IMG/VR virus record: IMGVR_UViG_3300042691_032331 | Location: 1 to 64,000 of that record | Strand: one strand, 5' to 3' | DNA length: 64,000 nt | From: a virus | In this document: piece by piece, positions 1 to 64,000 of the stretch | Layout: the number at the start of each line of letters is the position of its first letter | Numbering within the stretch: the stretch's first letter is position 1 | Position numbers and translations under genes: made by a program | The notes under the pieces: model-generated | What the model was told of the DNA's origin: nothing | The model's input: the letters and a program-made list of their open reading frames with translations, nothing else | Databases searched by the model: none

Positions 1-67
1 GCTCAGTTGGGAGAGCAGCGGCTTTGCAAGCCGAAGGTCATCGGTTCGAACCCGTTCTTCTCCACCA
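1..67 (+). tRNA. tRNA-Ala (UGC), 5' truncated by window edge
   Basis: The D arm, anticodon arm, T arm and 3' acceptor strand are present; the first 8-9 nt of the acceptor stem lie outside the window. The anticodon loop TTTGCAA gives anticodon TGC, so alanine. The T loop contains TTCGAAC and the 3' CCA is encoded. It is the first of three tRNA genes in the first 2.4 kb. Confidence 0.93.
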
Positions 68-73
68 TTTAAG

Positions 74-307
74 ATGTTAGCATTTATTATTACTTTTATT
101 GCAGTCTTTATTACAGATGTTGTTAATGCATATTATATAAAGGCAATTACAGATGAAAAACCACTTACTGCTAGTTTGTGGGCAACCTTTGTAACCTTAA
201 CAGCAAGTATAGCAGTAATAAATTTCACAAATGATAACATTAACTTAATAGCTGCATTATTGGGTGCTTTCATAGGCACTTATGTTGCAGTCAGATATAA
301 AAAATAA
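74..307 (+). CDS. Small membrane protein between two tRNA genes
   Basis: The 77-residue protein has about three hydrophobic segments (residues 1-20, 35-50, 55-72) and ends in RYKK, so it is probably an inner-membrane protein with a short basic cytoplasmic tail. It starts 6 nt after tRNA-Ala and stops 2 nt before tRNA-Ser, so it is likely read from the tRNA transcript. No clear Shine-Dalgarno (SD) sequence is visible because the upstream bases belong to the tRNA. A holin-like role is possible but unsupported. Family not recognised. Confidence 0.65.
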   Translation: MLAFIITFIAVFITDVVNAYYIKAITDEKPLTASLWATFVTLTASIAVINFTNDNINLIAALLGAFIGTYVAVRYKK

Positions 308-309
308 TT

Positions 310-399
310 GGAAGTGTGGCCGAGAGGTTTAAGGCACCGGTCTTGAAAACCGACGATTCAGCAATGGGTCCGTGAGTTCGAATCTCACCGCTTCCACCA
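310..399 (+). tRNA. tRNA-Ser (UGA)
   Basis: This 90-nt class II tRNA has acceptor stem GGAAGTG/CGCTTCC, a long variable arm, T loop TTCGAAT and encoded CCA. The anticodon loop CTTGAAA gives TGA (serine, UCA codons). The first anticodon-stem pair looks like a C-A mismatch, which is tolerable. Confidence 0.95.
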
Positions 400-415
400 A
401 GTTACCCAAAAGTGA

Positions 416-444
416 TTGACTTTTAATCACAAATCGCATATAAT
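416..444 (+). promoter_or_regulatory. Sigma70-like promoter for the ncRNA/TROVE block
   Basis: TTGACT and TATAAT are separated by exactly 17 bp. The predicted start falls at about 451-453, right where the first structured RNA (AAGGATAG) begins, so that RNA would need no 5' processing. Confidence 0.75.
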
Positions 445-452
445 TACTTTTT

Positions 453-575
453 AAGGATAGATACAGCAATACTCTGATATTGGAGGGTTAATTGCATCGG
501 ACGTATAACCTCCGTTAGCGTTAACCAAGGTGAGTTTCGAGTTCTCACTCAAAACAAAAAGTAGAAAGCTATCCT
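453..575 (+). ncRNA. Candidate Y RNA 1 with a tRNA-like T arm
   Basis: No coding frame is evident. The ends pair perfectly: AGGATAG (454-460) with CTATCCT (569-575). Inside are a hairpin at 482-490/506-513 with one bulge, a short GTTA/TAAC hairpin (514-525) and a T-arm-like hairpin, GTGAG (530-534) with CTCAC (544-548), whose loop contains TTCGAGT at 536-542 and fits the tRNA T-loop rule UUCRANY. Bacterial Y RNAs (YrlA) carry a tRNA-like module and are bound by Ro60 orthologues; this RNA lies just upstream of a TROVE-type gene. Y RNA identity is inference. Confidence 0.6.
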
Positions 576-587
576 GTTATTATATTT

Positions 588-785
588 GGATGAGTTCAGC
601 ATCACAAATAACGCTTTATTCTATAGAAGGTGGCTCGTAAGGCTTAATCTAATAGAAATATTAGACACTGAAGGAATAGATAGGCATAGAGAAGCTATGA
701 TATGTTGTCAGTAACAGAAGAATACTGAATGGGTCGTGGATATAAACAGGGCGACCAGAAAATAAATTTCTGTATCCGATCATCC
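588..785 (+). ncRNA. Candidate structured RNA 2, related to RNA 1
   Basis: The 5' GGATGA (588-593) pairs with 3' TCATCC (780-785). Internal hairpins are TCTAATA-GAAA-TATTAGA (648-665, GNRA loop), CATAG/CTATG (685-699), CAGTA/TACTG (709-727) and GGTCG/CGACC (732-756). The 5' strand shares the layout GGAT-N6-CAGCA with RNAs 1 and 3, and the stem covaries between copies. There is no coding frame and no separate promoter, so it is probably cut from a longer transcript. Confidence 0.5.
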
Positions 786-800
786 AGTTTTACAAGTTTT

Positions 801-847
801 AGGATGCTAACAGCAATTATACTTTATGCGAAAAAGTAATGCATCCT
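801..847 (+). ncRNA. Candidate structured RNA 3, minimal copy
   Basis: AGGATGC (801-807) pairs with GCATCCT (841-847), and TACTTT (820-825) with AAAGTA (833-838). The shared CAGCA follows the 5' stem strand. It ends 28 nt before the TROVE start codon, so it may instead be a 5'-UTR element controlling that gene, for example a site where the protein binds its own mRNA. Confidence 0.45.
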
Positions 848-874
848 GTTGCATAATATAGAAAGGAGACTCAT

Positions 875-2293
875 ATGCAATTCGCTGAGGCAATAAACAA
901 CCAAGAAGAACGTACTACAAATGGTATGAAGGCACGTAAGTCAACTGCAAATAGTTGCGTTGATTTGTTTTATAACATAGGTGCAAGTCGTGGTAAGAAT
1001 ATCGTTCCTGCGTTTACAAGTGCTTTTGTTGAAAACACTGACATAGCATTGCGTATTGCATTATGGGCACGTGATGTACGTGGTGGTGCAGGTGAACGTG
1101 AACTGTTTCGTCAGATTCTAACACACCTTGAAAAAACTAGTCCTGTTGATGCTGAACGCATTATGGCTAAAGTTCCTGAACTAGGTCGTTGGGATGATTT
1201 ATTTGTTTTTGAATCAAAAGATTTAAAAGCAAAAGCATTCACAATGTTAGGTGATGCACTTCGTCAAGAGAACGGTCTTGCTGCAAAGTGGACTCCACGT
1301 AAAGGTAAGCTTGCACGTGAAATCCGTGAGTTTTTTGGCATGACACCTAAGCAGTATCGTAAAAGCCTTGTAGCATTGACAAAAGTTGTTGAAACACAAA
1401 TGTGTGCAAACGACTGGGATAACATTAACTACAGTCATGTTCCTTCATTGGCACATGCACGTTATAAGAAAGCATTTGGTCGTCATGGTACAACTTATGC
1501 TGAATATATCAATAAGTTAGTTAATGGTGACAGTGATGTTAAAATTAACGCTGGTGCTGTATACCCATATGATGTATTGAAAGGTAGAATACATGGTTAT
1601 GGTCGTACAAAATTCAATGCAACTGAATTGGCAGCAATTCAAGCGCAGTGGGATGCACTACCAAACTATGTTGGTGACAGAAATGTTTTACCACTAGTTG
1701 ACGTAAGTGGTTCGATGACATGTAATGCAGGTCGTAATAGTAATCTTACATGTTTAGAAGTTGCTGTAAGTTTAGGTTTGTATTTTGCTGATAAAAATAA
1801 AGGCAAGTTTAAAGATTGTTTCTTGACCTTTAGCAGTTCACCTCAGTTACTAAACCTTAAAGGTAATATCAATCAAAAGATTGATCAAATGGTAACTTCA
1901 GAGTGGGCTATGAGTACTAACCTACATGCTGCATTTGAAAAAATTCTTAACACTAGTGTTAGTAACAATGTTCCTCAAGCAGAAATGCCTGAAACATTAA
2001 TAATCTTTAGTGATATGCAATTTAATCAGTGTATTCAATTCGATGATAGTGCAATACAAATGATTGAACGTAAATACACTGAAGCAGGTTACACAATGCC
2101 TAAAGTAGTGTTTTGGAATTTGAATGCACAATATGGCAACAGTCCTGTTAAGTTCGATAAGCGTGGTACTGCATTGGTAAGTGGTTTCAGTCCAACAATA
2201 GCAGCATCGTTGTTGACAGCAGATGTAGATAACTTCACACCAGAAGCTATCATGCTTAAAACTATTATGAAAGATCGTTACGATCTAGTGTAA
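875..2293 (+). CDS. TROVE/Ro60-like RNA-binding protein with vWA domain
   Basis: The 472-residue protein has an N-terminal helical-repeat region with the motif RDVRGGAGER (about 66-75) and PELGRWDDL (101-109), typical of the TROVE/DUF2828 group, followed by a vWA-like domain with a MIDAS motif DVSGSM (276-281) and a later FSDMQF strand. Ro60 proteins form a ring that holds misfolded RNA ends and Y RNAs on its outer face. The start has a strong SD (GAAAGGAGA). It follows three candidate structured RNAs and is followed by tRNA-Leu 7 nt after its stop, suggesting a phage Ro RNP. It could be a DUF2828 relative not tested for Y RNA binding. Confidence 0.85.
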   Translation: MQFAEAINNQEERTTNGMKARKSTANSCVDLFYNIGASRGKNIVPAFTSAFVENTDIALRIALWARDVRGGAGERELFRQILTHLEKTSPVDAERIMAKVPELGRWDDLFVFESKDLKAKAFTMLGDALRQENGLAAKWTPRKGKLAREIREFFGMTPKQYRKSLVALTKVVETQMCANDWDNINYSHVPSLAHARYKKAFGRHGTTYAEYINKLVNGDSDVKINAGAVYPYDVLKGRIHGYGRTKFNATELAAIQAQWDALPNYVGDRNVLPLVDVSGSMTCNAGRNSNLTCLEVAVSLGLYFADKNKGKFKDCFLTFSSSPQLLNLKGNINQKIDQMVTSEWAMSTNLHAAFEKILNTSVSNNVPQAEMPETLIIFSDMQFNQCIQFDDSAIQMIERKYTEAGYTMPKVVFWNLNAQYGNSPVKFDKRGTALVSGFSPTIAASLLTADVDNFTPEAIMLKTIMKDRYDLV

Positions 2294-2299
2294 TAGAGT

Positions 2300-2384
2300 G
2301 CCCCGGTGGCGAAATTGGTAGCCGCAATAGTTTAAGGTACTATCGCCGAAAGGCTTGTCGGTTCGAGTCCGACCTGGGGTACCA
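2300..2384 (+). tRNA. tRNA-Leu (AAG)
   Basis: This class II tRNA has acceptor stem GCCCCGG/CTGGGGT, a 3-bp D stem, a 5-bp anticodon stem, a variable arm GCC-GAAA-GGC, T loop TTCGAGT and encoded CCA. The anticodon loop TTAAGGT gives AAG with G37, so leucine CUU. An unmodified or inosine A34 in a bacterial Leu tRNA is unusual; GAG is normal. Confidence 0.9.
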
Positions 2385-2401
2385 TTCTTTAGGAGACTAT
2401 T

Positions 2402-2662
2402 ATGTTTAAAGATTATGAAGCTAAAATTCCTAAAAGTGATTTAGTACATGGTGCATATTATTACGGTAGTTGTCGTAATGCAAGTATTGCTCGTTGGAAT
2501 GCAGATAAACAAAGATTCTTTTATTGGCGAACAAAGTTTAATTCTAGTTTTGTAGAAGAAATTTGTCATCCCGAAGATGATAAAGTTTTTGATGTATTTG
2601 TAGTTGAAAAAGAAATAGACCCACCAATCAAAAAGATTCCATTCGACAATGAAGGGGATTAA
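2402..2662 (+). CDS. Hypothetical protein (86 aa)
   Basis: The start follows the SD AGGAGA after tRNA-Leu. The protein is soluble, with aromatic and charged residues (YYYGSCR near 20, FYWRTKFNSSF near 40) and an acidic, proline-bearing tail. The N-terminal layout suggests a small beta-rich domain that displays information about a substrate, but no family is recognised. The next small ORF begins right after its stop. Confidence 0.75.
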   Translation: MFKDYEAKIPKSDLVHGAYYYGSCRNASIARWNADKQRFFYWRTKFNSSFVEEICHPEDDKVFDVFVVEKEIDPPIKKIPFDNEGD

Positions 2663-2663
2663 T

Positions 2664-2813
2664 ATGCCAATGTATGAAACAACAGTAAGAACTCCGCAAG
2701 GAGAAGTTAAAGATCGTGTCTATGCAAAAGATTTACAAGAAGCTAGGCAACTTTTTGAACAACGACATGGTCCTAGAAACGTACCATATATACCTAAAGT
2801 AATACCAAGTTAA
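2664..2813 (+). CDS. Short hypothetical protein (49 aa)
   Basis: The start ATG at 2664 follows AAGGGGATTA, a good SD inside the 3' end of the upstream gene. The 49-residue product contains a strand, EVKDRVYAKDL, then EARQLFEQRHG and a Pro-rich end. This resembles the small phage proteins with a YAxDxxEAxxxF pattern also seen at 6567 and 10601. Function unknown. Confidence 0.6.
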   Translation: MPMYETTVRTPQGEVKDRVYAKDLQEARQLFEQRHGPRNVPYIPKVIPS

Positions 2814-2824
2814 AGGAGATAATT

Positions 2825-3385
2825 ATGCCAGCAGTTTTTCTAGTAAGCGATACACATTTTGGTCATGCTGGCGTATGCAAATTCACACGTGACGATGGTA
2901 CTAAACTGCGTCCATGGGACAACCCAGACGAGATGGACGAAGAAATGATCAAGCGTTGGAATGAAACAGTACGACCTAATGATAAAGTATATCATCTAGG
3001 TGATGTTGTTATAAACAGAAAGGCTTTAAAAACTCTGTCTCGTTTAAATGGTGACAAAGTACTAATCAAAGGTAATCATGATATTTTTCGTTTAGAAGAA
3101 TATACAGAATACTTTCGTGATGTACGTGGCTACCATGTAATGAACGGGATGATTCTTAGTCATATTCCTGTGCATGAAGAAAGCCTAGGTCGTTTTGGTA
3201 CTAACATTCATGGTCATCTTCATTATAATAGAGTAAAGAAAGATGAAGTAATTGACCCTCGTTATCATTGTGTTTGCGTAGAGCACACTGATTATCGCCC
3301 AATACTGTTTGAAGAAGTAATCAAACGTATAAAAGAAGAAGGCGGAACAATAGGATTTAAAAATGGCAATGGACCTACAATGTAA
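2825..3385 (+). CDS. Calcineurin-like metallophosphoesterase
   Basis: The 186-residue enzyme has all blocks of the binuclear metallophosphoesterase fold: SDTHFGH near the N-terminus, HLGDVV, KGNHD, LSHIP and the C-terminal IHGHLH. It should hydrolyse phosphodiesters or phosphomonoesters in the cytoplasm; the substrate cannot be read from sequence. It starts after the SD AAAGGAG and ends inside an intrinsic terminator. A larger active paralogue lies at 36404 and a degenerate one at 43466. Confidence 0.88.
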   Translation: MPAVFLVSDTHFGHAGVCKFTRDDGTKLRPWDNPDEMDEEMIKRWNETVRPNDKVYHLGDVVINRKALKTLSRLNGDKVLIKGNHDIFRLEEYTEYFRDVRGYHVMNGMILSHIPVHEESLGRFGTNIHGHLHYNRVKKDEVIDPRYHCVCVEHTDYRPILFEEVIKRIKEEGGTIGFKNGNGPTM

Positions 3386-3402
3386 ATTGTAGGTCTTTTT
3401 TT
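3372..3402 (+). terminator. Intrinsic terminator
   Basis: GACCTACAAT (3372-3381) pairs perfectly with ATTGTAGGTC (3386-3395) around a GTAA loop, followed by seven T. The stop codon of the phosphoesterase lies in the loop. Confidence 0.88.
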
Positions 3403-3407
3403 ATGGC

Positions 3408-3414
3408 GTAAATA
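3408..3414 (+). promoter_or_regulatory. T4-type late promoter element, leaderless type
   Basis: GTAAATA is followed by 5 nt and then the ATG at 3420. T4 late promoters start about 6 nt after the element, so transcription would begin at or next to the ATG. The first base deviates from ATAAATA. Confidence 0.4.
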
Positions 3415-3419
3415 GTCGT

Positions 3420-3983
3420 ATGGATCGCAACATAGAAAGTTACATTAAAGTCTACAATAACTTCCTTCCTAAAGAGGAATGCAACATAGCAGTAAAAGAA
3501 TTAAATTCAATAACTGATTACCATACTCATTCTTACTATCAACAAAACGAAAATAAAAGCTATTCGTTTGATACAGATTTTCTATATTCATATTCTAATA
3601 TTTCATTAAAAGAAAAAATTACTATAAACATTTGGTTCAAAATTAAAGAATACATTGACGATTTAAATTTTGTTTGGATGAGTGCATGGACTGGTTATAC
3701 AGATCCTAGATTTAATAGATATGATGTGGGCACTTGCATGAACGAGCATTGTGATAACATAACATCTATATTCGATGGCACTATAAAAGGAGTGCCAATG
3801 CTTTCAGTGTTGGGATTACTTAATGACGATTACGAGGGTGGTGAATTCGTTATGTGGTGTGATAAAGTTATTGAACTTAAAGCAGGAGACTTAATAATTT
3901 TCCCATCAAACTTTTTATACCCTCATAAAGTCAACCCTGTAACTAAAGGTACAAGATATTCTTTTATATCATGGGTGTGGTAA
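3420..3983 (+). CDS. 2-oxoglutarate/Fe(II) oxygenase, prolyl-hydroxylase type
   Basis: The 187-residue protein has a double-stranded beta-helix signature: the iron-binding HxD motif in NEHCDN (about 108-113), GGEFVMW, and a distal His in YPHKV followed by KGTRYSFISW, whose Arg would bind 2-oxoglutarate. Such phage enzymes hydroxylate proteins, nucleobases or small molecules; the target is unknown. There is no SD before the start; a late-type element lies 5 nt upstream. The 3' end overlaps the convergent glycosyltransferase gene by 15 bp. Confidence 0.82.
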   Translation: MDRNIESYIKVYNNFLPKEECNIAVKELNSITDYHTHSYYQQNENKSYSFDTDFLYSYSNISLKEKITINIWFKIKEYIDDLNFVWMSAWTGYTDPRFNRYDVGTCMNEHCDNITSIFDGTIKGVPMLSVLGLLNDDYEGGEFVMWCDKVIELKAGDLIIFPSNFLYPHKVNPVTKGTRYSFISWVW

Positions 3984-5099
3984 TAGATTTGTCACATCAT
4001 TTAGTTGCTGCTCATAACTTCTAACATCTTTTTGTCGCACTAAATGCATACTAGGATACCAAGGTGTAGTTGGTGTATCATACAACCAACGCCAGCATGT
4101 TTTATATCTATCTAGTAGTAAAATTGTTTTTTTACCCATAGCACCTGCTAAATGTGCTAGTCCAGTATCTACTGATATTACACAATCTAAATGATATAAA
4201 AGTCCTGCTGTATCATTCCATACACGAATATGCTCAAAGTAATCAAAAATATTTGCTCCTTGAACCATAAGTGTTTCTTCTTCAGTATAACTTGCTTGTA
4301 GGTTTACATAATCATACTGAGGATTATTTTTCATAAATTTAGAAAACATTTCCATAGGATATGATTTACTATTACCCTTACAACTGTATCCTATTCTAGG
4401 TTTGTTACTTTTGCCTACTATCTTTTTCCACTTGTTTATAAGCTTTTTGTCTAGTTTTATGTAATTGTTTATTTGAGGGAAATTGTCAAAAGTAATTTTC
4501 AAACATTTTGGTACACTCATCAATGGAGACCAGTAATCAAAATCTTCATATACAACCTTGTTTGTTACAACTTCATAGTCAGGAAAACTTGTAGCAAACA
4601 GATCAACTAAATTGATCTCAGTTTGTATAATAGGAATGACACCCATTTCTTTTAATGTATGTGCATAACGAATAAACTGTATATTATCTCCGTCTCCTTC
4701 TTCACAAGTGATTAATAATCTTTTCCCAGTTATATCTTCACCATTCCATCTAGGTTTACTCCAACCTTCTAATGTGTGTTCATGGTACTTAAAACGCCAA
4801 CGTGCCTCAAATAATTCCCATCCTTTGTTTAATTCTCCTGCTGCTAAGTGTGCTACTGCATAATTAAATGGAGCGTTTCTATCATCATTATCAATACGCA
4901 TTGCAGTCTCAAAAAATCCCTTTGCTTCTTGTGGGAATCCCATCTCCCGTAAAATGCTTCCATAGTTATTGTATGCTAATCCTAAGTTAGGTATACGAAT
5001 AAAAGCCTCTGCATAGTATCGTAATGCATTGGGCAAATCATCATTATAGTATGATTCTTTGGCTAAATAATCTATTTCTTCTAGTGTTAATGATATCAT
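3969..5099 (-). CDS. TPR protein fused to a GT9-like glycosyltransferase domain
   Basis: The ATG at 5099 gives 376 residues. The N-terminal third holds about three TPR helices (YYAEAFIRIPNLGLAYNNYG, then a second repeat). The rest resembles GT9/heptosyltransferase-type C-terminal domains: EEGDGDNIQFIRY, and SVDTGLAHLAGAMGKKT near the C-terminus, which binds nucleotide-sugar in that family. It probably adds a sugar to a phage or cell-surface acceptor. An in-frame TTG lies further upstream at 5117, but a late-type promoter element occupies that stretch. The 3' end overlaps the convergent oxygenase. Confidence 0.78.
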   Translation of the reverse strand: MISLTLEEIDYLAKESYYNDDLPNALRYYAEAFIRIPNLGLAYNNYGSILREMGFPQEAKGFFETAMRIDNDDRNAPFNYAVAHLAAGELNKGWELFEARWRFKYHEHTLEGWSKPRWNGEDITGKRLLITCEEGDGDNIQFIRYAHTLKEMGVIPIIQTEINLVDLFATSFPDYEVVTNKVVYEDFDYWSPLMSVPKCLKITFDNFPQINNYIKLDKKLINKWKKIVGKSNKPRIGYSCKGNSKSYPMEMFSKFMKNNPQYDYVNLQASYTEEETLMVQGANIFDYFEHIRVWNDTAGLLYHLDCVISVDTGLAHLAGAMGKKTILLLDRYKTCWRWLYDTPTTPWYPSMHLVRQKDVRSYEQQLNDVTNLLPHP

Positions 5100-5104
5100 A
5101 GCGA

Positions 5105-5111
5105 TATTTAT
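5105..5111 (-). promoter_or_regulatory. T4-type late promoter element, leaderless type
   Basis: On the minus strand ATAAATA is followed by TCGCT and then ATG (5099). The 5-nt gap puts the expected start at the A of ATG. Confidence 0.55.
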
Positions 5112-5180
5112 TGACAAAGTGGCTACTTATCTAGTTTTTATCCATATTAAAGCTTGATATTTTAACACAACTTTCATATA

Positions 5181-5187
5181 ATAAATA
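5181..5187 (+). promoter_or_regulatory. T4-type late promoter element, leaderless type
   Basis: ATAAATA followed by TCTC and ATG at 5192 (4-nt gap); no SD is present. It is divergent from the element at 5105-5111. Confidence 0.55.
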
Positions 5188-5191
5188 TCTC

Positions 5192-6001
5192 ATGCGAAAA
5201 ATTATTTTAACTTTACTATTTGTTCCAATTATCAGTTGGGCACAACCTAGTTCTATTTTATACAACATAACAAACGAAACGGTTATCCGCGGTTCTTTAG
5301 ATAATCAGCCTGTTAGTATTGCAAGTATAAGCAAACTGCTTACTGTGTATACTGTATTAAAGGCTAACCAACCTTTAGATGAAATACTTACAGTGACTAA
5401 TAATAAAACACCTCACACCAAATTACGTAAAGGTATGAAGCTAACACGTAAAGAATTGATTGATATGTCTTTAATTAGCAGTGACAACCTAGCTGCTATG
5501 ACATTGGCAGAAAATTATACAGGAGGATATGGTAACTTCATTTCAAGAATGAATCAACATGCACATGATTTACATATGCATGATTCAGGATTTGTAGAAC
5601 CAACTGGACTTAGTCCTATGAATCATAGTACAATTAATGATTTAATTTTATTAACAAGAGCTGTAAGTTCTTTTGATATAATTCAGGCTGCTGCACAAAC
5701 GCACCGTGTGATAACAACGCCTACAGGTTTTTATAAAAAACAAAAATACAAAAAACGCAAGAAACCTATACGTGAACCTATTATTGAAAGGAAGCTTGTA
5801 AATAATCCTACGAGTAACTTTTTTGGTCGTGAAGGTGTAATCACTATTAAAACTGGCTTTACTAGAGCAGCAGGTTTTTGTATTACCATGTTAGTATCTG
5901 CTAACAATCAATTATACAATATAACTGTTTTGGGAGCTAAAACAAAACAGGAACGTCAAAAAATAATAGAAAAGAATTTTCAGGCAATCTATAATACGTA
6001 A
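5192..6001 (+). CDS. Periplasmic D-alanyl-D-alanine carboxypeptidase (S11/PBP family)
   Basis: The 269-residue protein has an N-terminal signal peptide (about 1-18, ISWA/Q cleavage) and all three penicilloyl-serine motifs: S45-x-x-K48 (SISK), SDN (97-99) and KTG (220-222). It should trim the terminal D-Ala from peptidoglycan pentapeptides in the periplasm. A Lys/Arg-rich insertion (about 182-195) is unusual. It has no long C-terminal PBP5 anchor, so is closer to PBP7 in length. TAA/ATG overlap links it to the zincin gene. It may alter the wall for lysis or against superinfection; this is inference. Confidence 0.88.
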   Translation: MRKIILTLLFVPIISWAQPSSILYNITNETVIRGSLDNQPVSIASISKLLTVYTVLKANQPLDEILTVTNNKTPHTKLRKGMKLTRKELIDMSLISSDNLAAMTLAENYTGGYGNFISRMNQHAHDLHMHDSGFVEPTGLSPMNHSTINDLILLTRAVSSFDIIQAAAQTHRVITTPTGFYKKQKYKKRKKPIREPIIERKLVNNPTSNFFGREGVITIKTGFTRAAGFCITMLVSANNQLYNITVLGAKTKQERQKIIEKNFQAIYNT

Positions 6002-6438
6002 TGCATGTAACTTACTTTTATAATAAAAATAAACCTGATTATAAACACGAATCTATTATAACACCAATTACAAAGGCAGTAAGTAAAATTATAGAGTTGC
6101 CTCCTGCAATTGAAGTTTGTCTATACGATTTAGGAAAAAGCACATATGGTGGAATAGACCTGTATAGAGTAAATCGTATAGGTATGAATTACACCTTACC
6201 CTACGATGGTGTCCCCATCATCTTAGTACATGAACTAATACATGTACATCAAAAGCATAAAGGATATCTTAAAATTACTCCAAGAGGTCACTGCTACTGG
6301 CATGGGGTTTTATTCTCACAAAAACTCTCTGAAGAAATGTCATATGAAGATTATATGAATTTACCTTGGGAAATAGATGCATACAACAAACAAGACAAAA
6401 TCCTATCAGAAGCTATTGCTATTTTGACAACAAAATAA
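6001..6438 (+). CDS. Putative zinc metallopeptidase (HELIH zincin)
   Basis: The 145-residue protein has the zincin motif HELIH at about 77-81, then HQKHKGY and a HCYWHG segment that may supply the third ligand. Size and layout resemble SprT-like or minigluzincin domains. No signal peptide is visible, so it probably acts in the cytoplasm. The start codon overlaps the carboxypeptidase stop, suggesting translational coupling. Substrate unknown. Confidence 0.7.
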   Translation: MHVTYFYNKNKPDYKHESIITPITKAVSKIIELPPAIEVCLYDLGKSTYGGIDLYRVNRIGMNYTLPYDGVPIILVHELIHVHQKHKGYLKITPRGHCYWHGVLFSQKLSEEMSYEDYMNLPWEIDAYNKQDKILSEAIAILTTK

Positions 6439-6439
6439 T

Positions 6440-6468
6440 TTGACAAATAATTCGTTTGGTAATATACT
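6440..6468 (+). promoter_or_regulatory. Early-type promoter
   Basis: TTGACA (6440-6445), 17 bp, TATACT (6463-6468), with the family-specific AATAAT after the -35 box. It drives the short genes at 6500 and 6567. Confidence 0.75.
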
Positions 6469-6499
6469 ATAACTGTGTTAAAAGACAAGGAGAGACAAA

Positions 6500-6565
6500 A
6501 TGTTCTGGGGACTTTTAGTTTTAGCAATTATTATTTGGATTGTAACTAGACCAAAAGGAGATTAA
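6500..6565 (+). CDS. Single-pass membrane miniprotein (21 aa)
   Basis: The 21-residue ORF is almost wholly one transmembrane helix (FWGLLVLAIIIWIV) followed by TRPKGD, a positive-inside cytoplasmic end. It has a clear SD (AAGGAGAGA) after an early-type promoter. The SD of the next gene lies in its last codons, so it may also act as a leader ORF. Confidence 0.5.
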   Translation: MFWGLLVLAIIIWIVTRPKGD

Positions 6566-6566
6566 C

Positions 6567-6731
6567 ATGTCAAAATATTATGTTATTGACCTGCAATATT
6601 CTCAAACTGATAAGGATACTATTATCGTTCGGGCAAAATCTGAAGAGGACGCACTAAAAGTTATCAGTCATGCATGTACAGCCCGATATATTTCTGTTGT
6701 CAGAGTAGCAACTTCGTTAAAAATTGCTTGA
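6567..6731 (+). CDS. Short hypothetical protein (54 aa)
   Basis: The start follows AAAGGAGA. The protein reads YYVIDLQYSQTDKDTIIV then SEEDALKVIS, a beta-beta-alpha pattern like the small proteins at 9617 and 10601. Its TGA stop lies inside the -35 box of the next promoter. Confidence 0.65.
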   Translation: MSKYYVIDLQYSQTDKDTIIVRAKSEEDALKVISHACTARYISVVRVATSLKIA

Positions 6732-6756
6732 CAAATAATACAGTTGGGTATATAAT
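6728..6756 (+). promoter_or_regulatory. Early-type promoter overlapping a stop codon
   Basis: TTGACA (6728-6733), 17 bp, TATAAT (6751-6756). The TGA of the upstream gene is part of TTGACA. The predicted start coincides with the ATG at 6764, so the mRNA would be leaderless. Confidence 0.78.
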
Positions 6757-6763
6757 GTTTTTT

Positions 6764-7105
6764 ATGATGAAAACTCGAAAAAAACGTTCGGACCGCAATC
6801 ACGTAGTTTATTGCATAACTAACAACATTACTGGTGAACAGTATGTTGGTATTACTGCATTGGGTTATAAAGGCAATGTAAAACGCACGTTATATCGGCG
6901 TATGCAAAAACATTATCAACGTGCTATGTCGGAAAACAAAAATTGGACATTATGTGAAAATTTGCGTACTTATGGTGCAGAATCTTTCACGTTTGGTGTG
7001 CTAGAAGTTGTACGTGGAAAATTACAAGCCCACGCACGTGAGACATTAATTATTAATACTTTTCAGCCAGCACTAAACACGTTTGGTAATAAATTATCAG
7101 TATAA
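6764..7105 (+). CDS. GIY-YIG family endonuclease
   Basis: From the ATG at 6764 the protein has 113 residues. The GIY-YIG core is present as VVYCITN then YVGIT, with the catalytic Arg in RRMQKH and the metal-binding Glu in ARETLII near the C-terminus. No separate DNA-binding domain is attached, as in short phage seg-like or repair-type members. An earlier in-frame start (6674) lies upstream of the promoter. No SD precedes 6764; a promoter -10 box ends 7 nt upstream. Confidence 0.8.
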   Translation: MMKTRKKRSDRNHVVYCITNNITGEQYVGITALGYKGNVKRTLYRRMQKHYQRAMSENKNWTLCENLRTYGAESFTFGVLEVVRGKLQAHARETLIINTFQPALNTFGNKLSV

Positions 7106-7111
7106 AATTAG

Positions 7112-7324
7112 ATGAATAATTTAATTGAAGAATTTGCAGAACAAGCAAAAGAATCAATTCCTAAAGGGATGTTTGCTCCTGATATGTGGATTAAAGAATA
7201 TAACAGACGGTTGGGCGAACTGATTGTAAGAGAGTGTGCTAAAATTGCAAACAACCCTGCACAGGGATGCTATTCAAGTTTTGGAGACAATGTATTAAAA
7301 CATTTTGGAATTGATAATGAATGA
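7112..7324 (+). CDS. FAELIV-family small protein, paralogue A
   Basis: The 70-residue protein has the pattern LGELIVRECA followed by a short linker and LKHFGI. The same core (F-A-E-L-I-V-x-E-C plus a terminal FGI/V) recurs at 7317, 56611, 56802, 57187 and 57462. It is predicted to be all-helical and cytoplasmic. Its 3' end overlaps paralogue B by 8 nt. Function unknown. Confidence 0.7.
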   Translation: MNNLIEEFAEQAKESIPKGMFAPDMWIKEYNRRLGELIVRECAKIANNPAQGCYSSFGDNVLKHFGIDNE

Positions 7325-7613
7325 ACTAATCCGATCACTGGCATTGCAGGCTCATAATGAGACACTTGTAGCATATAGGAATAGAATGGAAACTGAATTT
7401 GCAGGAGACGTAATTTTTTCAGATATGTACGACCAAAAATTTGCAGAATTGATTGTTAGAGAATGTGCTGGCATTTGTGATGATTATGGTATGCCTGACA
7501 GTACCAGTCAGACTGCAATGATACTATCAATGACAATTAAACATAAATTTGGAATTAAAGATGTTGATACAGAACTACGTAACCGTAGTACTTACTTCGG
7601 AAATAATCCATAA
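7317..7613 (+). CDS. FAELIV-family small protein, paralogue B
   Basis: The ATG at 7317 overlaps the stop of paralogue A. The 98-residue protein contains FAELIVRECAGICDDYGMP then TSQTAMILSMTIKHKFGI. This is nearly the same as the minus-strand gene at 56802, except for a C-terminal extension of about 15 residues. The high similarity suggests recent duplication or exchange within the genome. Confidence 0.75.
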   Translation: MNELIRSLALQAHNETLVAYRNRMETEFAGDVIFSDMYDQKFAELIVRECAGICDDYGMPDSTSQTAMILSMTIKHKFGIKDVDTELRNRSTYFGNNP

Positions 7614-7635
7614 ACTAACCAATTGGAGTTTAAAA

Positions 7636-7737
7636 ATGAGATTAATTGTATCTATAATTGCTTTCTTGCTAATTCCTATAGCAGCTATAGTTGTTGCATT
7701 TCAGGTCGCTAAAGTATTTGTCGAACATCATATGTAA
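7636..7737 (+). CDS. Small membrane protein (33 aa), duplicated elsewhere
   Basis: The ATG at 7636 lies after TTGGAGTTT. The 33-residue protein is one transmembrane helix with LIVSIIA, IAAIVVAFQVAK and VE. It matches the minus-strand protein at 57071 closely (MKLIVSIIA, ALVVAFQVAK), so this gene and its two upstream neighbours form a duplicated cassette. Confidence 0.65.
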   Translation: MRLIVSIIAFLLIPIAAIVVAFQVAKVFVEHHM

Positions 7738-7754
7738 CAATTTACCCAAAATAT

Positions 7755-7782
7755 TTTACTTTTATTGTAATTGCTGTATAAT
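7755..7782 (+). promoter_or_regulatory. Weak sigma70-like promoter
   Basis: TTTACT (7755-7760) and TATAAT (7777-7782) with 16 bp spacing, upstream of the SD and ATG at 7800. It lacks the TTGACAAWWAAT family core. Confidence 0.45.
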
Positions 7783-7799
7783 TTGTTAAGGAGATAGAA

Positions 7800-7979
7800 A
7801 TGCTTAATAAAATTGATCTTTTTACTATTAAATACTTTAAAGAAATTTCTTGGACAGTAATTTCTTTGTGTTGCTTGGCTGTAATTTTTTCTTTGCTTTC
7901 TGGGAACTTTTTTCTAGCTATAGTAAATGGAATGATTGCAATACTTAATTATATGAATTATATTAGTTACCGAGAATAA
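7800..7979 (+). CDS. Small membrane protein (59 aa)
   Basis: The start follows AAGGAGATAG. Two hydrophobic segments are visible (WTVISLCCLAVIFSLLSG and FFLAIVNGMIAIL), so two transmembrane helices with short polar ends. Next gene starts 3 nt after its stop. Function unknown; a holin-like role cannot be excluded. Confidence 0.6.
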   Translation: MLNKIDLFTIKYFKEISWTVISLCCLAVIFSLLSGNFFLAIVNGMIAILNYMNYISYRE

Positions 7980-7981
7980 TT

Positions 7982-8206
7982 ATGGAACGTTTTGGGGGAG
8001 TTTTTATGCCAATTATTTTGGTAGTTATGTTTGTATTTTTAGTAACATTTGTATATGGTATAGTTACAAACAAAACTTATGATGATGAGGATGATACTGT
8101 TACAATAACATTTAATTGTAGCCAAGTTTTGGCTATGGAAGAACAGTATCCTCCCTTTGTAGTAACACAATGTAAAAAAATTAAAAATACAGGAACATTT
8201 AAATGA
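7982..8206 (+). CDS. Membrane-anchored small protein (74 aa)
   Basis: An N-terminal transmembrane segment (MPIILVVMFVFLVTFVYGIV, about 9-28) is followed by an acidic stretch (YDDEDDT) and a soluble tail with two Cys. An internal ATG at 8006 is possible. The stop overlaps the next start (AAATGA). Confidence 0.55.
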   Translation: MERFGGVFMPIILVVMFVFLVTFVYGIVTNKTYDDEDDTVTITFNCSQVLAMEEQYPPFVVTQCKKIKNTGTFK

Positions 8207-8643
8207 AATCTTATACTGCCGTTGTTATTGAAGAAAACGGGGAATACATTGTTCCTTTGCCACAAGAATTGCTAGATGAAGTGGGCTGGCATGAGGGAGA
8301 CACAATTGACTGGCGTGAAGAAAATGGTTCCTTTGTTTTGACTAAAAAAGAAGAAACAGAGTGGGTAATGGTTGAGACAGTGCAACTGTTCAGACACCGT
8401 TATATGGTTGAAGTACCAAAAGGTAAAAGTGAATATGCACTTGACACCGTTACATGTGGGGAAGCAAAAGAATTTAGCCAACAACATTTAGATGAAGTAA
8501 TTTCTAGCCATAGAGTAGTTACGATGGATGAGGCTTTAGAAATCTTTGACAAAGACAATGATTATTGTAAATCATGGGATAAAGAAACAAAAATCAAAAA
8601 TATGTTTACAAAAATCGGAGAGAAGTATGATCCGCTACGATGA
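8203..8643 (+). CDS. AbrB/SpoVT-like domain protein
   Basis: The 146-residue protein starts with a swapped-hairpin AbrB-like domain: IVPLPQELLDEVGWHEGDTI then a short strand ending FVLTKK (about 16-50), the usual DNA-binding antitoxin fold. A second soluble domain of about 90 residues follows and is not recognised. A shorter AbrB-like protein is at 24345. It may be a transcription regulator of the early region; inference. Confidence 0.7.
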   Translation: MKSYTAVVIEENGEYIVPLPQELLDEVGWHEGDTIDWREENGSFVLTKKEETEWVMVETVQLFRHRYMVEVPKGKSEYALDTVTCGEAKEFSQQHLDEVISSHRVVTMDEALEIFDKDNDYCKSWDKETKIKNMFTKIGEKYDPLR

Positions 8644-8860
8644 CAAAGCTAAAATTACCTGCGTAGATAACGGTGAAGAGATCGTAGCCGAAATTTTAGA
8701 ATTTAAACCTAATGCTATATTAAGTGTAAGTTTGGATAGAAAAATTAAACTTATACTTAAGTATAATGCCAATGCCGACGAGTATCAAGCTGAACTATAC
8801 GGAAGGACTTTTATTAGTAAAGGTCCTAAAAGTTCCCACGTGACACAAGCCAAACGATAA
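8627..8860 (+). CDS. Hypothetical protein (77 aa)
   Basis: The ATG at 8627 has an SD (GGAGAG) and overlaps the end of the AbrB-like gene by 17 nt. The protein is beta-rich, with repeated strands (AKITCVDNGEEIVAEILEF, ILSVSLDRKIKLIL), suggesting a small barrel. Function unknown. Confidence 0.6.
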   Translation: MIRYDDKAKITCVDNGEEIVAEILEFKPNAILSVSLDRKIKLILKYNANADEYQAELYGRTFISKGPKSSHVTQAKR

Positions 8861-8867
8861 ATTTTAG

Positions 8868-8896
8868 TTGACAATAAATACCATTTCGTATATAAT
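8868..8896 (+). promoter_or_regulatory. Early-type promoter, leaderless gene downstream
   Basis: TTGACA (8868-8873), 17 bp, TATAAT (8891-8896); the core reads TTGACAATAAAT. The predicted start is about 8903, only a few nt before the ATG at 8906. Confidence 0.75.
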
Positions 8897-8905
8897 TATG
8901 GTATT

Positions 8906-9064
8906 ATGAAACGTGAAACTATTACATTTATGACAAGCCGCCCTAAGCATAGGGCGCATCGTGTTCTTTTTGACAACGAACTTCCGTTTCGTCCAAAAGT
9001 TGTCAAAAGCAAAACGTTGTATAAAAGACAACAAAAACACAAAAAATCTACGCCCGAAATTTGA
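8906..9064 (+). CDS. Short basic protein (52 aa)
   Basis: The protein is rich in Lys, Arg and His (RPKHRAHRV, KSKTLYKRQQKHKK), so nucleic-acid binding is plausible. No SD is present; the -10 box ends 9 nt before the ATG. Its TGA stop is part of the next -35 box. Confidence 0.55.
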   Translation: MKRETITFMTSRPKHRAHRVLFDNELPFRPKVVKSKTLYKRQQKHKKSTPEI

Positions 9065-9089
9065 CAATAAATCCATAATTTGCTATACT
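9061..9089 (+). promoter_or_regulatory. Early-type promoter with conserved downstream element
   Basis: TTGACA (9061-9066), 17 bp, TATACT (9084-9089), followed by CGGTATAGTGAATAACAAGG before the start codon. This downstream block recurs at 9314, 10155, 40087 and 60169. Confidence 0.82.
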
Positions 9090-9119
9090 AACGGTATAGT
9101 GAATAACAAGGAGAACAAA

Positions 9120-9308
9120 ATGTCAGAACGTATCTTAAAAGCAATACCCGATGTAGGATATGTCAGTGTTGACAGGGAAGCAAGCCCAGGCAACGGATCC
9201 TTTTGTGTTGTATATTTTGCAACAGATTACAATGCTTGCGGTTTTGATACTTTCCAAGAAGCTTGGGAAGAACTTGAACTTTTGGTTGACATTTATTCCA
9301 AAGTTTGA
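9120..9308 (+). CDS. Hypothetical protein (62 aa)
   Basis: The ATG at 9120 follows CAAGGAGAACAAA. The protein has a beta region (VGYVSVDREA, FCVVYFATDY) and a helix (TFQEAWEELELLVDIY). The early promoter of the next gene lies inside its 3' end. Confidence 0.7.
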   Translation: MSERILKAIPDVGYVSVDREASPGNGSFCVVYFATDYNACGFDTFQEAWEELELLVDIYSKV

Positions 9309-9314
9309 TATTAT
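9286..9314 (+). promoter_or_regulatory. Early-type promoter inside coding sequence
   Basis: TTGACA (9286-9291), 17 bp, TATTAT (9309-9314), followed by the same ACGGTATAGTGAATAACAAG block. The -35 box and spacer lie within the last codons of the upstream gene. Confidence 0.78.
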
Positions 9315-9344
9315 AACGGTATAGTGAATAACAAGGAGCGATAA

Positions 9345-9617
9345 ATGACTACAGCATTTCAAGGTTTGACTACTCAGGAAATTCGTGAAGTTTCTATGTA
9401 CGGTTGCACAGAGCAGAAATTGCGTAAATCGGTTGAGGACAGTATTACTTTTAAATTGTCAGGTCCACTAATGGTCGCTGCAAGTATGTTGTCTGATGCA
9501 CAAGAAATGATTTGCACAGAATACGGTGAGGTTACTGATAATCGTGCAGAGGAAGCACGACAGGCTATTAATCGTGCAAAATTTATTATGTTCACTTATG
9601 CTATGGAGGACAAATAA
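9345..9617 (+). CDS. Hypothetical protein (90 aa)
   Basis: Predicted all-helical and soluble. It contains TTQEIREVSMYG, LMVAASMLSDAQEMI and EEARQAINRAKFIM, a run that could dimerise. SD is AAGGAG. Its stop overlaps the next start (TAATG), giving a three-gene unit up to 10092. Confidence 0.7.
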   Translation: MTTAFQGLTTQEIREVSMYGCTEQKLRKSVEDSITFKLSGPLMVAASMLSDAQEMICTEYGEVTDNRAEEARQAINRAKFIMFTYAMEDK

Positions 9618-9817
9618 TGGCTAATACTTATGTGTTTAGGCAAATTGCATATATCACAATTGAAGTTGAAGCAAACAATGAGGAATCAGCATACGAAAAA
9701 GTGTGCGAAATGGATCCCCTAACAGGTGACATAGATTACGAAGAACCTGAGTTGCAGTATATTGAAGATAAAAACGGTAAACTTCTTTGGGATATGTATG
9801 AAGGAGACTTAGTATAA
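9617..9817 (+). CDS. Hypothetical acidic protein (66 aa)
   Basis: The protein reads TYVFRQIAYITIEVEAN then NEESAYEKVCEMD, a beta-beta-alpha pattern shared with those at 6567 and 10601, followed by an acidic tail. TAATG junctions flank both ends. Function unknown. Confidence 0.68.
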   Translation: MANTYVFRQIAYITIEVEANNEESAYEKVCEMDPLTGDIDYEEPELQYIEDKNGKLLWDMYEGDLV

Positions 9818-10092
9818 TGGTTACTATTCAGCAAATTAATGAAACTATAATGTTTGGTGACTTGACAAATGTACAATTGGATTCAATTGTAAGTGCAATC
9901 AAGTTTAAGCGTACCCAATTGGTTAATTCGAATAAACGTAGTATGACAATTGGTACGGACGTTAAATTTACTAATAATCGCACTGGTCAGACTGTAACAG
10001 GTAAAGTGACCTCAATTAAGACCAAAAACGTAATTGTGAGCACAGGAGTAAGTAACTGGAAAGTGCCCGCTAATATGTTAGAAATTGTATAA
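9817..10092 (+). CDS. Hypothetical protein with SH3/KOW-like C-terminal half
   Basis: The N-terminal half is helical (QQINETIMF, LDSIVSAIKFKR). The C-terminal half reads IGTDVKFTNN, VTGKVTSIKTKNVIV and KVPANMLEIV, a five-strand barrel pattern like KOW or SH3-type RNA/protein-binding modules. The function is inference. Confidence 0.65.
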   Translation: MVTIQQINETIMFGDLTNVQLDSIVSAIKFKRTQLVNSNKRSMTIGTDVKFTNNRTGQTVTGKVTSIKTKNVIVSTGVSNWKVPANMLEIV

Positions 10093-10107
10093 CATTGTTA
10101 TCAAATT

Positions 10108-10131
10108 GTCAACCTTAGCAAAAAGGTTGAC
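10108..10131 (+). repeat. Inverted repeat overlapping a -35 box
   Basis: GTCAACCTT (10108-10116) and AAGGTTGAC (10123-10131) form a perfect 9-bp inverted repeat with a 6-nt loop. The right arm includes the TTGAC of the next promoter. There is no T-run, so an operator or a transcript-end hairpin are both possible. Confidence 0.6.
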
Positions 10132-10155
10132 AATAAATGGGTTCGGTGCTATAAT
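10127..10155 (+). promoter_or_regulatory. Early-type promoter with downstream element
   Basis: TTGACA (10127-10132), 17 bp, TATAAT (10150-10155), then CGGTATAGTCAATAACAAGG and ATG at 10186. Confidence 0.82.
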
Positions 10156-10185
10156 ATCGGTATAGTCAATAACAAGGAGAAGCAA

Positions 10186-10599
10186 ATGGCATATATGTCT
10201 CAGGAACGTAAAGCAAAAATCGCCCCAGTTGTTAAGGCAATCATGAAAAAGTATGGTGTCAAGGGTACTTTGTCAGTTCGTAATCATATGACATTGTGCT
10301 TGAATATTAAGTCTGGAGCTATTGATTTTATCGGTAACTACAATAGTTTCAATGTTGACAACCCGCGTTATGCATCTTACGGTGGATTTACTCCTGCAAA
10401 GGAATATATTGATGTTAACCCGTATTGGTACAAGGAACACTTTGACGGTGTTGCAAGAAAGTTTCTTGAGGAAGTGATTCCAGCAATGAATGCAGGCAAT
10501 CATGACAATAGCGATATTCAAACTGATTATTTTGATGTGGGCTGGTACATTGATGTGAATATTGGTCGTTGGGACAAGCCCTACACTTTGGAGAAATAA
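10186..10599 (+). CDS. Hypothetical protein (137 aa), possible LPD29-like
   Basis: The N-terminus reads QERKAKIAPVVKAIMKKYGV then TLSVRNHMTLCLNI; the C-terminus has YFDVGWYIDVNIGRWDKPY. The layout recalls the polyvalent-protein-associated LPD29 domain found in phage and mobile-element proteins, but that match is from memory and weak. The gene has its own early promoter and SD. Confidence 0.65.
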   Translation: MAYMSQERKAKIAPVVKAIMKKYGVKGTLSVRNHMTLCLNIKSGAIDFIGNYNSFNVDNPRYASYGGFTPAKEYIDVNPYWYKEHFDGVARKFLEEVIPAMNAGNHDNSDIQTDYFDVGWYIDVNIGRWDKPYTLEK

Positions 10600-10600
10600 A

Positions 10601-10747
10601 ATGCGTACATTTCGAGTTCGACTTTTTTTGAGTAACAGTAATTTTACGGACACTTTGATTGTTGCAGAAAATTGGTTTGTAGCACAGAATCTTGCAATGG
10701 GTCAAAGTCCAGTTGGTCGTGCAATTATTTTGGGCGAGTTCTCTTAA
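10601..10747 (+). CDS. Short hypothetical protein (48 aa)
   Basis: The ATG at 10601, one base after the preceding stop, is preferred over an upstream start inside the previous gene; TTGGAG in the upstream coding end can serve as SD. The pattern FRVRLFLSN then LIVAENWFVAQNLAMG matches the small beta-beta-alpha proteins at 6567 and 9617. Confidence 0.6.
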   Translation: MRTFRVRLFLSNSNFTDTLIVAENWFVAQNLAMGQSPVGRAIILGEFS

Positions 10748-10756
10748 TTTTGGTAA

Positions 10757-10800
10757 CACAAGTGGTTGACAGTAATGACCACTTGTGCTATCATTATACT
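10757..10800 (+). promoter_or_regulatory. Early-type promoter embraced by an inverted repeat
   Basis: TTGACA (10766-10771) is followed after 17 bp by TATCAT (10789-10794), with TATACT at 10795-10800 as an alternative. CACAAGTGG (10757-10765) and CCACTTGTG (10779-10787) form a perfect 9-bp inverted repeat that encloses the -35 box, suggesting an operator. Confidence 0.65.
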
Positions 10801-10848
10801 TGTAGTACATAAACTTTCTTTTTATTAACCTTTCATAAAGGACATATT

Positions 10849-11184
10849 ATGAGCAATACTTTTAAAGTAGCAGGTATCACAACACACAACGGCAACAGTA
10901 AGGTTCGATTTACTGACGATATGATTCGCCGTGTTAAGCAGTTTACTAAAGGTGGTGCAACACGAATCGATCTTATCGAACTCCCTAGCGAGATGACTAA
11001 GGTTGAGGCACTTAAGTATCTAATGAGTCATGGTGACTTTCAAAATCCCGATGATCAGGCTCTTTTGACTGATGCACTTGCCGATCGTGAGAAAGTAAAG
11101 ACTGAAGTAAAAGTAAAAGCAACAAAGCCTAGCCTTGACAAAATTAAGGCACGTGGCAAAAAAGCAGAAGCAGTAACACAGTAA
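10849..11184 (+). CDS. Hypothetical protein (111 aa) with basic C-terminus
   Basis: The N-terminal 85 residues form a soluble domain (VRFTDDMIRRVKQF, TKVEALKYLMSHGDF, DDQALLTDALADRE). The C-terminal 25 residues are Lys-rich (VKVKATKPSLDKIKARGKK), a likely disordered nucleic-acid-binding tail. The 5' UTR of about 45 nt is longer than its neighbours' and has SD AAAGGA. Confidence 0.7.
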   Translation: MSNTFKVAGITTHNGNSKVRFTDDMIRRVKQFTKGGATRIDLIELPSEMTKVEALKYLMSHGDFQNPDDQALLTDALADREKVKTEVKVKATKPSLDKIKARGKKAEAVTQ

Positions 11185-11185
11185 C

Positions 11186-11212
11186 GCAATACGGGGCGAA
11201 AGCCCCTATTGC
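11186..11212 (+). terminator. Stable hairpin between genes
   Basis: GCAATA-C-GGGGC (11186-11197), GAAA loop, GCCCC-TATTGC (11202-11212). No T-run follows, so it may be a processing or attenuation hairpin rather than a classic terminator. Confidence 0.5.
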
Positions 11213-11233
11213 CATTTATAATAGGGAACCAAA

Positions 11234-11422
11234 ATGAAGTTAAGCGATAAATTACAAAAGGTAAACGACAACTTAACAGTTTATCTTTACGACAATGGCT
11301 TCATGGTAGAAATTTCAGGTCGTGATCATGAGGACAGTTGGACAGGTGCTAAAATTGTTTGCGAATCAATTGATCAGGTTATGGAACTTATCAGTGAAGC
11401 TACTACTATGGAAAGGGACTGA
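11234..11422 (+). CDS. Hypothetical protein (62 aa)
   Basis: It has a strand-rich centre (NLTVYLYDNGFMVEISGRD) and a C-terminal helix (SIDQVMELISEA). Stop and next start overlap (TGATG). Function unknown. Confidence 0.65.
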   Translation: MKLSDKLQKVNDNLTVYLYDNGFMVEISGRDHEDSWTGAKIVCESIDQVMELISEATTMERD

Positions 11423-11652
11423 TGCAAGTACAACATTGGACAAAGCTAAACGATTATACCAACAATCGTAGAAAATTTAATCCTGCTAATGCAGATGATC
11501 TAAAAGCCCTAGGCTTTTTTAAAAAACATGGACACTGGGAGAATAGTTGTCCCTTTCATCTAGAATGGCCGTTTCAAGATATAGTAACAATGTGTCAGAG
11601 TAAATATACTGACTATATGCTAAGTAAACTAGCTAACAAAAAAGCCGCTTAA
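11422..11652 (+). CDS. Hypothetical protein (76 aa)
   Basis: It contains NPANADDLKALGFFKKHG then WENSCPFHLEWPFQDI and a helical tail. It is the last gene of the rightward early block and ends in the bidirectional terminator. Function unknown. Confidence 0.68.
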   Translation: MQVQHWTKLNDYTNNRRKFNPANADDLKALGFFKKHGHWENSCPFHLEWPFQDIVTMCQSKYTDYMLSKLANKKAA

Positions 11653-11665
11653 GCGGCTTTTTTTT
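11638..11665. terminator. Bidirectional intrinsic terminator
   Basis: An A-run, GCCGC, TTAA loop, GCGGC and eight T lie between the rightward early genes and the leftward tail-fibre gene, and can end both transcripts. Confidence 0.92.
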
Positions 11666-14600
11666 ATATTAGGCGTTCTATACTAATACCCCATTGACTA
11701 CCTGATGTGCCTAATCTGTTTACTGTAATTTGATACATTTTTGGATTTGGAGTTTGATCTCCGATCACACATCTACAACCACTTCCTTGATTACTCATTG
11801 CTCCGCTAGCTGTACTAAATCCTGAGCTTAATGGTAAGTTTACCCAGTTAGATACAGCAATGCTTCCGCTTGTGTAAGTTTCTGTCCAGCCTGTTCCTTG
11901 CCAACTTCCAGATGTTAACTGCAAGTTTAATTGATTTGTTGAACTTGTAACACTTACTTGTAAATCGTCTAATGTAACTGTAGTATCTGCCGCTACTAGT
12001 CCAAATGCTCTACGAATGATATTTGAATCAATACCATTAGCAATAACATTACCAGTAGTAACATTACCAGTAGTACTAATCGTATTACTTCCAAAGCTTG
12101 CTAAGAATGTAGAGACATCACTATTGCTATAACTACTTCCGCCTGGTGCTGCTGCAAATACACCATTGCCATACAATACATTACTTGCATTACTATCGAA
12201 ATTAACACCTGAAACATTACCAAATGCTGGCGTACCATTAGCAAAGTTAATTGCTACTGTATTGTTAGGCAATACAAAGTTACCATTATAATCGAATCTC
12301 CAATTATATCCAACAGTGTTACCAACATCATAACTGTTAATGCTTACACGATGATAACCGTCATCTATTTGTACAAAGGTCTGTTCACCACCTAAGTATA
12401 ATAATGTGTTTGATGCATCTTGTACGCCACCTGCACGAATATGAATATGATTAGGACCTGTTGGGTCAACAATTAAATATCTATCGTCGTTTGTTGTCTT
12501 ATCAGGATATAATTGCAATGTGCTTAATCCGCTTGAATCACCAGCACTATTTGGTACACTCTTTATAAATGAATTACCATCTGCTAACTCAAAATTACCT
12601 GTGTCGGTAAATCCCCAAGTATAAGGAATTATGTTTCCAGAATCTACACTTCTAATGAAAGTATTACCTAAACTACCTACTGTAACATTACCTATGCTTG
12701 GGCTATAGATTTCTGCATTTTGTGGTAATTGTAGTATATTGCCTTGACCTGTAAATGTCCATACACCACCTGGTCCATTGGTGCTAGCTGGAATAATAAT
12801 TTCTACAAGACCAGCTGATGCGTTCGCCCCTCCTGTTCCTGTTGCTAAAGTTATAGCTCCGCCGTTCGCTGCCTCAAGGGTTGAAGCTCCTGATTGTATT
12901 GAAACATAACCCGGAGTTGACCCTAATAATGTATTACCACCGTTATCTCCGGCACTTCCGGCTTGAATTTCTACATATCCTCCAACTCCTGCAGTAGCAC
13001 TTGCACTTGCAGTTCCACCTGGGCCACCTCGTAATCTAACAGTACCGCCATCTCCGGCATTAACTACATTTGCAGCTCCGCCATCTCCTGCGTAGAATCT
13101 AAAATCTCCTCCACTACCTGAACCAGCTATACCATCATCTGCTGCTCCATCACCAGCATAGATATTGATATCACCACCTTCCGAAGTGTCACCAAGAATA
13201 CGATCCTTACCTTGCAAGATAATGTCATCACCTGATTGTATTTGTATATCTGAATTAGTTAAATTATTATCTAACCACATCGCTGATGTACCTGATATCA
13301 CTCCAGGTATGGTAAGAATACCAGTATCATCAAATATATAACTATATGTGTTTGCAGTTACATTTACATTACCGTTTGCTGTTGCTATATCAACTGTACT
13401 AACACCATTGACAATATTACTTGATGGCGCTGCGGTTGCAGTGACACCTGTAAGTAAGCTACCGTCACCTATAAAGTAATTACCATACACATTACCAAAA
13501 TGATTTGTACTATTACCTAAATCCATTGTTGCATTAGCATATGGAACTAATGTGTTTGTATTATGAACATAACGGAATTTTTCGTCACTTGCTAAGAAAC
13601 CACCCGCACCAAATACAATATCATTGTGTGAACCTGTACTATCTGTAGCAATAACTAAATTACCACCTTTGCCGCCACCATTTACTGCACTAGCAAAAAT
13701 GTAGCCATCTTCTGGTTTTGTAATAGTATAACTCGGATCGCTAAAACTAGATCCTGCCATACCCATGTCCATCCAACCATGGTCATCACTAACACCTGGA
13801 TAAGCATCACTATAGGCTATCCAGTCACTACTGCCATTGGAATCGGAATTTATAATTGCAGCCTGAACATATGTAGCACCTGTGGTTTTTGCAATAATAA
13901 CTGGATTAGTTAGTACACCTTGTGCAATGCTGTCTGCACCAGCATATAATGTACCTTGTGAGTATATGTTACTCGTAGAGTGTATATGAACTCCATGTAT
14001 ATTTGATTGGGAACTAATACCACCAACTACTCGTAGTGCACCATTGGTTGTATTTGTACTAGGTTGTGAATTTGATACAGTTAAAATACCATTACTACCT
14101 ATGCCTGTATTACCGTTAACCGTTAATCCATCTAATATACCTATGCTTGTAATATTAGCCTGTACAGCATTAGTTACGTTACCTGCATATGCTGCATAGT
14201 TTGCATTAGCAACTGTACCTGTAATGTTTGCTCCAGTTAATGAAGTAAGTGTAGAGCCATTGCCTATGAAATGACTAGCTGTTATATTACCTGTTGAATT
14301 TAAACTTACTAATGTTCCTACGCTTGTGATATTTGGTTGTGCGCCATCTAATACCGTATTTGCAAATGAAGCACTGTTTGCGCTTCCTGCTGTAGTAGCA
14401 GTTGTTGCGCTACCTACAGTACCAGTTACATTTGCACCATTTAAATTAGTTAGATTTGCACCGCTACCTTCAAACAATGTCGATGTAGCAGTACCATTTA
14501 CAGTTAATCCTTGTAATGTACCTACACTTGTGATATTACCTTGTGCACCGTTTGTTACTGTGCCTGCTGTTGTAGCAGTTGTAGCAGTATTGGCAGTGTT

Positions 14601-15110
14601 TGCACTTTCAGCACTTGTAGCGAGTGATACTGCACCAACTACATAGCTACCTGTTAATGTTGTTAGTCCAGCGCCATTGCCGGACACTTCTGTGAAAACT
14701 GCGACATTGCCTGAAATGTTTCCTGTGTATGTAGGAAGATATGCTGCAACGTTTGAGTTGCCGTATGAGCCAGGTCCAAATGCCCAATTAGCGCCATTAG
14801 CATACTTTAAATTGTCTGTTAGAATAGCATTAGCTGCTAAATTTCCTGCAACAGCAACACTGTCTGTGCTAGGATTATATGTGAAACCACTGTCACCTTG
14901 AAGTCTGTCGTTTAAATTATACTGTACTTGATATGATTCTCCACCTGCAACGTCATTATTAATTACGTTCGTTACTTGTTCTGTTGTATTAGTAATGTAT
15001 ATTGATGCATTACCAACTAATGGTGGAATATTAGATGCTGTCTCAGCGTAAACTGATAATCCAGCATCAGCTCCTGTATTTATTATTGTTTGTGGTGGGG
15101 TTGTTGCCAT
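11664..15110 (-). CDS. Long tail-fibre-like structural protein (1148 aa)
   Basis: Low-complexity beta-rich protein, very high in Gly, Asn, Thr, Ser and Ala. Residues from about 170 to 320 hold repeats built on NITSVGTLxxLTVNG and TATTAxTAxS, as in fibres of many aquatic myoviruses. The middle (600-800) has GDGGAAN-type and GGxVxIQAG loops; the last 120 residues look like a distinct tip ending ISIERLI. No intramolecular chaperone motif is evident. A late promoter and SD AGGAG precede the start. Likely on the virion surface and used in adsorption; exact position unknown. Confidence 0.82.
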   Translation of the reverse strand: MATTPPQTIINTGADAGLSVYAETASNIPPLVGNASIYITNTTEQVTNVINNDVAGGESYQVQYNLNDRLQGDSGFTYNPSTDSVAVAGNLAANAILTDNLKYANGANWAFGPGSYGNSNVAAYLPTYTGNISGNVAVFTEVSGNGAGLTTLTGSYVVGAVSLATSAESANTANTATTATTAGTVTNGAQGNITSVGTLQGLTVNGTATSTLFEGSGANLTNLNGANVTGTVGSATTATTAGSANSASFANTVLDGAQPNITSVGTLVSLNSTGNITASHFIGNGSTLTSLTGANITGTVANANYAAYAGNVTNAVQANITSIGILDGLTVNGNTGIGSNGILTVSNSQPSTNTTNGALRVVGGISSQSNIHGVHIHSTSNIYSQGTLYAGADSIAQGVLTNPVIIAKTTGATYVQAAIINSDSNGSSDWIAYSDAYPGVSDDHGWMDMGMAGSSFSDPSYTITKPEDGYIFASAVNGGGKGGNLVIATDSTGSHNDIVFGAGGFLASDEKFRYVHNTNTLVPYANATMDLGNSTNHFGNVYGNYFIGDGSLLTGVTATAAPSSNIVNGVSTVDIATANGNVNVTANTYSYIFDDTGILTIPGVISGTSAMWLDNNLTNSDIQIQSGDDIILQGKDRILGDTSEGGDINIYAGDGAADDGIAGSGSGGDFRFYAGDGGAANVVNAGDGGTVRLRGGPGGTASASATAGVGGYVEIQAGSAGDNGGNTLLGSTPGYVSIQSGASTLEAANGGAITLATGTGGANASAGLVEIIIPASTNGPGGVWTFTGQGNILQLPQNAEIYSPSIGNVTVGSLGNTFIRSVDSGNIIPYTWGFTDTGNFELADGNSFIKSVPNSAGDSSGLSTLQLYPDKTTNDDRYLIVDPTGPNHIHIRAGGVQDASNTLLYLGGEQTFVQIDDGYHRVSINSYDVGNTVGYNWRFDYNGNFVLPNNTVAINFANGTPAFGNVSGVNFDSNASNVLYGNGVFAAAPGGSSYSNSDVSTFLASFGSNTISTTGNVTTGNVIANGIDSNIIRRAFGLVAADTTVTLDDLQVSVTSSTNQLNLQLTSGSWQGTGWTETYTSGSIAVSNWVNLPLSSGFSTASGAMSNQGSGCRCVIGDQTPNPKMYQITVNRLGTSGSQWGISIERLI

Positions 15111-15131
15111 TTTTAATAACTCCTATAGTAG

Positions 15132-15138
15132 TATTTAT
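15132..15138 (-). promoter_or_regulatory. T4-type late promoter element, SD type
   Basis: Minus-strand ATAAATACTACTATAGGAG; the element is 21 nt before the ATG at 15110 and leaves room for an SD. Confidence 0.65.
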
Positions 15139-15169
15139 TAAAAATGGCTTAGTTTAATGTTGTGTTTAA

Positions 15170-15979
15170 TTAGAAGTCAGAAAGTGACGCTTTTTTCCAA
15201 GTGTCAGTTGCTATACAGACATAAATATTACCAGAATCAAAAGCTATGGTTCCTGGTTGTCCTGGATCAATATTTGATGTAGGTGCGCTGCTACTTGCTA
15301 CTGTAGCGAAAATCATGTTGCCTGCACCATCTGTGGATAAAAATTCATTTACATTACCTGCTGTAGCTGGTAAAGCCCATGCTACATATGTTCCATTAGC
15401 ACCTGAAATATTACCCGGACCTGTCAATGCTGCGAATTTTGTGTCATTATCCTGCGTTCTAAAAAGTGCATAGCTTGTTGCACTCCAATCAATATTAGCT
15501 CCACTATTAATTGTGACTTCTGTGCTAACAAGTACATTTGATGCAATTAAATTTCCACTAGATGTAACATTTGCACTTGCTGTTATATTTCCGGAAGCAA
15601 CAATATTTGAAGCAGTTAAGTTACCCGTAGACGTAACATTAGTTCCTTGTATTTGTGTAACAGTCAGTTTAGCTCCTCCTGCTGATGCTGTATTAAAAGT
15701 CATAGCAGCGCAAGCACCAAATGCTCCGTTATTGTTAAATTGAACCTGAGTATTTGATCCTGCAGGAGATGCTGAGTCTGTGTCAAAATACACAACGCCA
15801 TTACCGTCAGTTTTAATAACTTGTCCAGCTGAACCACCGGTAATTGTAATATTACCTATGGCTCCTAAATCTACATTACCGCTTATTGTTACTGCGTCTA
15901 GTAAAAGTGTGTCACTTGCAGGTATTTCCTCAAGTGTAAGTGTACTTGCGTTTGCGACTATTGGATATCTGTTCGCCAT
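15170..15979 (-). CDS. Tail-fibre-related structural protein (269 aa)
   Basis: The protein is beta-rich with repeats such as GNLTASNIV, GNITASANV and GNLIASNVLV. It shares the Asn/Thr/Ser/Gly composition of its two neighbours and a C-terminal segment with IAFDSGNIYVCIATDTWKK. It probably forms a trimeric fibre part or adaptor. It has its own late promoter and SD AAAGGA. Confidence 0.75.
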   Translation of the reverse strand: MANRYPIVANASTLTLEEIPASDTLLLDAVTISGNVDLGAIGNITITGGSAGQVIKTDGNGVVYFDTDSASPAGSNTQVQFNNNGAFGACAAMTFNTASAGGAKLTVTQIQGTNVTSTGNLTASNIVASGNITASANVTSSGNLIASNVLVSTEVTINSGANIDWSATSYALFRTQDNDTKFAALTGPGNISGANGTYVAWALPATAGNVNEFLSTDGAGNMIFATVASSSAPTSNIDPGQPGTIAFDSGNIYVCIATDTWKKASLSDF

Positions 15980-16000
15980 TTTAAAATCCTTTGTATTCTA

Positions 16001-16007
16001 TATTTAT
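16001..16007 (-). promoter_or_regulatory. T4-type late promoter element, SD type
   Basis: Minus-strand TGATAAATATAG, 21 nt before the ATG at 15979. The stop codon of the upstream gene is the TGA at its 5' edge. Confidence 0.65.
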
Positions 16008-17332
16008 CAAGATATATTTAAATAGTAATAATCATTAGGTGGAGCACTACGTGTTCTAAGAGGATAAACTCTTAGAATTGGTATAGAAGCTACTGTTAAA
16101 GTGCCTGCACCACGAGTCTCAACCGTTAGTGTTTGATACGGTATTGTCTTCCAACCCAACTGCATAGGACTTTCAGCAACGATACCTAATACACTCTTGT
16201 CTGTTCCAATATTGGTTGGTAAATAATAAGCAACATCTTCCATTATATTTGGAATAACAAAATCTGTTGTGTTGCCGTTGGTGTTCTCAAATCTTAAATA
16301 GTTGTCATCATATTGTACTTTGATTACATTACCTGTAATATTTGATGAAACAACATCCGTAAATGTACCGTAATTAGCACCGTTGGCTCCGATTACGCCA
16401 TTAAACTCACCTGTGAAAAATACACTATTGATTAGGTTAGCTGTAATATTATTAAAGTTTGCTTCACCATAACTGTACATATTAGCTAAACTATAGAAAG
16501 CTAGATTTGCAGTCATAGTATTTGCTACCATGTTACCAGACACAGTTACATTGCTTGGAATTTCAATTACAATATTACCTGTACTTGTTACTGGACTACC
16601 TGTAATAGTAAGTGAGTCACTAAAGAAGTCGATCCTTGTTACTCCGGTATCACCCTGACTAGTAGCAGAAATTGTAATTTCTCCCGTTTCACTAGTAAGG
16701 TCAATACCTGTTCCACCTCGTAATCTAGTAACACCTGTGTTTTCTAAATAAATTATGCCGCTACTTGTAATAGGGCTATTAGATACTTGCAATCCGTTTC
16801 CGTTAGCCTGAATCGCAACACTGGTGACTGTCCCTATAGAAGTTGTATTTGCTATAGCTGTGATGCGACCATATTCATCTACTGTAAAAGTAGGAGCTGT
16901 ATACTCACCTGCTGCGAAATTAGGACCAGATGGTATAAGTGGGAGTTCGATTGTGATTATACCAGAACTTACAATAGGGCTATCTGTTACAGTCAATGTT
17001 GAGCTTGTTATCCCTACATTAGTAACACCAACTGCACCGTTTCCTCCACCAGACGCACTTATTACAACGTTACCGTTAGATCCAGATAATGTAATACCAG
17101 TACCTGCTGCTAATGCCACAACACCCGTATTTGTAATAGTTACAACTCCGGTAGTACTGTTTGCTTCTGTAGAAATTCCTACTCCACCGTTAAAAGTGTT
17201 GTATGGGCTTGCTAAATTAAAGACTTGTGTAAAATTGTTCTGAATTTTATGGAAAGCATCATACAGGGTATCGCTGCCCGCTTGTTGATTTTCTGCTCCA
17301 ATATTAATATTTGCTTGTCCAGGTATAGCCAT
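16007..17332 (-). CDS. Baseplate/tail-fibre-like structural protein (441 aa)
   Basis: The N-terminus (IPGQANINIGAENQQAGSDT, then LYDAFHKIQNNFTQVF) resembles the attachment ends of aquatic myovirus tail fibres. The centre has three repeats of TxxTLTVTDSPIxSSGxIxIE type. The end (about 360-441) forms a separate domain. Late promoter and SD AAGGA precede it. Confidence 0.75.
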   Translation of the reverse strand: MAIPGQANINIGAENQQAGSDTLYDAFHKIQNNFTQVFNLASPYNTFNGGVGISTEANSTTGVVTITNTGVVALAAGTGITLSGSNGNVVISASGGGNGAVGVTNVGITSSTLTVTDSPIVSSGIITIELPLIPSGPNFAAGEYTAPTFTVDEYGRITAIANTTSIGTVTSVAIQANGNGLQVSNSPITSSGIIYLENTGVTRLRGGTGIDLTSETGEITISATSQGDTGVTRIDFFSDSLTITGSPVTSTGNIVIEIPSNVTVSGNMVANTMTANLAFYSLANMYSYGEANFNNITANLINSVFFTGEFNGVIGANGANYGTFTDVVSSNITGNVIKVQYDDNYLRFENTNGNTTDFVIPNIMEDVAYYLPTNIGTDKSVLGIVAESPMQLGWKTIPYQTLTVETRGAGTLTVASIPILRVYPLRTRSAPPNDYYYLNIS

Positions 17333-17350
17333 TATTTAATCCTTATAGTG

Positions 17351-17357
17351 TATTTAT
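17351..17357 (-). promoter_or_regulatory. T4-type late promoter element, SD type
   Basis: Minus-strand TGATAAATACAC, 18 nt before the ATG at 17332, overlapping the end of the upstream Fe-S carrier gene. Confidence 0.65.
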
Positions 17358-17683
17358 CAATAAGGGTTGAAGCTAGATCCACACCCGCATGTTGTTTGTG
17401 CGTTTGGATTTTTAATTTTAAATGCAGCCCCATAAATATCCTCTGAATAATCAACTTCAGCATTTTCTAGGTACTGCGCTGAAACATAGTCTACTAATAC
17501 GTTCAGTGGACCTGCAGCTACAGCAAAGTCATCCTCATTTTGAGTATCATCAAATGTAAATCCATACTGCATCCCACTACATCCTCCGCCCTGAACAAAT
17601 ATACGTAGTTTTAGCGCAGGGTCATTTTCTTCTGCTAATACCTCTTGTAATTTATTAATAGCTGATTCTGTTACTGTGATCAT
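17357..17683 (-). CDS. HesB/IscA/ErpA-type Fe-S cluster carrier
   Basis: The 108-residue A-type carrier has the three conserved cysteines: [11 protein letters not shown] (about 32-42) and the C-terminal TCGCGSSF. Full length for the family. It transfers Fe-S clusters to apo-enzymes in the cytoplasm. The gene is common in aquatic T4-like phages. It follows the superoxide dismutase gene by one base, suggesting a joint redox/Fe role. Confidence 0.93.
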
Positions 17684-17684
17684 T

Positions 17685-18245
17685 CTAATTTCCCGTTAAA
17701 TTTTTGCCCCATCTTCTGTTGATGTGACTCCAGTTTATAATCTTCCAACTGTTTTCTAGGTATTGTTTTTTGTCTGCTTGATAGTCTAGGGCCCAAGAAT
17801 GTTCCCACCAATCGATAAGAAGTAGTATATCTTCCCGAACCTCATGATTAACTATGGTTTTAATTTCTCCATCATATGACAAATAAATCCAACCACTTCC
17901 CTGTATCTTCATGGCTTCTTGCTTAAACTGTTCTTTAAAATCACGCCACCAACCATACTTGCGTTTGATTAAATTTAGTACAGGTCCGTTCGGAGTGTTA
18001 CTATCTTGAGGGCTACGAAACTGAGCAAAATAGATATTATGTAGGAAAGCTCCTGCATAGTTAAAATCATCATCACCTTCACCTGCTTTATAACGTTTAG
18101 CATAGCCCTTTGCTAAATTCTCGTAATGATATTCAAGAGTTTGTTTACTCAGAACTGGCTGCAAATCCGTCATGGAATAACGCAATTCTTCTGTTTCAAT
18201 TGTGGGTTTTCTACCTTCAAAAAGATTCTCTACAAATAAATGCAT
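17685..18245 (-). CDS. Fe/Mn-type superoxide dismutase
   Basis: The 186-residue protein matches the Fe/Mn-SOD fold. All four metal ligands can be placed: H40 ([13 protein letters not shown]), H69 (AGAFLHN), D145 and H149 (IDWWEHSW). [11 protein letters not shown] fits the strand before the last ligands. It converts superoxide to peroxide and oxygen. Iron or manganese preference cannot be told. The start lies 7 nt from a late element and has no SD. Confidence 0.85.
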
Positions 18246-18252
18246 TGTAGAG

Positions 18253-18259
18253 TATTTAT
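18253..18259 (-). promoter_or_regulatory. T4-type late promoter element, leaderless type
   Basis: Minus-strand ATAAATA, then CTCTACA, then ATG at 18245 (7-nt gap); leader at most about two nt. Confidence 0.55.
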
Positions 18260-18263
18260 TGAC

Positions 18264-19004
18264 TTACGTATACTTCTTAATGAATTCAGAGCAATCTTGA
18301 GTCACATGAGCAAAACTATCATTGTAGTCTTTTATTGATTGTAGGTCTAAACCCTTGCCATGATTATGATGTTGGAATCCATGATTATGCTTTAAATCTT
18401 CAGAACTAATTCTTGTTTGTATTTGTAACCTACGTGCTAACATTTCAGGACTACTTATACAATTAGCGTAGTGGAATATTAAACAATCAGTGGTGTTATA
18501 CCCATGCTGATAATGTCTGCCAATTGGATATGTTAGATAACTTATATTATGTAAACTTCTAGCAAAGCGTAATCTCCAACCATCAGTCCAAAGAACACCT
18601 TTATTAAGTTGTTGCCAAAGCGGCTGTTTGTGACTTAGTTGTCCATTTGGATTGAAGTCAAAAAAGCATATAGACGGAATAAGATGCTGTGTACTTACTT
18701 TTGCATCATCCATTAGTTTGTTAGTATCACCTACTAAAAACTCTGTAATGTTAAGAGCAATACGCCAACCTTCAATCATGTTTTCGTAATGACATACTTC
18801 ATCGTCGATGAGGTTAGATTGAAACTCTTTATTTCTACTTCTGACTACATTCCATGTAGGACAGATTTCTTTGATAATGTTTACTGAATTGTCAGTGGAT
18901 GCATAATCAATCAATATACCATGATCAAATATCTTCTTATGATGTTCTAACCACCACGGTAAAAGATATTCTTCATTATAAAAGTGACTAATTATTGTTT
19001 TCAT
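18264..19004 (-). CDS. Glycosyltransferase, GT2/GT92-like
   Basis: The N-terminus HFYNEEYLLPWWLEHHKKIF, then DHGILIDYASTDNS, is the signature of GT-A enzymes annotated as family 2-like (NEE...W..H....D.....D..STDNS). Later motifs such as HYANC support this. 246 residues, no transmembrane segment. It closes the sugar cassette and probably transfers the cassette's product to a glycan. Its start overlaps the SIS gene (ATGA). Confidence 0.8.
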   Translation of the reverse strand: MKTIISHFYNEEYLLPWWLEHHKKIFDHGILIDYASTDNSVNIIKEICPTWNVVRSRNKEFQSNLIDDEVCHYENMIEGWRIALNITEFLVGDTNKLMDDAKVSTQHLIPSICFFDFNPNGQLSHKQPLWQQLNKGVLWTDGWRLRFARSLHNISYLTYPIGRHYQHGYNTTDCLIFHYANCISSPEMLARRLQIQTRISSEDLKHNHGFQHHNHGKGLDLQSIKDYNDSFAHVTQDCSEFIKKYT

Positions 19005-19498
19005 ATTACAGAATGTAAAATAAATTCATGTGCAATTTCAACAATACCGTAGTCTGTTGCTGGCACATAAAAATGTAATAGTGAGTGGGGTCCGTATGTT
19101 GTCTTTAGTTTGTTCAGGTTATCAAAGCCACTCAGTGTAATCATTTTATGTTTAGTGATGCAATATTGTGCAGCATTAAGAATATTTTGCGAATTACCTG
19201 AAGATGATATCAATATCACTAATGTATCATCGTTTGCAAAATGTTCAAGAAATTTAACATAAGCATTTTCCCATCCATAGTCATTAGCATAGCAACTCAT
19301 TCTTGATGTGTCTCCAAATGCTAATGATCGTACACCTAATGCTTTTGTGTAATCTTGAGCTATGTGGCAACTGATAGCATTGCTGCCTCCGTTACCTAAT
19401 ATAATTATATTCTTCGCACCTAGTACCAATTCTTTTAATTTACTTAGGTCTGCTTCGCTTACAGAATTAATGCATTCTTTAAATTTTTGTAAATTCAT
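19001..19498 (-). CDS. gmhA: Phosphoheptose isomerase-like SIS protein
   Basis: The 165-residue SIS domain has IILGNGGSNAISCHIAQDY, then SSSGNSQNILNA, matching sedoheptulose-7-phosphate isomerases. Its partner is the HddA-like kinase directly upstream (20-bp overlap). The pair would convert sedoheptulose-7-P to D-glycero-D-manno-heptose-7-P and then the 1,7-bisphosphate. Slightly shorter than bacterial GmhA (about 190). Confidence 0.85.
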   Translation of the reverse strand: MNLQKFKECINSVSEADLSKLKELVLGAKNIIILGNGGSNAISCHIAQDYTKALGVRSLAFGDTSRMSCYANDYGWENAYVKFLEHFANDDTLVILISSSGNSQNILNAAQYCITKHKMITLSGFDNLNKLKTTYGPHSLLHFYVPATDYGIVEIAHEFILHSVI

Positions 19499-20447
19499 TT
19501 TTCAAATTAATATATTTTAAACCAGTTTCGGATATACCAATAGGCTTCATCATATTATAACTTTGACAATCAAATTTGTCAGCCTTTTTGGTAAACACAA
19601 GAAAGTAACCACCATTACCTGCCCCACATAACTTGTGCGCTAAAACTTTTGGATCGTTCTTAAGTCTGTTATCTAACTGTTTAAGATGATCATTGTCACA
19701 AATCAATGGGCTTGTTTGCTTTTTATTTTCCCAACTTCTGTTTATTACTTCACCAAACAAGTCAATGTCTGATGAGATAATAGCATCCTCTAATTCTCTT
19801 ACATCATCTAATAATGTGTATGACTTAGATATATCTAAACTTTCTAGAACTTGGGTACTATTTCTTAAAACACCTGTATAAACTAAAAAAATATCTAAAT
19901 CTTTAAATATATTAGTGTTCAAATATTTAATGGTTGGATCATTGTTTCTTGAAAAATTTATTCTTTTTAGTCCACCCATACTACCATAGAAATCTTGCTG
20001 ACCAACCAATGGGTTAAAGTTCTTTTCAATAATCTCGGCAGTTTTACATACTTCAAATTCTGTAATGTTTTCACCGCGCATTACATATATGGCTTTAACT
20101 AATGCCTGTAGATAAGATGAACTTGCTGCTAACCCAGAACCAACACTAAAAATATCAGATGTAAGACTGCAATTTATAGTATCAACTCTAAGATATTCAA
20201 AGCAAAATCTTAATAATTCATTTTCTATTTCTTCGATTTTCTTTACAGTTTCTCGCCTGCTATAATTTAGATGATAGTTGTGATCTAAACTATTACTACC
20301 GAACACATCCTGATGGATTGTAACATATGTTCTTAGTGTGCTAGGAAAACTGATAACACTACCATATCCATACTTTTCAATAAAATTAGGGTGATCCGTT
20401 GAACCACCCACTAGTGAAATACGCAACGGACAAGATGTTACAATCAC
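19479..20447 (-). CDS. hddA: D-glycero-D-manno-heptose 7-phosphate kinase-like GHMP kinase
   Basis: The 322-residue GHMP kinase has the N-terminal CPLRISLVGGSTDHP typical of HddA, the ATP loop GSGLAASSS (about 100-108) and a C-terminal LCGAGNGGYFLVF. It phosphorylates heptose-7-P at C1. With GmhA it points to nucleotide-activated heptose for LPS or capsule. It overlaps genes on both sides. Confidence 0.85.
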   Translation of the reverse strand: MIVTSCPLRISLVGGSTDHPNFIEKYGYGSVISFPSTLRTYVTIHQDVFGSNSLDHNYHLNYSRRETVKKIEEIENELLRFCFEYLRVDTINCSLTSDIFSVGSGLAASSSYLQALVKAIYVMRGENITEFEVCKTAEIIEKNFNPLVGQQDFYGSMGGLKRINFSRNNDPTIKYLNTNIFKDLDIFLVYTGVLRNSTQVLESLDISKSYTLLDDVRELEDAIISSDIDLFGEVINRSWENKKQTSPLICDNDHLKQLDNRLKNDPKVLAHKLCGAGNGGYFLVFTKKADKFDCQSYNMMKPIGISETGLKYINLKNEFTKI

Positions 20448-21103
20448 TTTAGTTTACCAGCAAAAACGAATTCTCTATCACTGTGTAACGATTGACCTCT
20501 GTTTGTAATCCCAAATGGATAAGTAATTGGATCAAAGTATTGAGATGTTTTATTATCCCACCATTCTTTGCTTTCTACACACTTATGCCAATTAACACCT
20601 TGTGATTTAACTAAATCAAATAATGCAATGCTTGCTACAAATATACCATCTTTATCTAAATGCTTTTGAACGTTACGAAAAAAGTTATCTAGTTGGTGCT
20701 CGTAAAAATGTTCAATTACATCAAAGCATGTAATTAAATTAAATGTTACAGTAGATCCATCTTCAAGTAACTGAAAGTCTTTGGTAACATCGCATGTAAA
20801 TAAGATTTTGTTACCATATTTTTGCCAGTTCTCATAACCTCTAGGTTTCTCACCTACACCATTGTAATTTAAACAATGATCAGATCCTTCTAAACCAACA
20901 GAGGTGTGACCTCTTTCATGCATTCTACATACTAGTTCGCCACCAGCACAACCAAGATCAAGCATTTTAATTTTCTTGTCGAAATGTTTTTCTACGTTAT
21001 CAACAAAAACATAATCCATGTTATTATCTAAATGCACGCCATCTGGATGAATATGATCATCACTGTCTACGGCTATTGGGCTATTAGTCATTAAACTTAT
21101 CAT
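20444..21103 (-). CDS. SAM-dependent methyltransferase
   Basis: The 219-residue class I methyltransferase has motif I MLDLGCAGGE, the acidic loop GLEGSD and FDVIEHFYEH. Its place in the sugar cassette suggests O-methylation of a sugar. ATGA overlaps on both ends show strict co-translation. A lipid or protein target cannot be excluded. Confidence 0.8.
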   Translation of the reverse strand: MISLMTNSPIAVDSDDHIHPDGVHLDNNMDYVFVDNVEKHFDKKIKMLDLGCAGGELVCRMHERGHTSVGLEGSDHCLNYNGVGEKPRGYENWQKYGNKILFTCDVTKDFQLLEDGSTVTFNLITCFDVIEHFYEHQLDNFFRNVQKHLDKDGIFVASIALFDLVKSQGVNWHKCVESKEWWDNKTSQYFDPITYPFGITNRGQSLHSDREFVFAGKLK

Positions 21104-22305
21104 TTTTCTTCCATATAGTTGGGAAAGTATTTTACAAAAATATCGTTTTTAGTATCTCGAACTTTGTTAATTCTTTCCTTTATTTCTTTGTAAAAGTTCC
21201 AAGCTAAGGGAACGAAAACTATTTTTTCAAAATTATTTTTAAGTAGATCAATAGAATGTATTTCTATATTTTGTCCAGGAGTCAAATAATCCCACTTCAT
21301 ATAGTTGTCATCGATAATGTAATCTAATTTATAATCAATGTAATTTAATAGCGTCATACCCTTAGCAGCAGCACCATATCCTATTATTGTGTAACCTTCT
21401 GACTTAAATTTATTAAGCCCCTTCAATAAATCTTCTTTAATACTGACCGCGTTATCTGCAAATTTTAAATATTTGTCTACAGTATAGATACCATTTTGTT
21501 CTTCAAATGATATTAACTCTTTTAGCTGCTGTTCATCGCATGGTTGTTTTTGTAATGAGAATAAAAACGATTTGCTATGTATATCTGTTTTTACAATACT
21601 AGACACATATAAATTATGATTACGGGCTAACATTTTTATTGATAGTCCAGTAAAATAAGATGAATGTTCATGGTATACCACATCAAATTCATTGTTTAAA
21701 AACATGTCACATTGACTTGTCTGTATAAAAATTTGACCATCGTCGGAAAGTAATTCTACACAACTGCTAATAAATTCATTAGGATCAGGCACATGTGGGA
21801 GAACATGAAATGCCATAATCAAATCTACCTTGCCTACCTCACTGTTAAATTTTTTACTAAAATCTTTGTTAAAATAATCTACATAAACGTTTAAGTTTCT
21901 CTTTTCGCTTAGTTCACGTATGTTCTTTGCTGGATCAACGCCATAGCATTCATAACCTCTTTTGTGAAACATTTCAAGTAACAATCCACTGTTACATGCA
22001 ATTTCAAGAATTTTCTTTGGTTTGATTTTGTCTAAAATATATTCTGTTGTCCATTCAAAATAATCTGTCAAAGTTTTTGAAGTATCACTTATATATAAGT
22101 AATGCTCAAACATTTTGTCAGGATCGACACTAACTGATAATTGTGAATGATAACAATGTTTGCATAGTCTTAGCCTTAGTGGGTATGTAGGTAATTCTTC
22201 ACCTTTATGATATGAATTAGCAAGTGGTTGATCTGATAAGTTTAGATATTCGATTGTTTCTTTGTTCCCGCAAACTAAACAACTATTATTTTCTGTGTAA
22301 TTCAT
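21100..22305 (-). CDS. Sugar C-methyltransferase (TylC3/NovU type)
   Basis: The ATG at 22305 overlaps the upstream stop and is preferred to an earlier start. The 401-residue protein has the three-part layout of sugar C-methyltransferases: an N-terminal zinc-binding domain (CLVCGN, then LCKHCYHSQL), a SAM-binding domain (ILEIACNSGLLLEMF) and a C-terminal domain with GYGAAAKGMTLLNY. These add a methyl branch to NDP-sugars. Confidence 0.85.
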   Translation of the reverse strand: MNYTENNSCLVCGNKETIEYLNLSDQPLANSYHKGEELPTYPLRLRLCKHCYHSQLSVSVDPDKMFEHYLYISDTSKTLTDYFEWTTEYILDKIKPKKILEIACNSGLLLEMFHKRGYECYGVDPAKNIRELSEKRNLNVYVDYFNKDFSKKFNSEVGKVDLIMAFHVLPHVPDPNEFISSCVELLSDDGQIFIQTSQCDMFLNNEFDVVYHEHSSYFTGLSIKMLARNHNLYVSSIVKTDIHSKSFLFSLQKQPCDEQQLKELISFEEQNGIYTVDKYLKFADNAVSIKEDLLKGLNKFKSEGYTIIGYGAAAKGMTLLNYIDYKLDYIIDDNYMKWDYLTPGQNIEIHSIDLLKNNFEKIVFVPLAWNFYKEIKERINKVRDTKNDIFVKYFPNYMEEK

Positions 22306-23180
22306 TTGGTTTCTCTCTTTGACCAACTAGGATTTATTTTTTCTTTTACTATAGAATCAATTATAGTTTCAACTGTATCTTTAAAACTAAAATTGTATGT
22401 TTGCATAAACTTAGTGCTATCGATTGCAAAGTCGTAGGTTTGTGTATTTCCCTTATCGATAAGCGGAACATTCAAATAATTTGCGACCTTTGTACCTATA
22501 TCTTTAATATTAAAGTTTACAGATGCAAGATTATAAATTCCTCTATTATCGACTGTAGATTCTATAATTGTTTCTATTGAACGCACAAGGTCGTTTATAC
22601 TAAGAATTGGTCTATGTGCGTGTCCATTCATTACATGCACTTCTTTTTGCTTTAGAGCAGTTAAAGTCATTGCATTAATCATTAAGTCTAAACGCATGTT
22701 GGGACTATATCCATTAACACTACCAAAACGTAATCCATAGTACTCAACATTTGTTAAAGGCATATATTGATCAATGGTAGTCTTAGTAAAAGTAAGACCA
22801 TCCATTGGGTCTAGTGTATCCGTTTCAATTTTTGGTTTGTCATCGCTTGTTACATAAACACAAGAACTACTTGCATAAATGAACTTTTGTCTTTTAAGTT
22901 TACTTACAAGATCGATGAATTTAGTTACATTATTGTCGTATGCATCTTTAATATTTTTACATAAGGGAACAGAACTATTAGCTGCTACATGGATTACTAC
23001 ATCGAAATCTTCTAAAAACTGTTCACTAAGAACATCAAAGTCTAATTTGATATTATATGGATTTGTATAGTTTCCAAACCACTCAGTGTCTACTGTTTGC
23101 ACATCGTATTTGGAAAGAAATTTTTTATAGAGTGCGGAACCTATATATCCGCACCCACCTGTGATGAGAATTTTTTTCAT
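22302..23180 (-). CDS. NAD-dependent epimerase/dehydratase
   Basis: The 292-residue extended-SDR protein begins with the NAD motif GGCGYIGSALY and has a YASSSCVYV strand. The usual YxxxK catalytic pair reads LxxxK (DGLTFTK), so the Tyr appears to be missing or displaced. It probably acts on an NDP-sugar as first enzyme of the cassette. There is no SD; a late element lies 33 nt upstream. Confidence 0.8.
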   Translation of the reverse strand: MKKILITGGCGYIGSALYKKFLSKYDVQTVDTEWFGNYTNPYNIKLDFDVLSEQFLEDFDVVIHVAANSSVPLCKNIKDAYDNNVTKFIDLVSKLKRQKFIYASSSCVYVTSDDKPKIETDTLDPMDGLTFTKTTIDQYMPLTNVEYYGLRFGSVNGYSPNMRLDLMINAMTLTALKQKEVHVMNGHAHRPILSINDLVRSIETIIESTVDNRGIYNLASVNFNIKDIGTKVANYLNVPLIDKGNTQTYDFAIDSTKFMQTYNFSFKDTVETIIDSIVKEKINPSWSKRETK

Positions 23181-23213
23181 GAAAATATATAGCTATTTTA
23201 ATTGGTAGGGAAA

Positions 23214-23220
23214 TATTTAT
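23214..23220 (-). promoter_or_regulatory. T4-type late promoter element for sugar cassette
   Basis: Minus-strand ATAAATATT; the TAA inside it is the stop codon of the IF-1 gene. It lies 33 nt before the epimerase start. Confidence 0.5.
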
Positions 23221-23432
23221 CGGCGACGAACTATTCTGCCACGTGTTAAATCATATGGACTAAATTCAATTTCTACCGTGTCGCCCAATAATACTTTAAT
23301 ATCGTTTTGGCGCATACGACCACTAATGTAGCCTATGACATTTTGACCTGTCTCTAATTCTACCCTAAACATTGCGTTGGGTAGAATGTCCGTGACTTTG
23401 CCCTCTAATCTAAGACCTTCTTCTTTAGCCAT
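23217..23432 (-). CDS. infA: Translation initiation factor IF-1
   Basis: The 71-residue S1/OB-fold protein matches bacterial IF-1 over its length: [13 protein letters not shown], then [20 protein letters not shown], and [10 protein letters not shown] at the end. IF-1 binds the 30S A-site and helps start-codon selection with IF-2 and IF-3. Phage copies are rare. Together with S21 and leaderless-type genes it may tune initiation on phage mRNA; that link is inference. Confidence 0.93.
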
Positions 23433-23441
23433 TAAAAATCT

Positions 23442-23828
23442 TTATCTCCTCATTTTAGAAATATCTTTTGCAGCCTCGTCATTAAAGATAGGCACTGCAT
23501 TAGATTTATGCATAGTACCGATGCCGATAATTTTATCACCGGTGTATTGTTGCGTTTGCTTAATAGTTACTGCTCCTGTATGACCTGAGTCAATACTTGA
23601 TAAGTGACGAGTACCACGACCCTCAGGAATTTTGGGTATGATAAGTTTGTTTGTAGTTTTTTTGAGTTTGATAGGCTTGCCGTATTCTTTGTTCCATTTA
23701 GCTTGTTTAGCCTCCCACTCTGCTGCAAGTTCACGTGCCTTACGTGCTTCCTCAGCATTGCGAAACTTTTGCTTGCCCTTGCGTTTACCTAATGTAGTAA
23801 GGGCTGGATGTGCAAGTTGCATGGTCAT
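23442..23828 (-). CDS. Hypothetical Lys-rich protein (128 aa)
   Basis: A charged helical N-terminal half (FRNAEEARKARELAAEWEAK) is followed by a basic linker (KPIKLKKTTNK) and a C-terminal part with GTRHLSSIDSGHTGA and IIGIGTMHKSNAVPIF. Function unknown. The start (ATGACCATG) has no SD; an early-type promoter lies about 35 nt upstream. The second ATG (23822) is an alternative. Confidence 0.7.
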   Translation of the reverse strand: MTMQLAHPALTTLGKRKGKQKFRNAEEARKARELAAEWEAKQAKWNKEYGKPIKLKKTTNKLIIPKIPEGRGTRHLSSIDSGHTGAVTIKQTQQYTGDKIIGIGTMHKSNAVPIFNDEAAKDISKMRR

Positions 23829-23861
23829 AATACGATATCCATAACAGTCAAATGTATTGCT

Positions 23862-23890
23862 ATTATATAGGATTTCGTATTATTTGTCAA
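23862..23890 (-). promoter_or_regulatory. Early-type promoter
   Basis: Minus-strand TTGACAAATAAT core, 17-bp spacing, TATAAT. Its placement inside a late-gene block suggests that the 23442 gene, and perhaps IF-1, are also expressed early. Confidence 0.75.
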
Positions 23891-23898
23891 GTGTGTTA

Positions 23899-24348
23899 TC
23901 ACTTTTGCAATATCGCCCAAACTTTTTCTTTTTCAATAATTTCGGCTTCAAGTTCACGATATCTTTTTGACAACTCTTTTAACTCTTCCCAACGTTCTTC
24001 GAGTTCAGTATTAGGATGTAGAATTGCTAATCTTTCTTCAATCTTATCCAATAACTTCATTACATCCTTGCCATCTACTATAAGATTTCCTTTAATTTCT
24101 GCATCTGATTGTACTACTAAACTTGTACCTGATAAAGCATTTTGCCAAGCACCATTTGTGGTATAACTGTATGATAGGTTAGGAGTAGTATTTGGTTGAA
24201 TATGAACATGTGTGCTTGCCGAACCGCCTGGGTAGCCACCACCATACGTTCCTGCGCTGCCACCACCGCCACCACCACCGGATTGTATTGTATATACTGC
24301 TGAAGAAGAAGATAATGCTGGTATTGTTACTGTGATTGGTTTACTCAT
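23899..24348 (-). CDS. Gly-rich and coiled-coil protein (149 aa)
   Basis: A poly-Gly segment (about 25-45, with a nine-Gly/Ser run) is followed by a Thr/Ser/Asn-rich zone, AEIKGNLIVDGKDV, and a C-terminal coiled coil (LLDKIEERLAIL, WEELKELSKRYREL). This suggests a structural or oligomeric virion component. SD GAGGG. Its start overlaps the AbrB-like gene stop. Confidence 0.65.
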   Translation of the reverse strand: MSKPITVTIPALSSSSAVYTIQSGGGGGGGSAGTYGGGYPGGSASTHVHIQPNTTPNLSYSYTTNGAWQNALSGTSLVVQSDAEIKGNLIVDGKDVMKLLDKIEERLAILHPNTELEERWEELKELSKRYRELEAEIIEKEKVWAILQK

Positions 24349-24527
24349 GTATTTGCCCTCGTAAATACATAGTTCCCCTTGTCATCTAGACTAATTTCAA
24401 TTTGATCGCCATCCTTCCAATCTAATGCTTTTACTAAATTAGGTGGAATGGGTATTAATAAATCACCATTTTCGTCTTGTTGTGAAATTACTTCGTATGA
24501 AGTGTAACTGGAACTATGTTGTTTCAT
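24345..24527 (-). CDS. AbrB/SpoVT-like small DNA-binding protein
   Basis: The 60-residue protein carries a swapped-hairpin core: DENGDLLIPIPPNLVKALDW then KDGDQIEISLDD and GNYVFTRAN. It resembles the N-terminal domain of the 8203 gene. Probably a dimeric regulator. Confidence 0.7.
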   Translation of the reverse strand: MKQHSSSYTSYEVISQQDENGDLLIPIPPNLVKALDWKDGDQIEISLDDKGNYVFTRANT

Positions 24528-24574
24528 TTTAAATAAGTCATATTACTTAGTCAACAACATAGTTGTCCAAATAT

Positions 24575-25492
24575 TTACCATGCTTTGCATGACCAATATC
24601 TTGCCTTCCAACGAGGACCTGGATTCTCACAGCGATGGCGTGCTCTAAAACTCTTACGGCGTTTCGGATTAGATTTTTTAATTTTCATATTCTTGTCACC
24701 AAAGTTAACCTTAACTACTTTACCATTTGGTTTACGAACATATACTTTTGATTTTTTAACATCACCCGCCATTGGCTTACCAAGTGGCACCTTACGACCT
24801 TGATATTCTGCTTCATCCAAATCATCTTCTCTGAACAACATAGACATATCAGTATCAGGAGTTACACTATCTATTCTAGTATCATATTGTAATCCACGTG
24901 CTTTTTTATCTCTTTCCCATTGATATCTATCAATTGGATTCATTTGACTAATTGGAGTACCTTTTGAACTTTGCTGCGGTACCTTAGGTTGAATAGGCTG
25001 TATTGGTTGAATACCGGCACGCCTTTTCATCTGATCAATGTCTTGCTCTAAATCATCTTCTGTAGTTTCATACATACTTGATTCATCTTCTAATTGATCA
25101 ATCATTTTAGCGATTACAGTTTTATAAGTAATTTCGTTTGGTGGATTTTTAAATGTGTGACCACGTTCTTGATTCTTCCCCATAACACGAACAGTTCTTG
25201 TTTCTGGGTTATATCTGATTTTAAATCCACCATGTACCCATTCACCATGCGTACCCGGTAATGATCCTTCATTCATTTCTTCACTCTCAATAAGAATGTC
25301 ATTAATTTCGAGTAAATTTAGTATTGTTTCATCTGCTTCGACAATTACACCATCATCAGTAAAACCTACTATTCCGGTTTCAATTACAAAGTGCTCGTTA
25401 AGTTCGATATCAAAGCTATCGTGTAAATCTATAGTATCGTCGGGTAATACCCCACTTTCTACTAAAGTAATCAATTTTTTCATTTCAGACAT
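24575..25492 (-). CDS. Phage protein with basic Cys-containing C-terminal domain (305 aa)
   Basis: The N-terminal half is acidic (about 10-95). The middle is Pro/Gln-rich. The last 80 residues (KSKVYVRKPNGKVVKVNFGD then SFRARHRC, NPGPRW, YWSCKAW) match a domain that recurs at the C-terminus of proteins in aquatic T4-like phages, probably DUF5872, and is often linked to the head or scaffold. Two Cys and His may bind metal. Late promoter and SD CGGAG. Function not certain. Confidence 0.7.
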   Translation of the reverse strand: MSEMKKLITLVESGVLPDDTIDLHDSFDIELNEHFVIETGIVGFTDDGVIVEADETILNLLEINDILIESEEMNEGSLPGTHGEWVHGGFKIRYNPETRTVRVMGKNQERGHTFKNPPNEITYKTVIAKMIDQLEDESSMYETTEDDLEQDIDQMKRRAGIQPIQPIQPKVPQQSSKGTPISQMNPIDRYQWERDKKARGLQYDTRIDSVTPDTDMSMLFREDDLDEAEYQGRKVPLGKPMAGDVKKSKVYVRKPNGKVVKVNFGDKNMKIKKSNPKRRKSFRARHRCENPGPRWKARYWSCKAW

Positions 25493-25511
25493 AGTTAACT
25501 CCGTGTATTCT

Positions 25512-26114
25512 TTATTTATTCAAAAAAGGTCTGTAAATTTCTTCTAGTCTAGCTATGGTACTATCTGTGTTCATCCAACGATGTAATACCCCTATACCAC
25601 CTTTTGCTTCCCATGCATTTATGTATTTCTTAAAATCATCGACAAGCACATTAGGATGTCCTCCCTTAAGTGCGTATTTGTCTTTTTGTCCGTCAAATAT
25701 TGCTGGTAAGTTTGGGTTATGTTTCATAAGCCATTCTTGTTTACCTTCAATACTTGCTTTAGTAACTATTTTTTCTTTATCTTCAGGGGTTGACCTTAGG
25801 GGAGCAGATAATATAGTACAGGGTATATTGTTTGATTTTATCCAGTTCATAAGTTCAGCAAATCCGTCTAGTACAGGTAAACTAGCAAAGAAACGATATA
25901 CGAATTTAGGACCTTCGTCTTGTAACATTTTGATTGACTGTTCACGATGTTCTTTATCACCGATCTCTTTATAACGCTCTATTGGTGTTCCTGTTTTAGT
26001 CCCATGCCAACGTGCCCATTGAGTGAAGAAGTCTGCTTGTACTCCATCCATATCCAAATATAACATTGGTATCTTATTTGTAAGGTTTTGTTGGGTGACT
26101 TCGAATATTTTCAT
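25512..26114 (-). CDS. HAD-like 5'(3')-deoxyribonucleotidase
   Basis: The 200-residue HAD protein has motif I LYLDMDGVQADF, motif II ILSAPL and a late VLVDDFKKYINAWE (acidic motif IV). This matches NT5C-type nucleotidases that remove phosphate from (d)NMPs. It may adjust nucleotide pools during replication. Overlaps the upstream gene by 41 nt. Confidence 0.8.
   Translation of the reverse strand: MKIFEVTQQNLTNKIPMLYLDMDGVQADFFTQWARWHGTKTGTPIERYKEIGDKEHREQSIKMLQDEGPKFVYRFFASLPVLDGFAELMNWIKSNNIPCTILSAPLRSTPEDKEKIVTKASIEGKQEWLMKHNPNLPAIFDGQKDKYALKGGHPNVLVDDFKKYINAWEAKGGIGVLHRWMNTDSTIARLEEIYRPFLNK
25513..25519 (-). promoter_or_regulatory. T4-type late promoter element, SD type
   Basis: Minus-strand ATAAATAAAG, 20 nt before the ATG at 25492. 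A TAA within AATAAATAAA is the stop of the upstream HAD gene. Confidence 0.6.
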
Positions 26115-26247
26115 AATCTTCTCTTTTTAATGTCTCGTAGAACTTAATTATATCTTCCAAATTGTATCTAAGTCTATGGCAAATTTGTTCAGCAGAATAC
26201 CCATGCTCATACATTCTTTTTATAAGTTTGTAGTTTGGCTTCTTCAT
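26074..26247 (-). CDS. Small HTH-like protein (57 aa)
   Basis: The ATG at 26247 follows GTGAGG. The sequence LIKRMYEHGYSAEQICHRLR then EDIIKFYETLK fits a helix-turn-helix, suggesting DNA binding. It overlaps the genes on either side in other frames. Confidence 0.55.
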   Translation of the reverse strand: MKKPNYKLIKRMYEHGYSAEQICHRLRYNLEDIIKFYETLKREDYENIRSHPTKPYK

Positions 26248-26371
26248 ATTCCTCACCGAAGTAGTCTATAATTAGGAACCCAACAATAGATAGTGTGATA
26301 CCAAAAATGTCACCCAATGACATAGATAACGTTATAAAAAACAAAAATAATGCTATAATAAAATATCTCAT
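26207..26371 (-). CDS. Small membrane protein (54 aa)
   Basis: Two hydrophobic stretches (FIIALFLFFITLSMSLG and IFGITLSIVGFLIIDYF) indicate a hairpin in the membrane, followed by an acidic/basic tail. It overlaps the next gene by 41 nt in another frame. No clear SD; moderately confident. Confidence 0.45.
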   Translation of the reverse strand: MRYFIIALFLFFITLSMSLGDIFGITLSIVGFLIIDYFGEEYEEAKLQTYKKNV

Positions 26372-26375
26372 AACA

Positions 26376-27167
26376 CTATTTAACTATATTTTTAGGCTCG
26401 CAATCTATCCATTTAAGATTATTATAATGCTCATATGGCCAAGTCCCTTTAGGTAATAAGCAGACTCCTAATTCAGGGCGGTGTTCTATTCTTATTTCAA
26501 CTACAGCCCAAAGTAACCAAATGCTATAAAGTAAAAATGTTGTTACTATACCATATTTCCATGCATGACATTTAATATGTTCTTTTCTTCTACGGATTCG
26601 TGCAGCAATCTCTCTTTCACGTTTCATTTCAATTGCTATTGCACCGGCTTGTTCCTTGCCAACCCTTTTCATCATTTCTTCTACTTCAGTCCATAATGCA
26701 CCTAATTCAGGAGGACTGTTGTAGACCATAATCTCACGTAATTCTTTGCTCATTGCTTCCAATTGCTTTTTGAGTAGAACACGTTGTAAGGCACGCCTAC
26801 CTAAACTATCTGTGCCATGGTATACTTCATTTTTACTACGGCGTTCTTCTTCCTCAAGAACAGCCATACATTTATAGAAGTTGTCAAAGTATGCACCAAG
26901 GTTATTACCAATTTCAGTGTAGATATTTGTAGTTTCACCGTCTTGCTTATTAAGTGCAATGATACGATTTTTTTCTGCAATGAATTGATTTTTTTCTGCA
27001 ACCGTAGGTTCTTTGTTTTTAAACTTTTTATGAAATTGGTCGTCAAGGTCTTGAAGAACATCTTTAATGTCTCCGGCAGCCCCTTTAATGTCTTTGTAAA
27101 GTTTACAACCTTCTTTTACAAGTTTTACAGCACCATTAGCTAACGCAAACAGCGTTAATGGATCCAT
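26376..27167 (-). CDS. Membrane-anchored coiled-coil protein (263 aa)
   Basis: The N-terminal 190 residues are helical and charged, with likely coiled coil (AEKNQFIAEKNRIIALNK; LLKKQLEAMSKELREI). One transmembrane segment (GIVTTFLLYSIWLLWAVV, about 210-227) precedes a short C-terminal domain with two Cys (GVCLLPKGTWPYEHYN, then DCEP), probably periplasmic and disulfide-linked. Such proteins recur in marine T4-like phages; role unknown. SD AAAGGA. Confidence 0.7.
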   Translation of the reverse strand: MDPLTLFALANGAVKLVKEGCKLYKDIKGAAGDIKDVLQDLDDQFHKKFKNKEPTVAEKNQFIAEKNRIIALNKQDGETTNIYTEIGNNLGAYFDNFYKCMAVLEEEERRSKNEVYHGTDSLGRRALQRVLLKKQLEAMSKELREIMVYNSPPELGALWTEVEEMMKRVGKEQAGAIAIEMKREREIAARIRRRKEHIKCHAWKYGIVTTFLLYSIWLLWAVVEIRIEHRPELGVCLLPKGTWPYEHYNNLKWIDCEPKNIVK

Positions 27168-27212
27168 TTAACTTATGTCCTTTCTAAGGATCTTATTATT
27201 ATATTTTTATTT

Positions 27213-27776
27213 TTATTTTATAAATGGCATCCACATCCAAATGCCTTGACTCATTAATAAAAAGCCAATTACACTCACGCCAATACTAGCCCAAAACATT
27301 GACATACTAACTGCTAATATACTAGCAGATAATAATACAATTGCTAACTGATAACTTGTACCAGCGAATGTCATCCATGGACCATGTTTTTTAGCAAGAT
27401 CACGTTCTTCTTCTAACGCTTTTGCTTTAGCAAATAATTCTTTTTTGCCTTCGCCTTTTTCAGGCTCACTTTCATAGCGTTCAATTTTTGCTTTTAATTT
27501 TTCTGCCTTTGCTTTGTCACCTCTTGCAATGGCGTCATCAAGACTCATTTCTGCTAATGTTTGTTTAATACTTTTTGCTTGATAAAATGACCATACGTCA
27601 TTAGCCTTAATAGTATTGTTTAATACTTTGCTACTAAAACTATTTGCCATATAGGTGTTAACAGCTAGTAATAAAGCTATTACAGTAATGACCCAACCCG
27701 CTTTATCTTTGATTTGTGCTTCAGCTTCACTTCGAGTTAGTACTTTACCCGTTACTTTATCTATCATTTGTTTCAT
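27213..27776 (-). CDS. Three-helix membrane protein with charged loop (187 aa)
   Basis: Transmembrane segments lie at about 28-48 (WVITVIALLLAVNTYMAN), 135-155 and 160-182. The long central loop is Lys/Glu-rich coiled coil (DDAIARGDKAKAEKLKAKIE). It follows SD GGAG. With the 26376 gene it may form an envelope complex. Confidence 0.68.
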   Translation of the reverse strand: MKQMIDKVTGKVLTRSEAEAQIKDKAGWVITVIALLLAVNTYMANSFSSKVLNNTIKANDVWSFYQAKSIKQTLAEMSLDDAIARGDKAKAEKLKAKIERYESEPEKGEGKKELFAKAKALEEERDLAKKHGPWMTFAGTSYQLAIVLLSASILAVSMSMFWASIGVSVIGFLLMSQGIWMWMPFIK

Positions 27777-27896
27777 TTTAGCTCCTCGTTTTTATTATTA
27801 TATGTTATAAAATATTAGTATATTTTAAAGTAATACACTATAATTTGATTTATATCAATCTAAATATATTTATCAAGTCCACAGGAACCTACCCCC

Positions 27897-28352
27897 ATGA
27901 AGTACGCTATTGCTCTTTTACTTGCAATTTTTTGCACTACAACTTTCTCACGTGAAAGTTTTGTTTTAGAATTTATTGATAATTCTAGTGTCGTATATAA
28001 ACCGGACGATTGGGTACAAATATCTGAGGAAGAAAACTTCTATTTTTCTCTTAATAAAACTCCTGAACTTTTACAAGATAAAGTATATAGAGTTCATAGT
28101 ATGGTTGAGTTCAAAGTTGAAGAAGAATATACTCAACTTAAGGCACCTGTAAAACGTATTTTTAGCTATGGAATTATGGATTGCTCTAACGCTATATTTC
28201 ATTTAATGGGTGATTTTTATGTAGACAAAAATAACGAAATTGTCTTTTCATCGCAATCACAAATAGGCTCAAATCAGATTGAATTATTAACTCCTAATAC
28301 TTCACGAAATCTAGCATACAAGAAAGTATGCACCTATAATAGTGAAGCATAA
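27897..28352 (+). CDS. Secreted hypothetical protein (151 aa)
   Basis: The first 20 residues (MKYAIALLLAIFCTTTFS) form a signal peptide. The mature part is beta-rich, with MDCSN and KVCTYNSE near the end giving two Cys for a disulfide. It is probably periplasmic. It resembles short bacterial surface-adhesion-like or stress proteins, but no family is assigned. Confidence 0.68.
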   Translation: MKYAIALLLAIFCTTTFSRESFVLEFIDNSSVVYKPDDWVQISEEENFYFSLNKTPELLQDKVYRVHSMVEFKVEEEYTQLKAPVKRIFSYGIMDCSNAIFHLMGDFYVDKNNEIVFSSQSQIGSNQIELLTPNTSRNLAYKKVCTYNSEA

Positions 28353-28355
28353 ATA
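28349..28355 (+). promoter_or_regulatory. T4-type late promoter element, SD type
   Basis: ATAAATA, overlapping the stop of the secreted protein gene, 16 nt before the ATG at 28372 with SD AAAGGAG. Confidence 0.6.
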
Positions 28356-28371
28356 TTACAAAGGAGTTTTT

Positions 28372-28584
28372 ATGACTGACGTTGAGAATGTAATATATAG
28401 GATGAAGAATATCCGTCAATTTATAGTTACTGTAGATTTACCGGATACATTTCAATTAAATGGTATAATGCCGTTTGACGTTAAAATAAGAAAAAATAAA
28501 GGTTGGTTTAAAGTATACGCACTCACACTTGAAGAAGCACAAGAAAAAGTAAATGAATTTGTAAACAAATTATCCTCAGAGTAG
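28372..28584 (+). CDS. Hypothetical protein (70 aa)
   Basis: The ATG at 28372 has a strong SD. The protein has strands (QFIVTVDLPD, PFDVKIRKNKGWFKVYA) and a C-terminal helix (LEEAQEKVNEFVN). Similar in layout to the small early proteins. Function unknown. Confidence 0.7.
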   Translation: MTDVENVIYRMKNIRQFIVTVDLPDTFQLNGIMPFDVKIRKNKGWFKVYALTLEEAQEKVNEFVNKLSSE

Positions 28585-28592
28585 TACCCCTG

Positions 28593-28610
28593 CCCCGTAA
28601 GGGGTTTTTT
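28593..28610 (+). terminator. Short intrinsic terminator
   Basis: CCCC-GTAA-GGGG followed by six T. The 4-bp stem is short but GC-only. Confidence 0.65.
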
Positions 28611-28624
28611 AATGGAGATAGAAA

Positions 28625-28774
28625 ATGAGCTGGTTTAGAACAACTAAAACAAAGACAGTCCATAAGTATCAGAAAAACATGGAAGTTCGTAAAATTAACG
28701 AATCTAAAGAAATTAAAGCAAAAGATAATACACAAAAACGCACAGTATTAAAAGATCAACAATCAATTAAATAA
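28625..28774 (+). CDS. Short basic protein (49 aa)
   Basis: It starts after TGGAGATAGAAA and is rich in Lys, Gln and Thr (TTKTKTVHKYQKN; KEIKAKDNTQKR). It is likely disordered or helical and nucleic-acid binding. An intrinsic terminator follows. Confidence 0.55.
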   Translation: MSWFRTTKTKTVHKYQKNMEVRKINESKEIKAKDNTQKRTVLKDQQSIK

Positions 28775-28778
28775 TTTA

Positions 28779-28800
28779 TGTAGATTTTATCTACATTTTT
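28779..28800 (+). terminator. Intrinsic terminator
   Basis: TGTAGA-TTTTA-TCTACA followed by five T, directly after the 28625 gene. Confidence 0.75.
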
Positions 28801-28816
28801 AGATTGTGAAATTAAA

Positions 28817-28894
28817 ATGAATTTGGGGGAATTCACTAAAATTCTTTATGTTTTGGGTATTTGGTTTTTAATTTATTCTTTGGTTTTCTTTTAG
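28817..28894 (+). CDS. Transmembrane miniprotein (25 aa)
   Basis: A 25-residue ORF with one hydrophobic helix (ILYVLGIWFLIYSLVFF). No SD is clear. It is listed because a second membrane ORF follows closely. Low confidence. Confidence 0.3.
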   Translation: MNLGEFTKILYVLGIWFLIYSLVFF

Positions 28895-28903
28895 ATACTC
28901 TAA

Positions 28904-29089
28904 ATGAACATCCTTAAAATCTCAATTCAATCAGTTTTGTCGCTTCTTGAAATTTATGGGATTATTAGAGTTATCATTATAATGTCTTTAATTCTCAGTT
29001 ATATAATTTTTCCTGATTTAAGTGGAATGGTTCTAAATACAATATTGAACTTTTTTTCAATTCCAACTTATAGCACATTAATAACATGA
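28904..29089 (+). CDS. Small membrane protein (61 aa)
   Basis: Two hydrophobic segments (SVLSLLEIYGIIRVIIIMSL and LILSYIIFPDL/ILNFFSI). Its stop overlaps the start of the first Gly-rich gene (ACATGA). No SD; may be a leader or a small membrane component. Confidence 0.45.
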   Translation: MNILKISIQSVLSLLEIYGIIRVIIIMSLILSYIIFPDLSGMVLNTILNFFSIPTYSTLIT

Positions 29090-30102
29090 CTATTTCAATA
29101 AGCGGCGGAGTAACTTTTTCTCCTGGCTACTCAGTTTTAGTAGACGCCAGTGAGACACCTACCGGTAGCCAGCAAGCATACACTACAGCAGGAACTTATA
29201 CATTTGTGGTACCTGAGGGTGTTACTAGTATATCAGTTGTTACTATAGGTGGCGGTGGTAGTGGTAAATCAGGTCAAACAGGCAATACAGGACCCGCAGG
29301 TAACGTATCACTAGGAGGTGGAGGAGGTGGACTAGCCTTTGTTAATAATATACCTGTTACACCCGGTGCAAGTTACACAGTTGTAGTTGGAGCAGGTGGA
29401 GTTGGTTCTAAGGTAGAAGGTGGTGGACAAGCAGGTCAAGATAGTTATTTTAAACCAGTTTCAGGCTCTAACATAGCAATAGGATATGGAGGAGGATTCA
29501 ATTCTTCAAATACAAATCCTTCATGTCAAGACCCGAGTCCAGGTGGCACTTATTTCGCAAGCACAAGTTTTGGCACATATGGTGGAGGAAATGGAGGAGC
29601 CGGAGGAATCGTTTCAAGCGGTCTAAATGGATCAGGTACAGGTGGTGGAGGAGCCGGAGGATATTCAGGTAATGGCGGTCAAGGTGGAGAAACAGGATTT
29701 GCAGGCAGCGCCGGCGCTGGAGGTGGTGGCGGAGGTGGTGGTGGTTTTAGCTCAACGACACTTTTCGCCGGAGGTGGTGGCGGAGGTGGCGGAGGCACCG
29801 GTATTTTAGGAGAAGGTAGTAATGGCTCCGGCGGCACTTATACAGCACAGAATACTAATGTTGATGGCGGTGGTGGTGGCTCCGGTGGTTTCAGTGGTAC
29901 AACTGGTAATACAAGTAATAATGGTGGAGTTGCTGGCTCAGGTGGATCATACGGAGGCGGTGGCGGAGGAGCCAATAATTGGGACCAAGTTTTCAAAGGT
30001 GGAAATAACGGTACATCGGGTAATGGTGGTGTAGGGGCAGTTAGAATAATATGGCCTGGAACAACAAGACAGTTCCCCTCAACAAATACAGGTGACTTAT
30101 AA
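29086..30102 (+). CDS. Gly-rich tail adhesin-like protein, copy 1 (338 aa)
   Basis: A short N-terminal adaptor (FSPGYSVLVDAS) leads into a GTYTFVVPEGVTSISVVTIG strand, then long poly-Gly loops with GGGGGGFSS-type runs (about 190-290), and the end GAVRIIWPGTTRQFPSTNT. This layout matches Gly-rich (DUF2793/gp38-like) adhesin tips in which poly-Gly-II sheets display variable loops. Likely receptor-binding. First of three tandem paralogues linked by TAATG. Confidence 0.75.
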   Translation: MTISISGGVTFSPGYSVLVDASETPTGSQQAYTTAGTYTFVVPEGVTSISVVTIGGGGSGKSGQTGNTGPAGNVSLGGGGGGLAFVNNIPVTPGASYTVVVGAGGVGSKVEGGGQAGQDSYFKPVSGSNIAIGYGGGFNSSNTNPSCQDPSPGGTYFASTSFGTYGGGNGGAGGIVSSGLNGSGTGGGGAGGYSGNGGQGGETGFAGSAGAGGGGGGGGGFSSTTLFAGGGGGGGGGTGILGEGSNGSGGTYTAQNTNVDGGGGGSGGFSGTTGNTSNNGGVAGSGGSYGGGGGGANNWDQVFKGGNNGTSGNGGVGAVRIIWPGTTRQFPSTNTGDL

Positions 30103-31103
30103 TGCCAGGATTTACTTTTTCTCCGGGAATGACAGTAATAGGTGGGCTTAGTTTTAACAATACAGCCGTAATACAAGGTCAACAAGAATACACTACGGCT
30201 GGAACCTTTACTTGGACAGCTCCAGCTGGCGTTACTAGCGTATGTGTAGTATGCGTAGGTGGAGGCGGTGGTGGAGCTGGTGCTGAAGGTGGCGGTGGTG
30301 GAGGCGGTGGTCTTGGTTATAAGAACAACATTGCTGTAACCCCTGGTAATAATTATACTGTTGTAGTAGGAGTAGGAGGCACTAACGGTACTGATGGTAT
30401 AGCAGGTGGTAATGGTGGTGACAGTTACTTTATTAATACATCAACTGTTAAAGGTGGTGGAGGCAGTGGAGGAAATGTATCTACTGCTACAAGTAGTGCA
30501 ATCGCTACAGGTGGCGCCGGAGGAACGTACACCGGAGATGGTGGCGGCAACGGTGGTTTAGGCGGAACTAACTATGATAGTTCTACTAACTTTTCTGGTG
30601 GTCAAGGTGGCGGAGGTGGTGGTGCCGGTGGCTACAGCGGAAACGGTGGGCGTGGAGGTGATGGTTCTGCAACATCAACACCAGGTACGGCAGCTACAGC
30701 AGGCGCCGGCGGCGGGGGCGGCGGCGGTGGGGCTGGTACAGGCATCGCCGGAAATGGTAATGGAACTGGAGCAGGAGCTGGTGGTGGTGGCGTAGGGTTA
30801 TTAGGACAAGGAACCAATGGTTCTGCAGGTACAACTACGGTAGGAACACCGGGAGACGGAACACCAGGAGGTGGTGGTTCAAATGGAGCTACAGGCGGTG
30901 ATAATACTAATAACTTCATAGGTGGTCAGGTCGGTGGTGACGGTGGCGCATATGGAGGCGGTGGTGGTGGTTCTAATGGTAGATGGAATGCTGAGGGTGT
31001 TAGTCCTACTAACAGGCCCGGTGGTACAGGAGGAGTTGGTGCAGTAAGAATTATATGGGGTTCTGGTCGTTCGTTCCCGTCAACTAATACAGGTAATGTA
31101 TAA
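30102..31103 (+). CDS. Gly-rich tail adhesin-like protein, copy 2 (333 aa)
   Basis: Same plan as copy 1: FTFSPGMTVIGG, TFTWTAPAGVTSVCVVCVGG, poly-Gly loops, and GAVRIIWGSGRSFPSTNT. Loop sequences differ strongly while the ends are conserved, the pattern expected for diversifying receptor-binding loops. Start and stop overlap its neighbours. Confidence 0.75.
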   Translation: MPGFTFSPGMTVIGGLSFNNTAVIQGQQEYTTAGTFTWTAPAGVTSVCVVCVGGGGGGAGAEGGGGGGGGLGYKNNIAVTPGNNYTVVVGVGGTNGTDGIAGGNGGDSYFINTSTVKGGGGSGGNVSTATSSAIATGGAGGTYTGDGGGNGGLGGTNYDSSTNFSGGQGGGGGGAGGYSGNGGRGGDGSATSTPGTAATAGAGGGGGGGGAGTGIAGNGNGTGAGAGGGGVGLLGQGTNGSAGTTTVGTPGDGTPGGGGSNGATGGDNTNNFIGGQVGGDGGAYGGGGGGSNGRWNAEGVSPTNRPGGTGGVGAVRIIWGSGRSFPSTNTGNV

Positions 31104-32335
31104 TGGCAATACAAATTAATAATATTCAAATGACCGGTAGTGGTGCAAGTGTGTTTGGTAGTAATATCACAACACCCGGAGCTCCAACAATCGGTACAGC
31201 AACCCGTTATGGTTCTTTAGGCACTCAAGTGTCTGTCAGCTTCACTGGAACTTCAGATGCAGGTGGCGCAACTATTTTATACTATGAAGTAACTTCGAAT
31301 CCTGGTAATATTACAGCAACAGGCACAGGATCTCCTATCATTGTGTCTGGATTAACACAAGGAACATCATATACTTTTACAGTTCGTGCAGTAAATGTTT
31401 TAGGTGCAGGAACACCAAGTGCAGCAAGCAACAGCGTCACACCTGATATAAATGCAGGATCAGCAGCATTTACTTCTACTGGTAGCACAACATGGGTAGT
31501 TCCAGTTGGTGTTAGTTCTATATCTGTGGTTTGTATAGGTGGTGGAGGCGGTGGAGCAGCATTAAGAGTACCAGCTACAGGCGGTTACAGATCAGGCGGC
31601 GGCGGTGGAGGCGGCGCACTTGTTTACCTTAATAATATTAGTGTTACAGCAGGAGAAACATATACAGTCGTAGTAGGTAGCGGTGGTAATGGAGGTGCTG
31701 CAGGATCAAGTTTTGGAACAGGTAATACAGGTGGGAATTCGTATATATCGACATTTGTTGGTAATAGTTTAGTAACAGGCGCTAAAGGTGGCGAAGGTGG
31801 TACTTGGATAGGACAGACAGGTTATGCTGGCGCTATGTCAGGTGCAAGCTTTGATGGTTTAGGAGGAGGTGGCGCCGGCGGAAATGGACAAGCTAATACT
31901 TCTAATCTTATGTCAGGTGCAGCAGGTGGCGGCGGTGCTGGTGGATATGGTGGCTACGGGGGCGATGGAGCTACGTTCACATCAGCATGGGTAGTTGGCA
32001 CTGCCGGAGCAAACGGCGGTGGTGGAGGTGGTGGTTATACTCATACTGGTACAGTCACCGGTGGTGGTGGTGGCGGTGGTACTGGTATAAACGGAGAGGG
32101 AAGTAATGGTAGTGCTGGAAATTCAGGCACAAGTGATAGTGGTGGTAAAGGCGGCTCTGGTGGAAGTGATGGACAAGGAAATGATGGTTCAATAGCCGGC
32201 GGCGCATATGGTGGTGGAGGCGCAGGTGCTCGTTCTGCAAGTATACGAGGTGGTGACGGTGCAGGTGGAGCAGTTAGAATTGTATGGGGCAATTCAACGG
32301 TAACAAAATCATTCCCCTCAACTAATGTTGGTTAA
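31103..32335 (+). CDS. Gly-rich adhesin-like protein with fibronectin III domain, copy 3 (410 aa)
   Basis: After an N-terminal adaptor, residues about 25-115 form a fibronectin type III domain (PGAPTIGTATRYGS; TILYYEVTSNPG; GTSYTFTVRAVNVLGAGTPS). The rest follows copies 1 and 2: TTWVVPVGVSSISVVCIGG, poly-Gly loops, GAVRIVWGNS and KSFPSTNVG. Fn3 domains in phage tails often bind cell-surface sugars. Confidence 0.78.
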   Translation: MAIQINNIQMTGSGASVFGSNITTPGAPTIGTATRYGSLGTQVSVSFTGTSDAGGATILYYEVTSNPGNITATGTGSPIIVSGLTQGTSYTFTVRAVNVLGAGTPSAASNSVTPDINAGSAAFTSTGSTTWVVPVGVSSISVVCIGGGGGGAALRVPATGGYRSGGGGGGGALVYLNNISVTAGETYTVVVGSGGNGGAAGSSFGTGNTGGNSYISTFVGNSLVTGAKGGEGGTWIGQTGYAGAMSGASFDGLGGGGAGGNGQANTSNLMSGAAGGGGAGGYGGYGGDGATFTSAWVVGTAGANGGGGGGGYTHTGTVTGGGGGGGTGINGEGSNGSAGNSGTSDSGGKGGSGGSDGQGNDGSIAGGAYGGGGAGARSASIRGGDGAGGAVRIVWGNSTVTKSFPSTNVG

Positions 32336-32629
32336 ATGAAAAAAATATTATATACTTTATTATTGGTACCTTCACTAGGCTTTAGTGAAGAAATTGTTTC
32401 ATTCAGTGGTATATGTGATGATACAAAAATTCTTTTTGATAAAATAAAAGAATATAAAGAAAGCCCAATAGCTTTGGGAGAGATGACAGGGCTAGAGAAA
32501 GCTAAATTTAGTTTATGGATGAATCCTAAAACTAAAACTTGGACAATTGTTTATACTAAAGATAAACAAAGTTGTGTGGTTGGAGTTGGTGAAAAACTTA
32601 AAGTAATCTCACCTAATCCTAACATGTGA
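32336..32629 (+). CDS. Secreted hypothetical protein (97 aa)
   Basis: A signal peptide (MKKILYTLLLVPSLGFS) is followed by a soluble part with two Cys (GICDDTKIL; QSCVVGVG). It starts directly after the third adhesin, so is probably co-expressed with the tail genes. It overlaps the end of the convergent gene by 11 bp. Confidence 0.65.
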   Translation: MKKILYTLLLVPSLGFSEEIVSFSGICDDTKILFDKIKEYKESPIALGEMTGLEKAKFSLWMNPKTKTWTIVYTKDKQSCVVGVGEKLKVISPNPNM

Positions 32630-32903
32630 TTTTTTTTCGACCTGTTGAGAAACTCTTTTTGACAACATAGTCACGATTTGGTATTGGAGTAAAATCTTTT
32701 GTAAGATTTTTATATATAAGATCATCTCCGTATTTTAGTATTATATAACTATAAACAGAATCACTATTTGAAACAGAGATCCTTAGATGATTGGACCATT
32801 TTGTTTTACTATTAATTAACTTTTTAATATTTTTATCATTTAATATATCATCAAAGTTATTTGATTCTCTATAAAAGTTAAAGTATTGATCTATTTTTTC
32901 CAT
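32619..32903 (-). CDS. Hypothetical protein (94 aa)
   Basis: A helical N-terminus (KIDQYFNFYRESNNF) precedes a strand-rich part (LRISVSNSDSVYSYIIL). It overlaps the next upstream gene by 13 nt. AT-rich with many Asn/Lys/Ile residues. Function unknown. Confidence 0.6.
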   Translation of the reverse strand: MEKIDQYFNFYRESNNFDDILNDKNIKKLINSKTKWSNHLRISVSNSDSVYSYIILKYGDDLIYKNLTKDFTPIPNRDYVVKKSFSTGRKKITC

Positions 32904-33100
32904 AATATAAAATTTACATAATCTTTTTCAGATAAAAAAAAGAATTTATAATTACCATCTAATGCTTCAGCAAAATCAGTAGACTCTGTTACAAACCATT
33001 CTTCACTGCAATTTCTTTCACACCAATCCATATATGGACCTAACTGTCCATATGGCAGTTTTACTTGAGTATTGTAATAATTAAATGCTGTGCTTTGCAA
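32891..33100 (-). CDS. W/F-ALRW family small protein (69 aa)
   Basis: It has the N-terminal QLGPYMDWCERN, EEWFV in the centre and ends with FFFLSEKDYVNFILWKK. The end matches the motif (E/K)(E/K)DxxxFxLxW seen in the tandem family at 37521-38819. Its 3' and 5' ends overlap neighbours. Function unknown. Confidence 0.62.
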   Translation of the reverse strand: MQSTAFNYYNTQVKLPYGQLGPYMDWCERNCSEEWFVTESTDFAEALDGNYKFFFLSEKDYVNFILWKK

Positions 33101-33581
33101 CCTCTACTCCGGAACGTTTAAGGAATTCAATACCGGCATTACTTCTATATTCTTCATTGTAATAGACTTTACTTATACCTGATTGATAAATTAGTTTTGC
33201 ACATTCAAGACAAGGACTATGGGTAACAAATAATTCTGCCCCTAATCCGCTGTTATGACTTTTAGCTAACTTTGCCAATGCATTTGATTCAGCGTGTAAA
33301 ACTTCTGGTTTTGTTTTTAGTCTAGTCCAACCATTATCTGTTTCTGTAAATTGATTCTCTATCATCCATTCTTTAGTAGAATAACATTCAGATTTTGATA
33401 CATATTCTGTTTCTTCGCAATTATTATTCCAACCAGCTGGCATACCATTGTATCCATAGCTTATTACGCAATCGTCTTTAACAATCACTGCACCAACTTT
33501 TAATCTTTGAGCATAACTTAACTCACTTGTTCTTTTTGCCCAATCCATGTATAGTTTTATAAACTTATCTTTCACGAACAT
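33081..33581 (-). CDS. dCMP deaminase (zinc-dependent)
   Basis: The 166-residue deaminase has the zinc motifs HAES (H96, catalytic E98) and PCLEC (C124, C127), and the N-terminal substrate motif GAVIVKDD and GYNGMPAGWNN. It makes dUMP for dTTP synthesis, as in T4 cd. A Cys/His insert (about 55-90) is usual in phage enzymes and may bind structural zinc. Confidence 0.93.
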   Translation of the reverse strand: MFVKDKFIKLYMDWAKRTSELSYAQRLKVGAVIVKDDCVISYGYNGMPAGWNNNCEETEYVSKSECYSTKEWMIENQFTETDNGWTRLKTKPEVLHAESNALAKLAKSHNSGLGAELFVTHSPCLECAKLIYQSGISKVYYNEEYRSNAGIEFLKRSGVEVAKHSI

Positions 33582-33822
33582 AACCCATACGACTAATATG
33601 ATCTATTGCGTAACATTCGTCTACTAATATATCTAATAGATAATCTTCAATACCAAAACGCTTACTAAATGCTTTACCGAATGTGACCCCTTTTAATTTT
33701 TCAAATATATATTCTTTACGAAATAAATCGTAATCTTTTTTACTGATGGTAATTTTAGTATGGCATCTTTCTTTTGTCCAATCACTTAGTGCAGATACTA
33801 CAGAATCCATAATAGCATCCAT
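33565..33822 (-). CDS. Hypothetical protein (85 aa)
   Basis: The ATG at 33822 is preferred to a GTG at 33834. The protein is helical: MDSVVSALSDWTKERCH, YDLFRKEYIFEKLKGVTFGKAFSKRF and YLLDILVDECYAID. It overlaps the deaminase start by 17 nt. Function unknown. Confidence 0.65.
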   Translation of the reverse strand: MDAIMDSVVSALSDWTKERCHTKITISKKDYDLFRKEYIFEKLKGVTFGKAFSKRFGIEDYLLDILVDECYAIDHISRMGYVRER

Positions 33823-33824
33823 AA

Positions 33825-34361
33825 TTAATCCCACAAACTAAAGTAATATTTTGCAAATAAATCAATACCTTCTTGTATTCTTTTGCGATGTTCTTCCATT
33901 CCCTCAAAATCTATCCAGTGTTCTTCTGGGTTTTTATCTACCATTTCATATAATTTTTCTACTTTGCCTGTAATTGGATTTAATTTAGTTTCATCAATTT
34001 CTTTCCACTCATAATCTCCTTCACCATGATAGTATTTTGATTCCCAATTATCCTCTACAATTTGTTGAAAGCTCCAAATCATTTTTTCAAGGATTTCTTC
34101 GTATCTCTCTACAGATTTGTTAAACATTTCATGATGATCTTCTTTGTAAAAATCAAAACTTTCCTGTTTTTCATAGTCGGCACCTCCTATGGCAGCAAAC
34201 TCAGCAGGTACTCCCTGCTTTGTTTGTTTTAATTGAAGTAGCATTGGAAGTATAATCATAGCTAATGTATGATCCATACTATATGTGTCGTAGCGGTCTA
34301 TTTGTATATCAATTTTTCTTTTGCCGCTACCTAATGGGTATTTACCGATGTTTATTTTCAT
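33825..34361 (-). CDS. Hypothetical protein (178 aa), conserved-phage type
   Basis: Soluble and acidic. Contains RYDTYSMDHTLAMIILPMLLQLK, then EEILEKMIWSFQQIVEDNWE and EEHRKRIQEGIDLFAKYY at the end, a layout seen in cyanophage-like genomes without known role. The start overlaps the membrane gene end by 20 nt. Confidence 0.72.
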   Translation of the reverse strand: MKINIGKYPLGSGKRKIDIQIDRYDTYSMDHTLAMIILPMLLQLKQTKQGVPAEFAAIGGADYEKQESFDFYKEDHHEMFNKSVERYEEILEKMIWSFQQIVEDNWESKYYHGEGDYEWKEIDETKLNPITGKVEKLYEMVDKNPEEHWIDFEGMEEHRKRIQEGIDLFAKYYFSLWD

Positions 34362-34731
34362 CTTTGAACTTTTCTACTTTACCATCCATAAACATATAAA
34401 CTTCTTTATCGTGAACTACAGTAGCCCACTCAATATTTTTATATTTCTTTGCTAGTTCTGCTAATTCATCTAATGATGATCCTTGACAAACAAATTCGTC
34501 GTTTTGATAATATAAGTATAAAGTATTTTGTATCGCTTCAACCTTTAAATCTTCAACGTCAGCCTTATCTTCTGACTCAGGATCTAACAGTGCTTTTTCC
34601 ATTTCTTTTTCTAAGTCTATACCTTGTGTTTGTGCAATTTTGATAAGCAACTTGCGAAACCTTATTAAGGCAATAGTTTCGCCAATAGTATATCCTAAAA
34701 ATACAAGAACTATAACTGAAAACAGATCCAT
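34342..34731 (-). CDS. Membrane-anchored hypothetical protein (129 aa)
   Basis: A single N-terminal transmembrane segment (LFSVIVLVFLGYTIGETIALI) is followed by a soluble domain with an acidic patch (PESEDKADVED) and strands (TLYLYYQNDEFVCQG; WATVVHDKEVYMFMDGKVEK). The ATG at 34731 is 5 nt from a late element; an upstream ATG (34737) overlaps the element itself. Confidence 0.65.
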   Translation of the reverse strand: MDLFSVIVLVFLGYTIGETIALIRFRKLLIKIAQTQGIDLEKEMEKALLDPESEDKADVEDLKVEAIQNTLYLYYQNDEFVCQGSSLDELAELAKKYKNIEWATVVHDKEVYMFMDGKVEKFKDENKHR

Positions 34732-34736
34732 AAACA

Positions 34737-34743
34737 TATTTAT
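34737..34743 (-). promoter_or_regulatory. T4-type late promoter element, leaderless type
   Basis: Minus-strand ATAAATA, then TGTTT, then ATG at 34731 (5-nt gap). The TAA in the element is the stop codon of the cupin gene. Confidence 0.55.
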
Positions 34744-35270
34744 TGTTTTTTCCTATTCATTGATTTGATTTTAGGTTCAATGTAACGTTGATGGTATTCT
34801 TTATAATTTTCCAGATAATTTTCCCATTGTATCCATTGATGCTTCTTTTTTGTTTTGTTGATTAAGAATCCCCAGTCACGTTGCTGAGGTCCCATCAAAA
34901 ACAATGTAGTAGCAGGTCCAATTGTTTCATCAATCTCTAACCAATGAAATTCTTTAGCACTACGCTTGAGTATGCTACCAGGACCACGCCATGTAGTAAA
35001 TTCAGCGAATATCTCCCCTTTGTTATTATACACAGGAGTATGTTCCCAATAACCACCACTTAAGATAATAGTAATAAAGGGCCAAGGATGATCGTGAAAA
35101 ATAGGGTCATCACTTTTTACAATCTTATGTAAAGTGATATTAAACGGAAAAAACTTACGATCTTTAAGAAACAAATAGTAACGGTGCATATAATCTTCGC
35201 CCGTTCTACGGTCAGGTATTAGACGATACCTGCCTAACTTATCCATTATTTTGTGAAGTATCTTTTTCAT
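34740..35270 (-). CDS. Cupin-like protein (176 aa)
   Basis: The core resembles a small cupin barrel: PIFHDHPWPFITIILSGGYW, then GSILKRSAKEFHWLEI. His residues in HDHPW and FHW could bind a metal. C-terminus is basic. Phage relatives are annotated as cysteine-dioxygenase-like or sugar-isomerase-like; the reaction is unknown. Confidence 0.65.
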   Translation of the reverse strand: MKKILHKIMDKLGRYRLIPDRRTGEDYMHRYYLFLKDRKFFPFNITLHKIVKSDDPIFHDHPWPFITIILSGGYWEHTPVYNNKGEIFAEFTTWRGPGSILKRSAKEFHWLEIDETIGPATTLFLMGPQQRDWGFLINKTKKKHQWIQWENYLENYKEYHQRYIEPKIKSMNRKKQ

Positions 35271-35282
35271 ATTCAGGTATCT

Positions 35283-35319
35283 AAAAAACTAAAAGACAGC
35301 TTTTTTACAGAAAGCTGTC
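35283..35319 (-). terminator. Intrinsic terminator (-)
   Basis: A perfect 9-bp stem GACAGCTTT (35295-35303)/AAAGCTGTC (35311-35319), followed in the minus direction by a T-rich tract (TTTTAGTTTTTT). It ends the HTH-regulator transcript. Confidence 0.75.
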
Positions 35320-35346
35320 CAAAAACTGCTCTTTTAGGAGTGAGCC

Positions 35347-35601
35347 TTATACGCCCATTGCTAGAGCACGATAGCCTGCTGCAATAAGTTCGCGGGTAGG
35401 TGTTCCCAAACGATACTTGGTGCTTGTGCGACCTTTAGTATCAGTATGCTGATTAGCATAGATTGAGAAACCACTATAGCGAAGGTCGCTAACAGTAGCA
35501 GTAGGATTGGCAATGCCAAAACGTGCTTTGATTTGTGCTGCTGTTAGTTCTTCACCCTTACGAAATGCCTCTAGAAGGCGTTCTTGCTTAGTATTAGTCA
35601 T
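35347..35601 (-). CDS. Winged-helix DNA-binding protein (84 aa)
   Basis: Residues about 16-40 (GEELTAAQIKARFGIANPTA) form a helix-turn-helix and YRLGTP lies in the wing region. Similar small HTH proteins are widespread in T4-like aquatic phages. A 10-bp perfect palindrome lies between its promoter and start, suggesting autoregulation; inference. Confidence 0.75.
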   Translation of the reverse strand: MTNTKQERLLEAFRKGEELTAAQIKARFGIANPTATVSDLRYSGFSIYANQHTDTKGRTSTKYRLGTPTRELIAAGYRALAMGV

Positions 35602-35624
35602 TTATATCCTCATTAATAAAAATC

Positions 35625-35634
35625 GTTGATCAAC
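35625..35634 (-). promoter_or_regulatory. Palindromic operator candidate
   Basis: GTTGATCAAC, a perfect 10-bp palindrome in the 5' UTR of the HTH gene, just after the predicted transcription start. Confidence 0.5.
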
Positions 35635-35645
35635 AACGTATTATG

Positions 35646-35674
35646 ATTATAGTACAAGATTGTTAGATATGCAA
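35646..35674 (-). promoter_or_regulatory. Sigma70-like promoter of HTH gene
   Basis: Minus-strand TTGCAT, 17 bp, TATAAT. It lacks the conserved TTGACAAWWAAT core of the other early promoters, so may be regulated separately. Confidence 0.55.
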
Positions 35675-35687
35675 ACAAATCGGTGAA

Positions 35688-36407
35688 TTAATTTTCAACT
35701 TTTCTACCGTTTTGTCCCAATTTGCCACTTACACCAATAATGGGCACTTCACGAACATGCTCATTTGGCAAGAGTAAAAATAAAAGGTGCTCAATATCAA
35801 CCCTAGACTTATCTTTAAGTCTTTGCATAAATGTATCAACTGCCTCTTTATAAAAATCTTTTACAACAGGATGAAGTGATTTGGGCCAGCTCCAAAGTCT
35901 ACTCATATATTGAAATGGTATATTTGTATTATCTAATTCAGTAGTGAATTGACTCTTATATCGCATTGGCAATATTATTTTATCTGTAAACCTCTCATAC
36001 AATCTAGGATTGAAGTTTTCATTTAGTGTATATCTTCCAGATAGTTTATGTATTCTATCCACATTGTCAAATATAGTAGTTTCTTCTTCAAGCATTTTAA
36101 GTGCCGAATTAAAAGCTAATAGTTCACTCATGTTTTTGGCAATGTCCCAATTGTCAGTGTTTTCACGTATATGTGTAAGTGTCTTATCACCACTCATATT
36201 AACAATGAAACTAACTACCTCACGAAATTCGTCCAGTATTTCTTTTTCAACAGGTAATGCTGAACTTTCTATGAGGACGATTTGTGCATCTGGTACACGC
36301 TTTCGTATACTTTTAAATGTGTCCCAAGTCTGAGAAACACGTTCTTCCTGATCGTATTTCCCAAACTTGGTTTTTACTGCGCTTGTGATTAAAAATAAAT
36401 GGTTCAT
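35688..36407 (-). CDS. Putative GT-A-like glycosyltransferase (239 aa)
   Basis: The N-terminus FLITSAVKTKFGKY and SIRKRVPDAQIVLIES resemble a Rossmann-like half of GT-A enzymes, and IHKLSGRYTLNENF resembles their acceptor region. No DxD motif can be placed with confidence. The start overlaps the phosphoesterase stop (ATGA). Confidence 0.5.
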   Translation of the reverse strand: MNHLFLITSAVKTKFGKYDQEERVSQTWDTFKSIRKRVPDAQIVLIESSALPVEKEILDEFREVVSFIVNMSGDKTLTHIRENTDNWDIAKNMSELLAFNSALKMLEEETTIFDNVDRIHKLSGRYTLNENFNPRLYERFTDKIILPMRYKSQFTTELDNTNIPFQYMSRLWSWPKSLHPVVKDFYKEAVDTFMQRLKDKSRVDIEHLLFLLLPNEHVREVPIIGVSGKLGQNGRKVEN

Positions 36408-37312
36408 GTAATGTCAACGTATTTTAGTGTAAAACTATCGGCACGATCTTCGTACCCATCGTAGCCTCGAGGGTTACAAACAATACGTGTTGTACCAAGC
36501 ATATAATCAAACTCCTCATGAGTATGTCCATGAGTCCAAAGTTTAATTTGCCTACGATCTAAGATGTAGTTATTTAGATCAGAACTGTATGCCCCATTCA
36601 TTATTTTTTCATTTTGATAACGAGGATGGGTACTTAGTTTACTAGGTGCATGATGACCTACTACCACTGTTGGTAGATTAGGATGTAGTTCCAATACCTC
36701 ATCTAAACCACGGCGAAACTTATAATGTTCTTCTACTGCATCATCAGGCATAAAAGTTGCAGGTCTTTCATTAAACTTTACAACATGTTGACCTGCATTA
36801 TCAGGATCGGGCAAAGTATAACGATAGCTAGACATTTTATTTGAATTTTTCACACAATTAAAATCATTCATCATTGTGCGAATCATAGCCATAGTAGCAC
36901 GATCTTCATTATTCATGTCAGTCCATAATGTACCGCCATAAAATAATACGCCATTAATAATTTTCCATTCATTATCTAGGAAATGAAAATTACTTTTATG
37001 TTCAAACGAACCACGAATAATATTAGCCGTGTCAGCAAAATCACCATGATAATGTTCGTGATTACCCATGATGAATACTACGTGCGGGAATCTTTCAGTG
37101 CAACGCATTATAAAATTATAGTAGCGATCACTACGTGCCTTTTGGCTACTAGTAGCGGCGATTAGTTGTGAGCTTTCATCATATAGAAAAGACTTAAGAT
37201 CATTTGCCACAAAAATATCGCCACCGAGTATTAATACATCAGCGTTTTCTGTGTTTTGTAAATCTAAATCTCCAAACTCTAAGTGTAGGTCACTACAAAC
37301 TGCTACTTTCAT
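36404..37312 (-). CDS. Calcineurin-like metallophosphoesterase (302 aa)
   Basis: All metal-binding blocks are present: CSDLHLEFGD, ILGGDIF, IMGNHEHYHG, VVGHHAPS and LWTHGHTHEEFDY. It is a cytoplasmic phosphoesterase of the large phage type. It is the intact counterpart of the degenerate protein at 43466. Substrate unknown. Confidence 0.88.
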   Translation of the reverse strand: MKVAVCSDLHLEFGDLDLQNTENADVLILGGDIFVANDLKSFLYDESSQLIAATSSQKARSDRYYNFIMRCTERFPHVVFIMGNHEHYHGDFADTANIIRGSFEHKSNFHFLDNEWKIINGVLFYGGTLWTDMNNEDRATMAMIRTMMNDFNCVKNSNKMSSYRYTLPDPDNAGQHVVKFNERPATFMPDDAVEEHYKFRRGLDEVLELHPNLPTVVVGHHAPSKLSTHPRYQNEKIMNGAYSSDLNNYILDRRQIKLWTHGHTHEEFDYMLGTTRIVCNPRGYDGYEDRADSFTLKYVDIT

Positions 37313-37323
37313 TTTTATTCCTT

Positions 37324-37524
37324 TTAGTGACGATATGCTATTGATCTAATTTCTACTTTATTGCAATTACAACATGTTCTAGACTGCGACCATTCTGAAT
37401 ATACTAATTCTTTAGTAGGAGTAGACCATACTGTGTAGTTATGTAAACCTAAATAACAAAGGATACTTTTAACTAACAATTTTTCTTCCTTTAATTTTCT
37501 TACAATATTAGTATGTTCATTCAT
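37324..37524 (-). CDS. Small zinc-ribbon-like protein (66 aa)
   Basis: The ATG at 37524 overlaps the upstream stop. The C-terminal half reads SRTCCNCNKVE, with another Cys near residue 25, and may hold one metal. Many phages have short 'C...H.....W......CxxCx' proteins of this kind. Function unknown. Confidence 0.6.
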   Translation of the reverse strand: MNEHTNIVRKLKEEKLLVKSILCYLGLHNYTVWSTPTKELVYSEWSQSRTCCNCNKVEIRSIAYRH

Positions 37525-37760
37525 AGCCAACGTAGTGCAAATTCAATAGAATCACGCTCTCTCACAAACTCCCAAATAACAACATGATAATCAATTGTAC
37601 CTTCAGGATGGTTTCTACGCCACCCACACTTTGAAATTATTTTACCATGTTTACGTGCAAGCCAATCAAACATAAGACAATATTGTTCGTAAGTTCTAAT
37701 ATGTGTACGAACGGTGTATTTGTATTTTCTTCGAGTTAGCCGTCTTTGTTTACTATTCAT
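37521..37760 (-). CDS. W/F-ALRW family small protein (79 aa)
   Basis: Basic N-terminus (KQRRLTRRKYKYT), centre YCLMFDWLARKHG, end RERDSIEFALRWL. The end matches the family motif. A strong early-type -10 box touches its ATG, which makes either the promoter or this start questionable. Function unknown. Confidence 0.6.
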   Translation of the reverse strand: MNSKQRRLTRRKYKYTVRTHIRTYEQYCLMFDWLARKHGKIISKCGWRRNHPEGTIDYHVVIWEFVRERDSIEFALRWL

Positions 37761-37789
37761 AGTATAGCAAAAATTATATTATTTGTCAA
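37761..37789 (-). promoter_or_regulatory. Early-type promoter touching a start codon
   Basis: Minus-strand TTGACAAATAAT core, 17 bp, TATACT directly followed by ATG. The predicted start of RNA would lie inside the ORF, so this promoter may serve only the genes further down. Confidence 0.55.
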
Positions 37790-37794
37790 ATAGG

Positions 37795-38175
37795 TTATGC
37801 CCATTTTAATGCTAAAAGTGAAGCATAATAGGCTTTAGATTTTATAATTTTTATACTGAGCCGATTTTCAGCAACATCATTATTGATGAAGCCCCAATTC
37901 CAATGCCATCCTTGTTTACCAACGTACTGTTCTAGAAAAGGTCTATAAAAATCATTAGGATCTGCACTTTCAACTTCTACCCAAGTTGCGCCACAGTCGT
38001 ACCATCTAGTATCACCGTAACCCACCACAATTTTTCCTACAGGCCACCTAACGTTAATTATTACACCTGGCATAAATCTCCACCAAATTCCAGATAGTAT
38101 ATCTACGTGAGCAGGCCAAAAGTGCGAAAATTTTTGACCTTTGAATATAAATAAATTTTTAATATCAAGTTGCAT
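37795..38175 (-). CDS. W/F-ALRW family protein, long form (126 aa)
   Basis: Rich in Trp (SGIWWRFMPGV; GWHWNWGF). The end SKAYYASLLALKWA matches the family. It is about 50 residues longer than its neighbours. A one-base-spaced upstream gene suggests an operon. Function unknown. Confidence 0.62.
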   Translation of the reverse strand: MQLDIKNLFIFKGQKFSHFWPAHVDILSGIWWRFMPGVIINVRWPVGKIVVGYGDTRWYDCGATWVEVESADPNDFYRPFLEQYVGKQGWHWNWGFINNDVAENRLSIKIIKSKAYYASLLALKWA

Positions 38176-38385
38176 TTATGACCACCTCAAAGCAAACCAC
38201 ACAGCATCTTCATTACACTCAAACTCAATAAACTTTTCTGTTAGGTAACCCGGACTATGATGGTAAGGTTTCTTACAGTTAGCCTTGAGCCATTCATCGA
38301 CTAAGTAGTCTTTGTAACTTCTTTGATATTTTGCCTGCACACTACTATCTGTAGTTTCGGCGTACTTTACTTTATGTAAAGTCAT
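38176..38385 (-). CDS. W/F-ALRW family small protein (69 aa)
   Basis: The ATG at 38385 overlaps the upstream stop (ATGA). It has YLVDEWLKANCKKPYHHSPG and ends FIEFECNEDAVWFALRWS. The last ten residues are almost identical to those of the next upstream gene, so a tandem duplication is likely. Confidence 0.68.
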   Translation of the reverse strand: MTLHKVKYAETTDSSVQAKYQRSYKDYLVDEWLKANCKKPYHHSPGYLTEKFIEFECNEDAVWFALRWS

Positions 38386-38585
38386 GACCACTTCAAAGCA
38401 AACCACACAGCATCTTTTTTGTGTGCGAAATAATATACTCTATGCATTATACCTTTATCATAAGGCACATCCCAATCCCAATCTCTCTCATCTATATTAT
38501 CTTTAAGCCATGTTAAAAGTTTAGTAAAATGATCAGAACCTTTCCAAGGCATACTAACAGGAATATTACACCAATCTTGTTTCAT
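38382..38585 (-). CDS. W/F-ALRW family small protein (67 aa)
   Basis: It has HFTKLLTWLKDNIDERDWDW and ends YYFAHKKDAVWFALKWS. It overlaps the downstream paralogue by 4 nt. Small, soluble, alpha/beta. Function unknown. Confidence 0.68.
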   Translation of the reverse strand: MKQDWCNIPVSMPWKGSDHFTKLLTWLKDNIDERDWDWDVPYDKGIMHRVYYFAHKKDAVWFALKWS

Positions 38586-38588
38586 TTG

Positions 38589-38819
38589 TTATTTCCAACG
38601 TAACATAAACCAAATATAATCTTCTTCGTATCTAAAAAATAAACTTCTAGCAATTAAAAACCAACGTGGATGCTCGCAATGCTCTAAACCAAAATTATCC
38701 TGTAACCAAGCATATGCTTCTCGACTGATACCGGTTGTCCTTACAATGATAAATTCTGTATCAGGGTTATTTTTTGGACGAGTTTTTTCAACTTCGTATA
38801 TCACAACTTCCTGCATCAT
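38589..38819 (-). CDS. W/F-ALRW family small protein (76 aa)
   Basis: The ATG at 38819 overlaps the upstream stop. It contains VIYEVEKTRPKNN, ISREAYAWLQDNFG and the family end FFRYEEDYIWFMLRWK. Function unknown. Confidence 0.65.
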   Translation of the reverse strand: MMQEVVIYEVEKTRPKNNPDTEFIIVRTTGISREAYAWLQDNFGLEHCEHPRWFLIARSLFFRYEEDYIWFMLRWK

Positions 38820-39211
38820 AAATGTTTTTCTAATACAGCCCAACCTAACATAGTCTCCGGCGTACTGTCATTATACCTAATTAGAAAATATCCATCTTCG
38901 TTATATCTAGCTTTCCATTTTATATATTCTTGATCATATAAGTTTTTCTTCATATGACGTAAAAAACTTATCGGATATTCAGATGGTTTATAAAGTTCAT
39001 CTGGATACACATTTGGATATTTTGTAGTTTCTTTTTTAGTAAGCAGATATATTATGTAATCTTTTTCCAAACTATCTTTTGTAATGGGAATAAAGGTTAC
39101 ACTATCATATAGTGTATCCTTATTCTTTTTGTTATAACTTTGAACCTGTTTTTTTATTTTTTGATAATCGTATTCACGTATTATAACTTTTCGTTTTAAT
39201 ATTTTATTCAT
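38816..39211 (-). CDS. Hypothetical protein (131 aa)
   Basis: Basic N-terminus (NKILKRKVIIREYDYQKIKK), centre with YIIYLLTKKETTKYPNVYPD and a C-terminus with WKARYNEDGYFLIRYND. ATGA overlaps on both ends. Function unknown. Confidence 0.66.
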   Translation of the reverse strand: MNKILKRKVIIREYDYQKIKKQVQSYNKKNKDTLYDSVTFIPITKDSLEKDYIIYLLTKKETTKYPNVYPDELYKPSEYPISFLRHMKKNLYDQEYIKWKARYNEDGYFLIRYNDSTPETMLGWAVLEKHL

Positions 39212-39594
39212 GCTTTACTAAGGTCTACAACATGCTTACAAGTCTTTCTAAAAGTAAAACCTGGACAAGTACAATCCCAACCTTTACTGTTTTTGGTCAC
39301 AATGTACTTGTTACCTTTACTACCAGATACTTCAAATACTTTTACATCTGTGTTAACATTAATCATTGACCCACTTAGTAGTTCAATGTCTTTTACAAAC
39401 TCCATATCGATAACACGAATTTTCATCGTATCATCACCTGTCATACAGAATTGCCTATCAGTTAACCATTTGTAACTAGGAACAACTGTGCCCTCAAACA
39501 CATTTACTTCTGGTTGAGGGGGAATCATACGAGGTCCCTGCACATAACGTACAGCGACCCTTACTTTGCTATCTTTAACTGGAACTTGTATCAT
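39208..39594 (-). CDS. SWIM zinc-finger protein (128 aa)
   Basis: The ATG at 39594 overlaps the upstream stop. Residues about 108-125 (WDCTCPGFTFRKTCKHVVDL) give the CxC...CxH SWIM finger that binds DNA or proteins. The N-terminal 100 residues are strand-rich and may be a separate binding domain. Confidence 0.75.
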   Translation of the reverse strand: MIQVPVKDSKVRVAVRYVQGPRMIPPQPEVNVFEGTVVPSYKWLTDRQFCMTGDDTMKIRVIDMEFVKDIELLSGSMINVNTDVKVFEVSGSKGNKYIVTKNSKGWDCTCPGFTFRKTCKHVVDLSKA

Positions 39595-39830
39595 TACATT
39601 ACATCCAATTGAATTTGTAGACCTTCCCAAGTACCAGCATGACCTGTGCAAGTACTTTCAATACCGTCGCCTGAACGATAGAATTCAAGTGCATCAAGTG
39701 CCTTTTGAGTAGCAGCATTGAATTGCGTAAATTGACCTACGCCCTCACGAATTTGTTTAGCAGTAGCATAGAAACATGCCTGACCATTGATGATGCGAAA
39801 TTTTTGGGATTGTTTGAAACGTTTAATCAT
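39594..39830 (-). CDS. Hypothetical protein (78 aa)
   Basis: The ATG at 39830 follows AAGGAGATAAT. It has RFKQSQKFRIINGQACFYAT, then IREGVGQFTQFNAATQKALDALEFY and TCTGHAGTWE. Function unknown. Confidence 0.68.
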   Translation of the reverse strand: MIKRFKQSQKFRIINGQACFYATAKQIREGVGQFTQFNAATQKALDALEFYRSGDGIESTCTGHAGTWEGLQIQLDVM

Positions 39831-39840
39831 TATTATCTCC

Positions 39841-40056
39841 TTAGTAACCAATTGCTTCATAAACATATTCACGAACCGCAGTATCGGTAGCTTCTTCAAA
39901 ACCTTCTATAGTAGAAATCTTAGTTAACATATCATTTACTAGACTCCAAGATAAATTCATTTTCTTTGCACAAAACACAATACCGTCGATTACTGTATTA
40001 CCGTTGTCAGTAAACATACCGTAGTAGGGTTTTTCGTTGATAAGTAGTTCGTTCAT
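39841..40056 (-). CDS. Hypothetical protein (71 aa)
   Basis: The ATG at 40056 follows ACAAGGAGCAAG after an early promoter; the earlier in-frame start lies upstream of that promoter. The protein reads YYGMFTDNGNTVIDGIVF then LSWSLVNDMLTKISTI and a helical end. Function unknown. Confidence 0.7.
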   Translation of the reverse strand: MNELLINEKPYYGMFTDNGNTVIDGIVFCAKKMNLSWSLVNDMLTKISTIEGFEEATDTAVREYVYEAIGY

Positions 40057-40086
40057 TTCTTGCTCCTTGTTATTGACTATACCGTT

Positions 40087-40115
40087 ATTATATGCCCAAA
40101 CGGATTTATTGTCAA
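40087..40115 (-). promoter_or_regulatory. Early-type promoter with downstream element, overlapping a stop codon
   Basis: Minus-strand TTGACAATAAATCC core, 17 bp, TATAAT, then ACGGTATAGTCAATAACAAG. The TGA of the upstream small membrane gene is inside TTGACA. Confidence 0.82.
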
Positions 40116-40231
40116 CCAAAAAGTAGATCAGCCGCAACAAAGCCTAAATAAATAAAAGACAACGAGGTTATCAAAAGTATAACAGCAATAGTTGCTAAAC
40201 ATGCAATTTCTTCGGAAGTCAGTGTTTTCAT
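40112..40231 (-). CDS. Small membrane protein (39 aa)
   Basis: One transmembrane helix (CLATIAVILLITSLSFIYLGFVAA). The start overlaps the upstream membrane gene stop (ATGA). Its own TGA forms part of the next promoter. Confidence 0.55.
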   Translation of the reverse strand: MKTLTSEEIACLATIAVILLITSLSFIYLGFVAADLLFG

Positions 40232-40455
40232 ATCAATTTGATAATAAGTCCAACAGTATAAATTACAAGAAGTGTTGCATTAATAACAATTAATGACCAC
40301 TCACGCCACATAATTGCTACAATAAGCCAGATGAATGCACCCAAATTAAGTAGTGCAGGTCCAGCTGGATAAATGTTAATACTTGTGCAAACAGCTCCAA
40401 CAATAGTTACAAAAGTTGCAAGCCATTTTAGATAGAATACTAGGTCTTTTTTCAT
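40228..40455 (-). CDS. Three-helix membrane protein (75 aa)
   Basis: Hydrophobic segments at about 10-25, 30-48 and 52-72 (LVFYLKWLATFVTIVG; LLNLGAFIWLIVAIMW; LIVINATLLVIYTVGLII). The -10 box ends 6 nt before the ATG and there is no SD, so the message is probably leaderless. Resembles small SemiSWEET/DUF-type phage membrane proteins, not assigned. Confidence 0.62.
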   Translation of the reverse strand: MKKDLVFYLKWLATFVTIVGAVCTSINIYPAGPALLNLGAFIWLIVAIMWREWSLIVINATLLVIYTVGLIIKLI

Positions 40456-40461
40456 ACCCGT

Positions 40462-40490
40462 ATTCTATCAAAATAACCATTTATTGTCAA
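40462..40490 (-). promoter_or_regulatory. Early-type promoter overlapping the clpP stop, leaderless type
   Basis: Minus-strand TTGACAATAAAT core, 17 bp, TAGAAT, then ACGGGT and ATG at 40455. The TGA stop of clpP is part of TTGACA. Confidence 0.78.
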
Positions 40491-41077
40491 GTTCTATTTT
40501 TAATTACTTGATCAGCAAGTCCATAATCAACCGCTTCCTGAGCACTCATAAAAAAGTCACGTTCCATGTCTTTTTGTAGTTCTGGAAAAGTTTTGCCCTT
40601 GCTATTGTGGTTTACATAAATTTCTGTTAGACTGCGCTTCATCTGCAAGATTTCTTTTACTTGAATTTCCATATCAGTAGCTTGACCTCTTGCACCACCT
40701 GAAGGTTGATGAATCATGTGTCTTGCGTTAGGTAGAATAAAGCGTTTACCACTAGCACCGCTGTTAGCGAGAAGTGAACCCATGGAACAAGCTTGCCCCA
40801 TAACGATTGTGGAAACATCAGGCTTAACAAACTGCATAGCATCGTAAATAGCCATGCCAGCTGTAACACTGCCACCCGGGGAGTTGATATATAATTGAAT
40901 ATCTTTCGTATCATCTTCGCTTTCTAGGAACAATAATTGTGCTACAATTAGATTTGCCATTTGATCGTGTACTTCGCCCTCAAGCAAGATTACACGGTCA
41001 CGTAGCAAACGTGAATAAATGTCGTAACTACGCTCACCTTTACTGGTCTGCTCAACTACGATTGGTACTAAACTCAT
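40487..41077 (-). CDS. clpP: ATP-dependent Clp protease proteolytic subunit ClpP
   Basis: The 196-residue serine peptidase has the catalytic triad S98 (GQACSMGS), H123 (MIHQPSGG) and D174 (MERDFF), and the ClpP signatures INSPGGSV and GQATDMEI. It lacks a long propeptide. It should form a 14-mer chamber fed by ClpX; a phage ClpX with an IGF docking loop is encoded at 47253. SD AAGGAC. ClpP is known in phages as a capsid maturation protease relative, but this sequence is clearly the bacterial-type ClpP. Confidence 0.94.
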
Positions 41078-41094
41078 AAACTGTCCTTTTAATG

Positions 41095-41101
41095 ATAAAT
41101 A
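41095..41101 (+). promoter_or_regulatory. T4-type late promoter element
   Basis: ATAAATA 18 nt before the ATG at 41120. No SD is seen in the short leader. Confidence 0.5.
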
Positions 41102-41119
41102 TAAGATTGATATTATACT

Positions 41120-42256
41120 ATGAGATACAACGAATTTTCAAGACATTTGGTTGAAAGTGCCGACAAACCCAGAATAGAAACACTATTGCGTCAAATGGGT
41201 TACGAGGACCTTAAGGTAAATGGAAACAAGATTAATGTTCTTGTTCAGATACCAGACGGTCAAAAGAAGAATGATTTTCGTAGAGCGGTATTGGACGAAA
41301 TCTTGTCGGGCTTACAGAAAAAAGCAAGTGATACTAGCCCAGAATATAGCAGTGATGCATCACTAAGTAGTTTGGGTGGAATTATATTTGCTGATAGCCC
41401 AGTTAAGATTGTAGTTAAAGACACAGGAAAACAGGGTGAGAAAAGCGCAGGCGTAGCTAATGAATTAGAGTTAGCAAGTATATTACAAAGTGTTATTGAA
41501 AAATATGGCACAGCAAATATAATATTCAAAGACCCACGTGGTAAAACTATTAAAATCAAAAATGCTATTGAAGTCGATGTTGCGGGTCGTGATGTGAAAG
41601 ATCGTAAGAAAGCAGATGTAGTAATCAAAAGTGAAAGAAGTAATCTACCTGTAAGTATCAAAAAAGTAGATGCTGACATGTGGGAGAGTGCTGATAGCAT
41701 GTTTGGTGCTAGAGCAAAAAGAATATTAGATAAACTTATTGCAGATAAGATTGTTAAACTTGAAAAAGTAAAAGAACGAAAAACAAAAGAAGGTTCTATT
41801 CCTGTATACAAATTAAGCAAAGAGATTGTAATGGAACCAACTGAGGAAGAAGCAATGAACGCTATCTTTGGGTCAGATATTAATCCAAAAGGTGGAGTAG
41901 TAATTCAAACTTTCAAGCCAGAACATTTTACACAAGTAGAAAATAATGTAGAAGTTGATTGTCATGCTGTAATCACCAATAAGGAAGATATTCCTGAAAG
42001 CCATTTAATGGTGTGGATACTACGCAATGACAGTGACAGAAATAGTAAAGAACTTGGCTATGCAGGTATACGTCCATTAGGAGTCACACTAACAAGGGGC
42101 ATCGGAGCTAAAGGAACTAAGGACGTTATTCTAGTAGATGTTAATGGGAACGTAGTTGATAACCCTAACATCAAAAAAGATGACAAGAAAATGCAGAAAA
42201 ATCTACCTAAGCCCGAAGTTGGAAGTGAAGAAGCAACACGTAAAAAACGTGACTAG
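41120..42256 (+). CDS. PD-(D/E)xK nuclease-like phage protein (378 aa)
   Basis: The N-terminus [14 protein letters not shown] is of a type common on late structural or head-associated proteins of aquatic myoviruses. The middle (about 125-200) has [14 protein letters not shown], a central [10 protein letters not shown] and [14 protein letters not shown], compatible with the E...D...ExK core of PD-(D/E)xK nucleases. The end is Lys-rich. The nuclease call is from motif spacing only. The stop shares the palindrome CTAG with the convergent gene. Confidence 0.6.
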
Positions 42257-42747
42257 CATTTAAATAAGTCTTGATTACTAAACCAACGGCGCATACTATG
42301 CGCCGATTTTAATGGGATGTTGTATTGTTCTAATTTTTCTCTAAATCTAAAGAAAGTAGGACCATGACTCATTACTCCGTTCTTCCCCCAAAGTAATCTT
42401 TTAGGTGTCTCTATATCCCACTGATGTTGGTGAACCATTTCGTGTGCAATGATAGCTACCATCCATTGAGCACAAAAGAATTTGTCCATTAGTAATATAT
42501 CACAGTAGCTTCCAGATTTTTGCTGATCCCAATGCCCTACACACATTCCCCAATATTTTCTTCTGTATCCTGCAACTTCAATATTGGGTACGCTTAGTTC
42601 ACTATCAAATATTTCTTCATTTAATAGTTCATAGACATAATAAACTTCCGTAAGACTGGGACGAAACTCTAACCGCTTCTGGGAAGTCAGACTAGGAAGG
42701 GGAAATGACATTATTTCCTCCAGACAATATTTCGTCAACTTTGCCAT
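42253..42747 (-). CDS. SprT-like zinc metallopeptidase (164 aa)
   Basis: HEMVH (102-106) with the upstream AQWMVAIIAH and a later third ligand region GVMSHGPTFFRF match SprT/Spartan-like domains, which cleave DNA-bound or crosslinked proteins. No DNA-binding tail. The start follows a late element by 5 nt with no SD. Confidence 0.8.
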   Translation of the reverse strand: MAKLTKYCLEEIMSFPLPSLTSQKRLEFRPSLTEVYYVYELLNEEIFDSELSVPNIEVAGYRRKYWGMCVGHWDQQKSGSYCDILLMDKFFCAQWMVAIIAHEMVHQHQWDIETPKRLLWGKNGVMSHGPTFFRFREKLEQYNIPLKSAHSMRRWFSNQDLFKC

Positions 42748-42752
42748 ATAAA

Positions 42753-42759
42753 TATTTAT
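42753..42759 (-). promoter_or_regulatory. T4-type late promoter element, leaderless type
   Basis: Minus-strand ATAAATA, then TTTAT, then ATG at 42747 (5-nt gap). Confidence 0.58.
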
Positions 42760-42811
42760 TTAAAAAATAGCAAATATTCCAACCCTGTTAAATACTACAA
42801 AGGAGATTAAA

Positions 42812-43069
42812 ATGTTAGATTTCGTTAAAAAATTATTTGGATTTAGTACGTCAAAACCTACTGAGCCACAAGCGCCCTATAAAATAGAGCCTCAATTAAA
42901 CCCAGATAGTAATGTTATTAAAGTAGACGTTGGTAATTTGCAACCTGAGCAAGCAGTACAGGAAGTCGAAAAAGTAGTAGAAAAAGTGAAGAAGGAACGC
43001 ACTAAAAAAGCTACAATAAAATCCGAAGAAAACGTAGAAGTTAAAAAGAAGAAAAAACCTAGCAAATGA
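42812..43069 (+). CDS. Basic helical protein (85 aa)
   Basis: A short N-terminal amphipathic helix (LDFVKKLFGF) precedes a Pro/Asn linker and a charged helix (AVQEVEKVVEKVKKERTKK) ending in KKKKKPSK. Could bind membrane and nucleic acid. TTAAATA (42788) and SD AAAGGAG lie upstream. Function unknown. Confidence 0.6.
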   Translation: MLDFVKKLFGFSTSKPTEPQAPYKIEPQLNPDSNVIKVDVGNLQPEQAVQEVEKVVEKVKKERTKKATIKSEENVEVKKKKKPSK

Positions 43070-43437
43070 TGGTACCTAAGTTTCTTATTAAGATACCAGA
43101 AGTTACTTTACAGAATCCATGCCGTCTTAACATAGTAATTTTTGGTATGCTAGGAGCATGCCAAACTGCTCCGCCATCTGTACCCGTATCAGTGTTTTTA
43201 GAGCAAGGTGATACTCAACTTGTTATATCTGAAAAAATAACTAATCGTATAAGTGAAGAATTTATAAATCCTATATTTCAAGATAGAATTTTAACAAATA
43301 ATAATGATGGTACTATCACCATCCAATTAAGCGAAAAAGATAAAGTTATATATGAAAATGTAGGATGTGATGTAATTATAAACCAAATTGAAGATCAAGG
43401 TCTAAATTTTATAGTAGAAAGAATTGATAGTCAATAA
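43066..43437 (+). CDS. Putative lipoprotein (123 aa)
   Basis: The ATG at 43066 overlaps the upstream stop. A hydrophobic stretch (LNIVIFGMLGAC, about 22-33) ends in a lipobox-like LGAC, but the preceding n-region is unusually long, so export is uncertain. The rest is a soluble strand-rich domain (VFLEQGDTQLVISEKI; TITIQLSEKDKVIYE). Function unknown. Confidence 0.5.
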   Translation: MMVPKFLIKIPEVTLQNPCRLNIVIFGMLGACQTAPPSVPVSVFLEQGDTQLVISEKITNRISEEFINPIFQDRILTNNNDGTITIQLSEKDKVIYENVGCDVIINQIEDQGLNFIVERIDSQ

Positions 43438-43453
43438 AGTATAAAGTTCTTTT

Positions 43454-43460
43454 ATAAATA
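43454..43460 (+). promoter_or_regulatory. T4-type late promoter element, leaderless type
   Basis: TATAAATA, then CTAAT, then ATGATG at 43466 (5-nt gap); matches the T4 consensus TATAAATACTA. Confidence 0.62.
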
Positions 43461-43465
43461 CTAAT

Positions 43466-44164
43466 ATGATGATTTTTGGGTTTGACGTTATAAGTGACTT
43501 GAATCTTGGTCCAGATGATGAGTTTGACTGGACTAATAAACCTACCAGTCTATTTTGTGTTATTCCCGGTAACATATCAAGCGATCTTAGAACCATCTAC
43601 AAAACACTAAAACATTTAAGCACTATGTACCATGGTGTTTTTTACATTGATGGGTCACTAGAAATTACAGATATCTATGAACGTGATTTACGTGTTAAAG
43701 AATTACAAAAGATTTGTACCAACTTCAAAAATGTAATATATCTACATAACAATGTAGTAGTTGTTGACGGTGTAGCATTAGTGGGAATAAACGGCTGGTA
43801 CAATAATTATCTTAATAATTCAATTGTAGATGACTTCCATGCAAAATGCTTTAGATTCGATGACATTGGTTATTTAGAAAAGACCATAGAAAAACTACAA
43901 GTGCATCAAGAAGTTAAAGCAATAATTATAGTAAGCAACTGTGTGCCCTTCAAAGAACTATACTTTGGAGAATGTAATATGGGGGATGAAGATATTAACC
44001 CAGGCTATGTTCTTCACAAAGACACAGAACATAAAGTCAAGAAGTGGGTCTATGGGACTTATGATAAAATAGTTGATACCACTGTTAACGGTATCAACTA
44101 TATCAACAACAGTAAATTTAACAAAAATCCTTACTACGCAAAAAGAATAGAAATTGCTATTTAA
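43466..44164 (+). CDS. Degenerate metallophosphoesterase-like protein (232 aa)
   Basis: The order of blocks follows calcineurin-like phosphatases but catalytic residues are lost: ISDLNL for SDLHL, PGNIS for GNHE, IVSNCVP for GHHAP and WVYGTYDK for HGHTH. VVVVDGVALVGINGWY and the C-terminal YYAKRIEIA are well kept. It is probably a structural or binding pseudo-enzyme. Late promoter, no SD. The stop shares TTAA with the convergent clpS. Confidence 0.6.
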   Translation: MMIFGFDVISDLNLGPDDEFDWTNKPTSLFCVIPGNISSDLRTIYKTLKHLSTMYHGVFYIDGSLEITDIYERDLRVKELQKICTNFKNVIYLHNNVVVVDGVALVGINGWYNNYLNNSIVDDFHAKCFRFDDIGYLEKTIEKLQVHQEVKAIIIVSNCVPFKELYFGECNMGDEDINPGYVLHKDTEHKVKKWVYGTYDKIVDTTVNGINYINNSKFNKNPYYAKRIEIAI

Positions 44165-44466
44165 GCTTCTGATTCAATTTTAATTTGTAGTGGGTAACCT
44201 TCACTACGTGCTTCTACTGTAACCTCAATGCCCTTTTGTTCAGCAATTTCATAGGGTAATACAGCAACAACAGCACTACCTGTTTCATGTATTCCGGATG
44301 TAATCGTAGCAGCGGTATCTACGGTATAATCAAAGTGTTCTATTAAACTTTTCACTACAAAATCCATTGTTGTATGATTATCATTTATATAGATGACCTT
44401 GAACATAGGAGGTTCACTAAGTTTGAAGTTTGGTTTAATTTTAGCTCTTGTTTCTGTTTGTGACAT
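44161..44466 (-). CDS. clpS: ClpS adaptor for N-end rule substrates
   Basis: The 101-residue protein has a flexible N-terminus and the ClpS core: VIYINDNHTTMDFVVKSL, the binding-pocket His in GIHETGSAV and VLPYEIAEQKG. ClpS delivers proteins with N-terminal Leu, Phe, Tyr or Trp to ClpA, or in some bacteria to other Clp ATPases. No clpA is in the window. The 5' UTR has a 10-bp hairpin. Confidence 0.9.
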   Translation of the reverse strand: MSQTETRAKIKPNFKLSEPPMFKVIYINDNHTTMDFVVKSLIEHFDYTVDTAATITSGIHETGSAVVAVLPYEIAEQKGIEVTVEARSEGYPLQIKIESEA

Positions 44467-44484
44467 TTTATACCCTTAGTTAGC

Positions 44485-44508
44485 GAGAGAGTAGTCGCCT
44501 ACTCTCTC
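44485..44508 (-). promoter_or_regulatory. Perfect 10-bp hairpin in clpS leader
   Basis: GAGAGAGTAG (44485-44494) and CTACTCTCTC (44499-44508) enclose a 4-nt loop. There is no T-run in the minus direction. An ATAAATA-like element (minus strand, about 44535) lies upstream, so this is likely a leader hairpin stabilising or regulating clpS mRNA. Confidence 0.6.
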
Positions 44509-44532
44509 TATTATTTAAGAACTTCTATTATA

Positions 44533-44973
44533 CTATTTATTGTAATTTATTGCAATCGTCTTTGGTTTCTTTTCTTCTGGAATTTTGCGTTCCAAATATA
44601 CGGTAAGAATACCATTTTTCATACTTGCATCAATTACTTCTACATGTTCATGTAGAGGGAATCTTAGGGTAAAACTTCTACGACTTAAACCTCTGTGAAT
44701 ATATTCCCAGTTTTCAGCGTCAACATTAACGTGATCACCCGAAATAGTTAATTTTCTCCCATCTACTGTTACAGTAAGTTCGCCTTCTTCAAAGCCTGCA
44801 ACAGCAACTTCAATAGTTACAGTATCTTCACCTGTACTAATTAAGTTGTATGGAGGGTAATTATTTGTTTGTGTGCTTGCTCGTATAATGTCATCAAACA
44901 ATGATTCAAAGCCGATTCCAAATCTACGAACTGTAGGAATGTCAATACTACGTAAAGTTAATTCTCTTGTCAT
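44533..44973 (-). CDS. hsp20: Small heat-shock protein (Hsp20/IbpA family)
   Basis: The 146-residue protein has an N-terminal arm with RRFGIGFESLFDDI, an alpha-crystallin domain (YNLISTGEDTVTIEVAVAGF; RGLSRRSFTLRFPLHEHVEV; ASMKNGILTVYLER) and a short tail with KTIAIN, in place of the usual IxI motif. It holds unfolding proteins for DnaK. It follows dnaK; its SD can pair with the end of dnaK. Confidence 0.93.
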   Translation of the reverse strand: MTRELTLRSIDIPTVRRFGIGFESLFDDIIRASTQTNNYPPYNLISTGEDTVTIEVAVAGFEEGELTVTVDGRKLTISGDHVNVDAENWEYIHRGLSRRSFTLRFPLHEHVEVIDASMKNGILTVYLERKIPEEKKPKTIAINYNK

Positions 44974-44980
44974 TTTATAT

Positions 44981-45044
44981 CTCCTTTAATAAGCAAGATT
45001 ATATAGGGCCCGCCCCATGCGGCACCCTATTTTTATTAAGCAGG
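44981..45044 (-). promoter_or_regulatory. Hairpin that can mask the hsp20 SD
   Basis: CCT (in the last dnaK codons) and TTAATAA at its stop (45033-45044) can pair with TTATTAA-AGG (44983-44992), part of the hsp20 SD, with a 2-nt bulge. Between them a GC-rich hairpin (ATAGGG/CCCTAT, 45003-45030) brings the arms together. It may couple hsp20 translation to dnaK or to temperature. Confidence 0.5.
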
Positions 45045-46925
45045 TTCAGTTTCTTTAAACTCTGCATCAACCACGGTTTCATCCTTAGGTTGTTCTTTTT
45101 CAGCCTTTTCAGCTTCAAATTTCTTACCAGTGATAGGACCCATAGCTTGATACAAGTCAGTAACAGACTTATTAATTGCTTCAACGTCCTCACCCTTCAA
45201 TGCTTCTTCTACACCTTTAAGTGCATCTTCTGCCTTTTGTTTTTCTTCAGGTGTAACTTGATCACCGTACTTTTCAACGTCCTGTTTAAAACCGTTGTAT
45301 GTTGACTCAGCACCATTACGTGCATTAATCAACTCAACTTGTTTTTTGTCATTTTCTGCATTTTCTTCTGCTTCTTTGACCATACGTTGAATTTCTTGTT
45401 CATTCAAACCTGAATCAGATTTAATTGTGATTTTATTTTCTTTACCTGAATCTTTATCTTTTGCACTGATATGCATGATACCATTTGCATCAATATCAAA
45501 GGTAACTTCAATTTGAGGCAATCCGCGTGGTGCAGGACGAATTCCTTCAAGATTAAACTCACCTAATTGTTTGTTATATTGATAAAGTTCACGCTCACCT
45601 TGTGCAACTTTAATTGTTACAGCAGGTTGATTATCTTGTGCTGTACTAAATGTTTGACTAGCCTTTGTAGGAATAGTAGTATTCTTATTGATTACTTTTG
45701 TGAATACACCGCCTAGTGTTTCAATACCAAGACTCAATGGTGTAACATCAAGTAGCAATACATCTTTACGATCACCTGCAAGAACTGCACCTTGTACCGC
45801 AGCACCAACTGCAACTGCTTCATCAGGATTTACATCACGACGAGGTGCCTTACCAAAAAGTTTTTCAACTTCTTCTTGTACTTTAGGCATACGTGTCATA
45901 CCACCAACGAGGATGACTTCATCAATATCACTAGAATTTACATTTGCATCACGCATTGCAGTTTTGCAAGGTTCAATACTGCGTTGGATAAGTTCATCAA
46001 CTAATGATTCAAGTTTAGCACGTGTTACTTTAACATTAAGATGTTTAGGTCCAGTTGCATCGGCAGTAATGTAAGGTAAGTTTACATCTGTTTGTTGTGT
46101 ACTTGATAGTTCAATCTTACATTTTTCAGCCGCATCTTTCAATCGTTGCAATGCTAATACATCTTTTGTTAAATCAACGCCAGTTTCTTTTTTAAATTCA
46201 TCGACAAGGTAATCCATAATGCGTTGGTCAAAATCTTCACCACCTAAGAATGTATCACCATTCGTAGACAATACTTCGATTTGCTTATCACCATCGACAT
46301 TTGCGATTTCAATTATACTAATATCAAATGTTCCTCCACCAAGGTCATATACTGCAACCTTGCGGTCCTTCTTGTCAGCCTTATCTACACCGTAAGCTAG
46401 TGCAGCAGCAGTTGGCTCATTAATAATTCTTAAAACTTCTAAACCTGCAATTTTACCTGCATCTTTAGTTGCTTGACGTTGGCTATCATTGAAATATGCT
46501 GGTACTGTAATAACTGCTTTAGTAACTTCTTCGCCTAAATAATCCTCAGCAGTTTTCTTCATCTTACGTAAAACTTCTGCACTAATCTGAGGAGGTGCAT
46601 ATTTCCTATCATCGACTTGAACCCATGCATCACCATTATCGTTTTCAACAATGGTATATGGCATAAGATCAATATCTTTTTGTACTGCTTCTTCTTTAAA
46701 TTTACGCCCAATTAAGCGTTTAGAAGCATAGATAGTTTTCTTTGGATTTGTTACTGCTTGACGTTTTGCGCTTGCACCCACAAGAACTTCATCAGGTGTA
46801 TATGCTACAATACTAGGTGTAGTTCTAGCACCTTCACTGTTTTCAATTACTTTTGGATTTCCGTTTTCAATAACGGCTACGCATGAATTTGTGGTACCCA
46901 AATCGATACCGATGACTTTGCTCAT
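45036..46925 (-). CDS. dnaK: Chaperone DnaK (Hsp70)
   Basis: The 629-residue protein is full length. The three Hsp70 signatures are present: [14 protein letters not shown] near the N-terminus, [14 protein letters not shown] and [14 protein letters not shown]. The linker [11 protein letters not shown] leads into the substrate-binding domain and lid. The C-terminus ends [12 protein letters not shown] instead of the EEVKD type tail. DnaJ and GrpE are not in the window. A leader of about 110 nt precedes it, with SD AAGGAG. A complete dnaK in a phage is rare. Confidence 0.96.
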
Positions 46926-47037
46926 ATTGTATTCTCCTTAAAATTAAGCAAGATTTTTACTGTAGACCTGTTTACAGCAGCATCTACATGTACTTATCTA
47001 TTCTACACGACTGCGTAAAATAATATAATATTATTGG

Positions 47038-47256
47038 TTAAAATTGTTTTGGGGGCAATTGCTGATCACGCAAAAATTTACGCCAGCGACTTCTTGCCTG
47101 ACCTTTCTTCATTTTGCGTTTAGTTGTTGGTTTTACATATTCCATACGATCACGTACTTCCTGTAGTATTCCAGATTCTGTGACTTTTTTCTTTAACTTT
47201 CGTAGGGCTTTCTCTACATTACCGTCTGTTACTATAATTTTTCGTCCTGATATCAT
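47038..47256 (-). CDS. rpsU: Ribosomal protein bS21
   Basis: The 72-residue basic protein matches bS21: IIVTDGNVEKALRKLKKKV, then SGILQEVRDRMEYVKPTTKR and KKGQARSRWRKFL. bS21 sits near the anti-SD end of 16S rRNA and affects initiation; S21 is one of the commonest ribosomal proteins in large phages. It overlaps clpX. Confidence 0.93.
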   Translation of the reverse strand: MISGRKIIVTDGNVEKALRKLKKKVTESGILQEVRDRMEYVKPTTKRKMKKGQARSRWRKFLRDQQLPPKQF

Positions 47257-48452
47257 TTTAATGGTTTTGGATTAATAACCTGCTCCTTGTCTATATTTAT
47301 TGTTTTAATCTTTTTTTTCTTATAGTTGCGGGTATTAAACATGTGACACATCAAAACACGCTCAATTTCTGTATGCAAACCACGGGCGCCCGTTTTCAAT
47401 TTCAGTGTATTTTCTGCTATTTGATCTAGTGCATCCTCTGTGAAGTTAAGTTCAATATCGTCCAACTTTAGCAAATATTTGTATTGAGCTACGTAATTGT
47501 TTTTAACATCCGTAAGAATTTTAATTAGTTGCTCTTTATTCAATTCTTCAACACTTACTGTAGTTGTGAATCTTCCTATAAACTCAGGAATCATACCAAA
47601 CTTAGTAAGGTCATCTGGGGTAACGTCACTTAACTTTCCTTCTTTTTTGTTGTCCTTTATAGTAGCTCCAAACCCAATACTAGTACCACTTATTCTATTT
47701 GAAATAACATCTTTAAGCCCAACAAAAGCACCGCCACCAATAAACAGAATATTTTTGGTATTAATTTCATTCATCTCTGAATTTGGGTGTTTCCTACCTG
47801 TGCTGGACACTCTGCAAACTGTGCCCTCTACTAATTTGAGTAGTGCTTGCTGTACACCTTCACCACTTACGTCACGGGTCAAACTTACATTTTCACTTTT
47901 ACGGGCGATCTTGTCTATTTCATCTACAAAGATGATTCCACGTTCTGCTAATGCTTTATCACCGTTCGCTGCATTTACAAGCATGTTAATCATGCTTTCA
48001 ACATCGTCACCAACATAACCCGCTTCAGTTAGTGATGTTGCATCAGCAACTACGAAAGGGACCTTAAGATACTTTGCTGCTGTTTTAGCCAATAATGTTT
48101 TACCTGAACCAGTTGGTCCAATTATAAGCACATTGCCTTTTTGTATTTCTAAATCCTTAGGAGGATTATTAATACGCTTATAGTGATTAGCAATTGCCAC
48201 GCTAAGAACAGTTTTAGCATCGTCTTGTCCTATTATATGTTCATCTAGAAAGTCTTTAATACTTTCAGGATCATATTCAGGTTCTACCTTATTTTGATCC
48301 TCTTCTGTTTCGTCAACGATTAGTTCTTGGCATAATTCAACACAATCACTACATATAGCAACGCTGCCTCCTACTACTAATTTTTTGACGTTATCCTTAT
48401 GTGAACCACAAAAACTACAATGATTAATTTGTTTTATTTCTTCAGTCATCAT
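47253..48452 (-). CDS. clpX: ATP-dependent unfoldase ClpX
   Basis: The 399-residue protein has the N-terminal zinc domain (CSFCGSH, then CSDCVELC), Walker A GPTGSGKT (112-119), pore loop GYVG (145-148), Walker B FVDEIDK (175-181) and the ClpP-docking IGF loop (259-261, SIGFGA). It should unfold tagged substrates and feed ClpP. The phage clpP at 40487 is a probable partner. A degenerate late element (ATAAGTA, 5 nt from ATG) precedes it. Confidence 0.95.
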   Translation of the reverse strand: MMTEEIKQINHCSFCGSHKDNVKKLVVGGSVAICSDCVELCQELIVDETEEDQNKVEPEYDPESIKDFLDEHIIGQDDAKTVLSVAIANHYKRINNPPKDLEIQKGNVLIIGPTGSGKTLLAKTAAKYLKVPFVVADATSLTEAGYVGDDVESMINMLVNAANGDKALAERGIIFVDEIDKIARKSENVSLTRDVSGEGVQQALLKLVEGTVCRVSSTGRKHPNSEMNEINTKNILFIGGGAFVGLKDVISNRISGTSIGFGATIKDNKKEGKLSDVTPDDLTKFGMIPEFIGRFTTTVSVEELNKEQLIKILTDVKNNYVAQYKYLLKLDDIELNFTEDALDQIAENTLKLKTGARGLHTEIERVLMCHMFNTRNYKKKKIKTINIDKEQVINPKPLK

Positions 48453-48468
48453 TGATATACTTATCTTT

Positions 48469-49488
48469 TTAGCAATCGCCTCTAAAATGTTTAAACTTTA
48501 TCCTCACACTTCTTTTGAGTAGTTCAATGTTTGGATCGTTAGGTCTAAAAATAAATTGTGCAGCGCCCTCAAAAGTCTCATTACCACGTATTACAACAGG
48601 ACTGGTTATATCTACATTAGGTGAATATAGACCGTTTGGAAGAAAAGCATATCCACGATAATCTTTACCACATGCACTTGCTACTACATTATTTTTATTA
48701 TCATATAATTTAACAATTACTGACAATGGTCCTGATATAATTTCATGGATCATTTTCGCCCTAGTATGGTCATTAAAGTAGTAAGTATTTGTTTCACCAA
48801 ACAACCATGCTTTAGGATCTTTACTTTGTACTGCTACAACACGTTGTACCACATTTCTATTTTTGCCATCGCTTGTCACTTTTAAAACTTCATTAAGTGC
48901 AACCAAATATTTGTAATTATATTTCATTTCAAAATGAACTTGGAATACTGCACTGCGGTCATCCAGCAAACCCCAAACACTTTCTGTTTGATTTACTTCA
49001 AATCCATTTGTATTAAAATCATACATAATAGATTGTAATAGTTCATCACCAGTTTTTCTATCTTTATTATAGGTATCATATTGTGTAGCCATTCTATCAC
49101 CGTCTACACTTTCATCTTTGCCATATGATCCTAAAATTCTTTCTGCAATTTTACTACTTTTGACATTGGCTTGGATAGTTATTTCAATACCATCCTGTGT
49201 ATTTTTTTGACTAATAATTTTAAAAGAATCAATATATCCTGCACTATGTGTAAGAATTTTGTCTTTTACTAGTTTTTCATTTTTCGTTTCTCTAGTAGTC
49301 ATTACCACAGTGCCTACTACAAAGTCAACTGCATTTTGAAATGCATTATACTTTGCCTCTTCTAATGTGGTACCCAAACCATTTACAACTACGGTTTTTA
49401 CTTCGCCAGTAGAACCAGATGTTTTTTCAACCGCATTGGAAATACATGCTGCACATAGCAGCATGTATACTAGAATAAATTTTTTCAT
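48469..49488 (-). CDS. Secreted FlgT/LPP20-like envelope protein (339 aa)
   Basis: A signal peptide (MKKFILVYMLLCAACISNA) is followed by an N-terminal domain with VVVNGLGTTLEEAKYNAFQN and IEITIQANVKSS, the alpha/beta layout of FlgT-N/LPP20 domains. The C-terminal half is strand-rich with three Cys. It overlaps the lipoprotein gene and probably forms a periplasmic complex with it. Role unknown. Confidence 0.7.
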   Translation of the reverse strand: MKKFILVYMLLCAACISNAVEKTSGSTGEVKTVVVNGLGTTLEEAKYNAFQNAVDFVVGTVVMTTRETKNEKLVKDKILTHSAGYIDSFKIISQKNTQDGIEITIQANVKSSKIAERILGSYGKDESVDGDRMATQYDTYNKDRKTGDELLQSIMYDFNTNGFEVNQTESVWGLLDDRSAVFQVHFEMKYNYKYLVALNEVLKVTSDGKNRNVVQRVVAVQSKDPKAWLFGETNTYYFNDHTRAKMIHEIISGPLSVIVKLYDNKNNVVASACGKDYRGYAFLPNGLYSPNVDITSPVVIRGNETFEGAAQFIFRPNDPNIELLKRSVRIKFKHFRGDC

Positions 49489-50099
49489 TTGAATTTTTTA
49501 CCTAGGAAACTAGCACCCAAATCACTATCCTTGTCCCAACGAATAGTTACGCTTACTTCTTGGTCACCGACAACTTCTTCTTTGACCTTTTTAAAACCTT
49601 TTAAAATAGTCTCAGAATTTGTTCTGATTGTTTCAGTTAGTTTTTGTGAGGTTTCATTACTTGCATTACGAATTTTAATATTTTTGGCTTCTGTATCTGT
49701 CATTGAAACTTCTTCATCGGTAAGATTTCCTGCTTTAATCTTATCTTCAGCCTTTTCAATATTTTTAGTTATAACAGATTTAACAGATTCTTTAGTAACT
49801 CGTAAGTTTACAAAATCAGAAACGTTACCGTATGCATTCATTGTTGCACTTTTGAGTCCCTCTTTTCTATTTGATACTGTGCCACCAAATGTAGGTGCTG
49901 TACCAACGGCTTCGATAGCTACCACTTCACAGTCACTACCCAATCCAAACCATGAACATTTTGTTTCTACTTTGATTTGCTCACTTACAAATTTTGTTGC
50001 AAGTTTTTGCTCATGAATAAAAGGTCCACCTACAGATTTGGTAGAGGAACAAGCTGATAGTGCAAGTACCATTGACATTGCTAAAAGTTTAGTTTTCAT
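49485..50099 (-). CDS. LPP20-like lipoprotein (204 aa)
   Basis: A lipoprotein signal (LLAMSMVLALSAC/SS) is followed by a domain with KSATMNAYGNVSDFVN and a helical middle (SVITKNIEKAEDKIK), ending in EVSVTIRWD. This fits LPP20-type outer-membrane-linked proteins. It shares its domain type with the next gene, suggesting a pair that assembles in the envelope. Confidence 0.75.
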   Translation of the reverse strand: MKTKLLAMSMVLALSACSSTKSVGGPFIHEQKLATKFVSEQIKVETKCSWFGLGSDCEVVAIEAVGTAPTFGGTVSNRKEGLKSATMNAYGNVSDFVNLRVTKESVKSVITKNIEKAEDKIKAGNLTDEEVSMTDTEAKNIKIRNASNETSQKLTETIRTNSETILKGFKKVKEEVVGDQEVSVTIRWDKDSDLGASFLGKKFK

Positions 50100-50167
50100 A
50101 AAATCCTCATGGATTAGTTAAGAATAAACATTATATTACTTTTGGTAATTAAAAGCAATTATTTTGG

Positions 50168-51868
50168 TTAACCTTGTTTGTTAATATATTCTTCCAAAGC
50201 AGTTTGCTCTGCTTGAGTTAATAAGTCCAAATCGTATTCACCTGTTGCAATTTTGTCAACTAAAAATTGTAGATAGTTGTCAGTTAGATAACCGTCTGTA
50301 TTTGATCTGTTTATCTCAATCCAGCGTGAGCCGTTGTATTTAAAAACACGATTTGGGATAGCATCAACTCTGACAAATTTGTCTCCAGTTCTTGAATCGT
50401 TAGGAAATTCTGTACCAAAATTAGTCCTAGTAGCACGTTCTTCGTCCTCCTGTAAAAAGAGTTCAGGGTTAAAACTTCTCAACACATCTATATGCATTGA
50501 TTTACCTTGATACTCTACATAGTCACCATCTGATTTTTTATATGGTAATTCTTTTTTTAATTTTTTTTCTTCAGGGAATGTAGGGCCTGTTTGAATCCAT
50601 TCCCCTGTTGTAGGGTCTTTAACTCCTTCAAACGGTGGGCTATCATCATCCGCTTTGGGAGATTCTGGTACATCACTTTTGGGATCGTCTACCTCAGTTA
50701 ATTCTTCCTGCTCAACTACTTGATTAGTATCATCCTTCTCAATTGCACTTGTAATGCCTTTGAGAATACCACTTCCTTCTTCTTTATATAAGTTAACACT
50801 ATCTGCAACATCACATTGTTTGTTAGGACAGAATGGTCCAATACCTGTTGCATCGATTAACTTTGTACCACATTTAGGACAATCACCTAAGTTTTCTTCA
50901 ACTTTTTCTGTTACTGGTTCTTCAGTAACAATTTCTGATATAGCACTATTTGCCTGTTCCGCACGTTGCTTTTCTTCTTGTGCGTCAAGTGCTTGTGCAA
51001 CTAATATACCTTTTTCAAAAAATTCTTCAACTTCCTTATTATCATCCAAACTTGTACTTGGTACATGCATTACATCTTCATCGTTTTCAAGTAACTTTTT
51101 ACGAATACGATCTTCACGTACCCATTCCATTTGTTTATTACCAGCAAGTATTAAACACAATGCTAACGGATCGAATACCACAACAATAAGTATAATAACC
51201 CAACGTACAGCACGTTCAAGAACATTTTGGTCGGGATTGTCGCCGTATAATAAAGCAGCAATATATTTGATTGGTCCAACTTCAGCCTCCACCTTTCTAA
51301 ATTCTGCTGCAAGTGGAGCACGTTCCTCTTGTAACTTTTGAATTTCTTTTTGAGATTTATTAATTTGTGCCTGTAATTCTGCACGTTCTTTTGCTTGATT
51401 CTTACGAATACTTACAGCACGTTCAGCACCACGTTCTGTATCACTACGTCCGAGCATTTGATCAACTTGTGAATTCATTTGCTCAATTGCTTTTTTGGCT
51501 TGTGCAATATTTTCTTTTTCTGTATTAATCTTTTCATCAAAGATTGCAACCTTACTCATTGCATCGCCACTTACTAAACTTTGATCACTGTGTGCTTTTG
51601 ACAAGAAACCAAAGATGCCCATGCTAGTTAATAGCATAAGAAATACAATAGCAGGAACAAGATATGATTTATATATCCAATTAATCCTCTTCCAATTATT
51701 GTGTAACCAAACAGTAGCAACAACTTTACCTAACTCAAGTGTTGCTCCCATAATAATAACAGGAAGAACAGCCGCTGCAAAAATTGCTGTAAGACCTGCT
51801 ATTGAATAATAAGCGGCGACAGCACTAAGCATTAGTGCTGTACCTAAAATAATAAATGCGAATACCAT
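50168..51868 (-). CDS. Large membrane protein with coiled coil and zinc ribbon (566 aa)
   Basis: Four hydrophobic segments (about 1-22, 28-50, 70-90 and 218-243) flank a long coiled coil (about 110-195). A cytoplasmic tail contains a zinc ribbon (CPKCGTKL then FCPNKQC, about 333-352), acidic linkers and a C-terminal folded part. Related proteins occur in many marine T4-like phages without known role. A late element lies 7 nt from the start, no SD. Confidence 0.72.
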   Translation of the reverse strand: MVFAFIILGTALMLSAVAAYYSIAGLTAIFAAAVLPVIIMGATLELGKVVATVWLHNNWKRINWIYKSYLVPAIVFLMLLTSMGIFGFLSKAHSDQSLVSGDAMSKVAIFDEKINTEKENIAQAKKAIEQMNSQVDQMLGRSDTERGAERAVSIRKNQAKERAELQAQINKSQKEIQKLQEERAPLAAEFRKVEAEVGPIKYIAALLYGDNPDQNVLERAVRWVIILIVVVFDPLALCLILAGNKQMEWVREDRIRKKLLENDEDVMHVPSTSLDDNKEVEEFFEKGILVAQALDAQEEKQRAEQANSAISEIVTEEPVTEKVEENLGDCPKCGTKLIDATGIGPFCPNKQCDVADSVNLYKEEGSGILKGITSAIEKDDTNQVVEQEELTEVDDPKSDVPESPKADDDSPPFEGVKDPTTGEWIQTGPTFPEEKKLKKELPYKKSDGDYVEYQGKSMHIDVLRSFNPELFLQEDEERATRTNFGTEFPNDSRTGDKFVRVDAIPNRVFKYNGSRWIEINRSNTDGYLTDNYLQFLVDKIATGEYDLDLLTQAEQTALEEYINKQG

Positions 51869-51875
51869 AGTCTAA

Positions 51876-51882
51876 TATTTAT
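51876..51882 (-). promoter_or_regulatory. T4-type late promoter element, leaderless type
   Basis: Minus-strand ATAAATA, then TTAGACT, then ATG at 51868 (7-nt gap). The TAA inside it is the stop of the upstream 67-aa gene. It may drive the whole clpX-dnaK block. Confidence 0.55.
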
Positions 51883-52082
51883 GATTCGAACAAATGTCCA
51901 TATGTGTTATTAAATTCAGTTAACGTCATTGTTAACTTCCTTGGTATGGTTCTAAGACCATACGTATGATAAGTAACGAAAGGTTGATTTAACCCATCTA
52001 TTTCCTTCATTTTGATTTGCATGACTTCTAATGTCATTCCATCTTCAAAGACATGCTTTCTGCCAACTAAACTTGTATCCAT
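51879..52082 (-). CDS. Hypothetical protein (67 aa)
   Basis: Strand-rich (VFEDGMTLEVMQIKMKEI; FVTYHTYGLRTIPRKLTMTL). Start overlaps the upstream stop. Function unknown. Confidence 0.65.
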   Translation of the reverse strand: MDTSLVGRKHVFEDGMTLEVMQIKMKEIDGLNQPFVTYHTYGLRTIPRKLTMTLTEFNNTYGHLFES

Positions 52083-53344
52083 TATTTTATATCGTAAACT
52101 TTATAATCGCTATACTTGCCCCAGTAATCGCCGCCGCCGTTTTCTATTTCATCGTCACCGTAGTATACTTTGCAAATATAATCATTACCTTCGTAATCTA
52201 TGCCTTCAAAGCGTAGTTTCTTAGGATCGAATTCACCTTCAAATTCGCCATCAAACCAACCACCTTTACCATATTGATTCCAAACTACAACAGGTCCTTT
52301 ATCTTTTAAATCAAAATTGATATAGAATTCTTCTCCTGTATCTATTGCTTCATAGTAACTATCTTCATCACCATGTACAATATTTAGGTAATCATACAGT
52401 CCACCTTCATAGATTGTTTGATCATCTTTACTAATGATGATCCATGCATCAGATTCTACACCCCATATGAATTTAATGTCATCATACTCATTATAATATT
52501 CGTATAGTTTGCATTCTTCTGGAGTGCCATTTTCTTCATAGTCGAAACTATCGTTTAATGCTTCTCCTAATTCTTCTTCACGGTCTACCCAATAATCAAA
52601 TTGTTCTTTAGTAATTGAGCCAACACCAGCGTCAAGTGTTCTGCCTCTAATTTCAATTTTGTATTTACCAGTTGGATACATTTTCTCTAATGTATATGTT
52701 TTAGTTTCTTCCACAATAGGTTGGCTTTCAATTAATTCTTCGTATTCATCACGTAATTTTTTTAATGCGATATTAAGGTCTTCGTCGTTTGCATCAGGTA
52801 AATTTTCTTCTTCTACCTCTGCTACTTGACTTACACCATATTTTTCATTATATCGTGCAGTTGCTTCTTGTCTTTTTCTTTCATCCTCTATACCTGCTTC
52901 GGTTAATTCAATATCACTTTCACAGTATGGACATATCTTTTTAGGTTCTTTGTCGGCTTGTTCATTATCTTCAGGCCAATGCCATTCAGCATCATAACTT
53001 TGACCAGTCCATTTACATTTTGTGCATTTATGTGTAGGTGGTGGAGGAGGAGGTTCATTATGCCAACTATTCTCATCACCTAATTCATAGGTAATATCAT
53101 ATCCACCCTTACGTGATGTCCAACAGTCACTATATTGATGTTCCCAGTCAAGGTCAACATCATTATCCCATGCGTCATTGATAACATCTTCGACTTCAAC
53201 TTCACCATCTTCAATTTGCTTTAGTAAGTTGGTGATTTCATCTTCACTATAATCTGGATAGATTTCACTTAACAAACTTTCATCAAGTTCAATTGCGAAT
53301 TGTTCATCTACTTGATGCCATTCATGTTTAACGATTGTGACCAT
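52082..53344 (-). CDS. Acidic protein with zinc ribbon (420 aa)
   Basis: Very acidic overall, with many Asp, Glu, Tyr and Trp. A zinc ribbon CTKCKWTG then CPYCES lies at about 107-145, after a Pro run. The C-terminal half has repeated YEYYNEYDDIKFIWG- and EEFYINFDLKDKG-type segments. No signal peptide. It could be a DNA mimic or scaffold; not assigned. SD CGGAGA. Confidence 0.68.
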   Translation of the reverse strand: MVTIVKHEWHQVDEQFAIELDESLLSEIYPDYSEDEITNLLKQIEDGEVEVEDVINDAWDNDVDLDWEHQYSDCWTSRKGGYDITYELGDENSWHNEPPPPPPTHKCTKCKWTGQSYDAEWHWPEDNEQADKEPKKICPYCESDIELTEAGIEDERKRQEATARYNEKYGVSQVAEVEEENLPDANDEDLNIALKKLRDEYEELIESQPIVEETKTYTLEKMYPTGKYKIEIRGRTLDAGVGSITKEQFDYWVDREEELGEALNDSFDYEENGTPEECKLYEYYNEYDDIKFIWGVESDAWIIISKDDQTIYEGGLYDYLNIVHGDEDSYYEAIDTGEEFYINFDLKDKGPVVVWNQYGKGGWFDGEFEGEFDPKKLRFEGIDYEGNDYICKVYYGDDEIENGGGDYWGKYSDYKVYDIK

Positions 53345-53414
53345 GTAATCTCCGTGTTCAAATAATCATATAGTATATGATTTTTAATTTTATTAATAGT
53401 AAATAGGTAAAAGA

Positions 53415-53714
53415 TTATCTTTTTAGTATGTCCCAAGCTAATCCATGCCATCGTTCAAAGTCAATTATTTTTCCTAATCCTGTATATTTGTCTTTTATTT
53501 CCCACCATTCACCTTGACTATCTTTATAGACTACACGGTATGAATACCCATATGCTGACAATATTACAGCACGAACATTCTCTGCATCATTGGTAACCGA
53601 TATTAAACCATCTTCATCTTCTATGTAAACAATTAGGTTATGTCGGTCTAACCCCACAATGTTCCAAGAACTTTTTGTTATAAACATACCGTTAATCGAT
53701 CTACTTGTCGTCAC
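53415..53714 (-). CDS. Hypothetical protein (99 aa)
   Basis: Strand-rich N-terminus (MFITKSSWNIVGLDRHNLIVYI), then RAVILSAYGYSYRVVYKDS and a Trp-rich C-terminal helix (FERWHGLAWDILKR). Overlaps the ligase gene by 14 nt. Function unknown. Confidence 0.66.
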   Translation of the reverse strand: MTTSRSINGMFITKSSWNIVGLDRHNLIVYIEDEDGLISVTNDAENVRAVILSAYGYSYRVVYKDSQGEWWEIKDKYTGLGKIIDFERWHGLAWDILKR

Positions 53715-55047
53715 GGAATCTCACGAACCTTGGGAAACGCAATGAATAACTACCATCTTGATTTTGTGAAACTGCATCACATAATACTTCTGCTGTCCTA
53801 CCAACGATTAGATTTGAATTGTTCCAATAGTCGGTTCTATCTTCATCACTAAAGCCACTACCAACATTAACAGAAATAAATTTACCATCATCGGTGCCCT
53901 CACATACTAACGCACCTAGTCTACCCTCATTGCGACCTGTACCTTCTTCAAGACTAACTACAGTAAGGTCAACAGTAATAGTAGGCTTCCACTTCATCCA
54001 AAATGTATTACGTTTACATTCGTATGGAGCACCAAGTTCTTTAATCATAATGCCTTCAAAGCCTTGATTAACCATATCTTTAGCATAACGATTTAGTTGA
54101 TCACGACCTTCAGCAATATCAAGATTAACTTCAATATGTGGCAACAATTCTACATTGGGCATTTTATCAATTGTTGGTCGCATATCTAGTAATATGTCTA
54201 TGCGTTTGTGTAGTTGTGCATTCCAATAACCTCTACGAAAATCTTCTAGAGGCAAAATATCAAATACATTGAATACACTATCTTCGGCTTGTACATTTTC
54301 TTTGCGACGAGCCTGACGCATTAATTCTTGAAAACTATTGCCAATGACTTCACCGTCTAGTACGAAACCATTTATGAAACCACCGCCCCAAGTATTACGA
54401 ATACTTCTTACAAGTGAGGTAAAATTTTGTTTTATTTGTTCTTCAATGTGAGTGAAGTTTTCAAATTGTTTACCATTACGACTGAAACTAATGACAGTTA
54501 CATTACCATCATCACTGGGTATGACCATCATTAAAACACGAACACCATCTAGTTTGGGTTCAAGGCGCTTAGTACCTACCATTTCAGGACGGTTCTCACT
54601 GTTAGTTGCTAGTTGACAACCGAATGTAGGTATTTCGTAATCAGTGCCTTTGCAAATTTTATTAATTGTTTTATCACTGATACCAGCACGAAGGTCTCTA
54701 CGCAATACAGGAGCAAGGAATGTATTCCATTCATCACTATTAAAACGCTTACTTAATGTCTCAATAGCATCACGTGCTGCATGTCCTGTCAATCTACGCT
54801 GACATAGTTGAATCATAAGTTCATTAAAATCTTCCCAAGGATTCTCTGCATCTGTAATACCTTGAGTAGTTGGTATTTGCTTAACACCAAATGTCACATA
54901 AGGATTATAACAAGCTTTTACAAAGCCTAAAAATATTTGACTGTTTATACTTCCAAGTGTAGCTGCCTCAAGTGCCTGAAGAATAACATCTTCTTTGTGA
55001 AGGCGACTGTCACTTTCGTTTAGTTTATTAATCCAACTCGCACTCAT
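53701..55047 (-). CDS. ATP-dependent DNA ligase
   Basis: The 448-residue ligase has the adenylation motif EPKLDGVR with Lys165, motif III FVLDGEVIG, motif IV EGIMIKEL and motif V FWMKWKPT, and a C-terminal OB part. The N-terminal 150 residues form the DNA-binding domain of T4/eukaryote-like ligases. It seals nicks in replication and repair. It overlaps the next upstream gene (ATGA). Confidence 0.93.
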   Translation of the reverse strand: MSASWINKLNESDSRLHKEDVILQALEAATLGSINSQIFLGFVKACYNPYVTFGVKQIPTTQGITDAENPWEDFNELMIQLCQRRLTGHAARDAIETLSKRFNSDEWNTFLAPVLRRDLRAGISDKTINKICKGTDYEIPTFGCQLATNSENRPEMVGTKRLEPKLDGVRVLMMVIPSDDGNVTVISFSRNGKQFENFTHIEEQIKQNFTSLVRSIRNTWGGGFINGFVLDGEVIGNSFQELMRQARRKENVQAEDSVFNVFDILPLEDFRRGYWNAQLHKRIDILLDMRPTIDKMPNVELLPHIEVNLDIAEGRDQLNRYAKDMVNQGFEGIMIKELGAPYECKRNTFWMKWKPTITVDLTVVSLEEGTGRNEGRLGALVCEGTDDGKFISVNVGSGFSDEDRTDYWNNSNLIVGRTAEVLCDAVSQNQDGSYSLRFPRFVRFRDDK

Positions 55048-55355
55048 TGTACAGTTTCACTTTCTTTAAGAGTTTCAAATATGGTTAGTTTAGAAATTTC
55101 TTCCATTGAATCATCAAGTTTGCTGATAGCTTGTTCTAAATCTTTTTTAGCCTTGTCCAATACTTCTCTACGCATGTTGCGAACATATTGGCTAGTGGTG
55201 ACCATTTTTTGAATGTTTAGTTCACTATTGACCTCAGCCATTTTCATATCAAAGCCGTGTTCATAGCGTGACCTAAAACCATTCAATAGTGCGATCTCCT
55301 CTAATGTAGTTTCTACTAGAACACGCTCTTTGTCAATTTTAGCAATAACTTTCAT
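55044..55355 (-). CDS. Helical hypothetical protein (103 aa)
   Basis: The ATG at 55355 is preferred. After a strand (KVIAKIDKERVLVETTLEE) the rest is coiled-coil-like (VRNMRREVLDKAKKDLEQAI; MEEISKLTIFETLKE). May be a ligase cofactor by position; inference. Confidence 0.65.
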   Translation of the reverse strand: MKVIAKIDKERVLVETTLEEIALLNGFRSRYEHGFDMKMAEVNSELNIQKMVTTSQYVRNMRREVLDKAKKDLEQAISKLDDSMEEISKLTIFETLKESETVQ

Positions 55356-55357
55356 AA

Positions 55358-55777
55358 TTACCAACTTGAATTATAAAATACTTTTTGTCCTAAAAAAACC
55401 CTAGATTTTGCTTCATATACAAATGCAAGGTCTTGACGGTAATAATAATCACATGAATCGCTACCAAAAAAGAATCCTTCAGTTGCAGGCAGATTTTTAT
55501 TTTTTATGTCATTTTCTAATCTAACAAGATCATCGAATGTTAATTCAAGTTCGATGCCATTAAATGCACCTTCGTTGACATGACCTTCTACACCAGGACA
55601 ACCTTTTTCATGCCAAAGATTTTCCATCCAACCTTGTAGATTGGGATGCTTACGCCAGTATGCTAGTTCGGTAGTAGAATCATATGCTTCTTTATTACCA
55701 TGCTCATACTTTTCTTCGAGATATTCATCCCTAGCGCCAGACTTACTTGCTGCGTATGCGTATTGATCAAGTCCCAT
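55358..55777 (-). CDS. Conserved T4-like phage protein (139 aa)
   Basis: The N-terminus MGLDQYAYAA, then ELAYWRKHPNLQGWMENLW and a strand-rich C-terminus with FYNSSW are characteristic of a family frequent in cyanophage-like myoviruses, sometimes labelled phosphoglycerate kinase-like without evidence. Two or three Cys (GCPGVEG; SCDYYY) are present. Function unknown. Confidence 0.72.
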   Translation of the reverse strand: MGLDQYAYAASKSGARDEYLEEKYEHGNKEAYDSTTELAYWRKHPNLQGWMENLWHEKGCPGVEGHVNEGAFNGIELELTFDDLVRLENDIKNKNLPATEGFFFGSDSCDYYYRQDLAFVYEAKSRVFLGQKVFYNSSW

Positions 55778-55905
55778 TATTTCGCCACCTTTTCTGCTTG
55801 AGTTTTAGTAACATCCACTGCTTTGTCAAGAACCTTTGCTACACCTGCAAAGCCAATTGTAGAAACTATAATACCAAAAATTGTACCTACTATAAAATTT
55901 TGCAT
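55777..55905 (-). CDS. Small membrane protein (42 aa)
   Basis: One transmembrane helix (FIVGTIFGIIVSTIGFAGVA) followed by a charged helix (KVLDKAVDVTKTQAEKVAK). The stop overlaps the next start (TAATG). No homologue recognised. Confidence 0.58.
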   Translation of the reverse strand: MQNFIVGTIFGIIVSTIGFAGVAKVLDKAVDVTKTQAEKVAK

Positions 55906-55913
55906 TTTATCAC

Positions 55914-56540
55914 CTATACAAATTTAACACGATTTAATTGGGTACTGTCTACTGTATGTTTTTTGACTGTACCTTTTACAGTTACCTTACTACCAATTTC
56001 AATACTAGCTGCATATGAAAAGAAAACTACCTGATCCTCGGGGGTAATAGCAGTAATAAAATACACTCCATAATTTTGTGAATATATGCATTTTAAAACT
56101 TCAACGGATACTGTAACACGATCTTTTATTGCACCAATATTACCACCTCGGGCAAAATTTATTTTTGTATCTGCATCTTTTCTTTGCATGGCTCGTTCAT
56201 AAACAGAGGGTAATGATGCAATAATTGAAATATCGTAATTACATGTGGCTGTTTCTTTGTTGCTAATTTCTGTAGCAACTCGTTCGAACGGAGAAATTTC
56301 AACGCCTTTTACAATTTTGAAAGTAAGGTGTTGCTGAAAGTATTGTCGAATTTTACGACCTGCTTCCATTTCTGAATCAGTGAAAGGAATAACGTCAGTC
56401 AACATTGACATTACTAATGTACGGTTAGCAGATACACCTGGAGGTTCTTGTGTAATTTTTATGTATCTTTTGTTAATATTCTGTGCGATAACGGCAGCAG
56501 CAAAAGCGTTGTCAATATTGAAATTAAATTTATCTTTCAT
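55914..56540 (-). CDS. OB-fold-like protein (208 aa)
   Basis: The ATG at 56540 follows GAGGATAAT. The C-terminal part (about 140-205: RVTVSVEVLKCIYSQNYGVY; KVTVKGTVKKHTV) looks like an OB fold, so nucleic-acid binding is likely. The N-terminal 130 residues are alpha/beta. It has its own early promoter, so could be an early ssDNA- or RNA-binding protein. Confidence 0.65.
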   Translation of the reverse strand: MKDKFNFNIDNAFAAAVIAQNINKRYIKITQEPPGVSANRTLVMSMLTDVIPFTDSEMEAGRKIRQYFQQHLTFKIVKGVEISPFERVATEISNKETATCNYDISIIASLPSVYERAMQRKDADTKINFARGGNIGAIKDRVTVSVEVLKCIYSQNYGVYFITAITPEDQVVFFSYAASIEIGSKVTVKGTVKKHTVDSTQLNRVKFV

Positions 56541-56567
56541 ATTATCCTCACTGTTCACTATACCGAT

Positions 56568-56596
56568 ATTATAGCAAAGTTTGGATTATTTGTCAA
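56568..56596 (-). promoter_or_regulatory. Early-type promoter with downstream element
   Basis: Minus-strand TTGACAAATAATCC core, 17 bp, TATAAT, then TCGGTATAGTGAACAG and SD. The downstream block diverges after GTGAA. Confidence 0.8.
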
Positions 56597-56610
56597 ATGT
56601 TTACATTTTG

Positions 56611-56802
56611 CTAACTAATTTCAAAATGGTCTTTGATTTTGGCTATGCAGTCATCTGCACCTGCAATATCAACTTCATCACATAACCTAATGCATTCTTT
56701 TATGATTATATCTGCTAGAAATTCCATACGATGCTGACAATCATTAGTAATGTGTTTATGAAGACCATGCTTAATCATTAATGTTTTAACTTGTTCATTC
56801 AT
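56611..56802 (-). CDS. FAELIV-family small protein (63 aa)
   Basis: It has QVKTLMIKHGLHKH, LADIIIKECIRLCDEVD and IAKIKDHFEI, a divergent version of the family core. It overlaps the next member by one base (TAATG). Function unknown. Confidence 0.62.
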   Translation of the reverse strand: MNEQVKTLMIKHGLHKHITNDCQHRMEFLADIIIKECIRLCDEVDIAGADDCIAKIKDHFEIS

Positions 56803-57074
56803 TATATTTTTACACCAAATTTATTTTTTATAGCCATAGATAATATCATAGCAGTTTGACTAGTACCATCAGGCATTGCATAATCATCACATATTCCTGC
56901 ACACTCTAACACAATCAACTCAGCGAACCGTTGATTGAAAATATCATAGAAAATTACCTTATCTGCCTTTTCAGTTTCCAAACGCTTATAGTAAATTACA
57001 TTTGATTCTTCATGCGCTTGATTTGCTAATTTAGCAATTAGAGTTGTATGATTTATATGATATCTGCCAGTCAT
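56802..57074 (-). CDS. FAELIV-family protein, twin of 7317 (90 aa)
   Basis: The ATG at 57074 overlaps the membrane gene stop. FAELIVLECAGICDDYAMP and TSQTAMILSMAIKNKFGV match the plus-strand protein at 7317 almost residue for residue. Function unknown. Confidence 0.72.
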   Translation of the reverse strand: MTGRYHINHTTLIAKLANQAHEESNVIYYKRLETEKADKVIFYDIFNQRFAELIVLECAGICDDYAMPDGTSQTAMILSMAIKNKFGVKI

Positions 57075-57190
57075 TGGTCGATTCCAGGCATCATACATTC
57101 TTCAACATATGCTTTAGCGACTTGGAATGCTACAACCAAGGCTGCTAAAGGCATAAGCGTCCACGCAATAATCGATACAATTAGTTTCAT
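57071..57190 (-). CDS. Small membrane protein, twin of 7636 (39 aa)
   Basis: LIVSIIAWTLMPLAALVVAF and QVAKAYVEE match the 33-residue membrane protein at 7636. It overlaps both neighbours. It completes the duplicated cassette. Confidence 0.65.
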   Translation of the reverse strand: MKLIVSIIAWTLMPLAALVVAFQVAKAYVEECMMPGIDQ

Positions 57191-57465
57191 TCTTCAACTC
57201 CGAAATGTTTTAGAATCTGCTCTGCAATAATCAATTCATCACCGCAGAAATCAAACTTATCCTCAACAAACTGAGAACATTCCCGGATGATCAACTCAGC
57301 GAACTTTTCACAAAATCCATCTGATATAATTTCAATACCAGCATCCTTTGCATCTTTTCCAAGTTTGTCCATAAGATATAACGGAGTAGTGTGCGTGGCT
57401 GGCGGTAGAGTTTTTTGATAAACTACAGCAGCCTCTTTAGCAAGTTCTTTAATTCGTTCGTTCAT
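57187..57465 (-). CDS. FAELIV-family small protein (92 aa)
   Basis: It has ERIKELAKEAAVVYQKT, then FAELIIRECSQFVEDKFDF and AEQILKHFGV. ATGA overlaps at both ends. It carries a longer middle insert than the others. Function unknown. Confidence 0.68.
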   Translation of the reverse strand: MNERIKELAKEAAVVYQKTLPPATHTTPLYLMDKLGKDAKDAGIEIISDGFCEKFAELIIRECSQFVEDKFDFCGDELIIAEQILKHFGVEE

Positions 57466-57680
57466 TCTTCAACTCCGAAATCTTTCTTTATAGCATCTCG
57501 TACTTGCTGTGCTGTTCCATCAATCGTAGCATAAGCATCACACCATTCCATGCATTCCTTAACAATCAACTCGGCGAACTTTTCCAACTCATCATAGCCC
57601 ATTGTGACACCGGGTTTACTGCCCATCTTAAAACATTCTACTCGGGCCTGTTCGGCAAGTTTTTGAAATCGTTCGTTCAT
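57462..57680 (-). CDS. FAELIV-family small protein (72 aa)
   Basis: ERFQKLAEQARVECFKM, FAELIVKECMEWCDAYA and VRDAIKKDFGV. N-terminal MNERxxxLAxxA is shared with the 57187 protein, pointing to tandem duplication. Confidence 0.68.
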   Translation of the reverse strand: MNERFQKLAEQARVECFKMGSKPGVTMGYDELEKFAELIVKECMEWCDAYATIDGTAQQVRDAIKKDFGVEE

Positions 57681-57901
57681 TGCTTACGCTCTTTAAAACA
57701 TTTTAGACAAACTGCCCGATGATTTGGACCATCTACTGTGGATATTGTTGCGTTACATTTATGACATAGTATGAATGCCCTAGTAGTAACTCTGCCAGGC
57801 TTCACTGCATATATAGGATACAAATATCCATCATCGCCATCTGTATACCCAATGAGGTCAGTTCTATCATATATGTTCAAATCTTCCAAGTTCTTATTCA
57901 T
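57677..57901 (-). CDS. Zinc-ribbon protein (74 aa)
   Basis: CHKCNATIS and CLKCFKERK near the C-terminus form a four-Cys zinc site; the N-terminus has GYTDGDDGYLYPIY. Likely nucleic-acid or protein binding. ATGA overlaps. Confidence 0.68.
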   Translation of the reverse strand: MNKNLEDLNIYDRTDLIGYTDGDDGYLYPIYAVKPGRVTTRAFILCHKCNATISTVDGPNHRAVCLKCFKERKQ

Positions 57902-58107
57902 TTTTTACTTTTAGGGAACTTTGTGCACCACATACATTTTTCACTTTTCTTACCATAAAAATATAAGCCAGTGTCGGGAAACTTTTTATTACATGCTTTG
58001 CATGTAAACAGTTTCATTTCAACATCAACTTCTTCTTTAACAACTTTTTTAGTTGTTTTCTTCGCTGCCGGCTTTTTTGTTAATGTAGTTTTCTTTGGTA
58101 AGGGCAT
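57898..58107 (-). CDS. Basic zinc-ribbon protein (69 aa)
   Basis: The ATG at 58107 starts a Lys/Thr-rich tail (KKTTLTKKPAAKKTTKKVV) followed by CKACNKKFP and CMWCTKF, a four-Cys zinc ribbon. Looks nucleic-acid binding. It overlaps the 3' end of the next gene by 59 nt. Confidence 0.65.
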   Translation of the reverse strand: MPLPKKTTLTKKPAAKKTTKKVVKEEVDVEMKLFTCKACNKKFPDTGLYFYGKKSEKCMWCTKFPKSKK

Positions 58108-58228
58108 GTAATCTATCCGCACAATTTCTTAAATCTTCGCTAAGGTTACCCTTACCGATATTATCTTCAATAAGTCTGGCGATGTTATGTAATTCTAACA
58201 CCGCCATATCTAGTTCAAAAGTTATCAT
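58049..58228 (-). CDS. Hypothetical helical protein (59 aa)
   Basis: LDMAVLELHNIARLIEDN and LRNCADRLHALTKEN suggest a helical hairpin. ATGA overlap upstream supports translation, though its end lies inside the basic zinc-ribbon gene in another frame. Moderate to low confidence. Confidence 0.5.
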   Translation of the reverse strand: MITFELDMAVLELHNIARLIEDNIGKGNLSEDLRNCADRLHALTKENYINKKAGSEENN

Positions 58229-58377
58229 TGAAATTCCGTCATATCAAGCATATCTGCTTCAAGACAAGCATCGTGGTAATTTGTAGCATCCAAAACTACA
58301 AGTTCACCATCTGCAAATTGTGCAACATAAGAATTATAATCTTCATCAAATTTAATGTCAATGATAAAATTATCCAT
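58225..58377 (-). CDS. Hypothetical acidic protein (50 aa)
   Basis: FIIDIKFDEDYNSYVAQFAD, ELVVLDATNYHDACLEADML. ATGA and TAATG overlaps tie it to both neighbours. Beta-beta-alpha pattern like other small early proteins. Confidence 0.6.
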   Translation of the reverse strand: MDNFIIDIKFDEDYNSYVAQFADGELVVLDATNYHDACLEADMLDMTEFQ

Positions 58378-58553
58378 TACAAACTCCTTATATAGTTGAT
58401 AATATCTTTGGCTTGCTGCATATCGCTATAACCCACAGCCTCGTCAATCATATTGAGTTGTGTTTCATGCAATTCTTTTAATGTCTCATCGATTGCTTTA
58501 CGCTTCTTAAAAGCACTATATGTAACATTGTATTTGATTTCTTTTGGATACAT
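58377..58553 (-). CDS. Hypothetical helical protein (58 aa)
   Basis: YPKEIKYNVTYSAFKKRKAI, then TLKELHETQLNMIDEAV and MQQAKDIINYI. Stop overlaps the next start. Function unknown. Confidence 0.6.
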   Translation of the reverse strand: MYPKEIKYNVTYSAFKKRKAIDETLKELHETQLNMIDEAVGYSDMQQAKDIINYIRSL

Positions 58554-58554
58554 A

Positions 58555-58698
58555 TTAATCTTTCTTGCCCTTTTCAGGCATCATTGTACTTGTGTATTCT
58601 GCTGTACGCTGAATATCTCTGCCCATACCTGCTATTGTATTACAAGCACACAAAGTAAGTGTAAGTAAAAAAGAAATAATAATTTTATAATTAATCAT
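58555..58698 (-). CDS. Entericidin-family lipoprotein (47 aa)
   Basis: The ATG at 58698 gives a lipoprotein signal (IIISFLLTLTLCAC) with lipobox LCAC. The mature part begins CNTIAGMGRDIQRTAEY, matching the CNTxxGxGxDIxxxG core of entericidins EcnA/EcnB. In bacteria EcnB is a bacteriolytic lipoprotein and EcnA its antidote. In a phage it may help lysis or block superinfection; inference. Confidence 0.78.
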   Translation of the reverse strand: MINYKIIISFLLTLTLCACNTIAGMGRDIQRTAEYTSTMMPEKGKKD

Positions 58699-58939
58699 AA
58701 CTTTTTTTATCTCCATATTCTTCATTATGTTTATATCCTGCATAATATTCTTCACGCTCATTAGCAGTTAGGTCTACTATCTTTTGTCCTCGACCAGTAC
58801 CTTCGGGGTACCAATGTGGACTTGGTGGACGACGATAATAACTATCAGCACTACCTCTATCATAGAGACTACCATGCCGACTACGATCAAACTGCGGCAG
58901 ACCTTTTAGTATAGGAAAAATACGATCTTTAGTGTCCAT
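58691..58939 (-). CDS. Hypothetical protein (82 aa)
   Basis: Charged and rich in Tyr, Arg, Pro and Gly: FDRSRHGSLYDRGSADSYYR, then PPSPHWYPEGTGRGQKIV. Likely disordered. It overlaps the entericidin start by 8 nt and has SD GAGG. Confidence 0.6.
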   Translation of the reverse strand: MDTKDRIFPILKGLPQFDRSRHGSLYDRGSADSYYRRPPSPHWYPEGTGRGQKIVDLTANEREEYYAGYKHNEEYGDKKSYD

Positions 58940-58941
58940 AA

Positions 58942-59145
58942 TTACCTCGTTAACATTTTTACAAGATGGTTGTGAATGATATCCATTTCTTCAGGTTCTA
59001 CATAAAAGTCAGTCAATGGATCGTAATACTGACCTTGTTTTATATCGTAATAAAGAACACGACCATCGCTGAAATAAAAAGGTCCTTCAAGCCCTTTGCG
59101 AGGTTTGTATTTGTTGTCACGCTCACCTAGAACTTTGTAACCCAT
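58942..59145 (-). CDS. Hypothetical protein (67 aa)
   Basis: LEGPFYFSDGRVLYYDIKQG, QYYDPLTDFYVEPEEM and a C-terminal helix. SD absent; start overlaps the upstream stop. Function unknown. Confidence 0.62.
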   Translation of the reverse strand: MGYKVLGERDNKYKPRKGLEGPFYFSDGRVLYYDIKQGQYYDPLTDFYVEPEEMDIIHNHLVKMLTR

Positions 59146-59375
59146 TATACTTCTCCTACAATATTAGCTGCTGCCTCTTTTGCAAGTTTTGCAATAGCCT
59201 CGCCTGCTGCTTCGCGGGCACTTGTATGCGCCCAATCATTGCTAAGACTATTGAAACCACGATATACTTCCCACTTACCATCTACTACCCATTCAACAAC
59301 AATATCAGATGCATGGGTCATAGGGTCACCAAGGTGTACAATTCGTACTTTACCAAAATCGTGTGCTACTCTCAT
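59145..59375 (-). CDS. Hypothetical alpha/beta protein (76 aa)
   Basis: The ATG at 59375 follows AAGGAGAACT. VRIVHLGDPMTHASDIVVEW, then YRGFNSLSNDWAHTSAREAA. The layout suggests a small double-stranded-RNA-binding-like or CRISPR-unrelated alpha/beta fold; not assigned. Confidence 0.64.
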   Translation of the reverse strand: MRVAHDFGKVRIVHLGDPMTHASDIVVEWVVDGKWEVYRGFNSLSNDWAHTSAREAAGEAIAKLAKEAAANIVGEV

Positions 59376-59385
59376 AGAGTTCTCC

Positions 59386-59643
59386 TTAAGAATTTTTAAG
59401 TATATCAAAAAGTTTATATTTTTCTACAATAGGTTTCAATATATTATATCGCCAAATAGCAATTGTGTCAATCTGTTTAACTATTAAATTATGAAAATCT
59501 TCCCGAAACCAAAAAGGATTAAGATAAGCAATTACTATTGCGGGAACAAAGTATAGAGTTGCAGTAATTGTAATGACCCAATAGATAGTTGAAAACTTAA
59601 TTCTATCTGACATTTTGGGATTTACTTCATTTAGTGTTTTCAC
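59386..59643 (-). CDS. Membrane protein (85 aa)
   Basis: A GTG at 59643 overlaps the previous stop (GTGA) and has SD GGGGA. One long hydrophobic segment (WVITITATLYFVPAIVIAYL) precedes an amphipathic C-terminal part. ATG at 59613 is an alternative start. Confidence 0.58.
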   Translation of the reverse strand: MKTLNEVNPKMSDRIKFSTIYWVITITATLYFVPAIVIAYLNPFWFREDFHNLIVKQIDTIAIWRYNILKPIVEKYKLFDILKNS

Positions 59644-59837
59644 AAACTTGGTCCCCAATATTGATTTTGTAATAAATTTGCAGTATCTTCATCATACAAC
59701 CAAGTCAATGCACAGAATATAGAGTCAGAAACACCGTACCACTGCCGATATTTTTTGTACATTGCAACAAATATGTTGTAATCACCACGTTTGTAGGTAT
59801 AATCCTCAGCACGTTTTAAAAATTCCATCTTATCCAT
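59640..59837 (-). CDS. Hypothetical protein (65 aa)
   Basis: The ATG at 59837 is used. MEFLKRAEDYTYKRGDYNIF, then YKKYRQWYGVSDSIFCALTW. Helical. Function unknown. Confidence 0.62.
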   Translation of the reverse strand: MDKMEFLKRAEDYTYKRGDYNIFVAMYKKYRQWYGVSDSIFCALTWLYDEDTANLLQNQYWGPSL

Positions 59838-59838
59838 A

Positions 59839-60138
59839 TTACATGCTCCAAAACGATTCTGAACTCGGTGAGCAAAAACCTGGAGTATCATAACGCTCCT
59901 GATACTCATAACCTGACATAAGATTCTTTCGAGTTACAAAAGTTTCAAACACCTCAACAACATAACCTGCATCTCTAAAACCTTTTGCAACTACCTGAAT
60001 AAAATCTTTAGTAGATAGATCAAAATCCATAACTTCAATAAAACGCAGACCTACTTTATTGCGACCGTAACGCTCGTCTTTTTTGATGCGCTTGTCTTTT
60101 TTGTACAGTTCGATAGTGTATGCTGTAAGCTTAGACAT
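59839..60138 (-). CDS. Hypothetical protein (99 aa)
   Basis: TAYTIELYKKDKRIKKDERY, VGLRFIEVMDF, then FIQVVAKGFRDAGYVVEVFE and an aromatic tail. SD CAAGGAG after an early promoter. Function unknown. Confidence 0.68.
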   Translation of the reverse strand: MSKLTAYTIELYKKDKRIKKDERYGRNKVGLRFIEVMDFDLSTKDFIQVVAKGFRDAGYVVEVFETFVTRKNLMSGYEYQERYDTPGFCSPSSESFWSM

Positions 60139-60168
60139 TTATTGCTCCTTGTTATTGACTATACCGAT

Positions 60169-60197
60169 AGTATATCAAATTTCGGATTTATTGTCAA
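60169..60197 (-). promoter_or_regulatory. Early-type promoter with downstream element
   Basis: Minus-strand TTGACAATAAATCC core, 17 bp, TATACT, then ATCGGTATAGTCAATAAC and AAGGAG. Confidence 0.82.
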
Positions 60198-60203
60198 CCA
60201 AAA

Positions 60204-60446
60204 TCAATAATCTGCAACAACTTGACCTGTTTCATTTATGTTAACAAAAACTTTGCCGTAGTCCCATGTACCTTGATCCATGCTACGATAAGTAATTTTA
60301 TAACAAAAATCACCACTATTAGTTATACCAAGAAATTCACAAGCCATCACTCGTTCAAAACCAGTATAACCTTGAGTTATAAGAGCCTGATCAAGTTGAT
60401 TAGGTTGCAACTTTATCAATTTGTTAACTTTTTCAGCAGTTATCAT
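60204..60446 (-). CDS. Hypothetical protein (80 aa)
   Basis: KVNKLIKLQPNQLDQALITQ, then FERVMACEFLGITNSGDFCY and KVFVNINETGQVVADY. A small alpha-plus-beta domain. One base separates it from the upstream gene. Confidence 0.66.
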   Translation of the reverse strand: MITAEKVNKLIKLQPNQLDQALITQGYTGFERVMACEFLGITNSGDFCYKITYRSMDQGTWDYGKVFVNINETGQVVADY

Positions 60447-60447
60447 T

Positions 60448-60594
60448 TTAATAAGCCTCTTCTAATTCTATGAATTTGCCTGTTTCTAAATTGACAATAA
60501 CATGTTCAGTGTTGCACTCAAAAGCATATTCAAGTGCTTCCTCAAGTGTTAACGGAATGCTATCAAAACCACCTCGAACGATAACTTTATACAT
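60448..60594 (-). CDS. Hypothetical protein (48 aa)
   Basis: YKVIVRGGFDSIPLTLEEAL, then EYAFECNTEHVIVNLETGKF. Beta-alpha-beta pattern; SD AGGAG; own early promoter. Function unknown. Confidence 0.65.
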   Translation of the reverse strand: MYKVIVRGGFDSIPLTLEEALEYAFECNTEHVIVNLETGKFIELEEAY

Positions 60595-60625
60595 TGACAA
60601 CTCCTATCGTTTTGACTATACAATG

Positions 60626-60654
60626 ATTATATGCCCAAATGGATTTATTGTCAA
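60626..60654 (-). promoter_or_regulatory. Early-type promoter
   Basis: Minus-strand TTGACAATAAATCC core, 17 bp, TATAAT. The downstream block differs (CATTGTATAGTCAAAA). Confidence 0.8.
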
Positions 60655-60655
60655 C

Positions 60656-60688
60656 AACAAAAAGCCCCGACTAGCGGGGCTTTTTTTA
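60656..60688. terminator. Bidirectional intrinsic terminator
   Basis: AAAAAGCCCCG-ACTAG-CGGGGCTTTTTTT between the 60686 gene and the next early promoter; can act in both directions. Confidence 0.9.
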
Positions 60689-60952
60689 CTTCTTAGTTGT
60701 CGTTTGATTAACAAACGCATACATTTTCTCAGCAGTTTCTAATACTTTTTCAATGCCTGGAAATTCTGGCATATTAACTTTCGTAACAATTTGACCTTTA
60801 TCGTCACGTTCCGCTGATACCTCCCAACCCATGTACTTTGCATGAAATTCTTGACCGACTAAATCTTTAGCCATTTCTAAAATTTCAGTACGGATTTCGT
60901 ATCCGTTTTTGTTAAACTTTACTTCAGGTAACTTTGGTGTTAAGTCTGCCAT
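60686..60952 (-). CDS. Hypothetical protein (88 aa)
   Basis: TPKLPEVKFNKNGYEIRTEI, LEMAKDLVGQEFHAKYMGWE and TAEKMYAFVNQ at the end. Proteins beginning this way are frequent in T4-like aquatic phages near replication or packaging genes. SD CGGAG. Function unknown. Confidence 0.72.
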   Translation of the reverse strand: MADLTPKLPEVKFNKNGYEIRTEILEMAKDLVGQEFHAKYMGWEVSAERDDKGQIVTKVNMPEFPGIEKVLETAEKMYAFVNQTTTKK

Positions 60953-60966
60953 ATCTGTCTCCGTTA

Positions 60967-61134
60967 TTATTTAAAAGTTTGGTCTGCAATTTTACGCTCA
61001 AATTCTAACGTATATTGTTCAACATCTGCTAGATTTTTGGGATTCTTACTTGTGATGTAAGCTTCTAATTCACTGCCATAACGATTTTTTACAAAACTAT
61101 TTGCCAGTGATTTTACAAAATTAAGACAAGGCAT
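60967..61134 (-). CDS. Small protein resembling DUF3563-type (55 aa)
   Basis: VKSLANSFVKNRYGSELEAY, ITSKNPKNLADVEQYTLEFE. Pattern LxAYIxxKxPxxxADVExxxxE recalls short proteobacterial proteins of DUF3563 type, which would indicate gene capture from the host. The match is from memory. Confidence 0.55.
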   Translation of the reverse strand: MPCLNFVKSLANSFVKNRYGSELEAYITSKNPKNLADVEQYTLEFERKIADQTFK

Positions 61135-61138
61135 AACA

Positions 61139-61411
61139 TTAAGCTGCCTTTTCAGATTTTGCTTTGTGTAAAACTTTATCAGAAACGTTTTCAGTAATTA
61201 CCTTAGCAATGTCAAGACTATTGTTAACAAGAACTTTAGCAAAACTAGTTTGTGCATCAATATATGCATGTGCTGCTTTGTTTAAAGTTTTGTCCGTAAT
61301 AACTTTGTCTGTCATTAGTTTTTTGGTATTTTGAAATGCATCTATGTAGAATTCTGGTGAGTAGAAATTCTTTAGATAATTGTTGTCGAATATATTGAAA
61401 GTGTTTAACAT
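61139..61411 (-). CDS. Phasin-like protein (90 aa)
   Basis: Amphipathic helices: PEFYIDAFQNTKKLMTDKVI, KAAHAYIDAQTSFAKVLVNN and ITENVSDKVLHKAK. This pattern matches phasins, which coat polyhydroxyalkanoate granules, but is shorter than bacterial ones (110-180). SD AGGAGAAAAA. Granule binding is inference; a general amphipathic helix protein is the alternative. Confidence 0.55.
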   Translation of the reverse strand: MLNTFNIFDNNYLKNFYSPEFYIDAFQNTKKLMTDKVITDKTLNKAAHAYIDAQTSFAKVLVNNSLDIAKVITENVSDKVLHKAKSEKAA

Positions 61412-61487
61412 TTTTTTCTCCTATGTGTAAATGTGTGTTGAGGTTTTTACAGAACCTCAAAAAACTGTAAACTATTTATCTAGCTGC

Positions 61488-61661
61488 TTACTTTTTAGAC
61501 TTTTTATCAGCTTTTTTGGCAGGCTTTGTGTCTGCCGCTTTGCTATGGTCTTTTTTCTTCGCAAGCATTAGATTACCCTTTTTAACTGGGCCTGCATCTT
61601 GTGCGAATACTGGTGGCATGATAAGTGCCAAACTTGTTGCAATTGCTACTAGGTATTTCAT
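61488..61661 (-). CDS. Secreted Lys-rich small protein (57 aa)
   Basis: A clear signal peptide (MKYLVAIATSLALIMPPVFA/Q) is followed by a Lys/Ala/Asp-rich mature part ending KKADKKSKK. It would be periplasmic and cationic, which could interact with LPS or peptidoglycan. ATGA overlap with the upstream gene. Novel; family not known. Confidence 0.68.
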   Translation of the reverse strand: MKYLVAIATSLALIMPPVFAQDAGPVKKGNLMLAKKKDHSKAADTKPAKKADKKSKK

Positions 61662-61813
61662 CGTCCTCTCCCTGTTTTTCTCATGACGTTTGCTCCACCA
61701 AACCCTTTGCTTGGCTTTGGAGTCTTATTTTGCTGATTAGGAAAAGTGTTATTTTTCTTAGCAGCATTAGCCATATTTATGAATGGATTTTTGCTTTTCT
61801 TTTCTTCAGTCAT
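61658..61813 (-). CDS. Basic disordered protein (51 aa)
   Basis: ANAAKKNNTFPNQQNKTPKP, SKGFGGANVMRKTGRGR. Asn/Lys/Gly-rich with no hydrophobic core. Overlaps both neighbours by 4 nt, which supports translation. Confidence 0.6.
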   Translation of the reverse strand: MTEEKKSKNPFINMANAAKKNNTFPNQQNKTPKPSKGFGGANVMRKTGRGR

Positions 61814-62199
61814 TTTTTCCCCTTTATAGAATTTAAATAACTTTCTAAATCACCATATAGACATAGCATCATATAGACTCTGCTATCGTACAATCTCATA
61901 AATGGTTTTTTAGTTGTAGTGTCAACGTCAACAAAATATGGACATTTAATTTTTTTATCAAGGTCTAATATAAATTGATAATAGCTTCTGCTTGATTTTG
62001 TAAGTGAAAAATTGTGAACAAAACTTTCAAAATCTGCATAACGAAATTCTAAATCTCCTACTTGTGTAAGTCTTAATCCCCCATCTCGTCTAGGATTAAA
62101 CCACCACTTTTTCATTGCCTCTTCAAATGTCCAATTATTGCCTTCTAAAGATTCTAAAACTTTAATAGTTAAAGATTCTTTATAGGTTAACTTAGTCAT
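61810..62199 (-). CDS. Hypothetical protein (129 aa)
   Basis: The ATG at 62199 lies inside the upstream end. ESLTIKVLESLEGNNWTFEE, WWFNPRRDGGLRLTQVG, SRSYYQFILDLDKKIKCPYF and YMMLCLYGDLESY. The pattern around RLTxxG and ILxLDKKIxCPYF occurs in other phage proteins of unknown role. Confidence 0.68.
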   Translation of the reverse strand: MTKLTYKESLTIKVLESLEGNNWTFEEAMKKWWFNPRRDGGLRLTQVGDLEFRYADFESFVHNFSLTKSSRSYYQFILDLDKKIKCPYFVDVDTTTKKPFMRLYDSRVYMMLCLYGDLESYLNSIKGKK

Positions 62200-62485
62200 C
62201 TGGATAAACACGTGTGCCGTTATTCATAAACACTACACTGAATTTATCAGTTTTAAATTGCTTGTTTAATTTACGACAAAGATTCCTAGCATGACCAGGA
62301 TTACTAAAACTTGTTTTTTTATATTTTGGAACTGCTTCGTTATCAAGATAATGTTGACTTTTTAGATTGATAGGATGCCCGTCATAAAACACAGCCCATA
62401 TACCTGCTGCTTCTACAATTTGATCACATTTGTAGGTTTGCTTATCGACTATTTCAAGTATAACTTTAGGTTGTGTTCTGCTCAT
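62192..62485 (-). CDS. Hypothetical protein (97 aa)
   Basis: VILEIVDKQTYKCDQIVEAA, then FSNPGHARNLCRKLNKQF and FSVVFMNNGTRVYPDD. The second half has a helix-strand like the 62668 protein (FSVVF). Function unknown. Confidence 0.66.
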   Translation of the reverse strand: MSRTQPKVILEIVDKQTYKCDQIVEAAGIWAVFYDGHPINLKSQHYLDNEAVPKYKKTSFSNPGHARNLCRKLNKQFKTDKFSVVFMNNGTRVYPDD

Positions 62486-62488
62486 TAA

Positions 62489-62671
62489 TTACCATTTTCC
62501 ACCATTCATAACAACAGTAATGGTTTCATCCTTATTTTCTTTTTTATCCACTAAGAGTTTTGCAATTTCATCACGCAATTCCTTAGCTTCAGTTATGGGA
62601 ATAATAAGCTCACGTGACTGTCTAGTCTCTGCAAGTGCTACCTTATCGATAAATTTCTTAATTATGCTCAT
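62489..62671 (-). CDS. Hypothetical helical protein (60 aa)
   Basis: KKFIDKVALAETRQSRELII, then EAKELRDEIAKLLVDKKENK and VVMNGGKW. Coiled-coil-like. A late-type element is 4 nt from the start. Confidence 0.62.
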   Translation of the reverse strand: MSIIKKFIDKVALAETRQSRELIIPITEAKELRDEIAKLLVDKKENKDETITVVMNGGKW

Positions 62672-63126
62672 ACGCTATTTATGCTACTTTTTGCTTCCTC
62701 TTTTGTCTTAAAGGGTCCAATGTATTCATATCTCTGTACAAAGATATATTTTGGACAAAAGACTACACTAAACTCATTAGTTTGTTTTAATGCGAACCAT
62801 CCAGCTGCATGGTAGCATTTGCTTTTTTGTGTTTTAGTAAAGATATGTAATTTACGTTTAACATCATAATAGTTGTTATAAATTCTATTACTTGATGTTG
62901 GATAAACTGCAAAACTAGGATGCTGAGTTTTGGTAGTTTTAATTATCTTTTCAAACTCAATTTGTTTTGATTTTTCAATAGCTTTGGTACTAGAATACTT
63001 TTCTTTTTTATCTCCGATAATAACTTCATAATCACTACCTTCATGAATTACATTGCCAACTTTTTTTCTACCGTCAGTGACTACCCAGTATTGATCTTTA
63101 ATAATAGGTTTAGCTTTTAAAATCAT
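62668..63126 (-). CDS. Hypothetical protein (152 aa)
   Basis: VTDGRKKVGNVIHEGSDYEV, then IFTKTQKSKCYHAAGWFALK, TNEFSVVFCPKYIFVQRYEY and a KTKEEAKSSI end. The second half is a strand-rich domain (about 90-150) common in T4-like cyanophage proteins. SD AGGAG. Next to RNase H. Function unknown. Confidence 0.68.
   Translation of the reverse strand: MILKAKPIIKDQYWVVTDGRKKVGNVIHEGSDYEVIIGDKKEKYSSTKAIEKSKQIEFEKIIKTTKTQHPSFAVYPTSSNRIYNNYYDVKRKLHIFTKTQKSKCYHAAGWFALKQTNEFSVVFCPKYIFVQRYEYIGPFKTKEEAKSSINSV
62676..62682 (-). promoter_or_regulatory. T4-type late promoter element, leaderless type
   Basis: Minus-strand ATAAATA, then GCGT, then ATG at 62671 (4-nt gap). It lies within the last codons of the upstream gene. 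Confidence 0.48.
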
Positions 63127-64000
63127 TTATACTCCTTTTAATATACCTTCATACGGACTATTAAGCCAACGTGCGTATGTGTCTGCTTGTTCACTAATCT
63201 TAGTGAGTTCATACTTACCACAGAATTTCATAAAGTGTACACCAACTTGAGGTGTAGTATTTATACGAACACTATTAATAATAGCTTGGTCAACTTTGTC
63301 TTTAATGTCTTGAGGTTGTGCAGTAAGATCAATAAGTGTCTTGTTGCGCTCATATGCATCACGCACACGATGTTCTATGTCATTGTGATCAGTCCAACGC
63401 TGCAACATAAAATTATTCCACGCAAAACCTTGCTTGTCACGATCACTAAAAGCTTCCATAATACCTATAGAATTTTTAGTGCCTTTTTCACGTACACCGG
63501 GATATGCACTGAATACATTGTCAGTACCATCACCACGAATAATCTTCTTAAACAACAAGTATTGCGGATCTTCTAATAGTTTAGGTTGATTAGTTTTTTT
63601 ATCAACAATCAATTTTCCCTTGTCATTAAAATAGCCCTCGGGTGTAATAAGTTGATTGGCGACACCATTATATTGGAAGACACGATCAGATATAAGCTGG
63701 ACATAATCAGTATCACTGCTAATAATATATATTTGGTCATTTGGGTGTAAGTGTATAAATCGTGCAATAATGTCATCAGCCTCAGCATTCTCATGCCTAA
63801 TTACGCTGCAATTTGTTTTTTCCTTAAGATAATCTGTAAACATACTATATGTTTCCCAGAACATCTTGTTTTCCTCAATTTCTTCATCAGTCAATGCTGT
63901 TTCATCAACGACACGATTTGCTTTGTATGGCTTGTAAAAATCCTTCCTCCATGATCTGCCTTCGAGTGCGAACACAGTGTGATCTATACCATAATTGCGC
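63127..64000 (-). CDS. T4-type RNase H / 5'-3' exonuclease, 5' end outside window
   Basis: The frame stays open to the window edge (HTVFALEGRSWRKDFY at the first visible part). Motifs of the FEN/T4 RNase H family: ADDIIARFI and SSDTDYVQL with metal-binding Asp, IIRGDGTDNV and PGVREKGTKN (helix-hairpin-helix region). It removes RNA primers and flaps in lagging-strand synthesis. An in-frame GTG at 63975 is not the true start. Confidence 0.9.
   Translation of the reverse strand, partial: RNYGIDHTVFALEGRSWRKDFYKPYKANRVVDETALTDEEIEENKMFWETYSMFTDYLKEKTNCSVIRHENAEADDIIARFIHLHPNDQIYIISSDTDYVQLISDRVFQYNGVANQLITPEGYFNDKGKLIVDKKTNQPKLLEDPQYLLFKKIIRGDGTDNVFSAYPGVREKGTKNSIGIMEAFSDRDKQGFAWNNFMLQRWTDHNDIEHRVRDAYERNKTLIDLTAQPQDIKDKVDQAIINSVRINTTPQVGVHFMKFCGKYELTKISEQADTYARWLNSPYEGILKGV

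What the first reader, a model, noticed from the sequence alone, without database searches (positions are those of the whole stretch)
453..847. Three tandem structured RNAs, one tRNA-like, upstream of a Ro60/TROVE gene: a candidate phage Ro-Y RNA system
The 470 nt before the TROVE gene has no coding frame but three consecutive elements whose ends pair perfectly: AGGATAG/CTATCCT, GGATGA/TCATCC and AGGATGC/GCATCCT. The last two stem positions change together in all three, giving AG/CT, GA/TC and GC/GC, which is compensatory variation within one locus. Each 5' strand has GGAT-N6-CAGCA. RNA 1 carries a T-arm-like hairpin with loop TTCGAGT, obeying UUCRANY, as bacterial YrlA RNAs do. A 17-bp-spaced promoter fires at the first base of RNA 1. 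Seen: repeats, pairing, promoter. Known: Ro60 binds Y RNAs encoded beside it. Inferred: these are Y RNAs or a multi-copy Ro ligand.
Basis: partly seen in the sequence, partly recalled or inferred. Interest (0 to 1): 0.88.

Follow-up and report, generated by a model that had tools for sequence, protein, structure and literature searches.

The report
Phage Ro60-like protein and partner RNAs
This virus carries a relative of the human Ro60 protein together with three small RNAs that very probably bind it, and the same RNA signature sits with this gene across unrelated phages and gut bacteria, often attached to an imitation of a transfer RNA or of its anticodon loop.

Summary
Observation confirmed; interpretation right in kind. 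The three RNAs upstream of the gene each carry a perfect 7-bp terminal helix, three free bases, then CAGCA. The gene is not Pfam TROVE by sequence (it is DUF2828/DUF7788), but its predicted fold matches every Ro60 structure best. The signature is a conserved companion of this gene: near the gene 102 of 128 CAGCAA sites have the downstream partner strand (0.8 expected). A covariance model hits 17 of 17 genomes with a clear DUF7788 gene and 0 of 6 without; Lak-A1, with a divergent copy, has none. The module occurs bare with a short hairpin (RNA3), around circularly permuted tRNAs whose acceptor stem is capped (the layout of bacterial YrlA), inserted into tRNA anticodon arms, and around unidentified RNAs (RNA1, RNA2). 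In 28 of 42 relatives of RNA3 the inner hairpin imitates an anticodon stem-loop (3 expected), with changing triplets. No RNA passes Rfam's YrlA threshold. Best reading: a Ro/Y-RNA RNP of a divergent Ro lineage with its own Y-RNA class. Function is inferred: a tethered tRNA or anticodon decoy or sensor is my first choice, RYPER-like tethering second. Binding and expression were not testable here.

The parts
416..444 (+). sigma-70-like promoter TTGACT-17-TATAAT ahead of RNA1
   Evidence: 11 of 12 consensus bases; 1.9 promoter-like sites expected by chance in the region
454..575 (+). RNA1: terminal 7-bp helix X (454-460/569-575), CAGCAA 464-469, three-arm interior with a covarying T-arm-like hairpin 529-549; 'mid' class
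   Evidence: (22 relatives, 100% of X cells paired against 87% shuffled)
587..786 (+). RNA2: terminal 7-bp helix X (587-593/780-786), CAGCA 597-601, about 180-nt conserved multi-hairpin interior of unknown kind; 'long' class
   Evidence: alignment of 40 relatives, non-coding
801..847 (+). RNA3: terminal 7-bp helix X (801-807/841-847), CAGCAA 811-816, inner hairpin ACUUU-AUGCGAA-AAAGU 821-837 shaped like an anticodon stem-loop; 'short' class, just upstream of the gene in most close relatives
   Evidence: hit by covariance model R1 at E 7e-8 (this element was also one of the model's training sequences)
875..2293 (+). Ro60-like protein, 472 aa (DUF2828 + DUF7788; phrog_850 'RNA-binding protein'); HEAT-like helices then a vWA domain with MIDAS motif DVSGSM 276-281
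310..399 (+). tRNA-Ser(UGA), context: the module sits in a tRNA cluster
2300..2384 (+). tRNA-Leu(AAG), context

Best explanation
A Ro/Y-RNA type ribonucleoprotein. Shown: a protein with a predicted Ro60 fold is encoded beside three small RNAs that share a module made of a terminal 7-bp helix, 3 nt, CAGCAA on the 5' strand and a short A-rich 3' strand; this module is conserved and covarying with the gene across phage families and Clostridia. Inferred: the Ro-like protein binds this module, as Ro60 binds the bulged lower stem of Y RNAs, and the rest of each RNA is the effector part. Because effector parts are repeatedly tRNA-shaped or anticodon-stem-loop-shaped, with triplets that change on a constant scaffold, the most likely job is to present tRNA mimics that capture or sense enzymes acting on tRNA (host anticodon nucleases first, tRNA repair enzymes second) during infection. 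RNA3, next to the ribosome-binding site, may also let the protein regulate its own mRNA. The confidence given is for the Ro/Y-RNA identity; for the decoy or sensor function alone it is about 0.35-0.4.
For: Fold: top 7 PDB matches of the model are all Ro60/TROVE, E 4e-9 to 2e-5, TM up to 0.65. RNA-gene association; model R1 in 17 of 17 genomes with a clear DUF7788 gene and 0 of 6 without, including Aeh1, picked as a negative, which turned out to have both. Covariation. YrlA layout in relatives: permuted tRNA with capped acceptor stem, e.g. L002:377, compared with RF02553 in L261. Insert form: 33 of 47 become tRNAs when the insert is removed; Rfam scores several uncut as tRNA. Anticodon-loop mimicry: 28 of 42 against 3.0 expected, sd 1.65, max 9; second test 16 of 116 against 1.1. 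Same bacterial scaffold with triplets GUU, GUC, UCU, UAU, CCU; same phage scaffold with GUA, GAA, GCG, ACG, GGA. RNA ligase genes beside or near the Ro-like gene in GAP32, Munch, P100, LAh_6. The Salmonella rsr-yrlBA-rtcBA operon is switched on by anticodon-loop-cleaved tRNA, and its authors suggest YrlA may inhibit that nuclease (PMC7790460). Phage tRNAs are proposed to counter anticodon nucleases (PMC10264068).
Against: No binding, expression or phenotype data. The protein misses Pfam TROVE and the RNAs miss Rfam YrlA. RNA1 and RNA2 interiors are neither tRNA nor anticodon-loop-like, so the decoy idea does not cover them. Some effector parts show no anticodon-like loop (14 of 42). Lak-A1 has a divergent DUF7788 protein but no R1 hit. 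About half of the S13-like and bacterial CAGCAA sites near the gene lack a strict partner strand.
Confidence: 0.75

Rival explanations
1. RYPER/gate function: the RNAs tether the Ro-like ring to PNPase or another nuclease, or gate its cavity, as in Deinococcus; the tRNA shape only serves to dock an RNA-processing enzyme.
For: This is the known role of bacterial Ro and Y RNA (PMC4726728; PMC8058203); the YrlA-like layout fits.
Against: Does not explain why anticodon triplets vary on fixed scaffolds or why minimal RNAs keep just an anticodon-like hairpin.
Confidence: 0.25
2. The module is an intron-like processing element: insert-form RNAs are intron-containing tRNA genes and the outer-helix form makes permuted tRNAs or circular RNAs.
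For: Removing the insert restores perfect anticodon stems; permuted halves join into good tRNAs; tRNA introns of unknown type were reported in Lak phages (PMC6784885).
Against: RNA3-type elements would leave only about 20 nt to splice; permuted forms have capped acceptor stems and mostly no CCA; anticodons change on one scaffold, which would scramble tRNA identity; no PF09414 or RtcB ligase in the window's record or ten relatives, although most of those records may be fragments; Lak-A1 lacks the motif model.
Confidence: 0.1
3. Autoregulation only: the helix and CAGCAA are a translational operator in the mRNA leader bound by the protein it encodes; RNA1 and RNA2 are leader duplicates.
For: RNA3 class sits about 80 nt upstream of the start codon in most close relatives.
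Against: In S13-like phages the module lies downstream of the gene, in GAP32, Munch and KVP40 far from the gene, and it is built into tRNA-shaped RNAs.
Confidence: 0.07

Closest known systems
Bacterial Ro60 (Rsr) with YrlA Y RNAs (Rfam RF02553), e.g. Salmonella rsr-yrlBA-rtcBA
   Same: Ro60-fold protein encoded beside small RNAs whose ends pair; interior is a circularly permuted tRNA with capped acceptor stem in part of the family; linked to RNA ligase genes in several phages
   Different: Protein is DUF2828/DUF7788, not Pfam TROVE; the Ro module reads NNN-CAGCAA on the 5' strand instead of the AUGC-type loop of YrlA; many copies; forms with only an anticodon-like hairpin; tRNA-end form with the module inserted in the anticodon arm; below Rfam's threshold
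Vertebrate Y RNA with Ro60
   Same: A 7-bp helix next to an asymmetric distortion at the RNA ends is the Ro site (PMC4726728)
   Different: No sequence relation shown; the bulged C and 3-nt bulge are not present as such
Thermus phage phiLo Ro60 (PDB 9l5y)
   Same: Phage-encoded Ro60 fold, top-5 structural match
   Different: Deposited as a TROVE-domain protein; about 17% identity to the window protein
Lak megaphage tRNA introns (PMC6784885)
   Same: Unexplained inserts in phage tRNAs
   Different: Lak-A1 shows no match to the module model; not shown to be the same thing

Membership tests
Ro60/TROVE protein family | Sequence match to Pfam TROVE (PF05731) | tested here: not met
   Not listed up to E 10; vWA_Ro60 E 0.06, below cut-off
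Ro60/TROVE protein family | Fold: helical-repeat ring plus vWA domain | tested here: met
   AlphaFold2 pLDDT 85.5; best 7 PDB matches all Ro60/TROVE; a prediction, not a solved structure
Ro60/TROVE protein family | vWA MIDAS residues DxSxS | tested here: met
   D276, S278, S280 invariant in alignments of 14 and of 32 sequences
Y RNA (functional class) | Encoded next to the Ro gene and conserved with it | tested here: met
Y RNA (functional class) | 5' and 3' ends pair into a stem with an adjoining asymmetric loop | tested here: met
Y RNA (functional class) | Bound by the Ro protein | not testable with these tools
   needs pull-down or gel shift
YrlA (Rfam RF02553) | Score at or above gathering threshold 69 bits | tested here: not met
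   Window: none. 19 records: best 44.7 bits in GAP32, nothing over threshold
YrlA (Rfam RF02553) | tRNA-like module: T-arm, capped acceptor stem, D-arm, Ro stem in place of the anticodon | tested here: inconclusive
   Met by several relatives but not by RNA1-3 of the window
tRNA intron / permuted tRNA gene | Removal or permutation restores a tRNA, and it is spliced | tested here: inconclusive
   Restoration seen in relatives; splicing not testable; ligase families absent in close relatives

The most novel reading that the evidence does not exclude
A widespread class of Ro-bound small RNAs in phages and Clostridia acts as tethered tRNA and anticodon-loop decoys or sensors whose triplets diversify in an arms race with anticodon nucleases.
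Probability: 0.35. Interest if true: 0.92.

Novelty: new variant of a known kind. Interest (0 to 1): 0.78.

Why it matters
A gene annotated only as 'RNA-binding protein' or DUF2828 in at least 675 phage records (Felix O1-like, Listeria P100, KVP40, mycobacteriophages) gains a fold, a partner RNA with a searchable signature, and a testable idea about its job. It ties the long-open roles of bacterial Ro/Y RNAs and of phage tRNA clusters to tRNA damage and repair, and gives well-studied laboratory phages in which to test it.

Tried and rejected
Rfam scan of the window and of the region at E up to 10: only a sub-threshold Dictyostelium class I RNA match on RNA3, taken as chance. For a while I took the module for a tiny intron and the outer-helix forms for permuted tRNA genes making circular RNAs; dropped as first choice because RNA3-type elements leave almost nothing to splice, acceptor stems are capped, anticodons change on one scaffold and no ligase was found in close relatives. 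Looked for a tRNA inside RNA1 by joining halves: none; RNA2 was covered only by the doubled-interior scan, also none. The motif scan of ten TROVE (PF05731) loci gave no clear instance; the scattered P-type hits there look like chance. Lak-A1: no motif found by the model in the whole record or by scanning 10 kb around its DUF7788 gene. Coding in RNA2: alignment gaps are not multiples of three. Chen et al. 2014 on bacterial Y RNAs and two Ro/Y RNA reviews are not in the library, so whether phage DUF2828 Y RNAs were already listed there could not be checked; I recall its abstract mentioning phages.

Full report
What is in the window. Upstream of the 472-aa gene at 875-2293 and downstream of a tRNA-Ser lie three RNAs: 454-575, 587-786 and 801-847. 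Each begins and ends with a perfect 7-nt complement and has CAGCA three bases after the 5' arm. There is no ORF of 50 aa or more in the stretch. Rfam has no family for it.

The protein. Pfam gives DUF7788 and DUF2828; TROVE is not hit and vWA_Ro60 is below cut-off. An AlphaFold2 model from 32 relatives is good (pLDDT 85.5, pTM 0.83). Its best seven PDB matches are all Ro60 or TROVE proteins: Xenopus Ro with RNA, human Ro60, Deinococcus Rsr, Thermus phage phiLo Ro60. The MIDAS residues are invariant. Thirteen bacterial genomes carrying DUF2828 lack TROVE, so it looks like an alternative Ro lineage.

The RNAs are a conserved companion. In 80 close IMG/VR relatives nearly all carry one to three such elements in the same place, with changed but still complementary helices, including the outermost pair A-U, G-C or U-A. 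Near the gene 102 of 128 distinct CAGCAA sites have the downstream 7-nt partner followed by G; shuffling the heptamer gives 0.8 on average and 4 at most; inside the gene it is 1 of 51. In a second phage group (49-57% identity to the S13 protein) the module mostly sits just downstream of the gene and 49 of 107 sites qualify; in bacterial genomes 111 of 212 plus 28 capped hairpins. Shuffle and slide controls on 46 RNA3 orthologs support the helix; across lineages every pair changes on both sides (those elements were chosen by complementarity, so only the variety counts).

Co-occurrence. A covariance model of the short form (R1) hits 16 of 16 phage and virus records with a clear DUF7788 gene, even where the copies lie far from the gene (GAP32, Munch, KVP40). 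Some of these records also supplied training sequences, so records that supplied none (GAP32, Munch, KVP40, Milchi, Aeh1) weigh most. T4 and phiKZ have neither. Of five further phages picked as negatives, four have neither; Aeh1 has both, which was not foreseen. Lak-A1 has a divergent DUF7788 protein and no hit.

Anatomy and forms. (1) Short: X helix, NNNCAGCAA, one hairpin (RNA3). (2) Permuted tRNA: X outside, then anticodon 3' strand, T-arm, acceptor stem closed by a short loop, D-arm; joining the halves gives tRNAs (Thr, Met, Tyr, Phe, Arg, Ser, Leu). This is the layout of RF02553 YrlA, seen here beside a TROVE gene. (3) Insert form: X capped by a GNNA tetraloop, inserted in the 5' strand of a tRNA anticodon stem; found in Ci1, S13, BUCT-ZZ01 and in tandem arrays upstream of the gene in Lachnospiraceae. 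Cutting the insert restores ARAGORN tRNAs in 33 of 47 (one of them spurious, lying beside the cut); uncut, ARAGORN sees none of the others. (4) Mid and long forms, RNA1 and RNA2, conserved but of unknown kind. Forms 2 and 3 are circular permutations of one another.

Anticodon mimicry. In 42 distinct RNA3 orthologs, 28 inner hairpins have a 5-bp stem (31-39 mismatch allowed) and a 7-nt loop with U33 and purine 37; dinucleotide shuffles give 3.0, sd 1.65, max 9. A stricter test over 116 non-redundant short elements gives 16 against 1.1, max 4, three of the 16 being T-arm-like loops. The window's own is ACUUU-AUGCGAA-AAAGU, triplet GCG. Triplets change at one orthologous position (CAU, UGA, UAU, CCA, GCG, CGA, GUA, UCU) and on one bacterial tRNA scaffold (GUU, GUC, UCU, UAU, CCU). 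A decoding tRNA should not behave so; a bait or sensor might.

How it probably works. Shown: gene, predicted fold, module, association, tRNA and anticodon-loop shapes. Inferred: the Ro-like protein binds the module; the attached part meets an enzyme that handles tRNA. In Salmonella the Ro/Y RNA/RtcBA operon answers to tRNAs cut in the anticodon loop, and its authors suggest YrlA may inhibit the nuclease (PMC7790460). Phage tRNAs are proposed to counter anticodon nucleases (PMC10264068). Several phages have RNA ligase genes beside or near the Ro-like gene. I therefore favour a tethered tRNA-mimic decoy or sensor (about 0.35-0.4), ahead of RYPER-like tethering (0.25); the rest of the probability is other uses of the same RNP. 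The intron reading is kept as a rival.

Known or new. Ro/Y-RNA particles in bacteria are known, and phage Ro-like proteins have been noted (PMC7824862, PMC7765460; mycobacteriophage annotators write 'Ro-like RNA binding protein'). I found no paper in the library describing the RNA partner of DUF2828 proteins. Chen et al. 2014 could not be read here, so priority is not settled. I file it as a new variant: works like a Ro/Y-RNA RNP; not a member of Pfam TROVE or Rfam YrlA by their own thresholds.

Noticed in passing
L188, L196, L210, L236, L239, L250, L253, L254 upstream of the DUF2828 gene: Lachnospiraceae chromosomes carry tandem arrays of tRNA-shaped RNAs with a 40-nt insert that ARAGORN does not see; they may be miscounted as tRNAs or missed in annotation.
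   Followed up: partly
L089 (Aeromonas phage LAh_6) 10381-11356, - strand: A dense array of short elements surrounds the DUF2828 gene; two carry perfect Met(CAU) and Lys(UUU) anticodon-loop mimics. An RNA ligase 2 gene lies about 4 kb away.
   Followed up: partly
L088 14704-14946 and L083 4373-4607 (S13, Ci1): Features annotated as tRNA-Ser, tRNA-OTHER and pseudo-tRNA are tRNAs carrying the inserted module.
   Followed up: yes
window 2300-2384: tRNA-Leu with anticodon AAG directly after the Ro-like gene; several relatives have GAG in a tRNA-Leu at the matching place, so the wobble base may have changed.
   Followed up: no
MK250015 (Lak-A1) 50301-50852: Lak megaphage encodes a divergent DUF7788 protein; whether its reported tRNA introns are a divergent form of this module is open.
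   Followed up: partly
L267 909-1172 (phage T4): T4 stable RNAs C and D (rnaC, rnaD) sit in its tRNA cluster but show no match to this module, and T4 lacks the gene.
   Followed up: no
L257-L264: Only 8 of 200 sampled Pseudomonadota genomes have TROVE, and only one of the eight loci shows an Rfam YrlA; the Y RNAs of the others may be unrecognised.
   Followed up: no
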